Below are positions 1 through 64,000 of a stretch of 64,000 bases of DNA, piece after piece. The notes beneath the pieces are model-generated. The model had not been told where the DNA came from and searched no databases. It saw only the letters and a program-made list of their open reading frames with translations. The position numbers were made by a program, and so were the translations under genes. Numbering within the stretch: the first letter of the stretch is position 1; the number at the start of each line of letters is the position of its first letter. Source of the DNA: an uncultured Roseobacter sp. (lineage in GTDB: Bacteria > Pseudomonadota > Alphaproteobacteria > Rhodobacterales > Rhodobacteraceae); NCBI RefSeq assembly GCF_947496515.1, contig NZ_CANMDB010000010.1, positions 62,001 to 126,000 of the forward strand. The letters are read 5' to 3'.

Positions 1-59
1 GCCAGAGCCGTGCTCGACAGCAGGAGTGCGACGGACAAAAATGTGGTGGTGCTTCTCAT
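1..59 (-). CDS. Exported protein, N-terminal fragment (cut by window edge)
   Basis: Only the first 19 codons of a leftward gene are inside the window. They start at an ATG (57-59) and read MRSTTTFLSVALLLSSTAL, a classic Sec signal peptide with one Arg, a Thr-rich stretch and a hydrophobic core. A GGGGA sequence upstream can act as ribosome binding site. The gene lies downstream of the C45/ATP-grasp/decarboxylase/nitrilase set on the same strand, 130 bp away, so it could be a periplasmic partner such as a binding protein. The product cannot be identified from this fragment. Confidence 0.6.
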   Translation of the reverse strand, partial: MRSTTTFLSVALLLSSTAL

Positions 60-188
60 GTGTATTTTCCCCGGTTTGTTTTTATGGTCCCTGTTGTTGG
101 AGACCGGCAAAGATTTGGCAAGCAGATATAGCGGCACCGCGGACGCACGTATTGTTTTTATTGAATAAAAAATGGACTTGCCAAAAAA

Positions 189-1160
189 TTATGCAGCACC
201 GGGCAGCAGGATGCGCCGCCCGCCTTCGGCGAATTCCTTCAGGCCCAGCGACCAGACCGTGCCGGGCCAGCGCAGCTCCATCTGCTGCTTGCGCGGACGG
301 TAGACGGCCGTGTAGAGCGTACCGAACCCGGCGGCGAAAGCCGTGGAATAGAGCGGCGGTTTCAGGAAGGCCCCGATGAACTTTTCCTCAGGATCGCGGT
401 GCAGCGTCAGCCGGTGCAACAGGAAGCGCTCGCGCTCCACCGTTGCGGTGAACCGCGCGTGGCTCACCCATTCAACATTTTCCTGATGGTTCGTGGCGAC
501 CGCCGCATGGGTGATCACCGTCGGACGGTCGGGCGCCATCATCGCGGTCAGATACTGGCGTTTCTTGTCCAGCACGGTGACATTATAGCTCATATGCGTG
601 GGGATCCGCGCCAGCGCCGCCCCCGCCTGCTCCGCCGTGTCGCAGGTCTGCAGCACGTAGCGCAGAATGAGCGGCACGCCAAAGCCCTCCCCCACGACCC
701 GTCGCCCGCCAAAGGTAAGCGAGATCGCGAGCCCTGCGTCATTGACCCCGTCCACCAGCCCAAAGAGACCATCCGACGTGCCCATGACCGACCGCCCCTG
801 CCAGCGCGTCCGCAGCACCACACTGTCGAACGCATTGGGGTTGTAGTCATAGTTGCGCACCATCACGGGTTCGCGGCCTGTCCAGATCGCTTGGCTGCAC
901 CCCGCCAGATAGGGCGGCGGACAATAAAATGACAAAAACCGCGCCGCCAGATCACCGCCCCCCGCCAGTTCGCACATCTCCTCGTAAAGCGGCACGATCT
1001 CGGGCATGTGCTGTTTCAGCGCGCGCAGGGATTCCGCATAGGTCGGGCGGATCTCTTCGCCCTCCTTCAGCCACCAGCGTTTGTAGTCGGGCCAGTATTC
1101 GGCAAAGAGCCCGGACCATTTCGGCCCGGGCGTCTCTTCACTCACGGCGCGCCATAACAT
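189..1160 (-). CDS. C45-family autoproteolytic acyltransferase/amidohydrolase
   Basis: The 323-residue protein resembles the peptidase C45 / acyl-CoA:6-aminopenicillanate acyltransferase type of Ntn hydrolases. These mature by cleaving before an internal Cys that becomes the N-terminal nucleophile, and they transfer or hydrolyse acyl groups on amines. The expected nucleophile is Cys88 in the stretch AGCSQAIW, followed by the family's RNYDYNP motif near residue 102 and a substrate-site segment around GLVDGVNDAGLAIS. No signal peptide is visible, so it is probably cytoplasmic. It starts at ATG 1158-1160 behind an AAAGGA ribosome binding site, and only 22 bp separate it from the ATP-grasp gene upstream, so the two are probably one operon. 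Substrate unknown. Confidence 0.8.
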   Translation of the reverse strand: MLWRAVSEETPGPKWSGLFAEYWPDYKRWWLKEGEEIRPTYAESLRALKQHMPEIVPLYEEMCELAGGGDLAARFLSFYCPPPYLAGCSQAIWTGREPVMVRNYDYNPNAFDSVVLRTRWQGRSVMGTSDGLFGLVDGVNDAGLAISLTFGGRRVVGEGFGVPLILRYVLQTCDTAEQAGAALARIPTHMSYNVTVLDKKRQYLTAMMAPDRPTVITHAAVATNHQENVEWVSHARFTATVERERFLLHRLTLHRDPEEKFIGAFLKPPLYSTAFAAGFGTLYTAVYRPRKQQMELRWPGTVWSLGLKEFAEGGRRILLPGAA

Positions 1161-1182
1161 GGGGTGCGCGGTCCTTTCTGGG

Positions 1183-2634
1183 TCAGAGGATCTTGAACGC
1201 CGGATCCGACAGCGCCGTCGCGGTCGGCAATGGCTTGGCCGTCACGGCTTGCTTGATGCCGTGAATCCAGCGCTTGGAGCGCTCTGTCAACTGGAAACCC
1301 TTGGTCATGGACCGCCCGCGCGTCACCAGGATGCCGATGTCCGCCCCCTCATAGCGGTAATCGCCGGGCCCGAGGATCCGCAGGAAAAACGCTTCGTTCT
1401 CGCTCTCCACCGCGCGCCGGTGATAGTCGAAGCGGTCATAGACCACGCGCCCGTCCTCCAGCATCCGGTAAATCCCCGTCTCGGGGGCGCTGGTGCAGAT
1501 ATCCACACTGTCATCGGTGTGCTTGATCACCATCTGGGACCAGCTGTCGATGTTCTTGGGGTCCGCCCAGCGGGCGTTCAGCTCATCCACATCCAGATTG
1601 AATTTCTTGGCCGAGAACTCCAGCAAATGGAACAGGAACAAGGGCGCATCCGCGTGGGCAAAGGCCGCGTGGTTGGTCATGGACGACGCCCCGGTGATCC
1701 TCGGGTTGAGCTCCCCCAACCAGATGTCACCGCTCTTCTTGTCAATCAGGAAATCAAGCTCGAAGTAGCCGCGATAGCCTTCCTTGCGTAGCTGCTCGCC
1801 GAATTTGAAGGTCAGATCGCGCGCTTCCTGCCGCACCTTGGGCGTGAACGCGGTGGAGAAGATCTCGTTCCCGCACCAGCCGCCGCGGTAGGGCGTCAGC
1901 TCCTTGAACCCCACCAGTTCCGTCATCAGCGGGCCGACGATGGTGCCTTCCTTCGTCGCACAGGCCTCGATGGCAGAACCGCGGCAGTCGATCCGCTTCA
2001 TGATCTTGATCTCGCCCTCGCCGACGATCTCGTGCTCATGGCGGCGGAAATCAGCCTCCGACTTGATGAAGAACGTCGTATGCCCGCTGTCGCCAAAGGC
2101 AGACTGCAACACCAGATCATGCCCGATCTTGGCCTTTTCGCAGGTCTTTTTCAGATCCGGGTAATCCTTCACCTCCGCCAGCACATTGGGCACCGATGGC
2201 ACGCCCGCCTTGTTGCCGATGCGCACGGTCTCGATCTTGTTGTCCATCTTGCTGCGCAGCTTGGCCTTCGGGAACCAGACTGTCGCGCCCAACTCTTTCG
2301 ACAGCCGCTCGGTGTCATCATCGAACATCAGAAAGACGAACTTGGGCTTGCCGCCGCGCCGCTTGATGAAGTCGATGACCTCCTTGTGCTGCAGCAGATA
2401 GTTGTTGATGTCCTCAATGGACTGGAACTCCGCGTGCGGCTGCTCGGACGGGCAGAAGACGTTGGGATGCTTGCCGCCGTAGCAGTCGATATAGCAGATG
2501 TACTTGAAGTTCTTCACCCACTCGTCGATGCCCAACAGGTTGAAATTCGTGGCTGAAATGAAGTAGACGGGCTCCTCGTTGCGGTGAAAATACCGGCGGA
2601 TTTCCGAGATGTTCTTCAGAACCGTTGCGGTCAT
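1183..2634 (-). CDS. ATP-grasp ligase (biotin-carboxylase-like fold)
   Basis: This 483-residue protein has an ATP-grasp core: an N-terminal Rossmann-like region (1-130), the nucleotide-binding subdomain (about 135-240, with GDSGHTTFFIK at 181-191) and the metal/phosphate site with LDF (293-295) and ELNPR (308-312). ATP-grasp enzymes activate a carboxylate as acyl phosphate and join it to an amine, thiol or other nucleophile. Carboxylases share the fold, but no biotin carrier or carboxyltransferase gene is nearby, so a peptide or amide ligase role fits the context better. It lies 24 bp downstream of the decarboxylase gene and 22 bp upstream of the C45 gene, all leftward. The start at ATG 2632-2634 follows an AGAGGA site. 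The substrates are not deducible. Confidence 0.75.
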   Translation of the reverse strand: MTATVLKNISEIRRYFHRNEEPVYFISATNFNLLGIDEWVKNFKYICYIDCYGGKHPNVFCPSEQPHAEFQSIEDINNYLLQHKEVIDFIKRRGGKPKFVFLMFDDDTERLSKELGATVWFPKAKLRSKMDNKIETVRIGNKAGVPSVPNVLAEVKDYPDLKKTCEKAKIGHDLVLQSAFGDSGHTTFFIKSEADFRRHEHEIVGEGEIKIMKRIDCRGSAIEACATKEGTIVGPLMTELVGFKELTPYRGGWCGNEIFSTAFTPKVRQEARDLTFKFGEQLRKEGYRGYFELDFLIDKKSGDIWLGELNPRITGASSMTNHAAFAHADAPLFLFHLLEFSAKKFNLDVDELNARWADPKNIDSWSQMVIKHTDDSVDICTSAPETGIYRMLEDGRVVYDRFDYHRRAVESENEAFFLRILGPGDYRYEGADIGILVTRGRSMTKGFQLTERSKRWIHGIKQAVTAKPLPTATALSDPAFKIL

Positions 2635-2658
2635 GGGTCTTGTCCTCTCCGTTGGGAT

Positions 2659-5409
2659 TTATTCAGCCACCTGGGCCAGTTTTTTGGTTATTGGCCGCGC
2701 CTTGATCATTTCCTCCAGCGCCGCTTTGGTAAAGACCCGCAGGCCCAGATCGGGCCGGTAGCCGTGGATCTCGCTCACATCCAGCGCCAGCATGAAGGCG
2801 AGGATTTCCCGGCTGACGACCTGCCCCGGCACGAGGATCGGAAAGCCTGGCGGATAGGGAATGATGAAGCTGGCCGAGACGACCTCCTCCCCCGCTTCCA
2901 GCGCCGCCCCCAGTGATCCGTTGATGTCGAGGTAATCACACTTCTCCTCGTCGTAGGCGAGAAAGAAGGCAGAGCGGATGTCGCCCTCGCTGGTGATGTC
3001 GCAGGCGCGAAACGCATCGTGGAACCGGCTGAAATCAGGTAGCGGCGGCAGGTCCTCCACCAGGTTCTGGACCCGTTTGTCGAAGGCGCGCCGCTCCATC
3101 CGGCTGGCGTCGTCCATCAGCTCGTCGAGCGATTTGGCGATCTCCACTAGAACCTCGATCAGATAGGCGACCGACGAGCGCGTGGTGCCGATATTGGTCA
3201 TGAAAAGGACCGTGTTGCGCGAGGTCTTGTTGATCTGGATGCCGTATTTATCCATCAGGATATCGGTCTTGAACGTGTCACCGTCCCAGCCGGTGCCGCC
3301 CACCGACAGCGTCACCCGTGTCGCATCCAGTACGAAATCATCCTGCGCCCAGCTGTCCCACATATCGGTCCAGCCCTGCTGGGCATCGTAATAGCTGGTG
3401 ATGCCCGATTGCCGATGCTGATCAGGGATCATGTCACCCGCAGTCAGCACCTTGAAATACTTGGACAAAAGCGGATGTGTCATGATCGCCCTCCGCATCG
3501 ACATCGCGGCCTCGATCTGGCGCTGGACAAACTCGAACCCTTCCAGCTCCACCTGCCTGCGCCCCACGTCGAGGCTCGCGATGATCTGGTAGTTGGGCGA
3601 GGTCGAGGTATGGGTCATATAGGCCTCGTGAAACGCCTGCTCGACCTCTCCTTTGAAATCCTGATCGTAGACGTGGATCATTGACCCCTGCCGCAGCGAT
3701 GTCAGTGTCTTGTGGGTGGACTGGGTGGAATAGGCCCGCACGCGCGCGTTGGGCGGTGCGATCAGCCGTGTGTCGAGCAGCTTGTCGTCATCGCAGCCCT
3801 CCAGCACCGACTGCTGTGCCTCATACATGCGTTGATGCGTGTCGGTTCGGAACCGGTCGCGCAGCGTGTCAGCCGCGGCCATCGCCGTGCGCTGCCGGTA
3901 GGTGGGGTTGAACCGGGCAAAGGCAAACCACGCCTCGTCCCATAGAAAAATCAGATCCGGCTTGATGGCGAGGCACTCTTCCATCACCCGTTCGACGTTA
4001 TAAACCAGCCCGTCAAAGGTGCAGTTCGTCAACAGCAGCATCCGCACGCGGTCCAGCTTGCCCTGCGCCTTCAGCGCCAGAAGCTGGTGCTTGATCTCGC
4101 GCAGCGGCACGGCACCGTACATCGAATATTGATCCAGCGGATAGCTGTCGAGATAACAGACCTGCGCGCCCGCCAGCACCATCCCGTAGTGGTGCGACTT
4201 ATGGCAGTCGCGGTCCACCAGAACGATATCGCCGGGCCGCACCAATGCCTGCACCACGATCTTGTTGCAGGTCGAGGTGCCATTGGTGGCAAAGAAGGTC
4301 TGCTTGGCACCAAAGGCGCGGGCCGCAAGCTCCTGCGCTTCCTTGATGGGGCCGTGCGGCTCCAGCAGACTGTCGAGCCCGCCGGAGGTCGCCGACGTCT
4401 CCGCAAGAAAGATATTGGGCCCGTAAAAGGCCCCCATGTCCTGGATCCAATGGGAGCGCGAGATAGATTTGCCGCGGCTGATGGGCATGGCGTGGAACAC
4501 ACCGGTGGGCTGTTTGGAATACTCCACCAGCGCGTTGAAAAACGGTGTCTTGTTGCGCGCCTGCACCCCCCGCAGGATGTTCAGGTGCAGCTCCATGAAG
4601 TCTTCCTGGTTGTAAAAGACCCGCCGGCAGATCCCCAGATCCAGCCCCGCGATCTCCTCCACCGACCGCTCCGTCACCAGATAGGCATCAAGCTCCGGGC
4701 GGACCTTTGCCACCAGACGGCACAGCTCTGGTCCGTAGTTATCGGCAATATTGTCGATCTCGGTCTGACCGCCCGCGCGCTGCATGAAACGCTCGATGAT
4801 CTCCGGGTCCATCTTGGATTTCAGCACCACGCCCGGGCGCACCACGATGGCCTGAATATTGTGGTTGAACAGCACCGCAACCAGCGCGTCCTCCACGCTG
4901 GGCACCACCAGCGCCTCATAGGCAAAGGGATCCTCCGGCCGCCGCATCCGCTGCACGTTGCTGCGCAGCCAGCGCTCCTGATGCTCGTTCACATTATCGA
5001 CGATCAGCACTTCGAAATAGGGTTTGGCCAGCGCGCGCGCCTCGGGCGGCAGCATCGCCTCATCGTCCTGCTCATCCTGGTCGATGCTGTCGCGTTCCAG
5101 CGGGATGTGCCGCCGCCGGTAGGCCCCTGTGGTCAGCGCGCGGGTGACCCGCCCGACCGCAAAGGCCAGATCTTCCAGCTTGTTATGCTCGAACTGACGG
5201 CGCATGTGATCAAAGGCGGTCATGCCCGGAAACGCCCAGTAGGGCTCGATCACGGCCAGCGATTCAAAGAGCGCCTGCACCTCCTGGCGCAGCTTGGCCG
5301 TGCGCCCCGGTTTGTCGTTTCGCACCAGCGCACCGGAGGCTTCGCGCAAGGCGCTCCACCGGTCGGAGCGCAGTTGTAACGCCGATGAGTAATCGTTGAT
5401 CGCATGCAT
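2659..5409 (-). CDS. PLP-dependent Orn/Lys/Arg-type decarboxylase, long form
   Basis: A 916-residue fold-type I PLP enzyme of the bacterial ornithine/lysine/arginine decarboxylase group. The receiver-like wing domain lies at about 130-265, the PLP domain at about 300-760 with the DEAWFAF motif, and the Schiff-base lysine is Lys567 in STHKT. The C-terminal domain (about 780-890) holds the PPGFPILVPG loop typical of the group. Known members are about 710-755 residues, so this one is roughly 150 longer, partly because of an N-terminal helical region (1-125) rich in charged residues. Such enzymes remove the alpha-carboxylate of a basic amino acid to give an amine; which substrate is used cannot be told. 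It is flanked closely by the nitrilase and ATP-grasp genes. ATG 5407-5409 follows GGAGGA. Confidence 0.85.
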   Translation of the reverse strand: MHAINDYSSALQLRSDRWSALREASGALVRNDKPGRTAKLRQEVQALFESLAVIEPYWAFPGMTAFDHMRRQFEHNKLEDLAFAVGRVTRALTTGAYRRRHIPLERDSIDQDEQDDEAMLPPEARALAKPYFEVLIVDNVNEHQERWLRSNVQRMRRPEDPFAYEALVVPSVEDALVAVLFNHNIQAIVVRPGVVLKSKMDPEIIERFMQRAGGQTEIDNIADNYGPELCRLVAKVRPELDAYLVTERSVEEIAGLDLGICRRVFYNQEDFMELHLNILRGVQARNKTPFFNALVEYSKQPTGVFHAMPISRGKSISRSHWIQDMGAFYGPNIFLAETSATSGGLDSLLEPHGPIKEAQELAARAFGAKQTFFATNGTSTCNKIVVQALVRPGDIVLVDRDCHKSHHYGMVLAGAQVCYLDSYPLDQYSMYGAVPLREIKHQLLALKAQGKLDRVRMLLLTNCTFDGLVYNVERVMEECLAIKPDLIFLWDEAWFAFARFNPTYRQRTAMAAADTLRDRFRTDTHQRMYEAQQSVLEGCDDDKLLDTRLIAPPNARVRAYSTQSTHKTLTSLRQGSMIHVYDQDFKGEVEQAFHEAYMTHTSTSPNYQIIASLDVGRRQVELEGFEFVQRQIEAAMSMRRAIMTHPLLSKYFKVLTAGDMIPDQHRQSGITSYYDAQQGWTDMWDSWAQDDFVLDATRVTLSVGGTGWDGDTFKTDILMDKYGIQINKTSRNTVLFMTNIGTTRSSVAYLIEVLVEIAKSLDELMDDASRMERRAFDKRVQNLVEDLPPLPDFSRFHDAFRACDITSEGDIRSAFFLAYDEEKCDYLDINGSLGAALEAGEEVVSASFIIPYPPGFPILVPGQVVSREILAFMLALDVSEIHGYRPDLGLRVFTKAALEEMIKARPITKKLAQVAE

Positions 5410-5481
5410 GGGTCGTCCTCCGCTGTGCGGACGACACCTCTCCCGTCCGGACCCCCGCGGCCCCGGGCGGTGATCAGCGAT

Positions 5482-6540
5482 CTATCCGCCCGTTTGTTTT
5501 TCGATCCCCCGAAGATTTTCCTTCGGTGGTTGAGGGGTGGGCTCCTTGAACGGAGCCGCGTTGGTATTGGGTGTCACCAGGCGCGCGCCCGCTGTGGTGT
5601 CGATGGCCACGCCTTTGAAATCCGCGCCCGCAACATCCGCGACCGCCTGTGGCGCCACATCCACATGCAGCCCCGCGCGCGACCCCTGCTGCGGGATCTC
5701 CAGCGGCCCCAGCGTGCTCAGGTAGGCGTCCGTGCCGCTGTTGCGGTCGTAAACAGAGAAATCTACCGACCGGTCGCGGAAGCTCTTCAGCACCTGGCCC
5801 AGACCCTTCATGCCGGTCTCGCGCTGGCGCCGCACCATGTTGAGGTCGATCTCGATGGGGAACATATCTTCCTGCCCCGCCGACTGATGCAGCACATGCG
5901 CAGAGGGATCCACCACCAGACTGCGCCCGACACCACCCGCGCCCAAGCCATTGACATCAAAGACGTAACACTGGAACTGCGCTGCCGTCGCCCGGGCGAT
6001 GGCAAGCTCCGCATCGCGGTCGGTCGTGCCTGTCAGCACCGGATGCAGCAAGACCTCCACACCCTGGGCCGTCAGCTCGCGCGTGGTCTCCGGGAACCAG
6101 ATGTCATAGCAGATCGACAGACCGAACCGCCCGACCTCCGGCACGTCAAAGACGCAAAATTCGGTGCCCGCCCCGATGCCCGCCTCATAGGGGCGGAACG
6201 GAAACATCTTGGCATAGCGGCGGATGATCTCGCCTTCGGGGTTGATCACCACGCCGGTGTTCAGGATGACCCCCGTCTCCGGATCGCGCAGGAACATCGA
6301 GCCCGGTATCAGCCAGACCCGGTGCTTGCGCGCGGCGGCGCAGAATGTCTCCAGCGCTTCGTTTTGCGGTGGCTGCGCAAACCGGTCGAGCGGGCCATAG
6401 GGCGCAAGCTCGGAAAACAGCACCATCTGGGTCCAGGGAAACCGCGCCATCAGCACATCCAGCCGCTGAACCATCCCCTCTACATTCGATTGCAGGGGAT
6501 TTACGTACATTTGCACACCGGCGATGGCAAAAGGGGTCAT
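5482..6540 (-). CDS. Nitrilase-superfamily carbon-nitrogen hydrolase
   Basis: A 352-residue member of the nitrilase/amidase superfamily. The catalytic triad is visible as Glu44 (FSELAPYG), Lys111 (RRYAKMFPF) and Cys144 (SICYDIWFPE). Superfamily members hydrolyse amides, carbamoyl groups or nitriles; relatives that act after arginine decarboxylation remove the carbamoyl group of N-carbamoylputrescine. That function is suggested here only by the neighbouring decarboxylase. The C-terminus (about 300-352) is a low-complexity tail with PTPQPPKE. The start was placed at ATG 6538-6540, ten bases after GGAG; a GTG three codons upstream is possible. It is the first gene of the leftward four-gene set and 72 bp ahead of the decarboxylase. 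Confidence 0.8.
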   Translation of the reverse strand: MTPFAIAGVQMYVNPLQSNVEGMVQRLDVLMARFPWTQMVLFSELAPYGPLDRFAQPPQNEALETFCAAARKHRVWLIPGSMFLRDPETGVILNTGVVINPEGEIIRRYAKMFPFRPYEAGIGAGTEFCVFDVPEVGRFGLSICYDIWFPETTRELTAQGVEVLLHPVLTGTTDRDAELAIARATAAQFQCYVFDVNGLGAGGVGRSLVVDPSAHVLHQSAGQEDMFPIEIDLNMVRRQRETGMKGLGQVLKSFRDRSVDFSVYDRNSGTDAYLSTLGPLEIPQQGSRAGLHVDVAPQAVADVAGADFKGVAIDTTAGARLVTPNTNAAPFKEPTPQPPKENLRGIEKQTGG

Positions 6541-6549
6541 ATCAAACAC

Positions 6550-6768
6550 ACTCCGTCGCAGCCGGTGGACCCACCCGGATCTCGGCTGCTTTTTAATACT
6601 CTAGTGACTTACGCCGATTAAGAAAGAGTGGAAACCGCCAAACACCGATTACAGCGCCCGGTGCAGCGTGACGCCGGGGCAGGTGGCTCAGACTTGCCTA
6701 AAAGCGCCGCATGCAGCACCATCACGACAGGGCGAAAATATCTCGCTCTCTGAACAGGATAGAGACAG
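6550..6768. other. Divergent intergenic region
   Basis: This 219-bp gap separates the leftward amine/amide cluster from the rightward glutamate-synthase-like gene, so promoters for both must lie here. I see an AT-rich patch near 6590-6602 but no convincing operator or small gene. Confidence 0.4.
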
Positions 6769-8388
6769 ATGCCCGACCCCGGCTCCATGATGCGCTACGC
6801 GCCCTTTGCCGGTGTCGCACTGGCCACGCTGATCTTCGCCCTGGCGGCGATGATCTGGTCGACCTGGATGCTCATTCCCTTCGGCCTTTTTGCCGCCCTC
6901 ACCCTGCTCGGTGTGCACGACGTGCGCCAGCCCGATCACTCGATCCTGCGCAACTATCCCGTGCTGGGCCACATGCGCTTTCTCTTCGAGGGTATCCGCC
7001 CCGAGATCCGCCAATACCTCATCGAATCCGATCAGGATGAAGAACCCTTCTCCCGGGACGCGCGCAGCCTCGTCTACCAGCGCGCCAAGGGGCAGGAGGA
7101 CAAACGCCCCTTCGGCACCCGGATGCGCGTCTATGATGCGGGCTACGCCTGGGTCACCCATTCGGTCGTTCCCAAACACATCGAAGACACCGATTTCCGC
7201 GTGAGGATCGGTGGCCCGGATTGCCAACAGCCCTATGACGCCTCGCTCTACAACATCTCCGCCATGAGCTTCGGCTCGCTCTCCGCGAACGCCATCGAGG
7301 CGCTGAACACCGGCGCGCGGCTGGGCGGTTTCGCCCATGACACCGGCGAGGGCTCGGTCAGCCGCTATCACCGGGCGGGCGGCGGCGATCTCATCTACCA
7401 GGTGGCCTCCGGCTACTTCGGGTGCCGCGCGGCCGATGGCAATTTCGACCCCGACAAATTTCGCGAAACCGCCAGCCTGCCGCAGATCAGGATGATCGAA
7501 CTCAAGCTCAGCCAGGGTGCCAAGCCCGGCCACGGCGGCATGCTGCCCGCCTCCAAGATCACGCCCGAGATCGCCGAGGCGCGCGGCATTCCCATGGGGC
7601 AGGATTGCGTCTCCCCCGCCGCCCATCCGGCCTTTTCCACCCCGATCGAGATGATGCAGTTCATCGGCCAGCTGCGCGATCTGTCGGGCGGCAAGCCGGT
7701 GGGCTTCAAGTTGTGCATCGGGCACCGGCGGGAGTTCATGTGCATGGTCAAAGCGATGCTGGAAACCGGCATCGTGCCGGATTTCATCGTGGTGGACGGC
7801 ACCGAAGGCGGCACCGGTGCTGCACCGGTGGAGTTTTCCAACCACATGGGCATGCCGATGACCGAAGGGCTGACCTTCGTGCACAACACGCTGCGCGGAG
7901 CGGGCCTGCGCACCTCGGTGCGCGTGGGTGCCGCGGGCAAGATCGTCTCTGCCTTTGACATCGCCCGCGCGCTGGCGCTCGGCGCCGATTGGTGCAATTC
8001 GGCGCGCGGGTTCATGTTCGCCATTGGCTGCATTCAGGCGCAGGCCTGCCACACCAACCATTGCCCCGTTGGCGTCGCGACCCAGGATCCCGTCCGCCAG
8101 CGGGCGCTGGACGTGGGCTCCAAGTCCAAGCGCGTCGCCCGGTTTCATGACAACACGCTGAAAGCGCTTGGCGAAATGACAGGGGCCGCCGGTCTGGACC
8201 ATCCCGGTGACTTCATGCCGCAACACCTCATGGTGCGCTTGGGCGACAAGGAAATGGCCGAAGGCAGCGAGGCCTACCCCTACCTGCCCGAGGGCTTTTT
8301 GCTCAACACGCAAGAGGACATCGGCGCGGACTACCGCAAACGCTGGGCCCGCGCCAACGCGCAGAGCTTTGCGCCGCCGCCGGTTTAA
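6769..8388 (+). CDS. FMN-binding glutamate-synthase family membrane protein
   Basis: A 539-residue protein built from two N-terminal membrane segments (about residues 10-50) followed by the FMN- and iron-sulfur-binding central domain of glutamate synthase large subunits. The FMN barrel is marked by NISAMSFGSLS, KPGHGGMLPASKI and VVDGTEGGTGAAP, and a Cys-rich motif (GCIQAQACHTNHCPVG) matches the 3Fe-4S ligand region. No glutaminase domain is present, so this is the stand-alone FMN glutamate synthase-like protein common in proteobacteria, whose substrate is poorly known. It is transcribed rightward, divergent from the amidase gene. ATG 6769 was chosen because it precedes the membrane segments. 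Role in nitrogen metabolism is inferred from the family only. Confidence 0.85.
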   Translation: MPDPGSMMRYAPFAGVALATLIFALAAMIWSTWMLIPFGLFAALTLLGVHDVRQPDHSILRNYPVLGHMRFLFEGIRPEIRQYLIESDQDEEPFSRDARSLVYQRAKGQEDKRPFGTRMRVYDAGYAWVTHSVVPKHIEDTDFRVRIGGPDCQQPYDASLYNISAMSFGSLSANAIEALNTGARLGGFAHDTGEGSVSRYHRAGGGDLIYQVASGYFGCRAADGNFDPDKFRETASLPQIRMIELKLSQGAKPGHGGMLPASKITPEIAEARGIPMGQDCVSPAAHPAFSTPIEMMQFIGQLRDLSGGKPVGFKLCIGHRREFMCMVKAMLETGIVPDFIVVDGTEGGTGAAPVEFSNHMGMPMTEGLTFVHNTLRGAGLRTSVRVGAAGKIVSAFDIARALALGADWCNSARGFMFAIGCIQAQACHTNHCPVGVATQDPVRQRALDVGSKSKRVARFHDNTLKALGEMTGAAGLDHPGDFMPQHLMVRLGDKEMAEGSEAYPYLPEGFLLNTQEDIGADYRKRWARANAQSFAPPPV

Positions 8389-8453
8389 AGCACCATGGAT
8401 GCTGCGCCGGAATACCGCAGTGCCGGGACGACCGGCGCGCTATCTGACCCCGC

Positions 8454-8576
8454 ATGCCCAAGCGCCCGCCCCTCTCGGACAAACAGCGGTTTCGCCGCAA
8501 AATGATCCTTTGGGTATGTCTGAGTTTCGTGCTACCGATCCTGCTGGCGGGGGTGATCACACCGCTGCTTCTCTAG
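8454..8576 (+). CDS. Small single-pass membrane protein, 40 aa (hypothetical)
   Basis: A short reading frame between the glutamate-synthase-like gene and the LysE gene encodes a basic N-terminus (MPKRPPLSDKQRFRRK) followed by one strongly hydrophobic helix (about residues 17-40) that ends in LLL. The charge pattern predicts an inner-membrane protein with cytoplasmic N-terminus. Codon usage is GC-rich at the third position like its neighbours, and it fits the 214-bp gap without overlap. There is no clear ribosome binding site, so translation is not certain. Function unknown. Confidence 0.5.
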   Translation: MPKRPPLSDKQRFRRKMILWVCLSFVLPILLAGVITPLLL

Positions 8577-8602
8577 CCCCCCGGAGATCGAGGACAGCAT
8601 CC

Positions 8603-9229
8603 ATGATCGACCCTCATACGCTCCTTATCTTTGCTGCCGCCTGTTTCGCGCTCTGCATTACGCCCGGACCGGATATGATCCTCGTCGCGGCACGCAGTGC
8701 CGCACAAGGACGCGGAGCAGGGTTGGTAACCTATCTGGGCGTCGCCGCAGGCGCCATGTTTCACGCGCTGCTACTGGCGCTTGGCCTGTCGAAACTGTTT
8801 CTCGCCGTGCCCTATGCCTATGATCTTGTGCGGTATCTGGGGGCCGCCTATTTGCTCTTTCTCGCGTGGCAAACCATCACCACGCAAAGCGACCCCGCCG
8901 CACCGAAAGCGCATCGCCGGGCTCTGTGGGTTGTCTTCCGACAGGGGTTCTTCTCCAACGTGCTGAATCCAAAGGTGGCGTTGTTCTTCCTCGCGCTGTT
9001 CCCGCAGTTTCTCGATCCCACCTCGGGGTCGGTGGTCACGCAGGTCTTCGTGCTGGCCTGCGTGTTGCAGGTGGTTGGCCTGCTCGTCAACGGCACCGTG
9101 GTCTGGCTCGCGGGTGGCGCGCGACAGATGTGGCTGAGCGGGGGTAGCTTCACCCGATGGTCACGCTATTTTCTGGGCGCGGTGTTCGGCGGGCTGGCCG
9201 CCCGACTGATCTTCGACAACCAGCGCTGA
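8603..9229 (+). CDS. LysE/RhtB-family amino-acid exporter
   Basis: A 208-residue membrane protein with about six hydrophobic segments and the hallmark N-terminal ITPGPDM motif of the LysE/RhtB translocator family, which exports amino acids and derivatives using the proton gradient. A second conserved piece, FFSNVLNPKVALFFLALFPQF, lies in the middle of the protein. The start ATG 8603 follows GAGGA at about 10 bases; a longer frame upstream reaches into the preceding gene and was rejected. It ends in front of a bidirectional hairpin shared with gabT. The exported substrate cannot be told from sequence; the neighbouring amine genes make amino acids or their derivatives likely. Confidence 0.85.
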   Translation: MIDPHTLLIFAAACFALCITPGPDMILVAARSAAQGRGAGLVTYLGVAAGAMFHALLLALGLSKLFLAVPYAYDLVRYLGAAYLLFLAWQTITTQSDPAAPKAHRRALWVVFRQGFFSNVLNPKVALFFLALFPQFLDPTSGSVVTQVFVLACVLQVVGLLVNGTVVWLAGGARQMWLSGGSFTRWSRYFLGAVFGGLAARLIFDNQR

Positions 9230-9237
9230 CCGAGCGA

Positions 9238-9267
9238 AAAAGGGCACCCCTGACGGGATGCCCTTTT
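9238..9267. terminator. Bidirectional rho-independent terminator
   Basis: The arms AAAAGGGCA and TGCCCTTTT plus an inner CCC/GGG form a hairpin with a TGAC loop. A-rich and T-rich flanks let it stop transcripts of the LysE gene from the left and of gabT from the right. Confidence 0.85.
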
Positions 9268-9290
9268 GTGGTTCAGAGATATCTCGGCGA

Positions 9291-10691
9291 TCAGGCCGCG
9301 GCGCGTTCCGCCACCGCATCGGCAAGCGCTGCCTCAAAGATCGCCATGCCTTCGGCGACGATCTCATCCGACGCAGTCAGCGGCACCATGATGCGCAGAG
9401 CGTTACCGTGCATCCCGCAGCTCAGCAGGATCAGCCCGCGTTTCAGCGCGTGAGCGCAGATCGACTTGACCAGCGCCGTATCCGGTGTCGCTGTCTCGAA
9501 GTCTGTCACGAACTCCACCGCCAGCATCGCGCCCAGGCCGCGGATGTCCCACATCCGGTAGGGCGACACGCGCGCGCCGATCTCCGCGAACTGTGCCCGG
9601 AACCGCGCGCCCAGCTCGGTCGAGCGCGCTAGCAGACCTTCGGTTTCGATCGCGTCGATCGCCGCCAGCGCCGCCGCACAGGCCACCGGGTTACCGCCGT
9701 AGGTCCCGCCAAGCGCGCCGGGCGGCAGCGCGTCCATGATCTCCGCCCGCCCGATCACACCGGCCAGCGGGTAGCCGCCCGCCATGGATTTCGCCACGGT
9801 GATCAGATCCGGCACCACGCCCGAATGCTCCACCGCGAACCAGGTGCCGGTGCGGCCAAAGCCCGCCTGCACCTCATCGGCAATGAGCAGGATGCCGTGC
9901 TCGTCGCAGATCGCCCGCAGCGCCTGCATCATCTCTGTCGGCACGGGCATGTAGCCGCCCTCACCCAGCACAGGCTCGATGATGATTGCAGCAACCCGGT
10001 CCGGCTGTGCATCGGTCAGGAACAGGTTCTGCAGCCCGGTCAGCGCATCCTGAACCGTGATTCCGTCACGGGCCGATGGGAACGGCGCGCGGAAGATATC
10101 CGCCGGGAAGGGACCCACGTCCTTTTTGTAAGGGTTGATCTTGCCCGTCATCCCGAGCGTCAGCAGCGTGCGCCCGTGATAGCCGCCGGTAAAGGCGATC
10201 ACACCGGTGCGCCCCGTCGCACCCCGCGCGATCTTGATGGCGTTCTCGACGGCTTCGGCGCCCGTGGTCACCAGCAGCGATTTCTTGTCGTGATCTCCGG
10301 GGGCCAGCGCGTTCAGCTTTTCGGCCAGCGCCACGTAAGGCTCATAGGGCACCACCTGAAAAGACGTGTGGGTAAAGCGATCTTCCTGCGCCTTGGCCGC
10401 CGCGATGACGCCGGGGTGCCGGTGACCGGTGTTCAGCACCGCGATGCCCCCCGCGAAATCAATGTAGCGCTTGCCTTCCACATCCCACAGCTCCGCGTTC
10501 TCCGCGCGGTCGGCAAAGACCGGTGCCGCGGATGCCACGCCATGCGGCACCGCCGCCTCGCGCCGCGCCAGCAGGGCAGCGTTGCTCTGCTCAACGGGGG
10601 TGCTTGCCACCACTTTCATCTTGCGCCGCGGCGCTTTCCGCGGCTTTTTCACGGTGGATTTCGGCTGGGGTGTCTTGACGGTCGTCGCCAT
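9291..10691 (-). CDS. gabT: 4-aminobutyrate--2-oxoglutarate aminotransferase
   Basis: A 466-residue class III aminotransferase very close to E. coli GabT, which transfers the amino group of GABA to 2-oxoglutarate. Diagnostic stretches are WDVEGKRYIDFAGGIAVLNTGH, TTGAEAVENAIKIAR, the cofactor aspartate in LLIADEVQAGFGRTG and the PLP lysine in VAKSMAGGYPLAG. It carries a basic N-terminal extension of about 28 residues (PKSTVKKPRKAPRRK) not usual for GabT. ATG 10689-10691 is preceded by AAGGAG at eight bases, which supports the long form; an internal ATG at 10617-10619 would remove the extension. It is divergent from an XRE-cupin regulator that probably controls it, as PuuR does for putrescine/GABA genes in E. 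coli. Confidence 0.9.
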   Translation of the reverse strand: MATTVKTPQPKSTVKKPRKAPRRKMKVVASTPVEQSNAALLARREAAVPHGVASAAPVFADRAENAELWDVEGKRYIDFAGGIAVLNTGHRHPGVIAAAKAQEDRFTHTSFQVVPYEPYVALAEKLNALAPGDHDKKSLLVTTGAEAVENAIKIARGATGRTGVIAFTGGYHGRTLLTLGMTGKINPYKKDVGPFPADIFRAPFPSARDGITVQDALTGLQNLFLTDAQPDRVAAIIIEPVLGEGGYMPVPTEMMQALRAICDEHGILLIADEVQAGFGRTGTWFAVEHSGVVPDLITVAKSMAGGYPLAGVIGRAEIMDALPPGALGGTYGGNPVACAAALAAIDAIETEGLLARSTELGARFRAQFAEIGARVSPYRMWDIRGLGAMLAVEFVTDFETATPDTALVKSICAHALKRGLILLSCGMHGNALRIMVPLTASDEIVAEGMAIFEAALADAVAERAAA

Positions 10692-10886
10692 GGGGCGCAC
10701 TCCTTTCGCAGAGGGGATATGGTGTTTAATTTACCGAACTCCCCTTTCTCACCGGTGTCAATCGGCATTCTGTCGATTGATCCTTCTTTAAAGGGAAAAA
10801 TTGACGAATTGCGCTGGTGCCGGCGCACCCGGATCGTTTAAAAAATCAAACAAAAGCAACGCAGACAGGCCAACGAGGGGACGCGC
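10692..10886. promoter_or_regulatory. Divergent gabT/regulator promoter region
   Basis: This 195-bp AT-richer gap between two divergent starts must hold both promoters. Short inverted bits (ATCGG...TCGAT around 10758-10780) could be an operator for the XRE-cupin protein, but no strong palindrome is visible. Confidence 0.4.
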
Positions 10887-11444
10887 ATGAACATCGGTGA
10901 AAAATTGCGCAAGGTCCGGCAGGACCGCGGGCTGTCGCAACGCGAGCTGGCGCAGCGCGCGGGGCTGACCAATGGTACCATCTCCATGATCGAGCAAAAC
11001 AAGACCAGCCCGTCCGTCGCGTCGCTCAAAAGCCTGCTGGATGCCATCGACGTTTCCATGGCGGAGTTCTTTGCCACTCTCGAAGAGACGCGCCAGAGCC
11101 GGTTCTTCTACCTCAAGCACGAATTCACCGAACTGGCGCCGCCCGGACCCGACAGCCAGTTGCTGTCCTTGCGGCAGCTGGGCAATGCCCGGTCGCACAG
11201 CCTGCAGGTGCTGCACGAACACTATGCGCCGGGCGCCGATACCGGGCCAGAACTGCTCAGCCACCCGGCGGAAGAAGCGGGCATCGTGATCCGGGGCCAG
11301 ATCGAAGTGACCGTGGATGACGAGGTCAGCGTGCTGAGCGCGGGTGACGGCTACCTCTTTGACAGCCGTCTGCCCCACCGCTTTCGCAACATCGGTGACG
11401 AGCCCTGCGAGATTGTCAGCGCCTCCACCCCGCCCAGTTTCTAA
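10887..11444 (+). CDS. XRE-family transcriptional regulator with cupin domain (PuuR-like)
   Basis: A 185-residue regulator with an N-terminal helix-turn-helix (about residues 8-60, including LSQRELAQRAGLTNGTISMIE) and a C-terminal cupin (about 108-180, with PAEEAGIVIRGQIEV and LPHRFRNIG). This architecture is that of PuuR and related regulators, which repress polyamine/GABA genes and bind a small ligand in the cupin. It starts at ATG 10887 behind GAGGGGA and is divergent from gabT, so regulation of gabT is the simplest reading. A hairpin terminator follows seven bases after its stop. Confidence 0.85.
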   Translation: MNIGEKLRKVRQDRGLSQRELAQRAGLTNGTISMIEQNKTSPSVASLKSLLDAIDVSMAEFFATLEETRQSRFFYLKHEFTELAPPGPDSQLLSLRQLGNARSHSLQVLHEHYAPGADTGPELLSHPAEEAGIVIRGQIEVTVDDEVSVLSAGDGYLFDSRLPHRFRNIGDEPCEIVSASTPPSF

Positions 11445-11451
11445 GAAAAAA

Positions 11452-11477
11452 CCCCGGCCACTGAACAGTGACCGGGG
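11452..11477. terminator. Hairpin terminator after XRE-cupin regulator
   Basis: CCCCGG-C-CACT and AGTG-A-CCGGGG form a stem with one mismatch and a GAAC loop. The A-run on the left side becomes a T-run on the minus strand, so it may also end transcripts coming from the microprotein gene at 11572. Confidence 0.75.
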
Positions 11478-11571
11478 CTGGGTATCTTTGGCTTCCATCT
11501 TATCTTGGCACGGGCAGCGGGCTGGCGAAGCCCGGCTCGTCCGATGGTATCAGGTTTTCACCGCTTTCGCA

Positions 11572-11682
11572 TCAGTCCCGATCATCGCAGTTGTTGTCGC
11601 GTCCCTCGCGGGTCAACAAATAGACAAGCACCGCAACCACCGTCAGAATAGAAAGCCCAAAAACGAAAACGTCTCCCGACAT
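11572..11682 (-). CDS. Single-pass membrane microprotein, 36 aa
   Basis: A 36-codon frame encodes MSGDVFVFGLSILTVVAVL followed by YLLTREGRDNNCDDRD. This is one hydrophobic helix (about residues 5-24) with an acidic, Asp/Asn-rich C-terminal tail. The ATG (11680-11682) has a strong AAAGGAGG site at seven bases, and 34 bp upstream lies a perfect GGAAC-N17-CGTT promoter of the EcfG type. It sits directly downstream of the stress-response histidine kinase on the same strand. A short stress-induced inner-membrane protein is the best description; no family could be assigned. Confidence 0.7.
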   Translation of the reverse strand: MSGDVFVFGLSILTVVAVLVYLLTREGRDNNCDDRD

Positions 11683-11715
11683 TTCTGGCCTCCTTTCTCG
11701 TGGCGTCAGGGAGGG

Positions 11716-11741
11716 AACGCGGGCTGACCGGCAAAAGTTCC
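11716..11741 (-). promoter_or_regulatory. EcfG (general stress sigma) promoter for the 36-aa microprotein
   Basis: On the minus strand GGAAC (11737-11741) is followed after exactly 17 bases by CGTT (11716-11719), matching the alphaproteobacterial EcfG consensus. The microprotein ATG begins 34 bp downstream. Confidence 0.7.
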
Positions 11742-11755
11742 GACCTGCGGGCCGG

Positions 11756-13480
11756 TCAGTAGTCGTGAACCGGCTTGATCCGGTGCGGCACGGGGAAGCG
11801 CAGCGTCAGCACATGGACGTCTCCCTCCCGCTCGCTGGTGATCTGGCCGTTCAATTGCCGGGCGAAAGCGTTGATCAACTGGCTGCCCAATCCTGTCCCG
11901 TCCACATCGCGCGCAGGCCCCACTGTATTGCGGATAGTAAAGAGCGCGTGCTCTTCCCCCGATGGCTCCAGCCGGATATCGAGCCGGGCCTGCTGACCGG
12001 CCTGCGGCTCACCGATGTATTTCATGGCATTGGTGACCGCCTCCGACACCAGAAGCGTCAAGGGGGCTGCATCATCCGTATCCAGGGCCACTGACGCGTA
12101 GCTCTGGCTGACCTTCACCGCCGATCCCGCGGGCAGCCCGACCACCAGAAGCTGGCCGATGATCTCCCCCATCAGCTCGCCCGCATCGACCCGGTCCACG
12201 CCATCGGTCTGGTACAGGTTCTTGTGAACCGTCGCCAGGCTCAGGATGCGTTCCTGCAGGCGGCGCAGGACGCGGCGCGCCTCTTCTGTGGGCGCCCGGC
12301 GGATCTGCATGTTCATGATGGAGGAGATCAGCTGCAGGTTGTTCTTGACCCGGTGGTGCACCTCTTTCAGCAGGATGCTCTTTTGGCGCAGCGAATCCTC
12401 CAGCGAAGCCTCATCGCGGATGATGCTCTCGGCCATGCCCATGAAAGCCTGCTGGATATCAATGAATTCACGGGGCGCACCCGGTCCCATGGCCGTGCGC
12501 GGCATCGCGCGGTTGTAGGCAAACAGGCGCATCTGCCGACCCAATTTGCGGATATAGCGGATGGCCAGCCGGTTGATCGACCAGAAGGCCACCACCAGGC
12601 TCGCCAGCCACATCAACATGGGCAGAAAAATGCTCAGCGTCTCGCGCGGGCTCACACTTGTCAGCACGTCGGACTGCCGCCAGATGCTCATGGCGTAAAA
12701 CACATCCGGTACGATCGGTACGACCGCATAGACCCGCGCGGCACCGGCCTCATTCTCGTCCTCAAAGACAGCCGTGCTCTGGCCCACCAGCGCTGTCAGG
12801 CTTCGGTTCTGCGGCAAATCGGCCTGGGTGACCAATCGCGCGCGCTCGGAACTGAGCACGTCGCCACTGGCATTGAAAGTCACCAGATCGGACGGCGCCA
12901 GTGACACGGGCAAGTCCGGGTGCTCGCGAATGGTGGCAAGCGGCACGGACAGCAGCATGAACCCGCCCGACGCATCGCCTGTGGTGACGGGATTTATCAT
13001 CACCAGCTCTGCCTGCTGGCTGATCGGCCCGGTCCGGCTCAGCACGATTCCCGGCTCGCCTTCCGACAGCACCACATCAAAGTCCGGATAGGCAGCCATG
13101 TCAAAAGCCGTGCCAGCGGAGGAGCAGCGCATCATGCCGCCCGGCGCAATGAACCCCACCATCGAATAAACACCGGAATCGCGCTGATACGCGCGCAGAA
13201 ATGCGCTGCAGGCCGCATCGTCTTCCCCGAACAATGGCACCACGGCACTCAAGGCGTCGGCAGCGCCGAACGCCTTTTGCACAATGCTGCTTTCGCCGTT
13301 GGCAAATCGCTCTGTCAGCCCCAACAGCGAAAGCTCGGTGCTCTCCTGGGCCTGATGGGCGATTTCCCGGGTCTGGACAACCGCGATCAGCCCGAAAGGC
13401 AGCAATGCCAGCGACAGGAACACCAGGATGCGAAACGCCAGACCGCGGAACACGTCGCCGTCAAGAAAACCACCGGTCAT
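11756..13480 (-). CDS. Sensor histidine kinase, HisKA_2 type (general stress response)
   Basis: A 574-residue membrane kinase. An N-terminal transmembrane helix (about 13-33) and a second one near residue 290 enclose a periplasmic sensor domain. The HisKA_2 dimerisation box KEVHHRVKNNLQLISS near residue 375 holds the phosphorylated His, and an HATPase domain follows with VSEAVTNAMKY (N box) and GTGLGSQLINAF. HWE/HisKA_2 kinases next to ecfG-nepR are the usual sensors that phosphorylate PhyR. It lies 27 bp behind the ecfG stop on the same strand, so it is probably in the nepR-ecfG operon. The signal sensed is unknown. Confidence 0.85.
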   Translation of the reverse strand: MTGGFLDGDVFRGLAFRILVFLSLALLPFGLIAVVQTREIAHQAQESTELSLLGLTERFANGESSIVQKAFGAADALSAVVPLFGEDDAACSAFLRAYQRDSGVYSMVGFIAPGGMMRCSSAGTAFDMAAYPDFDVVLSEGEPGIVLSRTGPISQQAELVMINPVTTGDASGGFMLLSVPLATIREHPDLPVSLAPSDLVTFNASGDVLSSERARLVTQADLPQNRSLTALVGQSTAVFEDENEAGAARVYAVVPIVPDVFYAMSIWRQSDVLTSVSPRETLSIFLPMLMWLASLVVAFWSINRLAIRYIRKLGRQMRLFAYNRAMPRTAMGPGAPREFIDIQQAFMGMAESIIRDEASLEDSLRQKSILLKEVHHRVKNNLQLISSIMNMQIRRAPTEEARRVLRRLQERILSLATVHKNLYQTDGVDRVDAGELMGEIIGQLLVVGLPAGSAVKVSQSYASVALDTDDAAPLTLLVSEAVTNAMKYIGEPQAGQQARLDIRLEPSGEEHALFTIRNTVGPARDVDGTGLGSQLINAFARQLNGQITSEREGDVHVLTLRFPVPHRIKPVHDY

Positions 13481-13507
13481 GGCGCCTGTCCGTCCATGGT
13501 TCCGCCG

Positions 13508-14065
13508 TTAAAAAGAGGACGCCTTGCCAGCGGTCAACACGGACATGGTCGCATCATCGGTCATCTCCAGCGCGTCGTCCTCGTCTAGCTCCAACAGCGC
13601 GCTCAGCCGGAGACGCGCCCGGTTCGTACGGCTCTTGATGGTGCCCACGGCAACGCCGCACATCTCCGCCGCCTCTTCGTATGAAAAACCCGATGCGCCA
13701 ACCAGCAGCAGCGCCTCGCGTTGTTCATCACTCAGCTGCGCAAAGGCATCGCGGAAATCCTTCATCTGCAGCCTGCCGTCGTGGGCGGGCTTCTCGGCGA
13801 GCGCTTCGGTATGCACCCCGTCGATGTCAGCGACCTCTCGCTTGGCCTTGCGCCGCGAGGAATAATAGGTGTTGCGCAGGATCGTAAAGAGCCAGGCCCG
13901 CATGTTCGTGCCGGGCTGAAATTTCTCGATATTGGTCCAGGCTTTCACCAGCGTATCCTGCACCATATCATCGGCAGTGGCGCTGTTGCGGGTCAGGCTG
14001 ATGGCAAAGGCACGCATCGCGGGCAGATGTTCTACCAGCGCCTCGCGCGGATCCTCCGCGCTCAT
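13508..14065 (-). CDS. ecfG: General stress response ECF sigma factor EcfG
   Basis: A 185-residue ECF sigma factor with region 2 (about 14-85, including ATADDMVQDTLVKAW and RAWLFTILRNTYYS) and region 4 (about 110-165, with LSDEQREALLLVGASGFSYEEAA and GTIKSRTNRAR). EcfG directs RNA polymerase to GGAAC-N16/17-CGTT promoters and is held inactive by NepR until PhyR is phosphorylated. The start ATG 14063-14065 overlaps the nepR stop by four bases (ATGA). The frame extends upstream to 14302, but that part runs through nepR and is not translated as one protein. Acidic C-terminal tail (LELDEDDALEMTDD). Confidence 0.92.
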   Translation of the reverse strand: MSAEDPREALVEHLPAMRAFAISLTRNSATADDMVQDTLVKAWTNIEKFQPGTNMRAWLFTILRNTYYSSRRKAKREVADIDGVHTEALAEKPAHDGRLQMKDFRDAFAQLSDEQREALLLVGASGFSYEEAAEMCGVAVGTIKSRTNRARLRLSALLELDEDDALEMTDDATMSVLTAGKASSF

Positions 14066-14220
14066 TCGGACGGCCCTTTGCCTTGTTCCTGCTCTTTCAG
14101 GGCAGCCAGCAGATCTTTGAACCGATCCGGCACCGCCTCTTCCAGCGCCTCCTCGTAGACACGCTTGAGGTTCTCGTCTATCACGCTTTCGCGTTTTTGC
14201 TGGGCGCCCGATTGAGCCAT
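14062..14220 (-). CDS. nepR: Anti-sigma factor NepR
   Basis: A 52-residue protein with the NepR signature: a conserved helix (VIDENLKRVYEEAL) and a second helix (VPDRFKDLLAALKEQ). NepR binds EcfG and is sequestered by the sigma-like domain of phosphorylated PhyR. The start ATG 14218-14220 gives the expected 50-60 residue length. Its stop overlaps the ecfG start, so the two are translationally coupled, and it is transcribed away from phyR from a symmetric EcfG-type promoter region. Confidence 0.9.
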   Translation of the reverse strand: MAQSGAQQKRESVIDENLKRVYEEALEEAVPDRFKDLLAALKEQEQGKGPSE

Positions 14221-14265
14221 ATTGCTGCCGATCCTCAATAAACGTAAAAATGCCGTAACTTGCTC

Positions 14266-14297
14266 GGAACCAAACACCGGGCGGGGCGTTTGGTTCC
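14266..14297. promoter_or_regulatory. Overlapping divergent EcfG promoters (phyR / nepR-ecfG)
   Basis: A perfect 10-bp inverted repeat, GGAACCAAAC and GTTTGGTTCC, frames a 12-bp GC-rich core. Rightward, GGAAC (14266-14270) is followed after 16 bases by CGTT (14287-14290). Leftward, GGAAC (14297-14293) is followed after 16 bases by TGTT. Both phyR and nepR-ecfG can thus be autoregulated by EcfG from one small element. Confidence 0.75.
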
Positions 14298-14326
14298 GAC
14301 AAAAATCAAAAAAAGGATGATGTATC

Positions 14327-15136
14327 ATGTCTGACATCCCCGCCGCACAGGACGTAAGCGATGAACTCGCGACCGCCCTGCCATATCTGCGGCGCTTTGC
14401 CCGCGCCATGACGGGCAGCCAGGACAGCGGCGACCGGTTCGCCGCCGCGGCGCTTGAGGCAATTCTGCTGGACCGCTCCGTTCTGGATGGTACGTCGGTG
14501 AGAACGGGGCTTTTCAGGGTGCTCTACGGTATCTGGTCGAGTGCTGGGGCCCCCGTGGATGACGGCGAAACCGGCATTGCGGGCCGGGCACAGAAACACC
14601 TGTCAAAACTGACCGCCAACAGCCGCGAGGCGCTTTTGCTGCACAGTATCGAAGGGTTCGATTTTGGCCAGATCGCCGAGATCATCGGCATTGATCAGGC
14701 GGAGGCCGAGACCCTCGTGCAGATCGCCCGCCGGGAGATGGCAGACGCGGTGTCAGGCCGGGTGATGATCATCGAGGATGAGGCGATCATTGCGATGGAC
14801 ATCGAAAGCATCGTGGCCGACATGGGACATCTCGTTACCGGAATTGCCCGCACCCGCAATGAGGCGAACCGGCTTGGCGCCGCGGAACGGCCCGACCTGA
14901 TCCTGGCGGACATCCAGCTGGCCGATAATTCATCGGGCATTGACGCGGTCAACGATCTGCTCGGAAAACTCGGCGATACGCCGGTGATCTTCATCACCGC
15001 CTTCCCGGAGCGGTTGCTGACAGGCGACAAGCCCGAGCCCGCCTTCCTGATCTCCAAACCCTACACGGAGGATCAGGTGATCTCGGCGGTGAGCCAGGCG
15101 ATGTTCTTCTCGTCCACCGAAACGCTCAAGGCCTAA
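14327..15136 (+). CDS. phyR: General stress response anti-anti-sigma regulator PhyR
   Basis: A 269-residue response regulator with inverted order: an ECF-sigma-like domain (about 1-142) and then a receiver domain (about 146-260). The receiver shows the acidic pocket (IIEDEA), the phospho-acceptor Asp195 in LILADIQLAD, a Thr/Ser switch (VIFITAFPE) and the Lys in ISKPYTEDQV. Phosphorylated PhyR releases its sigma-like domain to bind NepR, freeing EcfG. It is divergent from nepR-ecfG with a shared symmetric promoter and ends in a strong hairpin terminator. Confidence 0.93.
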   Translation: MSDIPAAQDVSDELATALPYLRRFARAMTGSQDSGDRFAAAALEAILLDRSVLDGTSVRTGLFRVLYGIWSSAGAPVDDGETGIAGRAQKHLSKLTANSREALLLHSIEGFDFGQIAEIIGIDQAEAETLVQIARREMADAVSGRVMIIEDEAIIAMDIESIVADMGHLVTGIARTRNEANRLGAAERPDLILADIQLADNSSGIDAVNDLLGKLGDTPVIFITAFPERLLTGDKPEPAFLISKPYTEDQVISAVSQAMFFSSTETLKA

Positions 15137-15144
15137 ACGAAAAA

Positions 15145-15173
15145 ACGCCCCGCACATCTGCGGGGCGTTTTTG
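15145..15173 (+). terminator. Rho-independent terminator of phyR
   Basis: ACGCCCCGCA, loop CATC and TGCGGGGCGT form a perfect 10-bp stem followed by a run of five T. The A-run on the left also allows function for the leftward dps transcript. Confidence 0.9.
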
Positions 15174-15199
15174 CTAAAGTTTGTTGATGATCTTCAACG

Positions 15200-15697
15200 T
15201 CAGCTCTTGGCGATGGAGCGCAACATCCAGGCAGCTTTCTCGTGGAAGGCAGCGCGCTCGGTTGCCATATCCTCTGTCACCGGATCGCTGTGCTCATCCG
15301 CAATCTTGATCAGCGTGTGCAAACGATGGGCAACCCGCTCGTGATCCGCGGCGAGGTCTTCACACATCTCACCGGCTGACTGCGGCGTCTCCGTATCTTG
15401 CACCACCGAATTGGCGACAATGGATGACAGGGTTGTCGGTGCCAGCTGACCCAGCGACCGGATCCGCTCGGCCAATTCATCGGCGGCCTCGAACAGGTTG
15501 TCGTATTGCGTCTCTGTCAGATTGTGCACCGAGAAAAACAACGGGCCTTCGACGTTCCAATGGATCGCGTGGGTCTTGAACAGCAGACGGTACGTATCCG
15601 CCAGCGCGTCCTCAAGACCCTGCGCAATGGCTTCCACTTCTTTCACGCCTGTGTTGATTTCGGTGGTCTCTGGTACAACGTTCAATGCGCTGGACAT
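15200..15697 (-). CDS. dps: DNA starvation/stationary phase protection protein Dps
   Basis: A 165-residue ferritin-like Dps protein. It has the di-iron ferroxidase motif HWNVEGPLFFSVH with the following DELAERIRSLG, and the length matches the family (150-190). Dps dodecamers oxidise Fe(II) with peroxide, store the iron and protect DNA. ATG 15695-15697 has AGGAG at seven bases, so the TTG two codons upstream is not used. An EcfG-like promoter lies 35 bp upstream, in keeping with the stress locus next to it. Confidence 0.92.
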   Translation of the reverse strand: MSSALNVVPETTEINTGVKEVEAIAQGLEDALADTYRLLFKTHAIHWNVEGPLFFSVHNLTETQYDNLFEAADELAERIRSLGQLAPTTLSSIVANSVVQDTETPQSAGEMCEDLAADHERVAHRLHTLIKIADEHSDPVTEDMATERAAFHEKAAWMLRSIAKS

Positions 15698-15731
15698 TTT
15701 CAATCTCCTCTTGTGTTTCCGTTACAAGAAG

Positions 15732-15757
15732 AACCAAGTCACCCCCGTGATCGTTCC
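15732..15757 (-). promoter_or_regulatory. EcfG-like promoter upstream of dps
   Basis: On the minus strand GGAAC (15753-15757) is followed after 17 bases by GGTT (15732-15735), one base off the CGTT consensus. The dps start codon is 35 bp downstream. Confidence 0.55.
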
Positions 15758-15810
15758 AAACTTCGTTAATTTAATTGGCGAAGTGATCGCATTCGCGGGG
15801 TGGGTAACTG

Positions 15811-16731
15811 CTACTCCGCCGCCTCGACCGAGGCTTCGGCAATCAACGGGCCCTGGACCGGGGCGGGCTTCTCGGGCGCGGGCGCCACGTCGGGTCGGCG
15901 TTTCTCGATCTCGGCGTTCAGCGCCGCCCCGAGCAACACCAGAAAGCTGCTCAGCCACAGCCAGATCAGCATCGCGATGACCGCCCCGATCGAGCCGTAG
16001 ACCTCATTGTAATTGCCGAAATGCGCCACGTAGTAAGAGAACCCGATGGACATGATGGCCCAGGACGTGCCCGCCATCACAGCCCCGGGTGTCAGCCATC
16101 CGATGCGGATTCCTTTGCGGTTGGGGCCAAAACGGTAGAGCATCCCGATCCCGCCAAAAATCACCACAATCGCGACGGTCCAGCGCAGCATATCAATCAG
16201 AAAGCTCGCAACGCCTCCCAGCGGAAAGAACGACAGGGCAACCGGCGTCACCACGATGGTCAACAGCGACACAACCCCCACACCCAGCAGCGACACCGTC
16301 AGCAGCAGCGCACGCAAGTAGTGCTTGATGCTCGTCCGTCCCTGCTGCGCGTAAACGAGGTTCAGACCGTGCATCATCGCCCCGACACCCGCGCGCGCGG
16401 ACCACAGCGCGACGCCGAGAGAGACAATCCCTGCCCAGCCCAGCGTGCCCGAACTGGCACTCACGAGAGCAATAATCTGACGGTTGAGGATGTTGTAGAC
16501 AGCGTCGGGCATCAACCCGCGCACCTGCTCAAGCTGGCTGATCACAACAACAGGATCAGCGATGAGGCTCAGCACCGCGATCAACGCGGCAAGGGCCGGA
16601 AAAACCGACAGCATGGAATAAAAAGCAACCCCGGCCGCAATCAGGCCGAGGTTGTTTTTGGCAATCTGCCCGACCGCTGCGAAGGCAGCAGCGCGGCTGA
16701 CTGCAAAGCTCACGCGTCGGGGCGACGGCAT
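15811..16731 (-). CDS. YihY/BrkB-family inner-membrane protein
   Basis: A 306-residue protein with about six transmembrane segments and the YihY/virulence-factor BrkB pattern: GLIAAGVAFYSMLSVFPALAALIAV near the N-terminus, and YGSIGAVIAMLIWLWLSSFLVLLGA near the end. The family is widespread, and its biochemical role is not settled. The C-terminal tail is Pro/Ala-rich and cytoplasmic. The gene starts one base after the stop of the PLDc_N gene on the same strand, and both are probably read from the EcfG promoter at 16955-16980, placing it in the general stress regulon. Confidence 0.85.
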   Translation of the reverse strand: MPSPRRVSFAVSRAAAFAAVGQIAKNNLGLIAAGVAFYSMLSVFPALAALIAVLSLIADPVVVISQLEQVRGLMPDAVYNILNRQIIALVSASSGTLGWAGIVSLGVALWSARAGVGAMMHGLNLVYAQQGRTSIKHYLRALLLTVSLLGVGVVSLLTIVVTPVALSFFPLGGVASFLIDMLRWTVAIVVIFGGIGMLYRFGPNRKGIRIGWLTPGAVMAGTSWAIMSIGFSYYVAHFGNYNEVYGSIGAVIAMLIWLWLSSFLVLLGAALNAEIEKRRPDVAPAPEKPAPVQGPLIAEASVEAAE

Positions 16732-16732
16732 G

Positions 16733-16924
16733 TCAGATGGCGACCCTCGATGATTTTGGCCCGGCGATCAGCCAGACGATGAAACCGATAACCGGCAGCA
16801 CCAACACCAACAGCGTCCAGAGCACCTTGCTCCCCGTCGACGCACCCGATCCGATGATCGACACGATGGCCCAGATGTTCAGGACCAGAATGATAAATCC
16901 ACCAATTCCTGCGTACTCTAACAT
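16733..16924 (-). CDS. PLDc_N-domain small membrane protein, 63 aa
   Basis: A 63-residue protein with two membrane helices separated by a short polar loop (GSGASTGSK). The second half, WTLLVLVLPVIGFIVWLIAGP, is the typical end of the phospholipase-D nuclease N-terminal (PLDc_N) domain, here stand-alone. Such short proteins are common in stress regulons. ATG 16922-16924 follows an AAAGGAG site, and the perfect EcfG promoter lies 31 bp upstream. It is cotranscribed with the YihY gene, whose start follows its stop directly. Confidence 0.75.
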   Translation of the reverse strand: MLEYAGIGGFIILVLNIWAIVSIIGSGASTGSKVLWTLLVLVLPVIGFIVWLIAGPKSSRVAI

Positions 16925-16954
16925 ATTGCTCTCCTTTGGTCACTTCGCCATGCC

Positions 16955-16980
16955 AACGCCGGCGATGGCCGCTTGGTTCC
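16955..16980 (-). promoter_or_regulatory. EcfG promoter of the PLDc_N-YihY operon
   Basis: GGAAC (16976-16980, minus strand) and CGTT (16955-16958) are exactly 17 bases apart, a full consensus match. It lies between the FNT gene and the PLDc_N gene. Confidence 0.75.
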
Positions 16981-16990
16981 ATATGTGGCG

Positions 16991-17821
16991 TCAGTTGTCC
17001 TCGATCTCGTCCCGCACCTGACTCCAGGCCATCAGCGCAAAGATCACCGTACCACCGATGATGTTCCCGCTCAGAACCGGCAGGAAAAACCCAAAGATCG
17101 CCGTGGCCGCGGACAGATCGCCCATCCAGATCAGCACGGCCATCTCGACCGATCCCGCGACGATATGGGTGAAATCCCCCGCCGCGATCAGCCAGGTAAA
17201 GCCGGTGATCACGAGGAACTTGGACCCCTCGGCCTGTGGCAGCATCCAGACAATCAGGGCGACGATCACACCGGCGGGGATACCGCGCCAGAACGACTGG
17301 CTGGTGCCCATGCCGGTGGCGTGATGCGACAGATCAACGACCGCCCCCATGATCGCGTCGGGAAAGGCCGGGGTAAAGACAATCAGTGCGGCCACCGCAA
17401 AGGCGCCGACCACATTCGCCGCCAGCACGATGCCCCACAGCCGCATCATCTTGCCGAACACCCGCCAGCTTTTGGCCTGCATGACCGGCAGCACCGTGGT
17501 GATGGTGTTTTCGGTGAAAAGCTGCATCCGGCCAAGGATCACCGCCAGAAAGCCCAGTGAATAGCCCAGGTTCTCGATCAGATAGCTGCTGGGCTGGTCA
17601 GGCAGGTAGGTGCGAAAGATCGCCTCGCCCAGCACCGACAGGCTGATCAGCACGCCCGCGGCGATGCCCGACCAGATCAGCGACCGCTCAGGCCGGGCCA
17701 TCTCCTCCTCGCCCTCGCGGCGAATGACCTCATAGATCAGCTTGGGCGCCAGTCCGATGGCTTCCTGGACCGAGGCTTCGTTCTGAACCGCCTCGTTGTG
17801 GTGGGGACCTGTCTGGCTCAT
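16991..17821 (-). CDS. Formate/nitrite transporter (FNT) family channel
   Basis: A 276-residue membrane protein with about six hydrophobic segments and FNT features: GEAIFRTYLP, LFTENTITTVLPV, LWGIVLAANVVGAFAVAAL and FTHIVAGSVEM. FNT channels conduct formate, nitrite or hydrosulfide as pentamers; the substrate is not clear here, and this subgroup often has a longer charged N-terminus (EVIRREGEEEMARPERS). ATG 17819-17821 follows GGAGAGAG. The longer frame up to 18028 overlaps the divergent peptidase gene and was not used. The EcfG promoter of the next operon begins just behind its stop codon. Confidence 0.85.
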   Translation of the reverse strand: MSQTGPHHNEAVQNEASVQEAIGLAPKLIYEVIRREGEEEMARPERSLIWSGIAAGVLISLSVLGEAIFRTYLPDQPSSYLIENLGYSLGFLAVILGRMQLFTENTITTVLPVMQAKSWRVFGKMMRLWGIVLAANVVGAFAVAALIVFTPAFPDAIMGAVVDLSHHATGMGTSQSFWRGIPAGVIVALIVWMLPQAEGSKFLVITGFTWLIAAGDFTHIVAGSVEMAVLIWMGDLSAATAIFGFFLPVLSGNIIGGTVIFALMAWSQVRDEIEDN

Positions 17822-17945
17822 CTCTCTCTCCGGCTTTGCGAAACCGTGACCTAGCGCGCGGCAACCGCTTCTCCACCCGCGCTTGGCGCGCAAAAGCCGC
17901 GGCGCGCACTTGCCAAGCCGCCGCGCGGGTCGCACAACACGTCTC

Positions 17946-19247
17946 ATGTCCCGGACCGACCGCCTTTCTGATGCCATTGACACCCGCCGCGACGCGCTGA
18001 CAGCGCTCGCCCGCGATCTCATCCGCATCCCGACGCTGAACCCGCCGGGCGATTGCTACCGCGACATCTGCGACCTGTTGGCCGCGCGGCTGGCTGACCG
18101 CGGCTTTGCCACCCAGCTGATCCGGGCGACCGGTGCGCCGGGCGACAGCGACCGCTACCCGCGCTGGAACGTCATCGCCCGGCACGAAGGGACCCGGCCG
18201 GGCGACTGCGTGCATTTCAACGGCCACACCGATGTGGTCGAGGTCGGTCAGGGCTGGACACGCGATCCTTTCGCAGCCGAGATCGACGAGGGCCGGATCT
18301 ACGGTCGCGGCGCCTGCGACATGAAAGGCGGGCTGGCCGCGGCGATCATCGCAGCGGAAACCTTCATCGACACGCATCCCGATTACGCAGGCGCCATCGA
18401 AATCTCCGGGACGGCGGATGAGGAATCGGGCGGCTACGGCGGCGTCGCCTACCTCGCGGAACAGGGCTTTTTCGACCCGGCCCGGGTGCAGCACGTCATC
18501 ATCCCCGAACCCTTGGGCACCCATCAGATCTGTCTGGGCCACCGCGGCGGCTGGTGGGCGGAGATCGAAACCCACGGAGAGATCGCCCACGGCTCCATGC
18601 CTTTCCTCGGTGACTGCGCGGTCCGCCACATGGGCGCGGTCCTGCAGGCGTTCGAGACACAGCTTTTCCCGGCCCTGGCCAGCCGCCACACGGAGATGCC
18701 CGTCATCCCCGACGGCGCGCGCAACGCCACGCTGAACATCAACAGCATCCACGGCGGCCTGGCGGAGTTCACGCCGGATGACACCTCCCTGCCCGCCCAT
18801 TGCGTGCCCGACAGCTGCCGCATCACCATCGACCGCCGCTTCCTGATCGAGGAACCGCTGGACGCGGTGCGGGCCGAGATTACCGACCTGCTCGACGATC
18901 TGAAAGCCACCCGCCCGGACTTCGACTACACCCTGACGGAGCTCAACACCGTGCTGCCGTCCATGACCGACCACACAGCCCCCGTGGTCCGCACCGTCAG
19001 CGAGGCGATCCACCGCGTCACGGGCCGCACGGCGGCCTATGTTGCCTCGCCCGGCAGCTACGATCAGAAACACATCGACCGCATCGGCAAGCTGAAGAAC
19101 TGCATCGCCTACGGGCCGGGTGATCTGGAACTTGCCCATAAACCGGATGAATACATCGACATTGATGATATGCTGGAAAGCGCAAAGATCATGGGAGCGG
19201 CGCTGCAGATCCTGCTGCTCCCCACCGAAGAACAAGGGACACCATGA
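17946..19247 (+). CDS. M20-family metallopeptidase/deacylase (ArgE/DapE type)
   Basis: A 433-residue enzyme of the ArgE/DapE branch of M20 zinc hydrolases. Metal ligands and catalytic residues are seen in HFNGHTDVVEVG, GRGACDMKGGLAAAI and GTADEESGGYGG, with a dimerisation insert between. These enzymes cleave N-acyl amino acids or peptides. ATG 17946 was chosen; the upstream part of the frame is in the divergent leader. The stop overlaps the ATG of the binding-protein gene (ATGA), so peptide or acyl-amino-acid uptake and cleavage are coupled. The exact substrate is not known. Confidence 0.85.
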   Translation: MSRTDRLSDAIDTRRDALTALARDLIRIPTLNPPGDCYRDICDLLAARLADRGFATQLIRATGAPGDSDRYPRWNVIARHEGTRPGDCVHFNGHTDVVEVGQGWTRDPFAAEIDEGRIYGRGACDMKGGLAAAIIAAETFIDTHPDYAGAIEISGTADEESGGYGGVAYLAEQGFFDPARVQHVIIPEPLGTHQICLGHRGGWWAEIETHGEIAHGSMPFLGDCAVRHMGAVLQAFETQLFPALASRHTEMPVIPDGARNATLNINSIHGGLAEFTPDDTSLPAHCVPDSCRITIDRRFLIEEPLDAVRAEITDLLDDLKATRPDFDYTLTELNTVLPSMTDHTAPVVRTVSEAIHRVTGRTAAYVASPGSYDQKHIDRIGKLKNCIAYGPGDLELAHKPDEYIDIDDMLESAKIMGAALQILLLPTEEQGTP

Positions 19248-20722
19248 CACATCTTATCCACCGCCTCGCCGCCACGACAGCCCTTGCCCTCTGCGTGGGC
19301 ACGGCCAGCGCCCAGACCGATCTCACCGTCGCCGTGCAGCTGGAGCCGCCGCATCTGGATCCCACCTCCGCCGCCGCAGGCGCCATCGACACCGTCCTCT
19401 ACTCCAACGTCTTCGAAGGGCTCACCCGCTTCATGGCCGACGGCTCAGTCGTGCCGGGCCTGGCCGAAGCGTGGGAGATCTCGGACGACGGGCTCACCTA
19501 CACGTTCACCCTGCGCTCCGGCGTCACCTTCCATGACGGCACCACCATGGACGCCGAGGATGTGAAATTCACCCTCGACCGGATCCTCGCCGAGGACAGC
19601 GCCAACGCGCAAAAGGCGCTCTACACCGCCATCAGCGCCTTGGAGGTCACAGACCCGCTCACCGTCCGGCTCACCCTGTCGGAACCCAACGGCAACCTGC
19701 TCTTCAACCTCGCCTGGGGCGACGCGGTGATCGTCGCGCCCGAAAGCATCGAGGGCATCAAGCAACAGCCCATCGGCACCGGCGCCTTCAAATTCGTGAA
19801 CTGGGTCCAGTCCGACCGCATCGAGCTTGCCCGCAACGAGGACTACTGGGGCACGCCCGCAGCCCTTGAGGCGGCAACCTTCAAATTCATCTCCGACCCC
19901 ACCGCCGCCTTTGCCGCCGTGATGGCGGAGGATGTGGATTACTTCTACGCCTTCCCCGCGCCCGAGAACCTCGTGCAGTTCGAGGCCGATCCCCGCTTTC
20001 AGGTGCTCGTGGGCTCGACCGAGGGCGAGACGATCCTCTCCATCAACAACGCACAGGCCCCCTTTGATAATCCGCTGGTGCGGCAGGCCGTGGCCCACGC
20101 CATCGACCGGCAGGCGATCATCGACGGCGCGATGTTCGGCTACGGCACCCCCATCGGCACCCATTTCGCACCGCACAACCCCGCCTACAAGGACCTGACC
20201 GCGCAGTCGGCCTACGATCCGCAAAAGGCCCGCGACCTGCTGGCCGAAGCCGGCCTGCCCGACGGGTTCGACACCACGCTGCACCTGCCGCCCCCTTCCT
20301 ACGCCCGCCGCGGCGGCGAGATCATCGCCGCCCAACTGGCCGAGGTCGGCATCACCGCCCGGATCATCAACGTGGAATGGGCGCAATGGTTAGAAAGCGT
20401 GTTTCGCGGCAAGGATTTCGGCCTGACCATCGTCAGCCATACCGAACCGATGGACATCGGGATCTACGCCAACCCCGATTACTACTTCCAGTACGACAAC
20501 GCTGATTTCCAGTCCCTGATCACCAAGCTCAACGCCACCACCGACCCGGAGGCCCGCACCGCCCTCATGGGCGAGGCGCAGCAGATCATCGCGGATGACT
20601 ACGTGAACGGCTACCTCTTCCAGCTGGCGCAGATCTCGGTTGCCAGTGCAGACCTCCGCGGTCTCTGGGCCAACGCACCCACGCAGGCCACCGACCTTAC
20701 GGGCGTCAGCTGGGCCAGGTAA
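19244..20722 (+). CDS. ABC transporter substrate-binding protein, peptide family 5
   Basis: A 492-residue periplasmic binding protein with a Sec signal peptide (cleavage after TASA, residue about 23). SBP family 5 features include LEPPHLDPTSAAAGAID, YSNVFEGLTRF, LAEAWEISDDGLTYTFTLR and the region VRQAVAHAIDRQAI. Family 5 proteins bind di/oligopeptides, nickel or opine-like compounds. It starts inside the stop codon of the M20 peptidase gene. Its likely permease and ATPase genes are 3 kb downstream on the same strand, beyond a gene on the opposite strand. Confidence 0.88.
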   Translation: MTHLIHRLAATTALALCVGTASAQTDLTVAVQLEPPHLDPTSAAAGAIDTVLYSNVFEGLTRFMADGSVVPGLAEAWEISDDGLTYTFTLRSGVTFHDGTTMDAEDVKFTLDRILAEDSANAQKALYTAISALEVTDPLTVRLTLSEPNGNLLFNLAWGDAVIVAPESIEGIKQQPIGTGAFKFVNWVQSDRIELARNEDYWGTPAALEAATFKFISDPTAAFAAVMAEDVDYFYAFPAPENLVQFEADPRFQVLVGSTEGETILSINNAQAPFDNPLVRQAVAHAIDRQAIIDGAMFGYGTPIGTHFAPHNPAYKDLTAQSAYDPQKARDLLAEAGLPDGFDTTLHLPPPSYARRGGEIIAAQLAEVGITARIINVEWAQWLESVFRGKDFGLTIVSHTEPMDIGIYANPDYYFQYDNADFQSLITKLNATTDPEARTALMGEAQQIIADDYVNGYLFQLAQISVASADLRGLWANAPTQATDLTGVSWAR

Positions 20723-20855
20723 TCACCATCGGGGGGACCGGTCGGTCGCCGGGGCCAGCGCATCCGCACCGGCCCGCCCCCCGCACGCTCCAGCACTGCA
20801 CGCCGCTCAGATGACGGCGCCGTCGCCCCTGACCGCGCGCCATGGTAGGGGACAG

Positions 20856-21557
20856 ATGATGCAGGATGCTCATGACACAGCGCAGGTTGCCGCTGGCAAC
20901 AACGCCGATCTCTGCGCCGCCATCATGACGGCGCACGGTCTGCGTTTCGAGCGCGACGCATCTGCGTTCCTGTGCCTCGACGCCCCGCCGCCCTACTACC
21001 CGAACATGATCACGCTCGATCCGGCGATCCCCCTAGCCTACCAGCGCAAGGCGATGGAGGTCGCCAGCGTCAAAGACAGCTTCTCGTCCCTCGACGGCGC
21101 CGCATTGGGGCTGCAACTCCTGTTCGAGGCATCGTGGATCTGGTCCGAACCAAAGGCGCACACCATGCCCGCGGGCTGGCACCGGATCAGCACCACGGCC
21201 GAACTCTCGGCGTGGCACAGCGCATGGCGCGGCGACGGGGCCGCATCGACACCGGTGATCTTTCCACCGGCCTGCCTGAACAACCCCGACCTCGCCTTCC
21301 TCGCGCGCGCATCGGGCACCCGGATCCAAGCTGGCTGCATCGCCAATCTCTCCGAAGATGCCGTGGGCCTGTCCAACGTCTTTTCCGGGGCCCCCGATGA
21401 CGGTCGTTTGTACCCGGAGGCGCTGGCTGCGGCCTCGACCGTCGGACAGGGTCGCCCGGTCGCAGGCTACGAGTGCGGAGAAGATCTGGACGCGGCGCGC
21501 GTGGCAGGTTTTCGCGACATCGGCCATCTTCGCGTCTGGATACGACCACCGGCGTGA
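20856..21557 (+). CDS. Hypothetical protein, possibly GNAT-like
   Basis: A 233-residue cytoplasmic protein of unknown function. The first half shows PPPYYPNMITLDP and a helix-rich middle. The C-terminal part (ASGTRIQAGCIANLSEDAVGLSNVFS and GYECGEDLDAARVAGFRDIGHLRVWI) resembles the end of N-acetyltransferase folds, but the acetyl-CoA loop is not clear, so this is a weak suggestion. Start ATG 20856 (a second ATG follows directly) sits behind AGGGGA. It follows the binding-protein gene by 133 bp on the same strand. Confidence 0.65.
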   Translation: MMQDAHDTAQVAAGNNADLCAAIMTAHGLRFERDASAFLCLDAPPPYYPNMITLDPAIPLAYQRKAMEVASVKDSFSSLDGAALGLQLLFEASWIWSEPKAHTMPAGWHRISTTAELSAWHSAWRGDGAASTPVIFPPACLNNPDLAFLARASGTRIQAGCIANLSEDAVGLSNVFSGAPDDGRLYPEALAAASTVGQGRPVAGYECGEDLDAARVAGFRDIGHLRVWIRPPA

Positions 21558-21978
21558 CCCGACAGCTGGCCGATCAGACCCGGCCTCGACGCCGAAAGTC
21601 TCCGGGCCGTCGTCGCCATCACCCAGATCCGCAACGCGCCAGCCTTCCGTCACCCACCCGCTGACCCGTGTCTAAAGCACCGAATCACATCGCGATCAGA
21701 CACGCCCGGGCCGCCCGGATTTGAGACCGCAAGGCTCACTCCTCCACAAGTGTTACACACGGCACTGCAGCATCTAAACATACGCATGCGTATTGCTTTT
21801 GCGGCAAGTGGTTTGAAACAACCGATCTCCCTTATGGCCCGTAAATTCGCGCCGCTTTTTTGGGCATTCGCTTGAGGATCCTCTACTTTTGCGTGTATGG
21901 TGCCGGTATTCTGCCGCGCCTCACCTCCGGTTGAGGCATCCTGCAAGACAAGACCTCTCTGGACGAAAGGAGTCTGCC
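21558..21978. other. 421-bp intergenic region, no gene seen
   Basis: No reading frame with a ribosome binding site was found. The region is AT-richer from about 21740 on and holds a 14-bp palindrome (21780-21793) and the leader of the small gene at 21979, with a possible TTGAGG / TATGGT promoter pair near 21873-21902 at 18-bp spacing. Confidence 0.5.
21780..21793. promoter_or_regulatory. 14-bp perfect palindrome, candidate operator
   Basis: ATACGCATGCGTAT is a perfect palindrome in an AT-rich intergenic stretch about 190 bp before the start of the small gene. No regulator gene is adjacent. Confidence 0.35.
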
Positions 21979-22188
21979 TTGACCGACATCGAACAGCGCG
22001 CATCTCAACTTCAGACACGCATCGCCGGTGCCTCTTATCAAGAGCGCATCGCGCTGCAACCACAGCTCGACCGGGTCATCAGCACCCTCAAGGCGCAGGG
22101 TCACCCCGTGCCCTCAAAGCTGAAACGTCTGGGCGACAAGCTCCGCGACGAAGCCATGGACGATATGTTCGACAACATGCCCGTCTGA
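21979..22188 (+). CDS. Small helical protein, 69 aa (hypothetical)
   Basis: A 69-residue soluble protein predicted as two to three helices (DIEQRASQLQTRIAG, ERIALQPQLDRVISTL, KLKRLGDKLRDEAMDDMFD) with no membrane segment. The best start is TTG 21979, six bases after a strong GAAAGGAG site; no ATG fits. Codon use is typical of the genome. The alternating charged/hydrophobic pattern suggests a coiled-coil or protein-binding role, but I do not recognise a family. The 11-bp repeat array starts 95 bp behind its stop. Confidence 0.65.
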   Translation: MTDIEQRASQLQTRIAGASYQERIALQPQLDRVISTLKAQGHPVPSKLKRLGDKLRDEAMDDMFDNMPV

Positions 22189-22283
22189 CCGGGCGGCGGC
22201 GTGGCCGCGCCGAGGGTGGCAAACCACCGCGCGCCCCCGTCACACCGCGTCAACGAACAGATACGTGCGCCATGTTAATCCCG

Positions 22284-22339
22284 GTCATGCCGACACGGGC
22301 ACCGACGCAATACCGCTGAAATACCGACGTTATACCGAC
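22284..22339 (-). repeat. Five-unit 11-bp tandem array, copy 1
   Basis: Read on the minus strand, five units with consensus GTCGGTATNNN follow each other with lengths 11, 11, 11, 12, 11. They begin at 22339, 22328, 22317 (variant AGCGGTAT), 22306 and 22294. The array lies between the 3' ends of the small gene and the HDAC-like gene. A second array with the same spacing lies at 55411-55466. Confidence 0.8.
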
Positions 22340-22364
22340 GCGGCATCCCCCTTGTTTTCAGGCG

Positions 22365-23510
22365 TTAACCGCCGATTCGCCGTTTAGGCCACCCTCGGGC
22401 CACCGACCGTTGCGTCAACACGCCCACCCGGTCCTTGATCGCGTCCCGCACCGGCCCGTCCCGCGGAGCATCGCGCAGGGTGGTGAACCAATGCTCGGGC
22501 GGGTTCTTGCCGCGCCGGTTCCCGTCAAAGCGCAGCCCGCGCAGCACCGCCTCCGCCGCCTCCGGCAGCCGCTCCGGGATCGCATGGCCGTTCAGCGTTC
22601 CCCAGACCCCGGTCCAAAGCCGTCCAACCGACCACGGGTTATAGCCGCCACCCCCCAGCACCAAAAGCCGCGGCGCCATACCCATCAAAGCGGACACCAC
22701 GGCCCAATGCGCATTATTGCTGAGCGACAGATGCGCCAGCGGGTCTTCCTCGACCCCATCCGCGCCACACAGCAGCACCACCGCATCGGGACGAAAGGCC
22801 GCCACCTGCGGCACGATCAGCGCCTCCTGGATGAAGCCCATCTCACTGTCGTTCAGCCCCCGCGGTACCGGCAGGTTGAGTGCGGCTCCCCCCGCATCAT
22901 CGGCCAGCACACCGGTCCGCGGCCACAGCCCCTCTTCGTGCACCGAGATCATCAGACAGTCGGGATCACCATGAAATCCGACCGCCACGCCATCACAATG
23001 ATGCGCGTCAATATCCACATAGGCGATGCGCCGCACCCCGCTCCGCCGCAGGCTCAGCATCGCCAGCACCGGGTCATTGAGATAGCAGAAACCGTTGGCG
23101 CGGTCCGGCATGCCGTGGTGCGTTCCGCCCGGCGGGTTGTAGATCACTCCGCCCTCGCGCAGCAGTTCACCGGCAAGCAGCGATCCCCCCGCAGCGGTGG
23201 CAGGCCGCCGGTAGATCTCGGGGTACACCGGGTTGGTGACAGAGCCCAGATTGTGCCGCGCAAGATCGACCTCCGTCGCCACCTGTGCCGCCTCAACCCT
23301 CTGTAAAGCCGCGAGATAATCGGGCGTATGCCAGACCTCCAGCGCCTTGGGCTTGGCCCGCGGCGCGAGGATGAACTGCGCCCGCGGCAACCATCCCAGC
23401 GCCCGGCTCAGATCCATCACCGTGCTCACCCGCGGCACCCGCAGCGGGTGCCAGCGACCATAGCTGGAATGGCGGAAGATCTCCGCGCCGATAAACCGGG
23501 GGGTGTCCAT
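22365..23510 (-). CDS. Histone-deacetylase-family amidohydrolase (AcuC/acetylpolyamine type)
   Basis: A 381-residue zinc amidohydrolase of the arginase/deacetylase fold. The tandem catalytic histidines are in PPGGTHHGMPDRANGFCYLND, the zinc ligands in YVDIDAHHCDG and the later Asp in GVEEDPLAHLSLS, and the glycine-rich GGGGYNPWS loop is complete. Bacterial members deacetylate lysine side chains, acetoin-related proteins or acetylpolyamines. It is encoded opposite to the peptide-transport genes and splits them. Start ATG 23508-23510. A polyamine or N-acyl-amine substrate would match the neighbourhood, but this is an inference. Confidence 0.85.
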   Translation of the reverse strand: MDTPRFIGAEIFRHSSYGRWHPLRVPRVSTVMDLSRALGWLPRAQFILAPRAKPKALEVWHTPDYLAALQRVEAAQVATEVDLARHNLGSVTNPVYPEIYRRPATAAGGSLLAGELLREGGVIYNPPGGTHHGMPDRANGFCYLNDPVLAMLSLRRSGVRRIAYVDIDAHHCDGVAVGFHGDPDCLMISVHEEGLWPRTGVLADDAGGAALNLPVPRGLNDSEMGFIQEALIVPQVAAFRPDAVVLLCGADGVEEDPLAHLSLSNNAHWAVVSALMGMAPRLLVLGGGGYNPWSVGRLWTGVWGTLNGHAIPERLPEAAEAVLRGLRFDGNRRGKNPPEHWFTTLRDAPRDGPVRDAIKDRVGVLTQRSVARGWPKRRIGG

Positions 23511-23735
23511 GACGCATCAGGTAACCCGGCGCAGAGCCTCAGCAAGCCCACCGCGACAGGGCGGCCGAAACATCGTGCTGCCCGCCGCGACCCGCGCCCC
23601 CGGCCCCAGGCCGGGCAGCCACCGCGCCCCCTCGATGGGGGCAAGGGGGCTTCCCCCTCCTCCACCAACCCCTCCGACCGCACGCCCGCTGAAAGGAGAT
23701 TAACCTCCCCCGCCAAACACGCTACCCTCGCCCGG

Positions 23736-24683
23736 ATGCTGCAGTACACGATCAAACGTCTGGCCTCTCTGGTGCTGAGCCTCGCGGCAGCCTCGCTCAT
23801 CATCTTCGCGCTGATCGAAGTGGCCCCCGGTGATCCCGCCTCCTTCATGCTGGGCCTCGGTGCACAACCCGAAACCCTCGCCGCCCTGCGCGCAGAGCTG
23901 GGTCTCGACGTGCCCAAACTTCAGCGATATCTGAACTGGGTCGGCGGCATGCTGACGGGGGATTTCGGCACCTCCTACACCTACCGCACACCCGTCGCCG
24001 GGATGGTCGCGGACCGGATCAGTGTCTCGCTGCCGCTGGCGCTCTATGCGCTGACACTCTCCGTGCTGATCGCCTTTCCCGCGGGGATCTTTGCTGCCGC
24101 GCGCCGGGGCCGCACGGGCGATCTGGTCGTGACCGGCGCTACCCAACTGGGCGTAGCGCTGCCCAACTTCTGGTTTGCCATGATGCTGGTGCTGGTCTTC
24201 GCGATCCAGGTCCGCTGGTTCCCCGCGGGCGGCTTTGCCGGCTGGGAAAACGGCCTCACGCAAGGACTTAGCTCCCTGACCCTGCCCGCCATCGCCCTCG
24301 CCCTGCCCCAGGCCGCGATCCTCACACGGGTCATGCGCTCCTCCCTGCTCGATGTGCTGGGCGAGGACTATATCCGCACCGCCCGCGCCAAGGGGCTCTC
24401 CGCCCGGCAGGCCATCTGGCGCCATGGGTTGCGCAACGCCATGATCCCCGTGCTGACGCTCATCGGGCTGCAGTTCTCCTTTCTCTTTGCGGGCACCATC
24501 ATCATCGAGCAGGTCTTCTACCTGCCGGGTCTCGGGCGGCTCATCTTCCAGTCGATCTCCGCCCGCGATCTCATCGTGGTGGAGAGCGTCGTCATGCTTG
24601 TCGTCTTCGCCGTGATCCTCATCAACTTCCTCGTGGATCTCGCCTATGCCGCGGTCGATCCACGGCTGAGATCCCGCCGGTGA
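23736..24683 (+). CDS. ABC transporter permease, DppB type
   Basis: A 315-residue inner-membrane permease of the peptide/nickel family with six hydrophobic segments. It starts with MLQYTIKRLASLVLSL, and the EAA loop that contacts the ATPase is seen in EDYIRTARAKGLSARQAIWRH. DppB-type proteins pair with DppC-type proteins. A GAAAGGAG lies 36 bp before the ATG, too far for normal initiation, but no closer start codon exists in frame. Its stop overlaps the GTG of the next permease, so the two are coupled. Confidence 0.87.
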   Translation: MLQYTIKRLASLVLSLAAASLIIFALIEVAPGDPASFMLGLGAQPETLAALRAELGLDVPKLQRYLNWVGGMLTGDFGTSYTYRTPVAGMVADRISVSLPLALYALTLSVLIAFPAGIFAAARRGRTGDLVVTGATQLGVALPNFWFAMMLVLVFAIQVRWFPAGGFAGWENGLTQGLSSLTLPAIALALPQAAILTRVMRSSLLDVLGEDYIRTARAKGLSARQAIWRHGLRNAMIPVLTLIGLQFSFLFAGTIIIEQVFYLPGLGRLIFQSISARDLIVVESVVMLVVFAVILINFLVDLAYAAVDPRLRSRR

Positions 24684-25495
24684 GCCGCACGCTGATCCTT
24701 GGCGCCACGCTCACGGCACTCTTCGTGGGCATGGCACTTCTGTCCTTTGCCTGGACCCCCTTCGATCCCGGCACGCTCGACATCCCGGCCAAGCTGCAAC
24801 CACCGGGCGGCGTACACCCTTTTGGCACCGATCACCTTGGCCGCGACATCCTCAGCATGATCATGGTCGGCACGCGCACCTCGCTGGGGGTGGCCCTGCT
24901 GGCACTGGCAATCGGCCTGGGGTTCGGGGTGCCGCTTGGGCTGGCCGCCGCGATGCACAAGGGCCGCTGGCTCGACGAGGCGATCATGCGCGGCAACGAC
25001 ATCGTCTTTGCCTTCCCGCTGCTGGTCATGGCGATCCTGATCACAGCCGTCTTTGGCCCCTCCGCCACCAATGCGATCATCGCCTTCGGCATCTTCAACA
25101 TCCCCGTCTTCGCCCGCGTCACCCGCGGCGCGGCCCTGCCCCTGTGGGAGCGGGAGTTCATCCTGGCCGCCCGTGTCGCAGGCAAATCGCGTGCCCGGAT
25201 CTCGGTCGAGCATATCCTGCCCAACGTGCTGAACATGCTCATCGTTCAAGGCACCATCCAGTTCGCCCTGGGCATTCAGGTCGAAGCAGCCCTCAGCTTC
25301 GTGGGCCTCGGTGTGCAGCCTCCCACCCCCTCGCTCGGGCGCATGCTGGCGGACGCCCAGACACTGGTCACACTCGCGCCGCATCTGGCCATCGTGCCGG
25401 GTGTCGCCATCATCGGCATCGTTATGGGGCTGAACCTGCTGGGCGATGGTCTGCGCGACCGGCTCGACCCCCGGCTGCGGGAGATCCACGGATGA
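24680..25495 (+). CDS. ABC transporter permease, DppC type
   Basis: A 271-residue permease with an N-terminal membrane helix, the conserved HPFGTDHLGRDILSMIMVG segment and the EAA loop REFILAARVAGKSRARIS. It starts at GTG 24680, overlapping the TGA of the DppB-type gene (GTGA), and its stop overlaps the ATG of the ATPase gene. It forms the heterodimeric channel of a peptide- or amide-type importer, probably served by the binding protein encoded at 19244. Confidence 0.88.
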   Translation: MSRTLILGATLTALFVGMALLSFAWTPFDPGTLDIPAKLQPPGGVHPFGTDHLGRDILSMIMVGTRTSLGVALLALAIGLGFGVPLGLAAAMHKGRWLDEAIMRGNDIVFAFPLLVMAILITAVFGPSATNAIIAFGIFNIPVFARVTRGAALPLWEREFILAARVAGKSRARISVEHILPNVLNMLIVQGTIQFALGIQVEAALSFVGLGVQPPTPSLGRMLADAQTLVTLAPHLAIVPGVAIIGIVMGLNLLGDGLRDRLDPRLREIHG

Positions 25496-27105
25496 GCCTC
25501 CTTCAGATTGACGACCTATGTGTTGACATCAACGACACGACCCTGCTCAGGCACGTCAGCCTGACCGTCGCCCCGGGCGAGATCCTCGCCATCACTGGCG
25601 AGAGCGGGTCCGGCAAATCCCTCACCGCGCTGGCCATTTTGCAGCTGCTCCCCCCCGGCGCGCGGACTACAGGCCGCATCACCCTCGCAGGGACGCCACT
25701 GACTGACCTGCCGGAGCCTGCGCTCTGCGCCATCCGTGGCCGCGACATCGGCATGGTCTTTCAGGAACCCATGACCGCCCTCAACCCCGTGCACACCATC
25801 GGGCGGCAAGTGGCCGAGACCATTCGTTTGCATGAGGGCGCGACCGCCGCCGAGGCCGCCAGCCGCGCCCGTGAGGTGTTGACCCGGGTTGGCCTGCCGC
25901 CCGACCGCTTCCCGCTCAGCCGGTACCCGCACGAGCTGTCAGGAGGGCAACGCCAGCGCGTTGTCATCGCCATGGCCATCGCCCTGCGTCCCCGGCTGCT
26001 GATCGCCGATGAGCCCACGACAGCGCTCGACGTCACCACGCAGGCACAGATCCTGTCCCTGCTCCGGGGCCTCGTGACCGAGATGGACATGGGCCTGATC
26101 CTCATCACCCATGACCTCGCCGTTGTCGCGGGACTGGCCCATCGCCTGGCCGTCATGTGCCAGGGCGAGATTGTCGAGACCGGGCCGACGGAGCAGGTCC
26201 TGGGCCAGATGCAGCACCCCTATACCCGCGCGCTTTTTGCCGCCTCGACCCACCGGGTCGCGCTGCCGCCGCCACCGCCGCCGGAACCGCTCTTGACCGT
26301 AGAAAACCTGCACCTTTCCTACCGGCTGCCGCGCCCCGGACTTTTCCGTCCACCGGATCTGCTCAAGGCCGTCAGGGGCGTGGATTTTACCCTCCTTCGG
26401 GGTGAGCGGCTCGGGCTGGTGGGAGAGAGCGGGTGCGGCAAATCCACCCTCACCAGGGCATTGCTGGGGCTGGAACGCCCCGACCGGGGCAGCATCACCT
26501 TCGGCGGCCGCCCGGTGTTGTCGGATGGCAAGCCCGACCGCGCCGTCCGCCGCCAGATGCAGGTGGTCTTCCAGGACCCCTTTGGCAGCTTCAACCCGCG
26601 CCACCGGGTGGCCCGTCTGATCACCGAGCCCTTGCATCTGCTGGCAGAGCCGCCCACCGGCGCCGACCGCGACCGTGCGATCGCCGAGGCACTCACCGCC
26701 GTGGGCCTGCGGCCCGAGGATGCCAACCGCTACATCCACAGCTTTTCGGGCGGTCAGCGCCAACGCATCGCCATTGCCCGCGCGCTCATCATCCGGCCAG
26801 AGCTTATCCTCTTTGACGAGGCGGTCTCGGCCCTCGATGTCTCGGTGCGGGCGCGCATTCTCGATCTGATCGCGGGGCTCTGCCGCCGCTACGGCCTGGG
26901 GTATCTCTTTGTCTCCCACGACCTCGGCGTCGTCCGCTCCGTCACCGACAGGGTCATGGTCATGCAAGCGGGTCGGATCGTCGAAGAGGGCCCGACCGAG
27001 GCAATCTTTACTGAGCCTCAACATCCTTACACCAAACTGTTGATCGCAGCCGCCCCCCGGCTGCCTGAACCGAGGACCGAGCTGACAGATGCGCCCCCCG
27101 TCTGA
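25492..27105 (+). CDS. Double-domain ABC transporter ATPase (DppD-DppF fusion)
   Basis: A 537-residue protein with two complete ATPase domains. The first has Walker A GESGSGKS, signature LSGGQRQR and ADEPTTALD; the second has Walker A GESGCGKS, signature FSGGQRQR and FDEAVSALD. This is the fused arrangement of the two oligopeptide-type ATPases. The correct start is ATG 25492, in the ATGA overlap with the permease stop; the frame also runs upstream through the permease gene, which is a shadow. It completes the importer operon. Confidence 0.9.
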   Translation: MSLLQIDDLCVDINDTTLLRHVSLTVAPGEILAITGESGSGKSLTALAILQLLPPGARTTGRITLAGTPLTDLPEPALCAIRGRDIGMVFQEPMTALNPVHTIGRQVAETIRLHEGATAAEAASRAREVLTRVGLPPDRFPLSRYPHELSGGQRQRVVIAMAIALRPRLLIADEPTTALDVTTQAQILSLLRGLVTEMDMGLILITHDLAVVAGLAHRLAVMCQGEIVETGPTEQVLGQMQHPYTRALFAASTHRVALPPPPPPEPLLTVENLHLSYRLPRPGLFRPPDLLKAVRGVDFTLLRGERLGLVGESGCGKSTLTRALLGLERPDRGSITFGGRPVLSDGKPDRAVRRQMQVVFQDPFGSFNPRHRVARLITEPLHLLAEPPTGADRDRAIAEALTAVGLRPEDANRYIHSFSGGQRQRIAIARALIIRPELILFDEAVSALDVSVRARILDLIAGLCRRYGLGYLFVSHDLGVVRSVTDRVMVMQAGRIVEEGPTEAIFTEPQHPYTKLLIAAAPRLPEPRTELTDAPPV

Positions 27106-27146
27106 TCCACCGCCCGCGGCGTGCTCCGCCACGCATCGGTACTGGC

Positions 27147-27644
27147 ATGGATAAGCTCGCGCTCACCCCGATCACTCAGGCACAGCATAGTGAGGATGCA
27201 CTGGATCTGGCCATACGTGCCGCGGATTACGTCACGCTGGAGGTTGGTCACATCCCGGATGCGGCTTTCATCCACGGGTTTTTCACCGCCGCCCCTCCGG
27301 GACTGGGGCCGCAGGACCTGCAGCATTTCGCGATGATGGAGGAAACGGCCATGGCGGGCATGGTCTGTATCGCCGCGGGCTACGAGTACCCTACCGACTG
27401 GTGGATCGGCCTGATGTTGCTGGATCCTGCATTTCGCGGGCGCGGGATTGGCCGGGTTATGCTAGAGTTGATCCGGGGACGAGCCCGCGAGGCCGGCGTC
27501 GGTGCGCTCAAGCTTGCGGTGCTGGAGGCCAACACACGTGGCACCAAATTCTGGCTGCGCGAGGGCTTTCTGCCACATCGCTACGCTGCCGCAACACCGG
27601 ACAGCGACGGTCATAACAGATGGGTGCTCGCCCAAACGCTCTGA
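27147..27644 (+). CDS. GNAT-family N-acetyltransferase
   Basis: A 165-residue acetyltransferase with the acetyl-CoA loop RGRGIGRVMLE, preceded by the strand LMLLDPAF and followed by LKLAVLEANTRGTKFWLREGF, a typical GNAT core. Such proteins acetylate amino groups of small molecules or proteins. The start ATG 27147 is 41 bp after the ATPase stop, and the gene is followed by the SDR gene after 12 bp, so it is part of the same rightward run. The substrate may be an imported amine, but sequence does not show this. Confidence 0.8.
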   Translation: MDKLALTPITQAQHSEDALDLAIRAADYVTLEVGHIPDAAFIHGFFTAAPPGLGPQDLQHFAMMEETAMAGMVCIAAGYEYPTDWWIGLMLLDPAFRGRGIGRVMLELIRGRAREAGVGALKLAVLEANTRGTKFWLREGFLPHRYAAATPDSDGHNRWVLAQTL

Positions 27645-27656
27645 GGGGGAGAGAAC

Positions 27657-28403
27657 ATGCGACTGACCGGAAAAACAGCCATCGTCACGGGGGGTGCATC
27701 GGGCTTTGGCGCGGGCATCGTGCGCAAATTTACCGCCGAGGGCGCGCGCGTCATGATCGCCGACATCAACACCGCCGGTGCCCGCAGCCTCGCGGATCAG
27801 ATGGGGGATCATGCGCTGGCGGCGGAGGTCAACGTGGCTGACGGCGCCTCCGTCGATGCGATGGCGCGGCTGGCGTTCGACAGCTGGGGCCATGTGGACA
27901 TTCTGGTGAACAACGCGGGCGTCACGCATCTGCCCGCAGATCTGGAAACAGTGACGGAGGAAGACTTCGACCGGGTGCTCGCCGTCAACGTCAAATCAGT
28001 CTATCTGACCGCGCGGGCATTTGTCCCCCATATGAAGGAGCGGGGCGCGGGTGCTGTGCTCAACGTCGCCTCCACCGCCGGGGTCAGCCCGCGCCCACGG
28101 CTCAGCTGGTACAACGCCTCCAAAGGCTGGCTGATCACCGCGACCAAGGCGATGGCGGTCGAACTGGCCCCCCACGGCATCCGCGTCAACGCGCTGAACC
28201 CCGTGGCCGGAGAGACACCGCTTCTGAAATCCTTCATGGGGGAGGACACGCCGGAGATGCGCGCAAAGTTCCTGTCCACCATCCCGCTGGGCCGGTTTTC
28301 CACACCGCAGGACATGGGTAACGCGGCGTGCTTTCTATGCTCGGAGGAGGCGTCGATGATCACCGGCGTCGCCATGGAAGTCGACGGAGGGCGTTGCATA
28401 TGA
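27657..28403 (+). CDS. SDR-family oxidoreductase
   Basis: A 248-residue short-chain dehydrogenase/reductase. The NAD(P)-binding motif is GGASGFGAGI, NNAG follows in ILVNNAGVTHLP, and the active site comprises Ser in NVASTAG and YxxxK in WYNASKGW. Such enzymes oxidise or reduce hydroxyl/keto groups. It starts at ATG 27657 behind GGGGGAGAG, and its stop overlaps the cupin gene ATG (ATGA), indicating coupled translation and a joint catabolic role. Substrate unknown. Confidence 0.88.
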   Translation: MRLTGKTAIVTGGASGFGAGIVRKFTAEGARVMIADINTAGARSLADQMGDHALAAEVNVADGASVDAMARLAFDSWGHVDILVNNAGVTHLPADLETVTEEDFDRVLAVNVKSVYLTARAFVPHMKERGAGAVLNVASTAGVSPRPRLSWYNASKGWLITATKAMAVELAPHGIRVNALNPVAGETPLLKSFMGEDTPEMRAKFLSTIPLGRFSTPQDMGNAACFLCSEEASMITGVAMEVDGGRCI

Positions 28404-28750
28404 CGCCCGTGAACCTCGCCGAAAAACTCAGCCGGATCACCACCCATTGGGATCCGCATGTGGTGGCGGACTACAACGACAATGACGTCATGGTCGTTCG
28501 GTTCCAGGGCGCGTTTCCGTTTCATCTGCACGAGGATACGGATGATTTCTTTCTGGTGCTGGAGGGGGAGATGACAATGGATCTCGACGGCAGCAGCCAT
28601 CCCGTCAAAGCGGGCGAGATCTTTGTCGTGCCCAAGGGTGTCACCCATCGCCCGCGGGCGGAGGCGGAGTGTCAGGTGCTGCTGATCGAACCCAAGGGCG
28701 TGCCCAACACCGGCGACCCCGCGACCGCCGCTGCAAAACCGAGGATCTGA
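28400..28750 (+). CDS. Small cupin-domain protein
   Basis: A 116-residue single-domain cupin. The two cupin motifs are seen as PFHLHEDTDDFFLVLEGEM and KAGEIFVVPKGVTHRP, with His residues that could bind a metal. Such cupins act as isomerases, dioxygenases or binding proteins in small-molecule catabolism. ATG 28400 overlaps the SDR stop; the upstream part of the frame is a shadow of the SDR gene. It probably works in the same pathway as the SDR. Confidence 0.82.
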   Translation: MTPVNLAEKLSRITTHWDPHVVADYNDNDVMVVRFQGAFPFHLHEDTDDFFLVLEGEMTMDLDGSSHPVKAGEIFVVPKGVTHRPRAEAECQVLLIEPKGVPNTGDPATAAAKPRI

Positions 28751-28867
28751 GGCGCCGCCGCCCCAGCCACAAAAATCCGCGTCGTGCGATCCATGCGAAC
28801 ACCCCATTGAGAGACGCAAGACTTTAAGGCACCCTGCGTGCAATGCGCCTTGCACAGAGCACCCGAT

Positions 28868-29854
28868 ATGATCCCCGGCCCCCGCAATCTGATTACCGAC
28901 ATTCCCGGCCTGAAGGTCGGTAACGCGCAGGATGCCTTGCTGAAATCAGGGACGACGGTGCTGACGGCGGATCGACCCTTTACCGCCTCCGTCCATGTGA
29001 TGGGCGGCGCCCCCGGCACGCGGGAGACGGATCTGCTGGCCCCTGACAAGACAGTTGAGGATATCGATGCGCTGGTGCTGTCCGGCGGCTCGGCCTTCGG
29101 GCTCGATGCCTGCGGCGGGGTAGCGGCGGCCCTGCGCGCGGCGGGGCGCGGCTTTCCCGTGGGGCCCGTGCACGTGCCCATCGTGCCCGGGGCCATCCTC
29201 TTTGATCTGCTGAACGGCGGCGTAAAGGACTGGGACGACAACCCCTACACCGCCCTTGGACGCGCGGCCTTTAAGGCCGCATGCGCGGACTTCAACCTGG
29301 GCAGCCATGGCGCGGGAACCGGCGCGCTGACCGGCACATTGAAAGGCGGGCTGGGTTCCGCCTCGCTGATCCTCCCCGATGGCACCACCGTCGGCGCGCT
29401 GGTCGCGGCCAACCCGGTGGGCGCTGTGACGACGCAGGGCAACCGGCATTTCTACGCTGCCCCCTTCGAGATCGACGGCGAGTTCGGCGGGTTGGGTCCT
29501 GATCCCTCCACGGGGCTGGGGCGGGACATGAGCAATGCCAAGGCCGAGGCGTTTGCGGCATTGGCCAATACCACCATCGCCATCGTGGCCACGGACGCGC
29601 GGCTCAGCAAATCCCAGTGTCACCGCGTTGCCGTGGCCGCCCATGACGGGATCGGGCGCGCCTGCGTCCCGGCACACACGCCCGCCGACGGCGATCTGGT
29701 CTTTGCCGTCTCCAGCCGCGACCGCGAGGCGGGCGACACCGCGCTGATCGGCCATGCCGCCGCGCTCTGTCTGACCCGCGCGATTGCCCGCGCGGTCTTC
29801 GAAGCCAGCGCGGCACCGGGCGATCTGCTGCCCTGCTGGCGAGATCTGAGCTGA
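28868..29854 (+). CDS. P1-family (DmpA-like) peptidase
   Basis: A 328-residue peptidase of family S58/P1, self-processing Ntn-like enzymes that release N-terminal residues or cleave beta-peptides. It starts with NLITDIPGLKVGNAQ, has the conserved LSGGSAFGLDACGGV, and the probable nucleophile is Ser164 in LKGGLGSASLIL. No signal peptide is present. The start ATG 28868 follows a gap of 117 bp after the cupin gene. With the peptide importer and M20 peptidase nearby it may degrade imported peptides. It converges with dxs. Confidence 0.85.
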   Translation: MIPGPRNLITDIPGLKVGNAQDALLKSGTTVLTADRPFTASVHVMGGAPGTRETDLLAPDKTVEDIDALVLSGGSAFGLDACGGVAAALRAAGRGFPVGPVHVPIVPGAILFDLLNGGVKDWDDNPYTALGRAAFKAACADFNLGSHGAGTGALTGTLKGGLGSASLILPDGTTVGALVAANPVGAVTTQGNRHFYAAPFEIDGEFGGLGPDPSTGLGRDMSNAKAEAFAALANTTIAIVATDARLSKSQCHRVAVAAHDGIGRACVPAHTPADGDLVFAVSSRDREAGDTALIGHAAALCLTRAIARAVFEASAAPGDLLPCWRDLS

Positions 29855-29943
29855 TAGGCAACGGTACCTGAGCAGTGTCGCTGCATCCCAAAGAGGCGTA
29901 AAGACGCCCACCGAGACGGGCAAAAGACAGACGACTCTGGGCC

Positions 29944-31884
29944 TCAGATCCGGCCCGGCCCGTGCAGTTCGACGATCTTGCGTTCCTGCTCCAGCGCGCT
30001 CATCACAGTTGTAAAAATGCCTTCGGCATCGACGCCTGCGTTGCGGTACATCTCGGCCGGGGCCGCCTGATCAATGAACCTGTCCGGCAGGCAGAGCGTC
30101 CGAACCCGGCAGCCGTGATCAAGGAACCCGTGCCCCGCCATCGCCTGCAGCACCATTGCACCGAACCCACCCTGCGCGCCCTGTTCGACCGTGATCAGCG
30201 CCTTGTGGGTCAGCGCCAGCCGCGCGATTAAATCCATATCCAGCGGTTTGGCAAAGCGCGCATCGGCGATGGTCGCGTCAATGCCTTCGGCCTCCAAAAG
30301 GGTGGCAGCGGTTTCGCACTCGCCGAGCAGCGTGCCCAGTGACAGGATCGCCACATCGCCGGAGCCTTCGCGGATCATCCGGCCTTTGCCGATCTCCAGC
30401 ACCTTGCCTTGCGCGGGCAGTTCCGCCCCGGTGCCGTTGCCCCGCGGATACCGGAAAGCAATCGGCCCGCTGTCATGCGCGGCGGCAGTGGCGACCATAT
30501 GTTTCAGCTCCGCCTCATCGGCGGCGGCCATGACCACCATGCCCGGCAGCGCGCCCAGATACCCGATGTCGAAGGCCCCTGCGTGCGTGGCACCATCCGC
30601 CCCCACCAGCCCTGCGCGGTCGATGGCAAAACGGACCGGCAGCCCCTGCAGGGCCACATCATGCACGACCTGGTCATAGCCGCGCTGCAGAAAGGTCGAA
30701 TAGATTGCACAGAAGGGTTTTAGCCCCGCTGCTGCCATCCCGGCGGCAAAGGTCACCCCGTGCTGCTCGGCAATACCCACGTCAAAGACCCGCCCCGGAA
30801 AGCGCTTGGCCATCCGGTCCACGCCGGTTCCGCCGGGCATGGCCGCGGTCACCGCGACTACGCGTGGATCGCGGGCTGCTTCTTCGGTGAGCGCGTCACC
30901 GAACACGCCCGTGTAAGACGGCGCGTTGGCCTTAGCCTTGGCCTGCACGCCGGTGTCCACGTCGAATTTCGCGACACCGTGGTATTTGTCAGCGGAGCCC
31001 TCGGCGGGCGCGTATCCCTTGCCCTTGACCGTACAGCAATGGATCAGAACCGGGCCGGTCGCGCGGGTCTTGGCCGCACGCAACACGCTCAGCAGCTGGC
31101 CTACGTCGTGGCCGTCGATGGGTCCGATGTAGTCAAAGCCCAGCTCTTCGAAAAACGTCCCCCGGCTCTCCAGCCCGGTCACCATCTCGCGGGCGCGACG
31201 TGCTCCCTCGCGCACCGGTTTGGGGGCCATTTGCTCCATCCCCTCGGCCATGGCCACCAGACCACCGAAGGGCCCGCGTTTGGTCAGGTCCGACAGGCTG
31301 GACAGATAGGAGGACATTGCGCCCACGGGCGGGGCGATCGACATCTCGTTGTCGTTGAGGATCACAAAGAGCCTGCGGCCTTCGGCACCCGCGTTGTTCA
31401 TCGCCTCATAGGCCATGCCCGCGCTGATCGACCCGTCACCGATCACCGCGACAGCATCGCCCGTCGGCTGGCCCATGTCGCGCCCCACCGCAAAGCCGAG
31501 CGCTGCGGAAATCGACGTACTGGAATGCGCGGCTCCAAAGGGGTCGTATTCGCTCTCGCTGCGCTTGGTGAAGCCCGAGAGCCCCCCGCCCTGCCGCAGC
31601 GTGTGCATCCTGTCGCGCCGCCCGGTCAGGATCTTGTGCGGATAGCACTGGTGGCCCACGTCCCAGATCAGCTTGTCCCGCGGTGTATCAAAGACCGCGT
31701 GCAGCGCCACGCTCAGCTCCACCACGCCGAGGGAGGAGCCCAGATGCCCGCCCGTCTGGCTGACAGCGTCTATGACTTCGCTGCGCAGCTCATCCGCAAG
31801 CGTCGCAAGCGCGCTGTCGGTCAGCTGCCGCAGATCGGCAGGGCCCGCAATACGGTCCAGTGTCGGTGTGTTCGGGTGGGTCAT
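29944..31884 (-). CDS. dxs: 1-deoxy-D-xylulose-5-phosphate synthase
   Basis: A 646-residue thiamine-diphosphate enzyme that condenses pyruvate and glyceraldehyde-3-phosphate, the first step of the MEP isoprenoid pathway. Clear motifs are [15 protein letters not shown], the ThDP/Mg site [18 protein letters not shown] and the transketolase region [14 protein letters not shown]. The product feeds carotenoids and the phytyl tail of bacteriochlorophyll, which explains its place at the border of the photosynthesis cluster. ATG 31882-31884 was chosen because GGAG stands nine bases upstream; the ATG three codons before has no proper spacing. It lies downstream of pufC behind a terminator. Confidence 0.93.
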
Positions 31885-31963
31885 GGCGCACATCTCCGTT
31901 TGTGTGGGGGGAGCGGCGGGCGTTTGCCAAAGCCCTGGTCGCCGCTCGACCCGAAAAAGAAAA

Positions 31964-31997
31964 GGCGCCGCATTCGGGTGACCCCGAGTGCGACGCC
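31964..31997 (-). terminator. Terminator at the end of the puf operon
   Basis: Arms GGCG-CGCA-TCGGG and CCCGA-TGCG-CGCC form a long stem with one mismatch, one wobble pair and a TGAC loop. On the minus strand it is followed by a T-rich run (CTTTTCTTTTT), right for ending pufC transcripts before dxs. A second hairpin (TTCCTGT/ACAGGAA, 32001-32019) stands just upstream. Confidence 0.8.
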
Positions 31998-32113
31998 AGG
32001 TTCCTGTAGCCAACAGGAAGGGAACCGGGGTTTTTAGGCCCCGCTGCCCGGACCCAGGAAGCCAGGGGTCCGTGCGCGGCTGGGGCGGGGGGCGACGGGT
32101 GCCGCCCGACGCC

Positions 32114-33229
32114 TCATTCGTAGACCGGCGCCTCCGTCGTCGCGAGCTCGGGCCAGTCTGCAATCACGTTCATTCCCTGCAGCGGGCGCTGATAGCCCTT
32201 GTGGCAGGTCTTGCACGCAGCCTTCGGGGCATCGGCATAGATCGGGCCGAGCCGTTCCGGCGGATATTCATCTTCCAGCGGGATGAGATACTCCTGGTTC
32301 ATCTCGATCACCATCTGACGGCCCAGCAGCGCCGTCGCCCACTGAGGCGTGTGCTGTTCGGGGTCGTAGAAGGCGCGGGAGTTGTGGCAGAAGACACAGT
32401 TCACCCCGAGCGAGTTGGAGAAGTAGTTCATCAGCGAGTAGGTCATCTCCGTCTTCTGGATGGAGGCGACGTCCTCGTCGTTGGGGATCCCTGGCACACG
32501 GCTTTCCAGATCGTGGACATTCACCGGCTCGTAGTCGGTCAGGTACACTTCCAGCGCGTTGGAGGGCAGCGAGGTGAACTGGCTGGCCGTGGTCGCGCGG
32601 TTCTGCACCGACGCCCAGCCGCCCGCCGCCTCGTTCACCGGGCTGATACGGAACCAGATCTCCGAGGGTACATTTTCGCCGCGGTGGCAGGTGTAGCAGT
32701 TCACGCCCACTTCCTCGACTGCATTGACGTGACCGCTCCAGTTCTCGTTGATGTTCTGCGTCATCTGGATCATCCGGCGCGACACGATCTTGGTGTAGAG
32801 ATTATCCTCGCCGTAGGTTTCCAGATCGCCTTCGCCGTGACAGTAGACGCAGCCCTGCTCGGGCGAGACCCACTGCGTCATGGCCGTCATGACCCGGTTG
32901 AAGTTGTCCTCCGTCAGATCGCCGAGCACCTGCACATTCTCGTAGATGTCACGGGCCAGCGGCTCGTCGCCTTCGGGAATGTAAGGCTCCTCGGTATAGT
33001 AATCCTCGATCGTCGGATCCTCTTGCAGCCGGACCAGATTGAACTCGGGCACCGACATGCCCGTGCCGCGTGGACCAGTCTGCAGCGACGCGGTCTGCAG
33101 CGGGTTGCCGAAGGTCACCACCATGGCCGCCACAAAAACAGCTGCACCGATCACCCCGATCAGGATTGCCGGACCGAAGATGTTGGTCGGGTTATCCGCG
33201 TTCCATTTGTCGAACCACTTGGGCAGCAT
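32114..33229 (-). CDS. pufC: Photosynthetic reaction centre tetraheme cytochrome c subunit
   Basis: A 371-residue periplasmic cytochrome anchored by one N-terminal helix (about 18-41). Four heme-attachment motifs are visible: CVYCH, CYTCH, CVFCH and CKTCH. PufC rereduces the special pair of the reaction centre using electrons from soluble cytochrome c. There is no lipobox cysteine, so the anchor is a transmembrane helix. The start ATG 33227-33229 follows GAAGGAGG and lies two bases behind the pufM stop. It is the last gene of the puf operon; its presence with absence of pufX is typical for Roseobacter-type phototrophs. Confidence 0.95.
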
Positions 33230-33231
33230 GA

Positions 33232-34227
33232 TCAGTCCTCCTTCCCGATGAAGGCTTCGTAGGAGCCGTAGTCTTCGTAGCCGTAGGAGCCGTCATACAT
33301 CGGTGCGAAGTTGTGCTCCTGCGCCCAGATGAACCAGTTGTCGACGACCGTCCCGGTCAGCAGGATCCCGATCCCGCCTGTGATGGGCGTCAGAACCGCG
33401 AACCACCAGGCCCAGCGGTGGATACCTTCCATGGTGGCATTAAAGCCCATGGTCCAGCGCCAGAAGAGGGCCGCACGTTCGGTGGCTGTCCCGCGGTCGT
33501 AGATCTGTTCCAGCTCCCGGTCGCCGCCGTAGCGGGTCACTGCGAGGATCGTGCCGCCGTGCATGCAGAAGAGCAGCACAGAGCCATAGAGGAACACGAT
33601 CGAGAGACAGTGGAACGGGTTGTAGTAGAGGTTGCCGTAGCGGATCGAGAACGCCGTGGTCCAGTCAAGGTGCGGGAAGATGCCATAAGGCACTGCTTCG
33701 CTCCATGATCCCATCAGAACCGGCCGGAAAAGACCCAGCACCAGGAACAGCCACACCGCAGCGGCAAAGCCCCAGAAGATGTGCTTGCCCATCTTGTGTT
33801 GTTGCGCCAGCAGATAGGCCCGCAGCAACCAGGTCAGCACAGACACCAGCAGAAAGAAGCTGGCGATGATGTACCACCCGCCCTCATCCAGCGGCGGGAT
33901 CGACAGACCATACTCAGGCGACGGCGGCTCAAGCGCGAGCCAGAAGAGCTGCCGGATGAACTGCGGGATCGAATAGCCGACCTGCGCCAGCATGTTGAAG
34001 CCAACGATGACGAACCACGCGATGCCTGTCGCAAAGGCCACCAGCGTCGTCCAGCCGACATAGTAGGGTCCGAGTTGCGCGTTTCCGAAGAGGCCGACCA
34101 GGGTGTTGAACCGCGGCTTGCCGACGCGTTCCTCCATCATGTTGTTGCCCTGATCATCCATGCCCCATTCGGGGTTCCCCTGGACCTGCACCTGGGTGAA
34201 GATGTTCTGGTATTCAGGAAAAGCCAT
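33232..34227 (-). CDS. pufM: Photosynthetic reaction centre subunit M
   Basis: A 331-residue integral membrane protein with five transmembrane helices that binds bacteriochlorophyll, bacteriopheophytin, quinone and the non-heme iron together with PufL. Family marks are [13 protein letters not shown] at the start, the His-containing [21 protein letters not shown] and [26 protein letters not shown] two codons upstream overlaps the pufL stop (GTGA), but ATG 34225-34227 has GGAGG at nine bases and gives the usual N-terminus MAFPEYQN. pufC follows after two bases. Confidence 0.96.
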
Positions 34228-34229
34228 GC

Positions 34230-35099
34230 TCACATCCCTCCCGTGATCGAGGTGGAGGTCGAGGTGCCGATGGGCTCACCCCAGATCGGCAGTTCCAGCC
34301 ACCAGTTCCACCATTCGGGCCAACCCGCTGTCCAGACAGGACCGGAGATGATGATGCAGACCGCGGACCATAGCCCTGCGTTAATCGCCAGCAGATAGCC
34401 CACACGGTGGATGCCCAGCGTGCCCACCGAATAGCCGATGAAATCGCGAAAGAAGGTGTCTTCGTGATCGGGCGTCTTGGCCTCTTCGCCCTTCTCAGGA
34501 TTACAGGCCGACAGGATCAGCCCGCCGTGCAGCGCCAGCGCCAGCGTTGTCGTAAAGAACAGCGTGACGGCCAGCATATGCGCCGGGTTGTAGTGGAAGT
34601 GCAGATAGGCGTAGCCCGTGTTGCTCACCCAATCGAGGTGGCTGAAGATCCCGTAAGGGAACCCGTGCCCCCAAGCGCCCATCAGCAGCGGGCGAAAGAT
34701 CACCAGCGTCATATAGGCGACAATCGCCGCGGCGAAACCGAAGGGCACGTGATACCCCATGCCCAGCTTGCGGCAGATTTCAACCTCGCGCAGCGCCCAG
34801 CTGATGAACGCCCCGGTCGCGCAGAAGGTGATGATCTGCCACAGACCCCCCTCCAGCAGCGGCGCCATGCCGAGCCCGTAGCTCAGATCCGGCGGTGCGA
34901 TATTGATCAGCCAGGGATTGAACGTGCCCTGCTGGCTCGCGCCCCAAAAGATCAGAATGGTTCCGAGCAGGGCGAAGAAGATCGTCGTGACACCGAAGAA
35001 GCCCACATAAAATGGCCCTACCCAGAAGTCGAACAGATCGCCCCCGATCAGCGTCCCTCCGCGGACGCGATATTTTCTTTCGAAGCTGAGCAACGCCAT
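34230..35099 (-). CDS. pufL: Photosynthetic reaction centre subunit L
   Basis: A 289-residue protein with five transmembrane helices. It starts [17 protein letters not shown] and has [36 protein letters not shown] with pigment/iron-binding histidines, and the quinone-side segment [17 protein letters not shown]. It pairs with PufM to form the photochemical core. ATG 35097-35099 was chosen; the frame continues upstream through the pufA-pufL spacer without a fitting start. The stop overlaps the pufM region. The 234-bp leader in front contains a stable hairpin. Confidence 0.96.
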
Positions 35100-35308
35100 C
35101 TTCATTCTCCGCGTGTGTGCGGCACGCCCGAATTCGGTCGAACGGCTGGTCAGTGCCCGCCCGGGTTCTGCCCGGATGCGGTCTGTCTTCCCAGCCCGAT
35201 CTGCCACAAAGGCGGGGGCCGTCGTTTAATTCTCTTTGGTTGGTCGCGGGCGGGGGCGCACACAGATCCGCCCGCAACTATCCTCGTGCATCGAGCACCT
35301 GCCATCTA

Positions 35309-35328
35309 CGCGCCCCGCAAAGGGCGCG
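35309..35328 (-). promoter_or_regulatory. Intercistronic RNA hairpin between pufA and pufL
   Basis: Seven-bp arms CGCGCCC and GGGCGCG enclose a six-base loop just five bases after the pufA stop. In Rhodobacter a hairpin at this place protects pufBA mRNA from 3' decay, giving more antenna than reaction-centre protein; the same role is inferred here. Confidence 0.7.
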
Positions 35329-35333
35329 CAGAC

Positions 35334-35498
35334 TTATTCGGCTTCGTACTTGACGGCGGCTCTTTCGAACCAGTTGAAGTTGTCCGTGCTGAGCAGGACG
35401 AGGTGAATCATCGCTGCAAGCAGAAACAGAAAAACGCCTTGTGCAACAAACACACGACGCGGATCGAAGATGAGCCAGATCTTGTAGAACTTTGCCAT
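35334..35498 (-). CDS. pufA: Light-harvesting LH1 alpha polypeptide
   Basis: A 54-residue antenna polypeptide, too short for a usual ORF cut-off. The N-terminus [20 protein letters not shown] is the classic alpha-chain start; one membrane helix follows with the bacteriochlorophyll-binding His in [11 protein letters not shown], then NFNWFE. It forms the LH1 ring with PufB around the reaction centre. ATG 35496-35498 has GGAGGGA upstream, and the gene follows pufB after 14 bases. Confidence 0.95.
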
Positions 35499-35512
35499 AT
35501 TTCAATCCCTCC

Positions 35513-35659
35513 TCAGAACCACGGGAACACAAGGAACGTCGCCAAATGAGCAACCACGGCAACGGCTGAAAACAGCCAGAGCCCGCTCATATAGACGGCA
35601 TGAAGTTCCTGCGCCTGTTCGTCTGTTAGACCTGTGAAAGACAGGTTATCATCAGCCAT
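35513..35659 (-). CDS. pufB: Light-harvesting LH1 beta polypeptide
   Basis: A 48-residue antenna polypeptide. It has the typical acidic N-terminus ([20 protein letters not shown]), a membrane helix with the pigment-ligating His in [14 protein letters not shown], and a second conserved His (ELHAVYM). ATG 35657-35659 follows a strong GGAGGAA site. It is the first structural gene after pufQ and is followed closely by pufA. The pair codes for the B870-type core antenna. Confidence 0.95.
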
Positions 35660-35902
35660 AAATATTCCTCCGGAACGTTATGCTGACGCCGCGCACCCCG
35701 CGGCCGGGTCCTTTGGGGGTCTCCCCCCTCGGGGTTCTGTCCACCTTGGAAAAGGCGAGCAGTCTTGACCTCGACAGGCGCACGTCAGTCGAGAGATCGG
35801 GACACGATCCGGGGCCGACGCCCTGATCTCGTGCAAGGTGGGTCACGCCGAAAAGATCCTCACACCGCAGGTGTGGTGCCATGGTATGAAGATCGTGCCG
35901 GA

Positions 35903-37632
<1,730 letters not shown>

Positions 37633-37655
37633 TCATCTTGCCGGATAAACTCCGG
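37633..37655 (-). repeat. Leader element of bchZ (copy shared with bchL)
   Basis: On the minus strand GGAGTTTATCCGGCAAGATGA is followed by AGGAGCGCG and the bchZ start. The same element with TT instead of CC in the middle lies before bchL (62898-62917), so it is a dispersed leader sequence. Confidence 0.6.
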
Positions 37656-37750
37656 GTGAGCGCGCAGCGCGAGGGCAGAGCCCTTGGGCGCAAGACATGC
37701 GACCGGGGTGCGCACGCAGGTTTCTGGCGAAACCCGCTGCCGCGCACTGC

Positions 37751-37777
37751 TGCGCAAATATGGTCCATATTTGCGCA
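37751..37777. repeat. Perfect 13-bp inverted repeat after bchY
   Basis: Arms TGCGCAAATATGG and CCATATTTGCGCA are separated by a single base and begin immediately after the bchY stop codon. No T-run follows, so it is not a standard terminator; an RNA stem or an operator is possible. Confidence 0.8.
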
Positions 37778-39349
37778 CTAAATCATCCTGGCGGCGTCTG
37801 CCGCGCGCTTTTGCTTGTCGAGCTTTTTCTGATGCTGCGCGCGGAAGTCGGGCCGCAGGTTCGGGGCGCCTTCCCAGACACCCGCGGTATCGCCGGTGCC
37901 CACATCCTCAAAGAACGCCTTCATCCGGTCCATCCGGTCCTTGTTCGAGATGGCCGCATTGATCACCTCGGCGAGCGACCCGGCACCGGCAACACCCATC
38001 AGGGGCCGCGCCGAAATCAGGTTGGTGAAATAGAGCCCCGGGATGCCCAGTTCCTTGGCCTTCTGCACGACGGGTGTGGTCCCGATGGCCAGATCGGGCT
38101 GAACCGCTTCCATGGCCGCGCAGTCGTCTTCCAGCGAGGCGCGGTATTTGACCGTCACACCTTTCGCCTGCAGCCACTCAGCATCCGCCGCTGACCATTC
38201 CGACGCAGCACAGGCCGTGCCCACATAAGGCACCTCCGCGCCGCTCTCGATCAGCAGCCGCGCCACCAAAAGCTCGGAACCTTCGTAGCCGGACAGTGTG
38301 ATCGTTCCCTTGATCGGCGTCGCCGCCAGCGCACCCTTGATCGCGGGTAAGGCCGCATTCTGGGCGGCGGCAATCGCATCCGCGACCACACCATAGGTCT
38401 CGCCGATGGCCTTCAGCCACGCCGCCGTCCCGTCATACCCAACAGGCGCAGACCCCACGACAGGCCTGCCTGCCGCCCGGAATGCGCGGACCGTATCAGT
38501 GTAGAAAGGATGGATCGCTGCTACGACAGAGCAGTCGAGCGCAGCATAGAGCTCGCGCCACTCGCGGCACGGCAGTACCGGCCCCGCCGCCAACCCCATG
38601 GGCGCCAGCATCTGGCCAATCATCATCGGATCCGCCGGGAACATCTCTCCCAGCATTGCAACCGTGGGCCGGGACGACCGGCCACCAACCGGTGCCGCAA
38701 CCGGACCGGCTTCGGCTTCCGCGCGGGCGTAGCTCAACATGGCACCGGCCAGGATATCCTTGGCCTCCGCATGGGTGGGCACGCCGAAACCGGGCACGTC
38801 GATCCCGACGATCCGAACTCCGTTGATCTCTTTGGGCAACAACTGCAGCGGCACGCCGCTGGCCGTCGGCACACAAAGGTTCGTGACCACAATCGCGTCG
38901 TAGTGATCGGGGTCCGCCAACTCATGGACGCTTTCCCGGATATCTTCGAAAAGCTTGCCGGTCACCAAGGTCTCGGAGTTGAAGGGCACATAGCCAACGG
39001 ACCGCCGCGCACCGTAGAAATGGCTCACGAAGGTCAGCCCGTAGACACAGCAGGCCGACCCGGACAGCACCGTCGCCACCCGCTTCATCCGCAGACCAAC
39101 GCGCAAGGAGCCGAAGGCAGGGCACATGCTCTGGGGCTTGTCGTGCGGTCCCACGGGATAATCCGCGCGGAATTTCTCCAGCAGCTCAGATTTCCCCGCA
39201 AGCCGGGCGGCCTTCTCCAGCTCCGCACCGGAATGGCAGCCGGACCCGTCGCCGGGGGTGCCAGACGTCACACGTGTGACATCGCCGTGGGGATGACCTT
39301 CGATCACCTCCACCTCGGCGGCATCATCATATGTGACTTCCTGCTTCAC
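37778..39349 (-). CDS. bchY: Chlorophyllide a reductase subunit Y
   Basis: A 523-residue nitrogenase-like subunit, partner of BchZ. Conserved parts are GPHDKPQSMCPAFGSLRVGLRM, SGSACCVYGLTFVSHFYGARRSVGYVPFNSETLVTG with cluster cysteines, and GLYFTNLISARPLMGVAGAGSLAEVI. The frame opens at GTG 39347-39349, which overlaps the stop of the 57-aa ORF (GTGA), adding about 25 residues (MKQEVTYDDAAEVEVIEG) before the conserved part. There is only a weak ribosome site, so translation is probably coupled to the small ORF. A perfect palindrome follows the stop. Confidence 0.94.
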   Translation of the reverse strand: MKQEVTYDDAAEVEVIEGHPHGDVTRVTSGTPGDGSGCHSGAELEKAARLAGKSELLEKFRADYPVGPHDKPQSMCPAFGSLRVGLRMKRVATVLSGSACCVYGLTFVSHFYGARRSVGYVPFNSETLVTGKLFEDIRESVHELADPDHYDAIVVTNLCVPTASGVPLQLLPKEINGVRIVGIDVPGFGVPTHAEAKDILAGAMLSYARAEAEAGPVAAPVGGRSSRPTVAMLGEMFPADPMMIGQMLAPMGLAAGPVLPCREWRELYAALDCSVVAAIHPFYTDTVRAFRAAGRPVVGSAPVGYDGTAAWLKAIGETYGVVADAIAAAQNAALPAIKGALAATPIKGTITLSGYEGSELLVARLLIESGAEVPYVGTACAASEWSAADAEWLQAKGVTVKYRASLEDDCAAMEAVQPDLAIGTTPVVQKAKELGIPGLYFTNLISARPLMGVAGAGSLAEVINAAISNKDRMDRMKAFFEDVGTGDTAGVWEGAPNLRPDFRAQHQKKLDKQKRAADAARMI

Positions 39350-39519
39350 GCCTTCGCTGCCCGGTAGATCGGCTGCGGATTTCGCGCCAGTTCCATCAAG
39401 CGCTTGGACTGCTCGATGGTCTCCACAGCGGTTTCAAAGATGCTCTGGGACTGGCGCCCCTTCCATTTGCAGCGCTCCAGCGCCATCTGGCTCCTCGTGA
39501 AGAGCTCAAGCCTCGTCAT
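39346..39519 (-). CDS. 57-aa protein coupled between bchX and bchY (hypothetical)
   Basis: A 57-residue basic, helical protein: [20 protein letters not shown], then a long amphipathic helix around SIFETAVETIEQSKRLMELA, then NPQPIYRAAKA. The ATG (39517-39519) lies inside the end of bchX, 14 bases overlapping, and has GGAGGTGATC six bases upstream (counted from GGAGG), nearly the full complement of the 16S rRNA 3' end. Its stop overlaps the bchY GTG. Strong ribosome site and overlaps on both sides argue for real expression and a role with chlorophyllide reductase. I do not recognise a family. Confidence 0.75.
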   Translation of the reverse strand: MTRLELFTRSQMALERCKWKGRQSQSIFETAVETIEQSKRLMELARNPQPIYRAAKA

Positions 39520-40537
39520 AGATCACCTCCAGTGACGGCTTGGGCGCCGCATTCTTGCCGCGCATGTCCATATCTGTCGCAGGCTCCAGCACCACATCGC
39601 CTCCGGTCTCGGAGGCATCGAACAGCCCCAGCAACCCGTCCTGATCAAGCGGCGCGGGCCGCACCGGCGGCGCCACTGCGACATTGTCGCCCAGCTCGGC
39701 AAAGAGCGCGCCCCACTGGGATTGGGCCGTGCCGACAATCTGGTAGTTGGCGGATTTCTTGCGCAGATCATCATCCTGCGGAATTGCGGCAAGGATGGGA
39801 ATGTCGACGGCTTCAGCGAAGGCTGCAGCCTCTCCAGTGCCATCGTCCTTGTTGATCACCAGCCCCGCGACACCGACATTGCCGCCCAGCTTGCGGAAGT
39901 ACTCCACCGCAGAGCAGACATTATTGGCCACATAAAGCGACTGCAGATCGTTGCTGGCGACCAGAATGACCTTTTGCGCCATGTCCCGCGCGATGGGCAG
40001 ACCGAAGCCACCGCAGACAACATCGCCCAGAAAATCGAGCAGTACGTAGTCGAAATCCCAGTCATGAAAGCCGAGTTTTTCCAGCAGTTCGAAACCGTGG
40101 ATGATGCCACGACCGCCACAGCCGCGCCCGACTTCGGGGCCACCCAACTCCATGGCAAAGACACCGCCACGCTTGAAGCAGACGTCACCGATGGCAACCT
40201 CTTCGCCCGCGAGCTTCTTGCGGGTCGAGGTCTCGATGATCGTCGGGCACGCCTTGCCGCCAAAGAGCAGGGACGTGGTGTCGGACTTGGGATCACAGCC
40301 GATCAGCAGGACGCGCTTGCCCTGCTCGGCCATCATGTGGCTGAGGTTCGCCAGCGTGAAGGACTTGCCGATCCCGCCCTTGCCGTAGATTGCAATGATC
40401 TGGGTCTTGGATGTGGGCTCCGACTGGGGCACCTCCAGCGTGGGCTCTGCCGCCTCGCTGCGCAGCCGCGCGTCAAAGTCCTTGAGGTTCGGGGCATCGC
40501 CCTTTGCTGCGACCTTCTCGTCGATACCGTCTTTCAC
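39506..40537 (-). CDS. bchX: Chlorophyllide a reductase iron protein subunit X
   Basis: A 343-residue NifH-like ATPase that delivers electrons to BchYZ. The P-loop is [10 protein letters not shown], cluster cysteines appear in [13 protein letters not shown] and [11 protein letters not shown], and the family N-terminus [20 protein letters not shown] is present. The start is GTG 40535-40537, overlapping the bchC stop (GTGA) and following GGAAGGA at six bases. A longer frame has no better start. The 3' end overlaps the small ORF. Confidence 0.95.
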
Positions 40538-41475
40538 GCTGCATCCTTCCAGTTGAGGATCATCTTGAGGCACGCCGGATCACCAAAGGCCTGCGCATAG
40601 GCCGCGGGCGCATCGGCAAAAGCCGCCTCATGGGTGATCAGCCCGTCGAGGCTGAGCATCCCCGCCTCCACCAGCGCGCGGGTCGCGGCAAGGTCGTCAT
40701 GCGTCCATTCAGCCGCCACTCGAAAGCGCGCCTCTTTCATGAAAGCCGCCGGAAAATTGAAGCTGATGGGGTCCTTGTAGAACCCGGCGAGCACGATCTC
40801 GCCGCCTTTGCCGATGCGGCCCAGCAGATCCGGGATCACACCAACACTCCCCGAGGCATCATAGACGGACATGTAGTCCCGCCGCGCATCCGCGTCGGGC
40901 GCGATGACCTCATAGCCCTCGGCACCACCGCGGCGGGCCGGATCCAGCTCCCACACCGTTGGCGCAGGCGCGCCGGCGGCGAGGGTCAGCCGCGCCAGCA
41001 ACCGGCCCAGCACACCGTGCCCGACAATTAGATCCGGTACGGACTTGTTCAGGCCCGCCATCGTATGCCGCGCCGTTGCGGCCAAGGCCAGCAACGCGCC
41101 GGATGCGCCCGACGCGGGATCAATCCGGGTCACCCGATCAGCAGCCGTCACAACACGGGACGCCGCACCCCCAAAGAGACCAAAGGCACCGTCATAACAG
41201 TTTGCCCCCGGCACAAAGACATGATCGCCGGGCTTGTATCCGGTGGCAGGCGCGGCCTCCACAACCTCGCCCACAGCCTCATAGCCTGGCACCAGCGGGT
41301 AGCCCATCCCCGGGAAAGGCGGCATCTCGCCGGACCAAAAGAGCTTTTCCGTACCGGTAGAAATCCCGGAGTGGTGGATATCAACCACAAGATCCCCGTC
41401 GCCCGGCGCGCTCAGGCCCAGCATCTCGACGGCGAGATCGCGCGGGCCTTTCAGAAGGATGGCGGTGGTGTCCAC
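40534..41475 (-). CDS. bchC: Bacteriochlorophyllide a dehydrogenase BchC
   Basis: A 313-residue MDR-type dehydrogenase that oxidises the 3-hydroxyethyl group to 3-acetyl in bacteriochlorophyllide. Conserved parts: [55 protein letters not shown], and [19 protein letters not shown] 41473-41475 was chosen because GAGGAG stands six bases before it and the N-terminus then matches Rhodobacter BchC; the frame continues 16 codons upstream. Two PpsR sites overlap its promoter. It opens the bchCXYZ-puf superoperon. Confidence 0.93.
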
Positions 41476-41545
41476 GGGGCTCTCCTCGCGCGGGGATGGC
41501 GGGTCGTCCGTGCCCAGACTCACCCCTCACACTTGTCATTCTATG

Positions 41546-41563
41546 TGTCAGTTTATTCTTACA
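41546..41563. promoter_or_regulatory. PpsR/CrtJ site 1 at the bchC promoter
   Basis: TGT-N12-ACA matches the PpsR consensus exactly. It is eight bases from the second site, the tandem spacing known for bchC in Rhodobacter. On the minus strand a -35-like TTGACA and a -10-like TAAACT at 16-bp spacing overlap the sites. Confidence 0.8.
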
Positions 41564-41571
41564 GTTTTTTC

Positions 41572-41589
41572 TGTCAACCAGATTAGACA
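41572..41589. promoter_or_regulatory. PpsR/CrtJ site 2 at the bchC promoter
   Basis: Second perfect TGT-N12-ACA element in the crtF-bchC gap; it covers the probable -35 sequence TTGACA, so binding should block transcription under aerobic conditions or high light. Confidence 0.8.
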
Positions 41590-41600
41590 GATTCCAAGCG

Positions 41601-42725
41601 CTATTCGGGCTTCTGCGCCGTCAGGGTGCGGGTGACATAGCCGCGTGCCGGACGCGGGCTGTGGATTGCTGCGAAACCAGCCGCACGGCACAGGGCCGCA
41701 ATCTCGTCCGGCGAGCGTGCGCGCCCGGTCTGCATGGCCAATGTGTAGAACGCGAAATACACATCTCCTGCAGCATCCGGCTTGCGACCGCCGCCCATGG
41801 GTTCCGAGATGATCAGGCGCCCGCCGGGCGGCAGCGCCTCAAAGACCGCCGCCAGCAAGGCGCCCACGGTCTCATCGGCGTGATCGTAGAGCACGCGGAT
41901 CAGGCTGATCGCATCGGCACCGCGCGGCAGCGGATCGTCCCGGAAGGATCCGGCCCGGATGCTCACCCGGTCACTGAGCCCCGCCGCATCAAAGCGCGAC
42001 TGCGCCTCCGGCACGACCTGAGGCAGATCAAAGAGAACCATCTCCACCTCCGGGGCCGCGTGCCCCACGGCCTCCAGAAAGGCACCGGTACCGCCTCCGA
42101 CATCCAGCAACCGGCGCACACCTTTCAGCGATACCGCCCTCAGAGTGTCCTGCGCGACCAGCCGTTGGCTCTGCGCCATCAGATCGGAGTAGGTGGCCGC
42201 CACATCGGGCGCAATCTCACCGCCAGCACCAAAGACATAGGGCCAGAAGGCCGACAATTCCGTCCGCTCCGGTCCGCGCAACAGGGCAACCGGGTCGGCG
42301 AGATCGGCGTAAAAGGCCTTGTGGTGACGGATCATTGCTTCCAGCCCCGGCACACCCATGAGCGCAGCTCCTTTGCGGGCCAGTCGGTAGCGCCCCCCAC
42401 GCCCCCGCGTGAGAAGACCGAGCGCCGCAGCCGCCTGCAACAGCACTTGCATGCGGTCTGGCGCAATCGCGACCGCGCGCCCCAGATCCTCAGCACTTTG
42501 GGGCCCTGCGCGCAGACGGCGGAAAACATTCATCTCCACCAGCGCCATCAGCACCTGGCTCTGCACGAACCCCTGCACCAGATCGAAGAGCACCGCGCCA
42601 TCCTTGCGCGCACGCCCGCGGGTCAGGGGAAAAGCACTGGCCCAGCTCTGAAAGCCCGGTCGCGCGACAAGCCGGTTCAACCAGCCCCCGCGCCAGGCAG
42701 GCAGATCACCCGTCGCGTCAGACAT
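41601..42725 (-). CDS. crtF: Hydroxyneurosporene O-methyltransferase CrtF
   Basis: A 374-residue SAM-dependent methyltransferase that methylates the 1-hydroxyl of acyclic carotenoids in the spheroidene pathway. The N-terminal half is a winged-helix dimerisation domain (LVQGFVQSQVLMALVEMNVF), the C-terminal half holds the SAM motif LLDVGGGTGAFLEAVG and LIRVLYDHADE with the catalytic His region. ATG 42723-42725 overlaps the crtE stop by eight bases. It is 11 bp from the nearest PpsR site of the bchC promoter downstream. Confidence 0.92.
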   Translation of the reverse strand: MSDATGDLPAWRGGWLNRLVARPGFQSWASAFPLTRGRARKDGAVLFDLVQGFVQSQVLMALVEMNVFRRLRAGPQSAEDLGRAVAIAPDRMQVLLQAAAALGLLTRGRGGRYRLARKGAALMGVPGLEAMIRHHKAFYADLADPVALLRGPERTELSAFWPYVFGAGGEIAPDVAATYSDLMAQSQRLVAQDTLRAVSLKGVRRLLDVGGGTGAFLEAVGHAAPEVEMVLFDLPQVVPEAQSRFDAAGLSDRVSIRAGSFRDDPLPRGADAISLIRVLYDHADETVGALLAAVFEALPPGGRLIISEPMGGGRKPDAAGDVYFAFYTLAMQTGRARSPDEIAALCRAAGFAAIHSPRPARGYVTRTLTAQKPE

Positions 42726-43602
42726 TGCTGCGCGTCTGCGCCACGGCTGGTGCCACCGGCGTCAAACGCTCTGCGTAGGCGCGTACCATCTCAGCCAACT
42801 GCGCCTCGCCGGGGCACGACGGGATCGAGGCGATCGCACCGCCCAGAATGTCCTTGAGCCGCGAAATCGCCCCCTGCACACCCAGCAGCGATACCGCATT
42901 GGGCCGCCCGTGCAGATCATCCTGACCCGCGGGCTTGCCCAGCGTCTCCGCGTCGTAGAGCGCATCGCGCAGATCGTCGGCGACCTGAAAGGCTTCGCCA
43001 ATGCGGGCGCCAAGCTCGAACCACGGCTCGGCCTCCTGTCCCGCCGCGATGGCTCCCATCTGGGTGGCCGCGATGAACAGCGCGCCGGTCTTGGCCTGAT
43101 GGTAGGCGGAAAGGTCGATCTCGGCCTCGCTTTCCCAGCCCTGGCCTGCACAAATGCCACCGGGCATACCGGTGCGCTGCGCCAGCGTCATAATCATCTG
43201 GGCAACCCGGTCTGGCGCCACGCCCGACTGACGCGCGAGCGTTTCAAATGCCAGCACGATCAGGCTGTCGCCGGTCAGTACCGCCAACGGCTCGGAGTAG
43301 GCACGATGCACCGATGGCTTGCCGCGCCGCACATCCGCATCGTCGAAACAAGGCAGGTCGTCGTGCACGAGGCTCGCGCAATGGATCATCTCCAGCGCCG
43401 CCGCCGCCGCATCGCTCAAGCCTGGGCGGTCATCGCCGCAGGCCATCGCCACCGACATCAGGATCGTGGGACGGATGCGCGCACCCCCTGGCGCCGTCGC
43501 ATAATCGAGCGCGGAAGCGAGCCTTGGCGGCACCGCCCCGTGCCCCTGCCCCACGGCAACCGCCGATGAAATCGCCACTTCGATCCGAGACGTCATACCC
43601 AT
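42718..43602 (-). CDS. crtE: Geranylgeranyl diphosphate synthase CrtE
   Basis: A 294-residue trans-prenyltransferase producing C20 diphosphate for carotenoids and bacteriochlorophyll. The first aspartate-rich motif is in LVHDDLPCFDDADVRRGKP, the second in FQVADDLRDALYD; GGARIRPTILMSVA and RTGMPGGICAGQGWESE are also conserved. ATG 43600-43602 has AAGGAG at six bases; the frame extends ten codons further without a site. It starts the crtEF run and is divergent from crtD with two PpsR sites between. Confidence 0.94.
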   Translation of the reverse strand: MGMTSRIEVAISSAVAVGQGHGAVPPRLASALDYATAPGGARIRPTILMSVAMACGDDRPGLSDAAAAALEMIHCASLVHDDLPCFDDADVRRGKPSVHRAYSEPLAVLTGDSLIVLAFETLARQSGVAPDRVAQMIMTLAQRTGMPGGICAGQGWESEAEIDLSAYHQAKTGALFIAATQMGAIAAGQEAEPWFELGARIGEAFQVADDLRDALYDAETLGKPAGQDDLHGRPNAVSLLGVQGAISRLKDILGGAIASIPSCPGEAQLAEMVRAYAERLTPVAPAVAQTRSNV

Positions 43603-43626
43603 AGGTGGCTCCTTGCATCGGCAAAG

Positions 43627-43644
43627 TGTCACTATTTAAGGACA
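43627..43644. promoter_or_regulatory. PpsR/CrtJ site 1 between crtE and crtD
   Basis: Perfect TGT-N12-ACA in the 94-bp divergent region; it can control both crtE and crtD. The second site follows after six bases. Confidence 0.75.
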
Positions 43645-43650
43645 CTAGTG

Positions 43651-43668
43651 TGTAAATCATACTGGACA
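43651..43668. promoter_or_regulatory. PpsR/CrtJ site 2 between crtE and crtD
   Basis: Second perfect TGT-N12-ACA element, close to the crtD start side. Confidence 0.75.
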
Positions 43669-43696
43669 GTTTGAGGTGAGGAGTCAACAATCGCCT

Positions 43697-45247
43697 ATGG
43701 CCATCGAAACCCCACCTCTTGTCCCGGATCGCTCCCGTGCTGTCGTGATCGGCGCCGGTGTGGCCGGGCTCGCAACCGCGATCCGGCTGGCGGCGGGGGG
43801 GATGGCCGTCACGCTGCTGGAACGGCACGGCCACGCGGGCGGCAAGATCCGCACCCTGCCCAGCGAGGCCGGACCCGTTGATGCGGGGCCAACGGTCCTG
43901 ACGATGCGGCATGTCTTTGAGGATCTCTTTGCCAGCGGCAGCTGGCGGCTCGACGATCACGTCACGCTGGTCCGGCAGGACCTGCTCGCCCGGCATTTCT
44001 GGTCGGACGGCAGCCAGCTTGACCTCTTTGCCGATCCCGCGCGCAGCGCCGACGCCATCGCGGATTTCGCAGGGCCGAAAGCGGCGGATGACTTTCGACG
44101 CTTCAATCAGCGCACGGCGCGGCTCTTCGCCGCCTTTGACGCGCCCATGATGCAGGCCCCGCGACCCTCACTCTCTCGCCTGACGTGGCATGTGCTGCGC
44201 CAACCATCGCTCATCGCGGCAATGGCACCACTCTCCACCCTTGCCCAGATGCTGCGCCGACAGTTCCGGGATCCAAGGCTCGCGCAGCTTTTCGGGCGCT
44301 ACGCCACCTATGTCGGCGGCGCACCGCATCTGAGCCCCGCGATCCTGAGCCTGATCTGGCAGGCCGAGGCGTCCGGTGTCTGGGTCGTGAAGGGTGGCAT
44401 GCACAAGCTGGCGGAGGCCATGCACGCACTGGCGGCGCATATGGGCGTCCAAGTGCAATTCGGTGCTCGTGTGGGACGCATCACGACCGAAGCGGGCCGC
44501 ATCAGCGGGGTTCAGATCGCTGGCGCAGACCACATACCCGCCTCCACCGTCGTCTACGCTGGCGATCCACGCGCGCTTGCCACGGGCAGCATGGGCGCAG
44601 ATCTGGCCTGCGTCGCGCCGCAGACGGCGCGGCTGCCGCGCTCATTTTCAGCCCGGGTGCACAGCTTTGCGGCCACACCCACGGGCGTGGATCTGGCGCA
44701 CCACAATGTCTTCTTTGCCGATGACCCGGCATCAGAGTTCACGGACCTGATGGCAGGGCGCATCCCGCGTGATCCCACCCTGTACCTCTGCGCCGAGGAC
44801 CGCGGTCAGGGAACACCCCCACCAACGCTGGAGCGCTTCGAGATCATTTCGAACGCCCCTGCAACCACATCTCTTACCCCTCCACTGGATTTGGACACAT
44901 GGCATCATCAGATCATACAGAGGATGGCGGCTATGGGCGTGAGCCTGTCGCCGACACCGACCGCCACGGCGGTGACGACACCGCAACACTTCGCCGAGAT
45001 GTTTCCCCAGAGCATGGGAGCGCTCTACGGGCAAAGCCCGCACGGAATGACCGCCGCATTGAAGCGCCCGACAGCACAGACCCGAATTCCGGGGCTTTGG
45101 CTCGTGGGCGGCGGCACCCATCCCGGGGCGGGCGTGCCGATGGCGACACTCTCCGCCCGGCACGCGGCAGAGGCGATCTTGAGCGACCAAACTTCGACAT
45201 CCACGTCGGCCCCAACGGCTATGCATGGTGGTATGTCGACGGCCTGA
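43697..45247 (+). CDS. crtD: 1-hydroxycarotenoid 3,4-desaturase CrtD
   Basis: A 516-residue FAD-dependent desaturase (CrtI-like) with the dinucleotide fold VVIGAGVAGLATAIRLAAGG, LLERHGHAGGKIRT and the C-terminal LWLVGGGTHPGAGVPMATLSARHAAEAI. It introduces the 3,4-double bond in hydroxy/methoxy-neurosporene. The position between crtE and crtC identifies it as CrtD, while CrtI is at 47661. ATG 43697 lies 13 bases after GAGGAG, more than usual. Its last 50 or so codons overlap the beginning of crtC. Confidence 0.92.
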   Translation: MAIETPPLVPDRSRAVVIGAGVAGLATAIRLAAGGMAVTLLERHGHAGGKIRTLPSEAGPVDAGPTVLTMRHVFEDLFASGSWRLDDHVTLVRQDLLARHFWSDGSQLDLFADPARSADAIADFAGPKAADDFRRFNQRTARLFAAFDAPMMQAPRPSLSRLTWHVLRQPSLIAAMAPLSTLAQMLRRQFRDPRLAQLFGRYATYVGGAPHLSPAILSLIWQAEASGVWVVKGGMHKLAEAMHALAAHMGVQVQFGARVGRITTEAGRISGVQIAGADHIPASTVVYAGDPRALATGSMGADLACVAPQTARLPRSFSARVHSFAATPTGVDLAHHNVFFADDPASEFTDLMAGRIPRDPTLYLCAEDRGQGTPPPTLERFEIISNAPATTSLTPPLDLDTWHHQIIQRMAAMGVSLSPTPTATAVTTPQHFAEMFPQSMGALYGQSPHGMTAALKRPTAQTRIPGLWLVGGGTHPGAGVPMATLSARHAAEAILSDQTSTSTSAPTAMHGGMSTA

Positions 45248-46116
45248 GCGATTGCGGCACCCGCGCTATCTCGGTCATCGGGTTTATCGGGTCTGTCTTT
45301 TCACCGTGGTATCGCTGGTCGGGGCGGCGCAATCCGCAGAACCACGTCTGCATCAATGTGGCCACCTACGGGCCCGGTGGGCGGTTCACCATGACCGACC
45401 GGGGCGCCTCGGCGCTGCGCCAAACCAACGCACGGTTTGAGGTCGGGCCCTCGATGATGCGGTGGCAGGGCAATGAACTGGTAATTGACGTCAACGAAGT
45501 ATCCGGACCTCCTGTGATCAGCCGGGTGCGCGGTCAGATCCGCCTGACGCCCTCGGCGATCACCGGTGTGGAACTGCCGCTGACCGCGGACGGTGCGCAT
45601 GTCTGGAGACCCTTTGCGCCCCGGGCGCGGATCGAGGTCGATATTGACCGACCCGGCTGGCAGTGGGAGGGCGAAGGGTATTTCGATGCGAACTTTGGCA
45701 CCCGGGCGCTGGAGGAGGATTTCAGCTACTGGACCTGGGGCCGCTTTCCGACACGGAAGGGGGCCACGTGCTTCTACGACGCGACGCGGCTAGACGGCTC
45801 CGAACTGGCGGCGGGCTTTCGCTTTGCGGAGGACGGCGCGGCAGAGACGATTGCGCTGCCTCCCAAAACGGCCCTGCGCCGCAGCTTTTGGGCCGTCCGG
45901 CGCGAGACCCGCGCCGACACAGGCGCGCGCCCGCGGCAGACGCTCGCAATGCTGGATGCGCCCTTTTATACGCGCGCCGCGGTCGAGACTCAGCTGGATG
46001 GCGAGCGGGTGACAGGCGTGCACGAAGCGCTGGATCTGCGGCGTTTTCGCAACCCCTTGCTGAAACCCATGCTGGCGGTCAGGGTACCGCGACGGCGCAA
46101 CTGGCGCTTTGCCTGA
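45097..46116 (+). CDS. crtC: Acyclic carotenoid 1,2-hydratase CrtC
   Basis: The protein shows the CrtC signature: NGYAWWYVDGLSDCGTRAIS, FIGSVFSPWYRW, INVATYGPGGRFTMTDRG and the Asp-rich EEDFSYWTWGRF. CrtC adds water to the 1,2 double bond of neurosporene or lycopene. The start is uncertain: no ATG or GTG lies shortly before the conserved region, so TTG 45097 is used here (339 residues), inside crtD; ATG 44899 would give 405 residues. The conserved part begins near 45190. Translation is probably coupled to crtD. Convergent with tspO three bases behind its stop. Confidence 0.85.
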   Translation: MARGRRHPSRGGRADGDTLRPARGRGDLERPNFDIHVGPNGYAWWYVDGLSDCGTRAISVIGFIGSVFSPWYRWSGRRNPQNHVCINVATYGPGGRFTMTDRGASALRQTNARFEVGPSMMRWQGNELVIDVNEVSGPPVISRVRGQIRLTPSAITGVELPLTADGAHVWRPFAPRARIEVDIDRPGWQWEGEGYFDANFGTRALEEDFSYWTWGRFPTRKGATCFYDATRLDGSELAAGFRFAEDGAAETIALPPKTALRRSFWAVRRETRADTGARPRQTLAMLDAPFYTRAAVETQLDGERVTGVHEALDLRRFRNPLLKPMLAVRVPRRRNWRFA

Positions 46117-46119
46117 GCG

Positions 46120-46602
46120 TCAGGACGGCGCGGGCGGCGGGTTGCGCGCAACGCTCGGGTTCAGACGCCAAACCCCTGCATTCAGGGCCGCAGCGATGCT
46201 GACCCAGACCAGATAGGGCACAAAGAGCAGCCCCGACACCACATCAATTTGCCACATGGCAACCATGGCCGCAAAGACCGTCGCCCAGAGCACCAGGACC
46301 ACAGCCATACCGAGGCGGATATTCTTGAGCCCGAAAAATACCGGCGTCCACAGACCGTTAAAGGCGATCTGCACGGCCCACAGACCCATGGCAACGGCGT
46401 TATCCTCCAGCAGCGCAATCCGCGCGCCCGCCGTGGCCATGCAGATATAGAGTACAGTCCAGGTAAGCGGAAAGACCCAGTCCGGCGGCGTAAACCACGG
46501 CTTGTCCAGATCGCGGTACCACTGGCCCGGCGGGAACAGCCCACCGGTCATGCCAGCGCCCACGCAGGCCACAAGAAAGATGCCGAACAAAATCCAGAAC
46601 AT
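46120..46602 (-). CDS. tspO: TspO/MBR-family membrane protein
   Basis: A 160-residue protein with five membrane helices and many aromatic residues, as in the tryptophan-rich sensory protein TspO. Conserved pieces are PPGQWYRDLDKPWFTPPDWVFPLTWTVLY and GLWAVQIAFNGLWTPVFFGL. In Rhodobacter TspO modulates photosynthesis gene expression in response to oxygen and binds porphyrins. It follows crtB after four bases and so belongs to the crtI-crtB-tspO operon. Confidence 0.93.
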   Translation of the reverse strand: MFWILFGIFLVACVGAGMTGGLFPPGQWYRDLDKPWFTPPDWVFPLTWTVLYICMATAGARIALLEDNAVAMGLWAVQIAFNGLWTPVFFGLKNIRLGMAVVLVLWATVFAAMVAMWQIDVVSGLLFVPYLVWVSIAAALNAGVWRLNPSVARNPPPAPS

Positions 46603-46606
46603 GGGC

Positions 46607-47644
46607 CTAGGTTAGGCCAGCCGGGCGCCCGGTCAAGCGCGCCCGCTGATCCTGACGGTGTTGCTCCAACGTGGTCAGAACCGAGATCAGCGCGTCACTG
46701 CGCGACCGTACCGACGTGCCGCGTGCCGCCGCATCAACGAGAAAGCCAACTTCCTCCAGCGGCTTGGCGTAAAGCACCGGAGAGCGTGGCATCACCATGC
46801 TGGCCCCGCTCAGCAGCATTGATTGGCCCAGCCAGCCGATCTTTTGCAGCTTGGTCGTGCGCGCGCGGGCGCTGATCGAATCGTAGCCCATCGCCGTAAG
46901 TTGCCCGCCGATCCCCGCATAAATGAAACGCGCCGCACAGATCCCGGGACGGCACCGCCGCGGCAGCGCGGCGACACCGGCTTCGGAGCGAATGTAGAGC
47001 CGGTTCGCCTCCATCACCAATCGTCTGACCATGGCGCGGACCGCCTTGGTGGAGCGTGGATCCGCGAGGAAGGCGTCGGGTGCTAGCCCTGCCTCCTCCA
47101 GCCAGTCGAGCGGTAGGTAGATCCGGTTTTCCAGCGCGTCCTCACCCACATCGCGGGCGATGTTGGTCAGCTGCATCGCCACGCCCAGATCACAAGCGCG
47201 CGCCAGAGCATCGGCATCGCGCACGCCCATCAGCACGCACATCATCGCCCCCACCGCCGAAGCCACACGCGCGGAATAGCAGCGCACATCGGACAGGGTG
47301 CGATAGCGTCGTGCCTCCGCATCCCAGGCCAGCCCCTCCAGCAAGGCATCGGGCAACGCGCGGGGCATCTCGAAATCATCCACGATGGCGGCAAAGGCGC
47401 GGTCGGGTGCTGCATCCTTGGGCCGCCCCGCGTAAACCGCATCCAGCCTGTCGCGCAGGCGCAACACGGCCTCGGCCTTTTCGGCCTTCAGATCAACCTC
47501 ATCGTCTGCCAGCCGGCAAAAGGCATAGAGCGCCAGTGCCGGGGACCGCACCCGCGCGGGCAACAGCCGCGAGGCCGCGTGAAATGACAGCGACCCGTGG
47601 CGGATCGCCTCTTCGCAGTGTTCAAGATCGGCCGCTGCGATCAT
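46607..47644 (-). CDS. crtB: Phytoene synthase CrtB
   Basis: A 345-residue squalene/phytoene synthase that joins two GGPP molecules. Aspartate-rich motifs are seen in FCRLADDEVDLKAE and MQLTNIARDVGEDALENRIYLP, with the ARVASAVGAMMCVLMG helix between. The real start is ATG 47642-47644 behind AAGGAG; the frame runs on upstream through crtI, which is only a shadow. It is 16 bp downstream of crtI and four bp upstream of tspO. Confidence 0.94.
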   Translation of the reverse strand: MIAAADLEHCEEAIRHGSLSFHAASRLLPARVRSPALALYAFCRLADDEVDLKAEKAEAVLRLRDRLDAVYAGRPKDAAPDRAFAAIVDDFEMPRALPDALLEGLAWDAEARRYRTLSDVRCYSARVASAVGAMMCVLMGVRDADALARACDLGVAMQLTNIARDVGEDALENRIYLPLDWLEEAGLAPDAFLADPRSTKAVRAMVRRLVMEANRLYIRSEAGVAALPRRCRPGICAARFIYAGIGGQLTAMGYDSISARARTTKLQKIGWLGQSMLLSGASMVMPRSPVLYAKPLEEVGFLVDAAARGTSVRSRSDALISVLTTLEQHRQDQRARLTGRPAGLT

Positions 47645-47660
47645 CTGGGCTCTCCTTGGG

Positions 47661-49205
47661 TCATTCGACACGCTCCGCATCCGGCACCAGGCTGGCCAAC
47701 ACCTCGGCGGTGGAAACAACGCCCGGCACGCCCGCACCCGGATGCGTGCCGGCGCCCACCAGATAGAGCCCCCGCGCCTCCTCCGAGACGTTATGCGGGC
47801 GGAACCAGGCGCTTTGCAGGATTCGCGGCTCGATGGAGAACCCCGCGCCCATCGGGCTGAGATAGCGGTCGCGGAACGTCTCGGGCGTAAAGACGACCTC
47901 TGTGCTGATCGCATCGCCCAGACCTGGCAGCAGCTGATCCTCCAGCACCTTGAGCATCTTGGCCTTGTAGCGCGGTTCTTCCTCGGCCCAGTTGACACCG
48001 TTGTCATGGCCCAAGTGCGGCACCGGACTGAGCACGTAGAAGCTGTCGTCGCCCTCAGGTGCCACCGACGGATCGGTGACGGACGGGCGGTGGACATAGA
48101 GGCTCATGTCGTCACAGAGCTTGCCCTTGATAAAGATATCCCGCAGCAACCCCTTATAGCGCGGCCCGTTCAGAATGGTGTGATGCCCCACATCCTGCCA
48201 CCGGTCGCGCGTGCCCTTCGTGCCGAAATACCAGACAAACAGGCTCATGGAATAGCGGGTGCGTTTGAGCCGCTTGGGGGTCCAACGACGCTTTTTGTGA
48301 TTGCGCAGCAGCGTGTTGTAGGTGTGGCCCGCGTCGGCGTTGGAGACGACCACATCGGCCCCCATCTCCAACCCGCTGGTCAGGCGCACGCCCGTGACAG
48401 CACCGTCGCGAACGACGATCTCGTCCACGTCCGTCTGCATCAGCAAGGTGCCACCCTGGGCCTCGATCACATCTGCCATCGCGCGCGCCATCCCCGCCAG
48501 CCCGCCCATGGCGTAATGCACGCCGAATTCCTTCTCCAGATAGGCGACGAGGATGTACATCGACGTCACATGCAGCGGATCGCCGCCGATAAAGAGCGGA
48601 TGAAAGCTGAGCGCCATGCGCAACCGTTCGTCCTTGACCCGCCGCGCGGCATGGGCATAGACCGACCGGTCCGCACGCAGCCAGGCAAAGGTCGGCAGCA
48701 CCTTGATCAACTCCCATAGCTGGTGCATCGAACGGCGGCCCAGATCCTCGAACCCGAACCAGTAGCGCTCGGCACTGTCCTGCAGAAACCGGTCAAAGCC
48801 GGGCACGTCACGGGGGCTCAGCTTGGCGACCTCAGCGCGCAGCTTGCCAGTGTCCTGCTGTGCGACGAACTTGGTGCCATCGGGCCAGCGGATCTCGTAG
48901 AACGGATCGAGCGCCTTGAGCGTCACATCCGTGTCGAAATCCCGCCCGCAATCGGCCCAGAGCTTGCGGTAAAGCTGTGGCACGGTGACGATGGTAGGGC
49001 CAAGATCAAAGCGGTGGCCGTCCTGCCAGATGGCTGAGCCACGCCCGCCCGGCACATCGAGCCGGTCAATCACCGTCACGCGGTAGCCCTTGGCCCCCAG
49101 CCGCATCGCGGCCGCCAGCCCGCCCAGCCCCGCGCCCACGACAATGGCCCGGTTGCGCCGGCTTTCCCTGGAATCGGTGGAGTGAATGCTGTCGAAGCGT
49201 GTCAT
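47661..49205 (-). CDS. crtI: Phytoene desaturase CrtI
   Basis: A 514-residue FAD-dependent desaturase that converts phytoene to neurosporene (or lycopene). It has AIVVGAGLGGLAAAMRLGAKG, IDRLDVPGGRGSAIWQ, FDLGPTIVTVPQLYRKLWADCGRD and the C-terminal GLYLVGAGTHPGAGVPGVVSTAEV. Closeness to crtB and crtA marks it as CrtI rather than CrtD. ATG 49203-49205 is preferred to the GTG two codons before; the ribosome site is weak. Divergent from crtA with two PpsR sites between. Confidence 0.94.
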   Translation of the reverse strand: MTRFDSIHSTDSRESRRNRAIVVGAGLGGLAAAMRLGAKGYRVTVIDRLDVPGGRGSAIWQDGHRFDLGPTIVTVPQLYRKLWADCGRDFDTDVTLKALDPFYEIRWPDGTKFVAQQDTGKLRAEVAKLSPRDVPGFDRFLQDSAERYWFGFEDLGRRSMHQLWELIKVLPTFAWLRADRSVYAHAARRVKDERLRMALSFHPLFIGGDPLHVTSMYILVAYLEKEFGVHYAMGGLAGMARAMADVIEAQGGTLLMQTDVDEIVVRDGAVTGVRLTSGLEMGADVVVSNADAGHTYNTLLRNHKKRRWTPKRLKRTRYSMSLFVWYFGTKGTRDRWQDVGHHTILNGPRYKGLLRDIFIKGKLCDDMSLYVHRPSVTDPSVAPEGDDSFYVLSPVPHLGHDNGVNWAEEEPRYKAKMLKVLEDQLLPGLGDAISTEVVFTPETFRDRYLSPMGAGFSIEPRILQSAWFRPHNVSEEARGLYLVGAGTHPGAGVPGVVSTAEVLASLVPDAERVE

Positions 49206-49224
49206 GATCACTTAACAGTAGTAG

Positions 49225-49242
49225 TGTCTATCTTAGTTGACA
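49225..49242. promoter_or_regulatory. PpsR/CrtJ site 1 between crtI and crtA
   Basis: Perfect TGT-N12-ACA, 20 bp from the crtI start codon, so mainly suited to repress crtI. Confidence 0.75.
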
Positions 49243-49271
49243 ATTGTGTTCTTTCAATTCGCTGCGCCGCA

Positions 49272-49289
49272 TGTCAAACTTGGTTGACA
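49272..49289. promoter_or_regulatory. PpsR/CrtJ site 2 between crtI and crtA
   Basis: Perfect TGT-N12-ACA, 23 bp before the crtA start codon. The two sites are 29 bases apart, unlike the short tandem spacing at bchC and crtE. Confidence 0.75.
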
Positions 49290-49311
49290 GTTTGAACCGA
49301 CACAGCGCGCA

Positions 49312-50028
49312 ATGACCCCCAACCCGATCGTGACCTTGAGCTTTTTTCGCTTCTCCGGGCCAGGTGCGCGGATGTGGGCCTTTGCGATGATGGGGCTTGC
49401 GCGCGGGGCGATTGCCCGGGTGCCTGACATCGGCTTCTGGAAGCTTTGCGGATCGGGCACGGGCGAAGGCTTCACCCCCCTGCCCAACACCTCCGTTTAC
49501 GCGATACTTGCAAGCTGGCCCGATGAGGCGACCGCCCGCGCGAGGACAGGCACATCCGCACCCTTTGCGCGCTACCGGCAGCGCGCAGCGGAGGACTGGA
49601 CCGTCTTTCTCAACACCACCTCTGCGCGCGGCGCATGGTCGGGCCGCAGCCCGTTTCACGCAAATCCAGGGCCACAGCGCGGCCCGCTCGCAGCGCTCAC
49701 CCGTGCCACGGTCAAACCCCGCGTGGCGCTGCGGTTCTGGCGGCGCGTGCCCGACATCAGCCGCATGATCGGGGCAGACCGCAACGTCGCTTTCAAGATC
49801 GGCATCGGCGAAGTGCCGCTGCTGCACCAGATCACATTCTCCATCTGGCCCGACGCGGGCGCCATGGCCGGGTTTGCCCGCACCAATGGCCCCCATGCCG
49901 CCGCGATCCGCGCCGTGCGCGACGGCAACTGGTTTTCCGAGGAACTCTACGCGCGCTTTGCCATCCTCGGCGACAGCGGCACCTGGGGCGGCGTCAGCCC
50001 GCTCGCCAAACTGGACGTCCCTTCATGA
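49312..50028 (+). CDS. crtA: Spheroidene monooxygenase CrtA
   Basis: A 238-residue heme-type carotenoid ketolase that adds the 2-oxo group, turning spheroidene into spheroidenone under oxygen. Conserved parts: TLSFFRFSGPGARMWAFAMMG, WKLCGSGTGEGFTPLPN, NVAFKIGIGEVPLLHQITFSIWPDAGAM and NWFSEELYARFAI. ATG 49312 is the first possible start. Its stop overlaps the bchI ATG, so the ketolase and Mg-chelatase genes form one rightward operon. Confidence 0.93.
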   Translation: MTPNPIVTLSFFRFSGPGARMWAFAMMGLARGAIARVPDIGFWKLCGSGTGEGFTPLPNTSVYAILASWPDEATARARTGTSAPFARYRQRAAEDWTVFLNTTSARGAWSGRSPFHANPGPQRGPLAALTRATVKPRVALRFWRRVPDISRMIGADRNVAFKIGIGEVPLLHQITFSIWPDAGAMAGFARTNGPHAAAIRAVRDGNWFSEELYARFAILGDSGTWGGVSPLAKLDVPS

Positions 50029-51029
50029 ATACAGCCTACCCTTTCTCTGCCATTGTCGGTCAAGCCGCCATGAAACAGGCCATGATCCTCACGGCGGTGG
50101 ACCCGGGTATCGGCGGTGTGCTCGTCTTCGGCGACCGTGGCACCGGAAAGTCGACGGCAGTGCGCGCGCTGGCAGCCCTGCTGCCCCCCATCCGCGCCGT
50201 GGAAAGCTGCCCCGTCAATGCGCCCAAGACCGCGGACTGCCCCGAATGGGCAGAGCTTGGCTCGCGCAAGATCGTCACGCGCCCCACGCCGGTCATTGAT
50301 CTGCCGCTGGGTGCCACCGAAGACCGCGTCGTTGGCGCGCTTGACATCGAACGGGCCCTGACCCGCGGCGAGAAAGCCTTCGAGCCCGGGCTGCTGGCCC
50401 GCGCCAACCGCGGATATCTCTACATTGACGAGGTCAACCTGCTGGAGGACCACATCGTTGATCTGCTGCTCGACGTGGCACAGTCGGGTGAAAACGTGGT
50501 GGAACGGGAGGGGCTGTCCATTCGCCATGCGGCGCGCTTCGTGCTCGTCGGCTCCGGCAACCCCGAGGAAGGCGAGCTGCGCCCGCAACTTCTGGACCGT
50601 TTCGGGCTGTCGGTGGAGGTTCGGTCCCCGTCGGAGGTAGCCGAGCGGGTCGAAGTAATCAAGCGCCGCGACGCCTTCGAGAGCGATCACGATACCTTTA
50701 TGGAGCACTACAGCGCCGAGGACGCCACGATCCGAGAGCGGATCCTCAAGGCGCGCAAGCGGCTGGCCAAGATCAGGACGCCCGACGACCTGTTGGAGGA
50801 TTGCGCCGCACTTTGCATTGCGTTGGGGTCTGACGGGCTCCGCGGGGAGTTGACGCTTTTGCGGACTGCCCGCGCCCTGGCTGCCTATGACGGCAAGCGG
50901 GTTCTGACCCGCGATCATCTGCGCGCGATTGCGCCCTCGGCGCTGTCGCACCGGCTGCGCCGCGATCCGCTGGACGAGGCAGGCTCCGGCACGCGGGTCA
51001 TGCGCGTGGTCGCGGAAGTTCTGGGATGA
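50025..51029 (+). CDS. bchI: Magnesium chelatase ATPase subunit I
   Basis: A 334-residue AAA+ ATPase, part of the BchHID complex that inserts Mg into protoporphyrin IX. Walker A is GDRGTGKSTAVRALAALLP, Walker B LYIDEVNLLEDH, and sensor/arginine-finger regions follow (FVLVGSGNPEEGELRPQLLDRFGL). ATG 50025 overlaps the crtA stop; the stop overlaps bchD (ATGA). The upstream continuation of the frame is a crtA shadow. Confidence 0.95.
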   Translation: MNTAYPFSAIVGQAAMKQAMILTAVDPGIGGVLVFGDRGTGKSTAVRALAALLPPIRAVESCPVNAPKTADCPEWAELGSRKIVTRPTPVIDLPLGATEDRVVGALDIERALTRGEKAFEPGLLARANRGYLYIDEVNLLEDHIVDLLLDVAQSGENVVEREGLSIRHAARFVLVGSGNPEEGELRPQLLDRFGLSVEVRSPSEVAERVEVIKRRDAFESDHDTFMEHYSAEDATIRERILKARKRLAKIRTPDDLLEDCAALCIALGSDGLRGELTLLRTARALAAYDGKRVLTRDHLRAIAPSALSHRLRRDPLDEAGSGTRVMRVVAEVLG

Positions 51030-52672
51030 GCGCCGCGCCCGACAGCTGGGCGCGCGCCGCAATGGGCCTGAGGCTTCTGCGGGCGGCGCCCGGCTATCTG
51101 GGCGGTGCGGTGATCCGAATGCGCGCGAGCCCTTTGCGGGACCGTGTCACGGACACGCTGCGCCCGCTGGAGGCCCGGCGGATCTTTCCGGGGATCGACG
51201 ACACACAGCTTTTTGGTGGCCTGGATCTGTCGGGCACGCTGGCCTCGGGTCAGGTCATGAAGACTGCGGGCCTCTTTGACGCACCGGCCATAGCCGTGCT
51301 GGTGATGGCGGAACGGTGCGGCCCGGATCTGGCGGCCCGCATCGCGCAGCAACTGGATCGCGGCATGGGTCACGCGGTGATTGCTCTGGACGAGGGCGCG
51401 GAGGCGGATGAGATCACGCCCGCGGCTCTGCGCGACCGGCTGCCGCTGTGGATCGCGCCCGAAGGCCGGATGCCCACAGGGTGGACCGTGCCCGAGGGCG
51501 ATCTGCATACCGATCCGGCCCGCATAGCTGCGACGCTTGGCGATGCCGATACGCTGACACAGCTGGCCGCCGCCTTTGGTATTCACAGCCTGCGCGCGCC
51601 CCTGCTGGCGCTGCGCACGGCGCGGGTGAACGCGGCCCTCGCAGGCCGCAGTGCGATCACGGCAGAAGATCTCGAAACAGCCGCATCACTCGTCTACCCG
51701 CAACGCGCCACACAGGTGCCCGAGGCGGCGGAGCAGGAGAGCCAGCCTCCGGAGCCACCCGAAACGCAGGAAGACGCAGGCTCCGGCAAGGGCGACAGGC
51801 TCCCCGACGGCGACATGCTGGTGGACGCGGTCCGCGCCCTGTTGCCGCCCGATCTGCTCGCCGGGTTGGCCTCCGCCAGCAGCGCCCGCGGCGGCAGCGG
51901 TTCGGGGGCCGGCAGCAGCCGCAAGGGGAACCGGCGCGGGCGACCGCTGCCGTCACGCCCCGGGCGGCTCGACGGACGCGCGCGGATCGATCTGGTGGCG
52001 ACCCTGCACGCGGCGGCACCCTGGCAACCGTTGCGGCGACGCGCGCAACCAAAGGCGCAGGGCCTGCTGATCCGGCCCTCCGACATCCGGCTGAAGCGTT
52101 ACGAGGAACGATCGGACCGGTTGTTGATCTTTGCGGTGGATGCGTCAGGTTCGGCTGCGGTAGCGCGGCTGAATGAGGCCAAGGGGGCCGTGGCGTTGAT
52201 GTTGGCGGAGGCCTACGCCGCGCGCGATCACGTGGCGCTGATCAGCTTTCGGGGCACGCAGGCGGAGCTGCTCTTGCCGCCGACCCGGTCGCTGGTCCAG
52301 ACCAAGCGGCGGCTGGAAAGCCTGCCCGGCGGCGGCGGCACGCCGCTGGCGCACGGCCTGCGGGAGGCGGCGGCGCTGGCCGTGCAGGCCCGCGGCAAAG
52401 GGTTGACGCCGACGCTGCTGGTGCTGACCGACGGTCGTGCGAACATCGCGCTGGATGGCACGACGGACCGCGCCCGGGCTGCCAGCGATGCCGAAGACAT
52501 GGCCCGCGTGATCCGTGCTCAGGGTGTCGAGACACTGGTCATTGACGTCTCGCAGCGCCCGCAACCGGGGTTGAGCCGACTGGCACAGCGTTTCGATGGC
52601 GGCTACCTCGCCCTGCCCCGCGCCGACGCGCGCAAAATCACCGGTGCGGTCAGCGCCGCGCTGGACGGGTAG
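51026..52672 (+). CDS. bchD: Magnesium chelatase subunit D
   Basis: A 548-residue subunit that bridges BchI and BchH. It has a degenerate AAA+ N-terminal domain (1-230), an acidic/proline-rich linker (about 235-300, QESQPPEPPETQED), and a C-terminal von Willebrand A domain with the MIDAS motif FAVDASGSAAVA and later LTDGRAN. ATG overlaps the bchI stop. bchO follows after six bases. Confidence 0.94.
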   Translation: MSAAPDSWARAAMGLRLLRAAPGYLGGAVIRMRASPLRDRVTDTLRPLEARRIFPGIDDTQLFGGLDLSGTLASGQVMKTAGLFDAPAIAVLVMAERCGPDLAARIAQQLDRGMGHAVIALDEGAEADEITPAALRDRLPLWIAPEGRMPTGWTVPEGDLHTDPARIAATLGDADTLTQLAAAFGIHSLRAPLLALRTARVNAALAGRSAITAEDLETAASLVYPQRATQVPEAAEQESQPPEPPETQEDAGSGKGDRLPDGDMLVDAVRALLPPDLLAGLASASSARGGSGSGAGSSRKGNRRGRPLPSRPGRLDGRARIDLVATLHAAAPWQPLRRRAQPKAQGLLIRPSDIRLKRYEERSDRLLIFAVDASGSAAVARLNEAKGAVALMLAEAYAARDHVALISFRGTQAELLLPPTRSLVQTKRRLESLPGGGGTPLAHGLREAAALAVQARGKGLTPTLLVLTDGRANIALDGTTDRARAASDAEDMARVIRAQGVETLVIDVSQRPQPGLSRLAQRFDGGYLALPRADARKITGAVSAALDG

Positions 52673-52678
52673 CGCGGG

Positions 52679-53569
52679 ATGCGCTGGCCGCCCCCGTCCG
52701 ACTGGCCAAACGTCAGCCTATCGCGGCAGATCCATGCGCCGCCGCACCGATGGCACGTGCAGGAAACCGGCGCGGGGCCCTGCCTGCTCATGCTGCATGG
52801 GGCAGGTGGCAGCGTTCACTCCTTTCGGGACATGCTGGGTGCACTGGCGGCGCACTACCGCGTCATTGCCATCGACCTGCCGGGACAGGGATTTACCCGG
52901 CTGGGTGCGCGGCATCGCTGCGGTCTGGATCCGATGGCCCAGGATATCGAGAAGCTATGCCAGCAGGAAGGCTGGCAGCCGCGGGCGATTATCGGGCATT
53001 CGGCGGGAAGCGCCCTCGCGCTGAAGCTGTCGCAGACCCTGCGCACGGCTGAGGGAGAGGTGCCGCAGGTGGTGGGCATCAACCCGGCCCTCGATACCTT
53101 TGACGGGATTGCGGGGGTGCTCTTTCCCGCCATTGCCAAGATGCTCGCCGCGATCCCCTTCAGCGCCAGTGTCTTTTCCGCCACCTCCGCCACGCCGAGC
53201 CGGATCGAGACGCTGCTGCGTGGGACAGGATCAGTTTTGGATGCAGGCGGCCGGGCGCTCTACCAGCGGCTGGTCGCGGACCGGGACCACGTGGACGGCA
53301 CGCTCTTGATGATGTCTCAATGGTCGTTGGACGCGTTGGTGCGCAGCTTGCCTGCGCTGGAAACACGCACACTTTTCATCATTGGCTTGCGGGACGGCGC
53401 CGTGCCGCCACGGGTGGCGCGTGATGCGGCGTCGCGGATGGCAGATGCCCGTGTGATCGAGTTCCCCGACCACGGCCATCTGGTCCATGAGGAGGTCGCG
53501 GACGATATCGCGCGGCACGTCTCAGCGTTTCTGGGCGACCGGTCCAGCGAGGGTACCCAGCCTCGATAA
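52679..53569 (+). CDS. bchO: Mg-chelatase-associated alpha/beta hydrolase BchO
   Basis: A 296-residue alpha/beta hydrolase encoded with bchID in phototrophs. The oxyanion region is LLMLHGAGGSVHSF, the nucleophile elbow GHSAGSAL, and the catalytic His is near the end in FPDHGHLVHEEV. Its role in Mg-chelation is proposed from gene linkage; the substrate is not known. ATG 52679 is close behind bchD. It ends the crtA-bchIDO operon, facing cycA over a bidirectional terminator. Confidence 0.9.
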   Translation: MRWPPPSDWPNVSLSRQIHAPPHRWHVQETGAGPCLLMLHGAGGSVHSFRDMLGALAAHYRVIAIDLPGQGFTRLGARHRCGLDPMAQDIEKLCQQEGWQPRAIIGHSAGSALALKLSQTLRTAEGEVPQVVGINPALDTFDGIAGVLFPAIAKMLAAIPFSASVFSATSATPSRIETLLRGTGSVLDAGGRALYQRLVADRDHVDGTLLMMSQWSLDALVRSLPALETRTLFIIGLRDGAVPPRVARDAASRMADARVIEFPDHGHLVHEEVADDIARHVSAFLGDRSSEGTQPR

Positions 53570-53629
53570 GGGCGATGTGCGCCTCGTCACCCCTCCAAAA
53601 ATGTCGCTGTCATGTGTTCAAAACAGAAG

Positions 53630-53653
53630 CGCCACCCGCACGAACGGGTGGCG
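53630..53653. terminator. Hairpin terminator between bchO and cycA
   Basis: CGCCACCCG and CGGGTGGCG form a perfect nine-bp stem. On the minus strand it is followed by CTTCTGTTTT, suited to end cycA transcripts. Confidence 0.75.
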
Positions 53654-53674
53654 GCTTGACGCTCGTACCGGTGC

Positions 53675-54100
53675 TTAGCTCTGCGGCCCGACCGAAGCCA
53701 GATACGCGGCAACGTCCGCGCTGCCCTTACGGAGCTTGTAGGCCATACGGGATTTCGCCCCGTTGTCATCCAGATACTCCCGCAGGAACGCACGGGGATC
53801 TTCGACGTAGCTGGCGAGGTTCGCCTCGTCCCAGACCAAACCGGCCTCACCTGCCGCGACCAGATCATCGCCGTAGCGGAAATCCGCGACACCCGCCTGA
53901 CGACCGATGACCCCGTAAAGATTGGGGCCGGTGCGGCCACCCTTCACGATTTCAGTGCCGTCATCGGCAACGATCATATGGCAGGATTTACACTGGTTGA
54001 AGGTTTTCTCTCCGGCTGCCGCATCCCCGGTGGAATGGCCATCCGCAAAGGCAGGGGCGGCCATGCCGACCATCATCAAGGTAGCAAGGATATGTTTCAT
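53675..54100 (-). CDS. cycA: Soluble cytochrome c2-type protein
   Basis: A 141-residue periplasmic cytochrome c with a signal peptide (cleaved after AFA, about residue 19). The heme site is CKSCH and the axial Met lies in GAKSRMAYKL. The size and RTGPNLYGVIGRQAG motif fit cytochrome c2/c551 proteins of Roseobacter, which carry electrons from the bc1 complex to PufC. ATG 54098-54100 follows AGGAGA; the upstream 20 codons are not needed. It is the last gene of the leftward puh-hemA run, 72 bp behind hemA. Confidence 0.88.
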   Translation of the reverse strand: MKHILATLMMVGMAAPAFADGHSTGDAAAGEKTFNQCKSCHMIVADDGTEIVKGGRTGPNLYGVIGRQAGVADFRYGDDLVAAGEAGLVWDEANLASYVEDPRAFLREYLDDNGAKSRMAYKLRKGSADVAAYLASVGPQS

Positions 54101-54172
54101 GTTCGTCTCCTGGTTACTGTCCGTAAAAGGTAGCGGGCAGCCGCCAGAGTCAACCGGCACAATGTCGCGTGA

Positions 54173-55387
54173 TCACGCCACAGCGTGGGATATCGCGCAT
54201 TGTTTCCACAGCTCTTTGAGCGCCAGCACCAGATGTTCGATATCGTCGGTGCTGTGCAGCGGTGACGGCGTGAACCGCAGCCGTTCCGTCCCCTTCGGAA
54301 CGGTGGGGTAGTTGATGGGTTGGACGTAGATCCCGTACTGCTGCATCAGATAATCCGCGATCATCCGGCATTTGACCGGATCCTTGATCATCACCGGGAT
54401 GATGTGACTGGGATTGTCCAGATGCGGGATCCCCTCCTGATCGAGACGTTTGCGCAGATAGGCCACGCGCTCCCGCTGCAGCTTGCGCTCCTGATCGGAC
54501 TGCTTGAGATGCCGGATGGAGGTCTGCGCCGCAGCCGCGACCGCAGGCGGCAGGGCGGTGGTAAAGATGAAACCAGAGGCAAACGACCGGATGAAATCGC
54601 ACAACGCTTCCGAACCGGTGATATAGCCGCCCACGACACCATAGGCCTTGCCCAAAGTCCCCTCGATCAGCGTGATCCGGTCGGCCAGACCTTCTTGTTC
54701 GGAGATGCCGCCACCCCGTGGCCCGTAAAGACCAACTGCGTGCACTTCATCCAGATAGGTCATGGCACCGTGTTTTTCGGCGACCTCGACAATCTCCGCC
54801 ATGGGGCAGATGTCGCCGTCCATGGAATAGACACTCTCGAACGCCACGATCTTGGGCGCGTTGGCGGGCAGCGCGCTCAGCTTGCGGTCGAGATCCTCTG
54901 GATCGTTGTGCTTCCACAATACCTTGTTGGCGCGGGAATGGCGGATGCCCTCGATCATGCTGGCGTGGTTCAGCTCATCGGACAGGATCACGCAATCGGG
55001 GATCCGCGCACCCAGGGTGCTGAGCGCCGCCCAGTTCGACACGTAGCCGGAGGTAAAGAGCAGCGCCTGCTCCTTGCCGTGCAGATCGGCGAGCTCCGCC
55101 TCCAGCAGCTTGTGATTGTGGTTCGTGCCCGAGATGTTGCGCGTACCGCCCGCACCCGCGCCGCAGCTGTCGATCGTGTCCTTCATGGCACGGGTCACCG
55201 ACGGGTGCTGACCCATCCCGAGATAGTCGTTGGAACACCAGACCGTGACCTGATCGGGGCTGTCCTCATCGTGGCATTTCGCGGTCGGAAAAGACCCCGC
55301 CTGCCGTTCCAGTTCCGCGAAGATACGGTAGTTGCCATCGTCTTTGAGCGCATCGAGTTGCGTCTGGAACAGTGCATCAAAATCCAT
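54173..55387 (-). CDS. hemA: 5-aminolevulinate synthase
   Basis: A 404-residue PLP enzyme that condenses glycine and succinyl-CoA (C4 pathway), the entry to heme and bacteriochlorophyll. Motifs: [47 protein letters not shown] and the PLP Lys247 in [16 protein letters not shown] 55385-55387 follows AAGGGGGG and overlaps the end of puhE. The 11-bp tandem array (55411-55466) lies directly upstream. Confidence 0.95.
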
Positions 55388-56219
55388 GATGTCCCCCCTT
55401 TATTTTAGCTGTCGGTATTGCGTCGGTATTGGGTCGGTGTTTTGTCGGTGCATCGGTCGGTATCATCCACCGCCAGAGGCGTTCGTCCGGGACCTTCAGC
55501 ACCATCATCCAGTGCTCGAAAAGCGCCAGCGCCGTGATCGCAGTGAGCAGGCTGAAGCCCGCCACATCGCCCGGCTCGGATGCCGCGTAGAGCCGCTCCA
55601 GCCAGCAGGCCACGGCAAAGCTCAGCGCGGTGATCGACACCGGAAAAAGCCAGTTGAGCGGGCGGTGACGGAAGTGGCTGGGCAGATGCGCCAATGCGTT
55701 GGGCAGAAAATCAATGTTGATCTTGGGCACGCCGAAAAAGAGGTTCAACTTCGCCGACAGGCGCGCAAAGAACAAGACCGCAAAGGTCCAGGTGGCGAAA
55801 CTATTGGTGGCCGCCAGATGCCAGTCGATCAGGAACATCGCGATCAGCACCGCCACCAGCAACATCTCGTGGTAGGCGAGCGTGCCCCAGGCGCGGATGA
55901 ACCGCTCCCATTCCGGCACGTCGCTCGGCAGCGCATGATCGTTGGGCCCGGTGATCACCCCGGTGAGAAAGGCAAGCTCGATCCAGCCCCAGATCGCCAG
56001 GGCTGCCAGAAAGCCCGCGTACGCACCAAAAACCGACGCGTCGTGCAGTGAAGCCCAGACGCCGCCGAACCCGAGCGCGAGAACCGGCAGACCCCAGAGC
56101 ACGGCCCGCCTGCGGGCGGCCATGCCTGCCCGGTCCGCGGATTTCACCACCCAGAGGATCGCACCGGTGGAAAACCACCAGACGAACAAGGCAAAGAGGG
56201 CCGGGATCCAGAAGCTCAC
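55377..56219 (-). CDS. puhE: PuhE, photosynthetic complex membrane protein (DUF3623)
   Basis: A 280-residue protein with about seven membrane helices, starting [21 protein letters not shown] and containing [34 protein letters not shown], the DUF3623/PuhE hallmark. PuhE affects bacteriochlorophyll production and complex assembly in Rhodobacter. GTG 56217-56219 was chosen (GGAGG ten bases upstream). The last 25 residues ([18 protein letters not shown]...) are encoded by the 11-bp repeat array and are probably not part of the conserved protein. Confidence 0.88.
55411..55466 (+). repeat. Five-unit 11-bp tandem array, copy 2
   Basis: Read on the plus strand, units with consensus GTCGGTATNNN start at 55411, 55422, 55433, 55444 and 55456, spacing 11, 11, 11, 12, 11. 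The array lies in the 3' end of puhE and 24-79 bp upstream of the hemA start codon. Copy 1 is at 22284-22339 in the opposite orientation. Confidence 0.85.
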
Positions 56220-56358
56220 AGGACGGACACCTCCGCAGAGGTGCTGGCGGGCAGCGGGGCACCCGTCACCCGTTGCTGGCAACGGGTGACCGCGGGCGCG
56301 CACCGCCTCGATGGCCCGCGCGCCCGCGTGCCCTCACCGCTTATGCCCGCTCCTTGGG

Positions 56359-57510
56359 TCAATACGCCGGCTCCAACCGGGTCGATGCCGGTACCTGGTG
56401 CTTCTTCACCGGGATCGTGAAGAGCGACACGAAGGCCGCCGCCGCCCGGGCCTGAGCACCGAGCTTGGCAAAGAACCTGCCAGAAGCCGTTGCCTCCGCC
56501 AGATCGACATTGGCCTTCTGCAGTTTCTCCAGCGTGGGCTGCCAGCGCGGATGCTCGATGTCGAGCGTGATCGGAAAGATCTGCTCTGTCAGCTTCGAAG
56601 TCTTGGTAAAGACCTCATGTGCGTACCAGTCGGGATCCACGCCCAGGGCCTTGTGGAACGCCGGGCGCTGGTGGTCACGCACGTACATCGTGGCGTAGAC
56701 CGCCGTCAGGAAGAACTTGATCCAGTAGACGTTCTTGCCCGAGGTCAGCTTGGGGTCGGTCTTCATCAGCAGGGCAAAGGCCTCACCGTGGCTGAACTCA
56801 TCGTTGCACCATTCCTCGAACCATTTGAAGATCGGGTGGAAGCGGTGCTCGGGGTGCGCCTCCAGGTGACGGAAGATCGTGATGTAGCGCGCATAGCCGA
56901 TCTTTTCCGACAAATAGGTGGCGTAGTAGATGAACTTTGGTCGGAAATAGGTGTATTTCTTCTTCTGCGTCAGAAACCCGAGGTTCACCGCCACACCCGC
57001 CTCGCGCAGCGCGTCGTTGATGAAGCCCGCATGCCGCGCCTCGTCCCGTGCCATCAGCTGGAACAGCTGGGTGATGTCCTTGTTGGCCCCGCGGCGCTTC
57101 ATTTCCTTGTAGAGCACGCAGCCCGAGAATTCCGCGGTGCAGGAGCTGATCAGGAAATCGATGAATTCCTTTTTCAGCTGCGGCTCCATCCCGTCCCAGT
57201 CCACATGGTCCCAGTCCTCGTTCTTGCGGAAATGCCCCTTGTTGGGGTCGCTGACCATCTGGTCGATCAGCTTGTCCCAGTCCTCGCGGACGGAGCTTAC
57301 GTCGATGGCGTCGAGCTCGTCGAAATCCGTGGTATAGAACCGCGGTGTCAGCAGCGTGTTCTGCATTGCCACTTCTGTGGCGGCAACGCTGTCGAACTTG
57401 GCCTGCTCCTCCTGGATAGCGAGGCCTTCCTCGACCGTGGTGGCATCGGCGGTGTGGGTCGCACCCGCGGTGGGCGCATCGGGGTTCGGGGCGTTGTTCT
57501 GGATGTTCAC
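56359..57510 (-). CDS. acsF: Aerobic Mg-protoporphyrin IX monomethyl ester cyclase AcsF
   Basis: A 383-residue diiron oxygenase that forms ring E of (bacterio)chlorophyll using O2. Ferritin-like diiron motifs are visible in ARDEARHAGF and NDEFSHGEAFALL, and TPRFYTTDFDELDAIDV and YFRPKFIYYATYLSEKIGYARYI are typical. Presence of this enzyme fits an aerobic phototroph. GTG 57508-57510 follows GAGGAGG and overlaps the bciE stop (GTGA). The N-terminal 40 residues are variable (Ala/Thr rich). Confidence 0.95.
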   Translation of the reverse strand: MNIQNNAPNPDAPTAGATHTADATTVEEGLAIQEEQAKFDSVAATEVAMQNTLLTPRFYTTDFDELDAIDVSSVREDWDKLIDQMVSDPNKGHFRKNEDWDHVDWDGMEPQLKKEFIDFLISSCTAEFSGCVLYKEMKRRGANKDITQLFQLMARDEARHAGFINDALREAGVAVNLGFLTQKKKYTYFRPKFIYYATYLSEKIGYARYITIFRHLEAHPEHRFHPIFKWFEEWCNDEFSHGEAFALLMKTDPKLTSGKNVYWIKFFLTAVYATMYVRDHQRPAFHKALGVDPDWYAHEVFTKTSKLTEQIFPITLDIEHPRWQPTLEKLQKANVDLAEATASGRFFAKLGAQARAAAAFVSLFTIPVKKHQVPASTRLEPAY

Positions 57511-57803
57511 AGCGTCACCTCCTCGGAGAACGAGAACTCGCACAGCTCCATCACTTCGAAATCACCCGTTAGTCGGGTCCAGAGCTGCTCAAGCTTGCTG
57601 GCGCGGATGATCGTGGCCTCGCGGTCCTCCACGACGATCTCGCCGAAGGGGGCCATGATCTCCTCTCCGTGTACTTTCACTTCGTCACCGGGGTAGATCA
57701 CGGCGCCGTTGTTGAACCGCACATGCGCGTGCAGGCTCTCGAACTTGTGGCTGATCTCCACGGTGCAGGGGGCACGTTCAAAGTCCTTTGTCAGTAGTCC
57801 CAT
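57507..57803 (-). CDS. bciE: BciE, auxiliary subunit of the oxygen-dependent cyclase
   Basis: A 98-residue soluble protein, starting MGLLTKDFERAPCTVEISHK and containing VIYPGDEVKVHGEEI and FGEIVVEDREATI. Position and size match BciE of Rhodobacter, described as a required partner of AcsF in alphaproteobacteria. It is translationally coupled to acsF (stop overlaps GTG). ATG 57801-57803 follows AAAGGAAG; the upstream 32 codons have no support. Confidence 0.85.
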   Translation of the reverse strand: MGLLTKDFERAPCTVEISHKFESLHAHVRFNNGAVIYPGDEVKVHGEEIMAPFGEIVVEDREATIIRASKLEQLWTRLTGDFEVMELCEFSFSEEVTL

Positions 57804-57826
57804 AAGGTGGCTTCCTTTCTTGGGGC

Positions 57827-58294
57827 TCAGGGTTGGTCCAGCAACCTGGCGAAGGTGCGGGTGTTGGATGCGCCAAAGCCCATGAGCTCGGCTGACCATC
57901 CGGTGACGGGGTCGTAGAGGGAAAGACGGTTGCCCGCGCGCAATCGCAGCAGGACAGGGTCGGTCGGGGCGGCACCGATCTTGGCGCGTTCGCGGGCAAT
58001 GACCCGCTCGATCCCGGCGACAAAGCCGCCCTTGTCAGAGGCGAAATCAGCGATCACCGTCCCGGTGGCGTCGAGCACACGCGCGGCCCCGGAGGCGTCG
58101 CCGGTCAGCACGATGGCCCGTTCGGTCAGGATCTCGCCCTGTGGCGGCGTGCTTTGCACGGGCCGGTCGGTGAGGGTCGCAACAGTCACGATGAGCAGGA
58201 CAACGGCTGTCAGCCCGAACATGGCGCGCACCATGATGCGCGGGATCATCTCTTCGGCCTTGGCGTGAATGCGGGGTCTGGCGTGGCTGGTCAT
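57827..58294 (-). CDS. puhC: PuhC, reaction-centre/LH1 assembly protein
   Basis: A 155-residue protein with one N-terminal membrane helix (about 20-40, AMFGLTAVVLLIVTVATL) and a periplasmic domain ending GWSAELMGFGASNTRTFARLL, the PuhC pattern. PuhC is needed for normal assembly of the RC-LH1 complex in Rhodobacter. ATG 58292-58294 has GGAG upstream and lies just behind the puhB stop. bciE follows after 23 bases. Confidence 0.88.
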   Translation of the reverse strand: MTSHARPRIHAKAEEMIPRIMVRAMFGLTAVVLLIVTVATLTDRPVQSTPPQGEILTERAIVLTGDASGAARVLDATGTVIADFASDKGGFVAGIERVIARERAKIGAAPTDPVLLRLRAGNRLSLYDPVTGWSAELMGFGASNTRTFARLLDQP

Positions 58295-58298
58295 GATG

Positions 58299-58964
58299 TT
58301 ACTCCGCCGCAACAGCGTTTGCATGGCCTGCGCGCGCGACCGTGGGCCGTGCCACACGCGCCTCCGCGGCTTCGGCCAGCATCTCAGCCACCCGCTCGGC
58401 CTCGGGGATACAGCGCAACGCAGGCTGTGTGCGTTTCATGTGCCAGGGCCGCACGTGCGGCCAGCAAACGAGATAGCTGAGCTTGGTGTCGCCCAGCGTC
58501 TCCAGCGCGATGGTCCCCGTGCCGCTGCGGCGCAGATCCAGCATGGCATTGCCCACCTGAGTATAGGGCAGGTTCAGCGTGACGGTCAAAGCCGCCCCGA
58601 TCCGCATGACCACACGCGCATCGGTCACCGTGTAGACCGTGGCGCGCGCCTGGGCATAGGCCACCAGCGCCAAGAGACCGCAGACGAAAAGACCCAGCAG
58701 CACGAAGGGCAGCGCCGCACCGATCGCCCGGCCCAGCGGCATGAGATCGACGAGCGACCCGAAGCGCCAGAGCGCCAGCAGCCCAAAATAGCTCGCCACC
58801 CACTTCAGCCACAGCGCTTCGCAGGCCAGTGTCCACCAGTCCGGACGCCCTTGCCAGAGGATCTGTTCTCCCTGCGGCGGACGCTCGGGCAGCCCCTCGA
58901 TGGGCTCGATCTCGAAATCGTCGTGCCCGTGGGCGGGGGCTTGCGCGTATGGCTTCTGAGACAT
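58299..58964 (-). CDS. puhB: PuhB, reaction-centre assembly protein
   Basis: A 221-residue protein with a bacterial PH-like domain and about three membrane helices. FEIEPIEGLPERPPQGEQILWQGRPDWW at the start, YTVTDARVVMRIGAALTVTLNLPY and the DTKLSYLVCWPHVRPW segment are typical of PuhB, an assembly factor for the reaction centre. ATG 58962-58964 follows AAAGGAG; the longer frame is not used. 67 bp behind puhA. Confidence 0.9.
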   Translation of the reverse strand: MSQKPYAQAPAHGHDDFEIEPIEGLPERPPQGEQILWQGRPDWWTLACEALWLKWVASYFGLLALWRFGSLVDLMPLGRAIGAALPFVLLGLFVCGLLALVAYAQARATVYTVTDARVVMRIGAALTVTLNLPYTQVGNAMLDLRRSGTGTIALETLGDTKLSYLVCWPHVRPWHMKRTQPALRCIPEAERVAEMLAEAAEARVARPTVARAGHANAVAAE

Positions 58965-59031
58965 GGCGAGTATCTCCTTTCGGTTGCAAGAGGCGGTGGC
59001 AAGAGGGCGCGCGCCCTCTTGGCCGTTGCGC

Positions 59032-59799
59032 TCAGAGTTTCGGCTCGGCCCGGGACCCGGCGTAGAGTTTGCCGCCACCGTAGTAGCCCGAGATCTTGTC
59101 TTCTTCGAGCAGGGTCACCTGACGCGGGCTGGCAATGCTGGGGATGGTCGCGAAATGCTTGCCGTAAAGCGCATGTACCGCCACCCGGTCGGATTTGATC
59201 CGTGCGAAGGTGATCGGCATCAGCCGCGTGCCCGAGCCCCACTTGGGGTCCAGCTCCATCTCCAGATAGCGTACCAGCTGTTCGGGCTCGTCGATCCACA
59301 TATCGGTGATCTTGCCCACGATCTCGCCGTCGCCCGCTACCACGGGAAGTCCGCGCGGATCGCGGCCCGCGGCCACGCGAAAGGCCTCCGCGCCCGACAT
59401 CGGCACGATCTTTGGATGGCCATGGCCGTCAAGCTCGGGGTGATCCTGACGCGGCGCCCAGCTGGCAGGCCCGACACCATCCAGCATCGGGTCACCCGTG
59501 GGCTCCAGCGGATAGCCATTGCCTGGGCCCACCCGCTTCATCGGGATATCGGCGCGCTCGGGCGCTTGCCCACTGGGCACGCTGATCTCGCCGCGACCGT
59601 GCGGCAGCTTGAAGGTCTTGTCCTCAGGCAGCGGGAACAGCCCGGGCGAGGAGGCAGGATTGCCCTCGTCGTCTTCCAGCGGGTAGCCCTCGCGCATGTT
59701 CTCGCGCTGGATCCAGATCACCAGTGCGGCGAAGAAGATATAGAATAACCACAGCGACAGGCTCGCCAGGTCGAATTCGCCAAAGAATGTTTCCGTCAT
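59032..59799 (-). CDS. puhA: Photosynthetic reaction centre subunit H
   Basis: A 255-residue subunit with one N-terminal membrane helix (about 12-31, SLSLWLFYIFFAALVIWIQREN) and a large cytoplasmic PRC-barrel domain. REGYPLEDDEG, TFKLPHGRGEISVP, PKIVPMSGAEAFRVAAGRDPRG and KISGYYGGGKLYA are conserved. It caps the L/M core and guides proton transfer to QB. ATG 59797-59799. It follows lhaA after 22 bases. Confidence 0.95.
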   Translation of the reverse strand: MTETFFGEFDLASLSLWLFYIFFAALVIWIQRENMREGYPLEDDEGNPASSPGLFPLPEDKTFKLPHGRGEISVPSGQAPERADIPMKRVGPGNGYPLEPTGDPMLDGVGPASWAPRQDHPELDGHGHPKIVPMSGAEAFRVAAGRDPRGLPVVAGDGEIVGKITDMWIDEPEQLVRYLEMELDPKWGSGTRLMPITFARIKSDRVAVHALYGKHFATIPSIASPRQVTLLEEDKISGYYGGGKLYAGSRAEPKL

Positions 59800-59821
59800 G
59801 TCGTTTCCCTCTCTAACGGGG

Positions 59822-61252
59822 TCATGTTGGGAAATCCGCAAGTCCCATGGGACGCTTGCTGATTTCTGTCGGGGTGAGGGGGCCGCTTTGGCGCACGAGC
59901 GGTCCCAGGATGACGAGCGTGGCGAACAAAAGGCCAATCTCGGTATGATAAACGAAAGAGTATCCGGTGGCCGGGCTGTTGAGCGCCTCGCCCATATACC
60001 CGGCGGTGGCCGCATGGCCGACCCAGTCGCGCAGCCCCCCACCAATGGCGATGGAGACACCCGCGGCGGTGGCCTGTGCTGCCCCCCAGGCGCCGAGCGC
60101 CAATCCACGGCCCGCCGTACCTGTCGCGGGCATGGTCATGGCCGCTGTCAGCGTGGCCACGGCAAAGAGCCCGCTGCCGAACCCGATCATCGCAGCGCCT
60201 GCATAAAACAGCGCGGGCGAGGCCATGGGATGCGCAAAAATCACCATGGAAAAGGCCCAGATACCGGCGACAAGACCCGCACCGGCCAGCCGGTAGGGGT
60301 TCGAGCCGCGCGCCAGCCGCGCCCCCGCAAGGGCAAAGCCAAAGAGCGCGCCCGCCGCCCAGAGCGCCGTCAGCAACGTGGTCGCCGCCACCGACAGGCC
60401 GAGGATCTCGCCGCCGTAGGGTTCCAGCAGCACGTCCTGCATGTTGAAGGCCATTGTGCCGGCGAAAACGCAGGCCAGCAGCCGCCCGGCCTTGCCGCCG
60501 CGCATGAAATCACGCCAGGCATCGCGGAACGGCGGGCGTGGCGCGGCCCGTTCGGCACGGCTCATCGGGCGGATGCGCTCTTGCTTCCAAAGCGCGATCA
60601 GCACCAGCGCGATGCCCAGGACGGCAGCCCCCTGCACAACGCGGATGAGCTTGAGCGCGGTAAAATCCGTGAGCAGCGCTCCCATGATCACCGCCGATAC
60701 CCCCATGCCCACAAGGAACATCACGTATAGCAGCGCCACAACCCGGGGCCGCGTCTCGTCGGTCGCGCGGTCCGAGGCGAGCGCGAGCCCGGCGGTCTGC
60801 GTCATGTGCAGGCCCAGCCCGGTCATCAGAAAGGCCAGCGCTGCCAGCACCTCGCCCGCAAAGGGAATGTCGTGAACGACATCACCGCCCAGCACCAGCA
60901 GGGCAAAGGGCATCACCGCGAGCCCGCCGAACTGCCACAGGCTGCCGAACCAGATATAGGGGATCCGCTTCCACCCGATGGCGGATTTATAGGTGTCCGA
61001 CCGGAACCCCAGCAGCGCCCGAAAAGGCGCAATCAACACCGGCAGCGCGATCATCAGCGCCACGATCATGGCAGGCACGCTGAGCTCCACGATCATCACA
61101 CGGTTGAGCGTGCCCAAAAGCAGCACCGAAGCCATGCCCACGGACACCTGAAAGAGCGACAGCCGCATCAGCTGGCCCATGGGCAGATCGGCACTGGCCG
61201 CATCCGCAAAGGGCATGGCCGCAAGCGACAGGGACTGCAGGCGCGTGCTCAC
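59822..61252 (-). CDS. lhaA: LhaA, LH1 assembly protein (PucC family)
   Basis: A 476-residue membrane protein with about 12 helices of the PucC/LhaA family (MFS-like), needed for LH1 assembly and possibly pigment delivery. Conserved parts: RLSLFQVSVGMASVLLLGTLNRVMIVEL, RALLGFRSDTYKSAIGWKRIPYIW and GTMAFNMQDVLLEPYGGEILGLSV. GTG 61250-61252 overlaps the bchM stop (GTGA) and has GGAGG before it. The frame extends further upstream only as a bchM shadow. Confidence 0.92.
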   Translation of the reverse strand: MSTRLQSLSLAAMPFADAASADLPMGQLMRLSLFQVSVGMASVLLLGTLNRVMIVELSVPAMIVALMIALPVLIAPFRALLGFRSDTYKSAIGWKRIPYIWFGSLWQFGGLAVMPFALLVLGGDVVHDIPFAGEVLAALAFLMTGLGLHMTQTAGLALASDRATDETRPRVVALLYVMFLVGMGVSAVIMGALLTDFTALKLIRVVQGAAVLGIALVLIALWKQERIRPMSRAERAAPRPPFRDAWRDFMRGGKAGRLLACVFAGTMAFNMQDVLLEPYGGEILGLSVAATTLLTALWAAGALFGFALAGARLARGSNPYRLAGAGLVAGIWAFSMVIFAHPMASPALFYAGAAMIGFGSGLFAVATLTAAMTMPATGTAGRGLALGAWGAAQATAAGVSIAIGGGLRDWVGHAATAGYMGEALNSPATGYSFVYHTEIGLLFATLVILGPLVRQSGPLTPTEISKRPMGLADFPT

Positions 61253-61964
61253 GCGGGCACCTCCATCGCCTGAGAGATGTAGAAGCCGGAGACCACACGG
61301 TCGACGGGACGCAGACCGCGCGACAGCCCTGTAGCGCGCGCAGCGCCCGCCAGTGCCACGGGGGCATGAGGGATCATGACAGGACTGCGGTCCGAGCGCG
61401 GGAACAGCTTGCCCGCATACCACATGGCCATGAGCAACCGTGTCCGCGGTGCGACAGTGAAGACGATGCTGCCCGACGTGCGGGCCTCCAACCCGGTCAG
61501 CGCCCGACCGATGGCCGCGGCGTCGTAGTAAATCAGACTGTCCATGGCGATCACATGATCGAACTGCCCCAGCCCCGCATCGAGCATATCGCCTGCCAGA
61601 AACTGCACCCGGTGGCGATCGTCAGCGGGCAGCCGTGCCTCGGCAATGCCAATCAACTGCGGAGAGATATCGATGGCCAGAACGTCCGCACCGCGGGCCG
61701 CCAGCTCGGCGGTCATCTGCCCGGCACCGCAGCCAGCATCGAGCACACGGGCACCGCGCAAGTCCTCCGGCAAGCGGCTCAGCATCAGCGCGCGCATCCG
61801 GTCCCGCCCCTGCCGGACCGTCTCGCGGATCCGCGAGACCGGCGCGTCAGAGGTCAACCTCTCCCAGGTCCGCGTCGCGGTCCGGTCAAAGTAGGTCTCC
61901 ACCCGGCTCAACGTCGCGTCATAGCCAGCACCGACAGTCTCGGAGGAAGAGGCGAAATCCCGCA

Positions 61965-61965
<1 letters not shown>
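61249..61965 (-). CDS. bchM: Mg-protoporphyrin IX O-methyltransferase
   Basis: A 238-residue SAM-dependent methyltransferase that makes Mg-protoporphyrin monomethyl ester, the substrate of AcsF. The N-terminus has VETYFDRTATRTWERLTSDAPVSRIRETVRQGRD, the SAM site is VLDAGCGAGQMTAELAARG and FDHVIAMDSLIYY follows. ATG 61963-61965 shares one base with the bchL stop (TGATG). Its stop overlaps lhaA. Confidence 0.94.
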
Positions 61966-62876
<911 letters not shown>

Positions 62877-62897
62877 TCATGGGGGCGCGCTCCCCTG

Positions 62898-62927
62898 TCA
62901 TCTTGCCAAATAAACTCCCGCCGGAGG
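62898..62927 (-). repeat. Leader element upstream of bchL (copy shared with bchZ)
   Basis: On the minus strand GGAGTTTATTTGGCAAGATGA is followed by CAGGGGAGCGCG, nearly the same as the leader of bchZ (37633-37655). It lies between bchH and bchL and is preceded by a CCTCCGGCGG half-palindrome. Confidence 0.6.
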
Positions 62928-62954
62928 CATCTGTCCTTGATCTGGCGCAACCTC

Positions 62955-64000
62955 TCATTGTGCTGCCACCCCTTCGAGCTGGTCTTCCAGATCATCCGCC
63001 GCGTCCTGCAGTGCTGCCAGCGTGTCCGCATCGGGCGACCAGTAGTTGCGGTCATTGGCCTCCAGCAAACGGTTGGCCATCCGGCTCGACGCGGTCGGGT
63101 TCAGATCCGCCAGCCGCCGCCGCATCTCAGCGTCCAGCACAAAGGTCTCCGATATCCGCTGGTAGACCCAGTCATCCACCTCACCGGTGGTCGCCGACCA
63201 GCCCAGGGTATTGGTGACATGTGCCTCGATCTGGCGCACACCTTCGGCGCCATGCTTCAACAGCCCTTCGAAAAACTTCGGGTTCAGGCTTCGGGTCCGC
63301 GTCTCCAACGCCACCTGATCGCGCAACGTGCGGACCTTGCCCGCCCCGCGCGTCTGATCACCGATGTAAACTGCCGCGTCCGAGCCCTTGGCCCGCTTCA
63401 CCGCGCGGGCGATGCCCCCCAGCGTGTCAAAGTAGTGATCAACCGTGGTAACCCCCAGCTCGACCGATTCCAGGTTCTGATAGGCCACATCCACTTCGGC
63501 CAGCGTCGCCTGCAGCAAGGCCGCATTGGCTGCCGCCTTGCCATCGGTGCCATAGGCAAAGCTTTTGCGCGCCTCATAGGCATCCGCCAGCTCATCCTCA
63601 TCACCAAAGGCAGAGCTATCGACGAGCCCGTTCACATTGGATCCGTAGGCGCCTTCCGCATTCGAAAAGACCCGCAGGGCGGCCTCTTCCATGGCGCAGC
63701 CTGTCTTCTCTGCGTAGGCCAGCGCATGGGCGCGGATGTAATTCTGCTCCAGCGATTCCTCTGCCGTCGCACATTTCAACGCGGCCTCTGCCAACATGCG
63801 CGTCTGCAAGGGCAGCAGATCGCGGAAGATGCCCGAAAGTGTCATCACCACATCGATCCTCGGCCGCCCCAGCTCCGCCAGCGGCACCAGATCCGCACCG
63901 CTCAGCCGCCCGAAACTGTCGAACCGCGGGACACAGCCCATCAACGCCAGTGCCTGCGCGATCGGGCCGCCATCGGATTTGATGTTGTCGCTGCCCCAAA
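62955..64000 (-). CDS. bchH: Magnesium chelatase subunit H, C-terminal part (cut by window edge)
   Basis: The last 347 codons of bchH; the 5' part lies beyond position 64000. The reading frame stays open to the edge and reads GSDNIKSDGGPIAQALALMG there, a conserved stretch of the porphyrin-binding subunit. Further parts: PRIDVVMTLSGIFRDLLPLQTRMLAEAA, NAEGAYGSNVNGLVDSS, SLNPKFFEGLLKHGAEGVRQIEAHVTNTLGWSATTGEVDDWVY. BchH binds protoporphyrin IX for Mg insertion by BchID. It is followed by bchL 90 bases downstream. Confidence 0.95.
   Translation of the reverse strand, partial: WGSDNIKSDGGPIAQALALMGCVPRFDSFGRLSGADLVPLAELGRPRIDVVMTLSGIFRDLLPLQTRMLAEAALKCATAEESLEQNYIRAHALAYAEKTGCAMEEAALRVFSNAEGAYGSNVNGLVDSSAFGDEDELADAYEARKSFAYGTDGKAAANAALLQATLAEVDVAYQNLESVELGVTTVDHYFDTLGGIARAVKRAKGSDAAVYIGDQTRGAGKVRTLRDQVALETRTRSLNPKFFEGLLKHGAEGVRQIEAHVTNTLGWSATTGEVDDWVYQRISETFVLDAEMRRRLADLNPTASSRMANRLLEANDRNYWSPDADTLAALQDAADDLEDQLEGVAAQ

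Follow-up and report, generated by a model that had tools for sequence, protein, structure and literature searches.

The five-core array lying directly before hemA belongs to a dispersed, site-conserved family of 11-bp arrays whose repeated word is lineage-specific, and a hemA-specific reading of it is not supported. At six loci and inside valS, one and the same place carries different words in different lineages. The arrays suggest a fast-changing DNA-binding system rather than a one-gene switch.

The window, i.e. the whole stretch of 64,000 nucleotides analysed, is G000:C10:62001-126000, where G000 is the window's own genome within a genus panel of 19 genomes (G000 to G018). Genes were called with a home-made codon-usage caller, and gene starts are approximate. 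The array and its gene setting are as follows.

55411..55466, + strand: array with five GTCGGT cores (core positions, repeat finding and shuffles)
55377..56303, - strand: puhE frame, with the array in its 3' coding tail and its stop overlapping the hemA start (TIGR03055, E=1.3e-82)
54173..55387, - strand: hemA, 5-aminolevulinate synthase, downstream of the array (TIGR01821, E=3.6e-197)
56359..57543, - strand: acsF, upstream gene on the same strand, given for context (TIGR02029, E=5.5e-155)

The layout and position described by the sequence-only reading were both recovered. The GTCGGT cores start at 55411, 55422, 55433, 55444 and 55456 on the + strand, in steps of 11-11-11-12 (unit lengths of 11, 11, 11 and 12, plus the last unit), and the array begins 24 bp upstream of the hemA ATG (hemA start 55387, - strand). 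Tandem Repeats Finder independently detected 55410-55449. The exact four-unit pattern matched once on the + strand of the window and not at all on the - strand, and occurred in 0 of 200 mononucleotide shuffles of the window (each read on one strand). What the sequence-only reading had missed was the puhE frame running through the array, together with dozens of further copies in the genome. This frame passes through the array stretch, with its stop within the hemA start, in 16 of the 17 loci compared, counting that of the own genome, the seventeenth, from G003, being unmatched; the array is thus DNA of the variable PuhE tail and not free promoter spacer. Alignment of 16 puhE/hemA sequences showed a clean array in G000 and G011, a stretch of equal length with some units altered in G008 and G014, a shorter form in G002 and G015, and no clean array in the other ten.

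A second copy in the window (copy 1) had been described as having the same unit and layout. The steps agree, at 11-11-11-12; one of its cores is AGCGGT and the last is GTCGGC. This copy also shows the flanking parts of a longer element.

22289..22339, - strand: copy 1 of the array, cores GTCGGT, GTCGGT, AGCGGT, GTCGGT and GTCGGC at 11-11-11-12 steps (core positions)
22359..22380, - strand: flank module GCGAATCNNNNGTTAACGCCTG of copy 1, longer element form (exact match at G000:C10:84359-84380; module alignment)
22264..22279, - strand: 3' flank module ATTAACATGGCGCACG of copy 1, element consensus GTTAACaGGGCGCGCG (sequence comparison)

For the anatomy of the element we relied on two sets: at least 44 arrays of G000, including the two of the window (a further match lies, for example, at G000:C6:150917), and at least 45 fetched places of G011 plus its hemA locus. 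The unit reads GTCGGT-AT-(C/T)(A/G)-C, and four or five units are present in 39/44 G000 arrays and 42/45 G011 arrays. The element is polar and consists of three to five copies of the 6-bp core at an 11-bp period, the first and last units differing from the middle ones. In the units of both genomes the core is nearly invariant and the spacer variable, a conservation that is partly built in, since the arrays were searched for by core. Between G010 and G012, at loci C to F of the panel defined below, a hand count placed differences at 1/96 core positions versus 8/60 positions in the first three spacers (P = 0.002), some of these arrays having been found by the core pattern itself; mutated cores were seen in flank-fetched loci of the array-poor species G002, G018 and G006. 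The longer form carries the module GCGAATCN4GTTAACGCCTG about 30-40 bp before the array and GTTAACaGGGCGCGCGG about 20 bp after it. Allowing up to one mismatch, the former module has 11 matches in the 19 genus genomes, eight at GTCGGT arrays (G000, G011), two at GTACAC arrays (G016) and one at a GTGCAC array with one altered core (G005); all 11 adjoin arrays, which rules out an independent host repeat. Modules of a similar kind stand beside arrays in other genera.

In the own genome, the strict three-unit pattern gave 39+38 matches and its reversed control none, while the loose pattern gave 65+59 matches versus 7+5 for the reversed one. Chance or low complexity is ruled out by the zero matches of the reversed pattern and of the shuffles. 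Strict GTCGGT arrays occurred in 10 of 59 genomes (own included), all of this genus, in which the number of matches ranges from 0 (9 of the 19 members) to 101 (G011). As many relatives have no array, whatever function the arrays serve is dispensable. A longer strict pattern retrieved 44 stretches from a collection of 84,980 species, labelled Roseobacter, Roseovarius, Shimia, Silicimonas, Pseudooceanicola, Sulfitobacter, Sedimentitalea and Candidatus Rhodobacter lobularis, with two records labelled merely Rhodobacteraceae and Alphaproteobacteria. A viral or plasmid origin was considered and rejected: two of the words each matched a single viral contig, on which genes were called, the GTGCAC match possibly being chance, and the plasmid matches comprised two Roseobacter plasmids at the puhE/hemA locus and three short matches at E=4.

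The genes beside the arrays are diverse (lpd, gltD, chorismate mutase, cimA, gatB, livG-like, dmsB-like and many others), and arrays are also found within valS and cobN as well as between convergent genes. Regulator-like genes adjoin some arrays (e.g. L032, L043 and L053), and none was common to the arrays among the G000 neighbours and a few loci of other species inspected by eye. Both neighbours were called nearby for 66 of 87 G000/G011 arrays, 13 of which are located between convergent genes; arrays between co-directional genes are antisense in 31 cases and sense in 15 (P = 0.026).

The places themselves are shared. For at least 26 of the 44 G000 arrays, a lower bound, the G011 arrays fetched include one at the orthologous site; for the remaining 18 they include none. 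In 14 of the 15 G000/G011 pairs that share a single flank, it is the left flank, preceding the array, that is conserved. Of the stretches retrieved from the 84,980-species collection, we compared 31 GTCGGT arrays outside G011 and G006. In 10 of them, a homologue of a gene flanking a Roseobacter array lies no more than 350 bp away with side and strand preserved, and in no case was such a neighbour present solely in another arrangement; one of the ten records (L096) proved to be G018, leaving 9 of 30. The neighbour genes common across genera include lpd, a livG-like gene, chorismate mutase and a dmsB-like gene. Among the GTGCAC loci of other genera, 1 of 10 keeps neighbour, side and strand, next to gltD, and at another (L395) the neighbour homologue is on the opposite strand.

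Three core words share the one 11-bp period, namely GTCGGT, GTGCAC and GTACAC. In the genus scan, GTGCAC arrays were found in G005, G007 and G009, with one each in G001 and G011, and the reversed pattern had no match in the 19 genomes. With up to one mismatch, GTACAC arrays gave 45 matches in G016 and one each in G005 and G007, the single control match being in G018. Across the family, 10 of 248 Rhodobacteraceae genomes, sampled at one per genus, contained GTGCAC arrays, with at most 13 forward matches per genome and zero control matches. A tree built from three loci places the GTGCAC species in two separate clades.

That words differ at shared places is apparent in several comparisons: (i) in the linker of valS, G000, G011, G010 and G012 have a GTCGGT array and G005, G007 and G009 a GTGCAC one with an identical period, while nine of the 16 genomes read have neither and 3 more were unmatched; (ii) for 20 of 32 GTGCAC arrays the orthologous locus in G000 or G011 holds a GTCGGT array, the 32 being all but one (G009 valS) of the 33 among the matches listed, and the G005 valS array (L265) falling outside the count of 20, although it sits at the valS site, because the script rule missed it; (iii) in a panel of six loci (A to F), located in the 19 genomes by querying with flanking sequence, the 106 locus/genome cells show at least three GTCGGT units in 22, at least three GTGCAC/GTACAC units in 17, and both in none. 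Of these cells, 26 are sequences first fetched for their array, and the 80 fetched by flank alone still include 7 with GTCGGT arrays and 6 with GTGCAC/GTACAC arrays; shuffles of the 106 cells reached three units once in 2120. Within cobN, G000, G011 and G014 carry a GTCGGT array, that of G014 with one altered core, and G007 shows degenerate GTGCAC/TCATAC units in steps of 11 bp; 14 of 18 species have neither, 11 of these 14 being of the same length without a gap.

Several further observations accompany these data. The lone GTGCAC array of the GTCGGT-rich G011 (L246, G011:C16:46964-49990) lies, as judged by eye, in an ABC-transporter-like operon. The GTGCAC species G007 has one intact GTCGGT array (G007:C3:22808-22857), equal to a G006 array in five cores and four spacers and adjoined by the same livG-like gene. 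GTATGAC-N4 is frequently the unit to the left of the array in GTGCAC genomes, and in G009 at locus E (L393) this unit is repeated at 11-bp steps before a GTGCAC core, a possible fourth word. A region of about 1.44 Mb in G016 (84,895 to 1,526,735) is without a GTACAC array among the matches listed. On the right of cimA at locus E (L383 to L390, for example), several species that have no array at this place carry a different, hairpin-like repeat GGTGGCCTGAAGCCCACC ... GGTGGGCTTCAGGCCACC and a GGGCGCTGTCC-type palindrome. Translation of the coding arrays gives the ValRS linker RTDVIPTQYRPDTDV, the 18-letter PuhE tail and the CobN stretch (L046, L033 and window 55411-55466).

The explanation that we favour, with about even confidence, is an array of conserved position to which a putative protein would bind cooperatively in double-stranded DNA, recognising a word that depends on the lineage. 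That three words share a fixed period of 11 bp points to helical phasing and to a protein as reader, with one protein subunit per 11 bp that would sit on roughly one face of the helix and read double-stranded DNA. The occurrence of both orientations between co-directional genes, together with the convergent sites, favours a reader at the DNA over one at the RNA level. As the word differs while the period, the flanks and many of the sites are kept, reader and sites would have changed together. The sites in convergent gene ends and in coding sequence make a chromosomal role, or a broad effect at operon joints, likelier than control of hemA. The arrays are observed with their period, words, sites and polarity, whereas a reader protein that binds cooperatively, has co-evolved with them and gives them a function is inferred. 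The excess of antisense arrays is unexplained under double-stranded reading, and against a binding array stand also the many relatives without arrays, the damaged cores of array-poor species, the differing first and last units, a feature not required of a simple binding array, the lack of an array in G011 at sites A and E, and the 18 G000 arrays without an orthologous one among those fetched from G011. Empty sites within each clade are expected equally of a mobile or recombining element.

A rather unlikely alternative is a small, non-autonomous, MITE-like mobile element in several sequence families, which would insert chiefly at tight gene junctions and be lost by precise deletion, the array being an element end or a transposase-binding part without host function. 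The uneven copy number across the genus (0 to 101 exact matches), the polar composite structure and the left flank conserved in nearly all single-flank G000/G011 pairs are in keeping with this, as is the state of two panel loci. At locus A, the genes overlap at TCAT (= ATGA) in seven genomes (G003, G004, G006, G011, G013, G014 and G016), and TCAT stands on both sides of the array in all six genomes with an array of at least three units; locus C is empty in four genomes (G003, G013, G014 and G017) and shows the pair TCGGTCAT/TCAGTCAA at the array. The repeated bases at loci A and C, a possible target duplication, are overlapping start/stop codons needed by both genes. No gene tracked the arrays in the two families tested (Y1_Tnp and reverse transcriptase), and the own genome has neither, so that a reverse transcriptase or an HUH transposase (Y1_Tnp) was rejected as array maker; no palindromic ends were noticed by eye in the flanks. 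The earlier suggestion of a mobile repeat that had landed before hemA holds as far as the family is dispersed and patchy between species. A simple landing is nevertheless insufficient, because sites and polarity are the same in different species and genera while the repeated word differs, and because the cobN array, in coding sequence, keeps the length of 11 of the 14 array-less species. Filled and empty states are mixed within clades, which could also mean that species have passed array alleles to one another through homologous recombination at the locus concerned, either in a homing-like way or as ordinary exchange; the shared sites would then reflect shared transfer and not function. We regard this as improbable. 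The valS array stretch of G010 and G012 almost equals that of G011, although elsewhere in the gene the similarity is not unusually high, and the shared G006/G007 array beside the livG-like gene points the same way. Yet identity is not elevated from the valS array into its flanks (valS being the sole locus so compared), which rules out a large recent transfer there, and the genome-wide change of word is left unexplained.

Action on translation or RNA stability by an RNA-level element near start and stop codons seems highly unlikely to us, even though, at several of the six panel loci, the array is adjacent to where an operon gene starts, the co-directional arrays are more often antisense than sense, and RNA-level action was proposed for the TAACTGA repeats (PMC4679880). 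Against it speak the two orientations relative to transcription and the 13 of 66 arrays between convergent genes; moreover, 20 loci (90,239 bases) gave no Rfam match at gathering score, by which a known structured RNA family was also ruled out. Least credible of all is an operator for hemA or for a photosynthesis regulator. The array does lie just upstream of hemA, and 11-bp direct repeats are a known form of operator, as described for PimR (PMC5930380). A hemA-specific operator would be expected to be conserved before hemA and absent elsewhere; instead, a clean array is missing at hemA in 14 of 15 aligned relatives and dozens of copies stand beside unrelated genes. The proposal that the array binds a regulator of ALA synthesis is not supported, given these many unrelated neighbours and the identity of the hemA array with puhE coding sequence.

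Beyond the favoured protein-binding array, we advance as a tentative possibility that these are chromosome-wide phased arrays, their positions kept across genera, including inside genes, and their word replaced at many sites within entire lineages, with a function fixed by position rather than sequence. As part of the same tentative reading, they may be a bacterial counterpart of fast-evolving centromere- or hotspot-like DNA with a fast-evolving reader. Sites with a regulatory or structural role tend to retain their word and shift in position, whereas in these genomes many positions persist and it is the word that changes, at many loci within one genus. GTCGGT, GTGCAC and GTACAC form a natural series in marine bacteria, including Roseobacter litoralis and R. 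ponti, that is useful for finding the reader protein and that raises the question of how a DNA-binding protein and dozens of sites change together.

We found no description of such arrays in roseobacters in the open-licence literature, in which six literal array strings were unmatched. Among known systems, the plasmid centromere iterons of ParR/parC of R1 are sets of 11-bp direct repeats bound cooperatively; they occupy one locus per plasmid beside parMR, whereas the present arrays are at dozens of chromosomal sites. The DNA-binding domains of SARPs are OmpR-like, and PhoB boxes share the 11-bp period. On comparison, the present arrays resemble OmpR/SARP operators in having a short core and a variable spacer at that period; unlike such operators, which lie in the promoter of a regulated gene, the arrays also occur inside valS, cobN and puhE and between convergent genes. 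For the SARP PimR, the published description gives 7-bp cores at an 11-bp period, less conserved spacers and cooperative binding of monomers, with two or three units in one target promoter (PMC5930380), versus four to five units at dozens of sites here. REP/REPIN and MITE-like repeats are likewise small, numerous and dispersed in bacterial genomes (for REPINs, PMC3116915); the present arrays differ from REP/REPIN in being direct repeats of fixed period without a linked HUH transposase, Y1_Tnp being absent from the own genome.

The nearest published phenomenon that we found is the TAACTGA direct repeats of Beggiatoaceae, cyanobacteria and Bacteroidetes (MacGregor 2015, PMC4679880). As far as the available portion of that report goes, they form dispersed direct-repeat sets of 2-6 units, patchy among taxa and without a functional theme, as do the present arrays in being dispersed and patchy; they are mostly intergenic near start codons, their binder is unknown, and the author also considered a binding protein as a possible mobile part. 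Their units are of 7 bp with one favoured word, near-words being rare as repeats (PMC4679880). The present arrays do not belong to this type, their cores being GTCGGT, GTGCAC or GTACAC instead of the 7-bp unit TAACTGA. They have an 11-bp unit, variable spacers and three words at one period and, in contrast to what the same portion describes for TAACTGA, sites and polarity common across species and genera and conserved flank modules.
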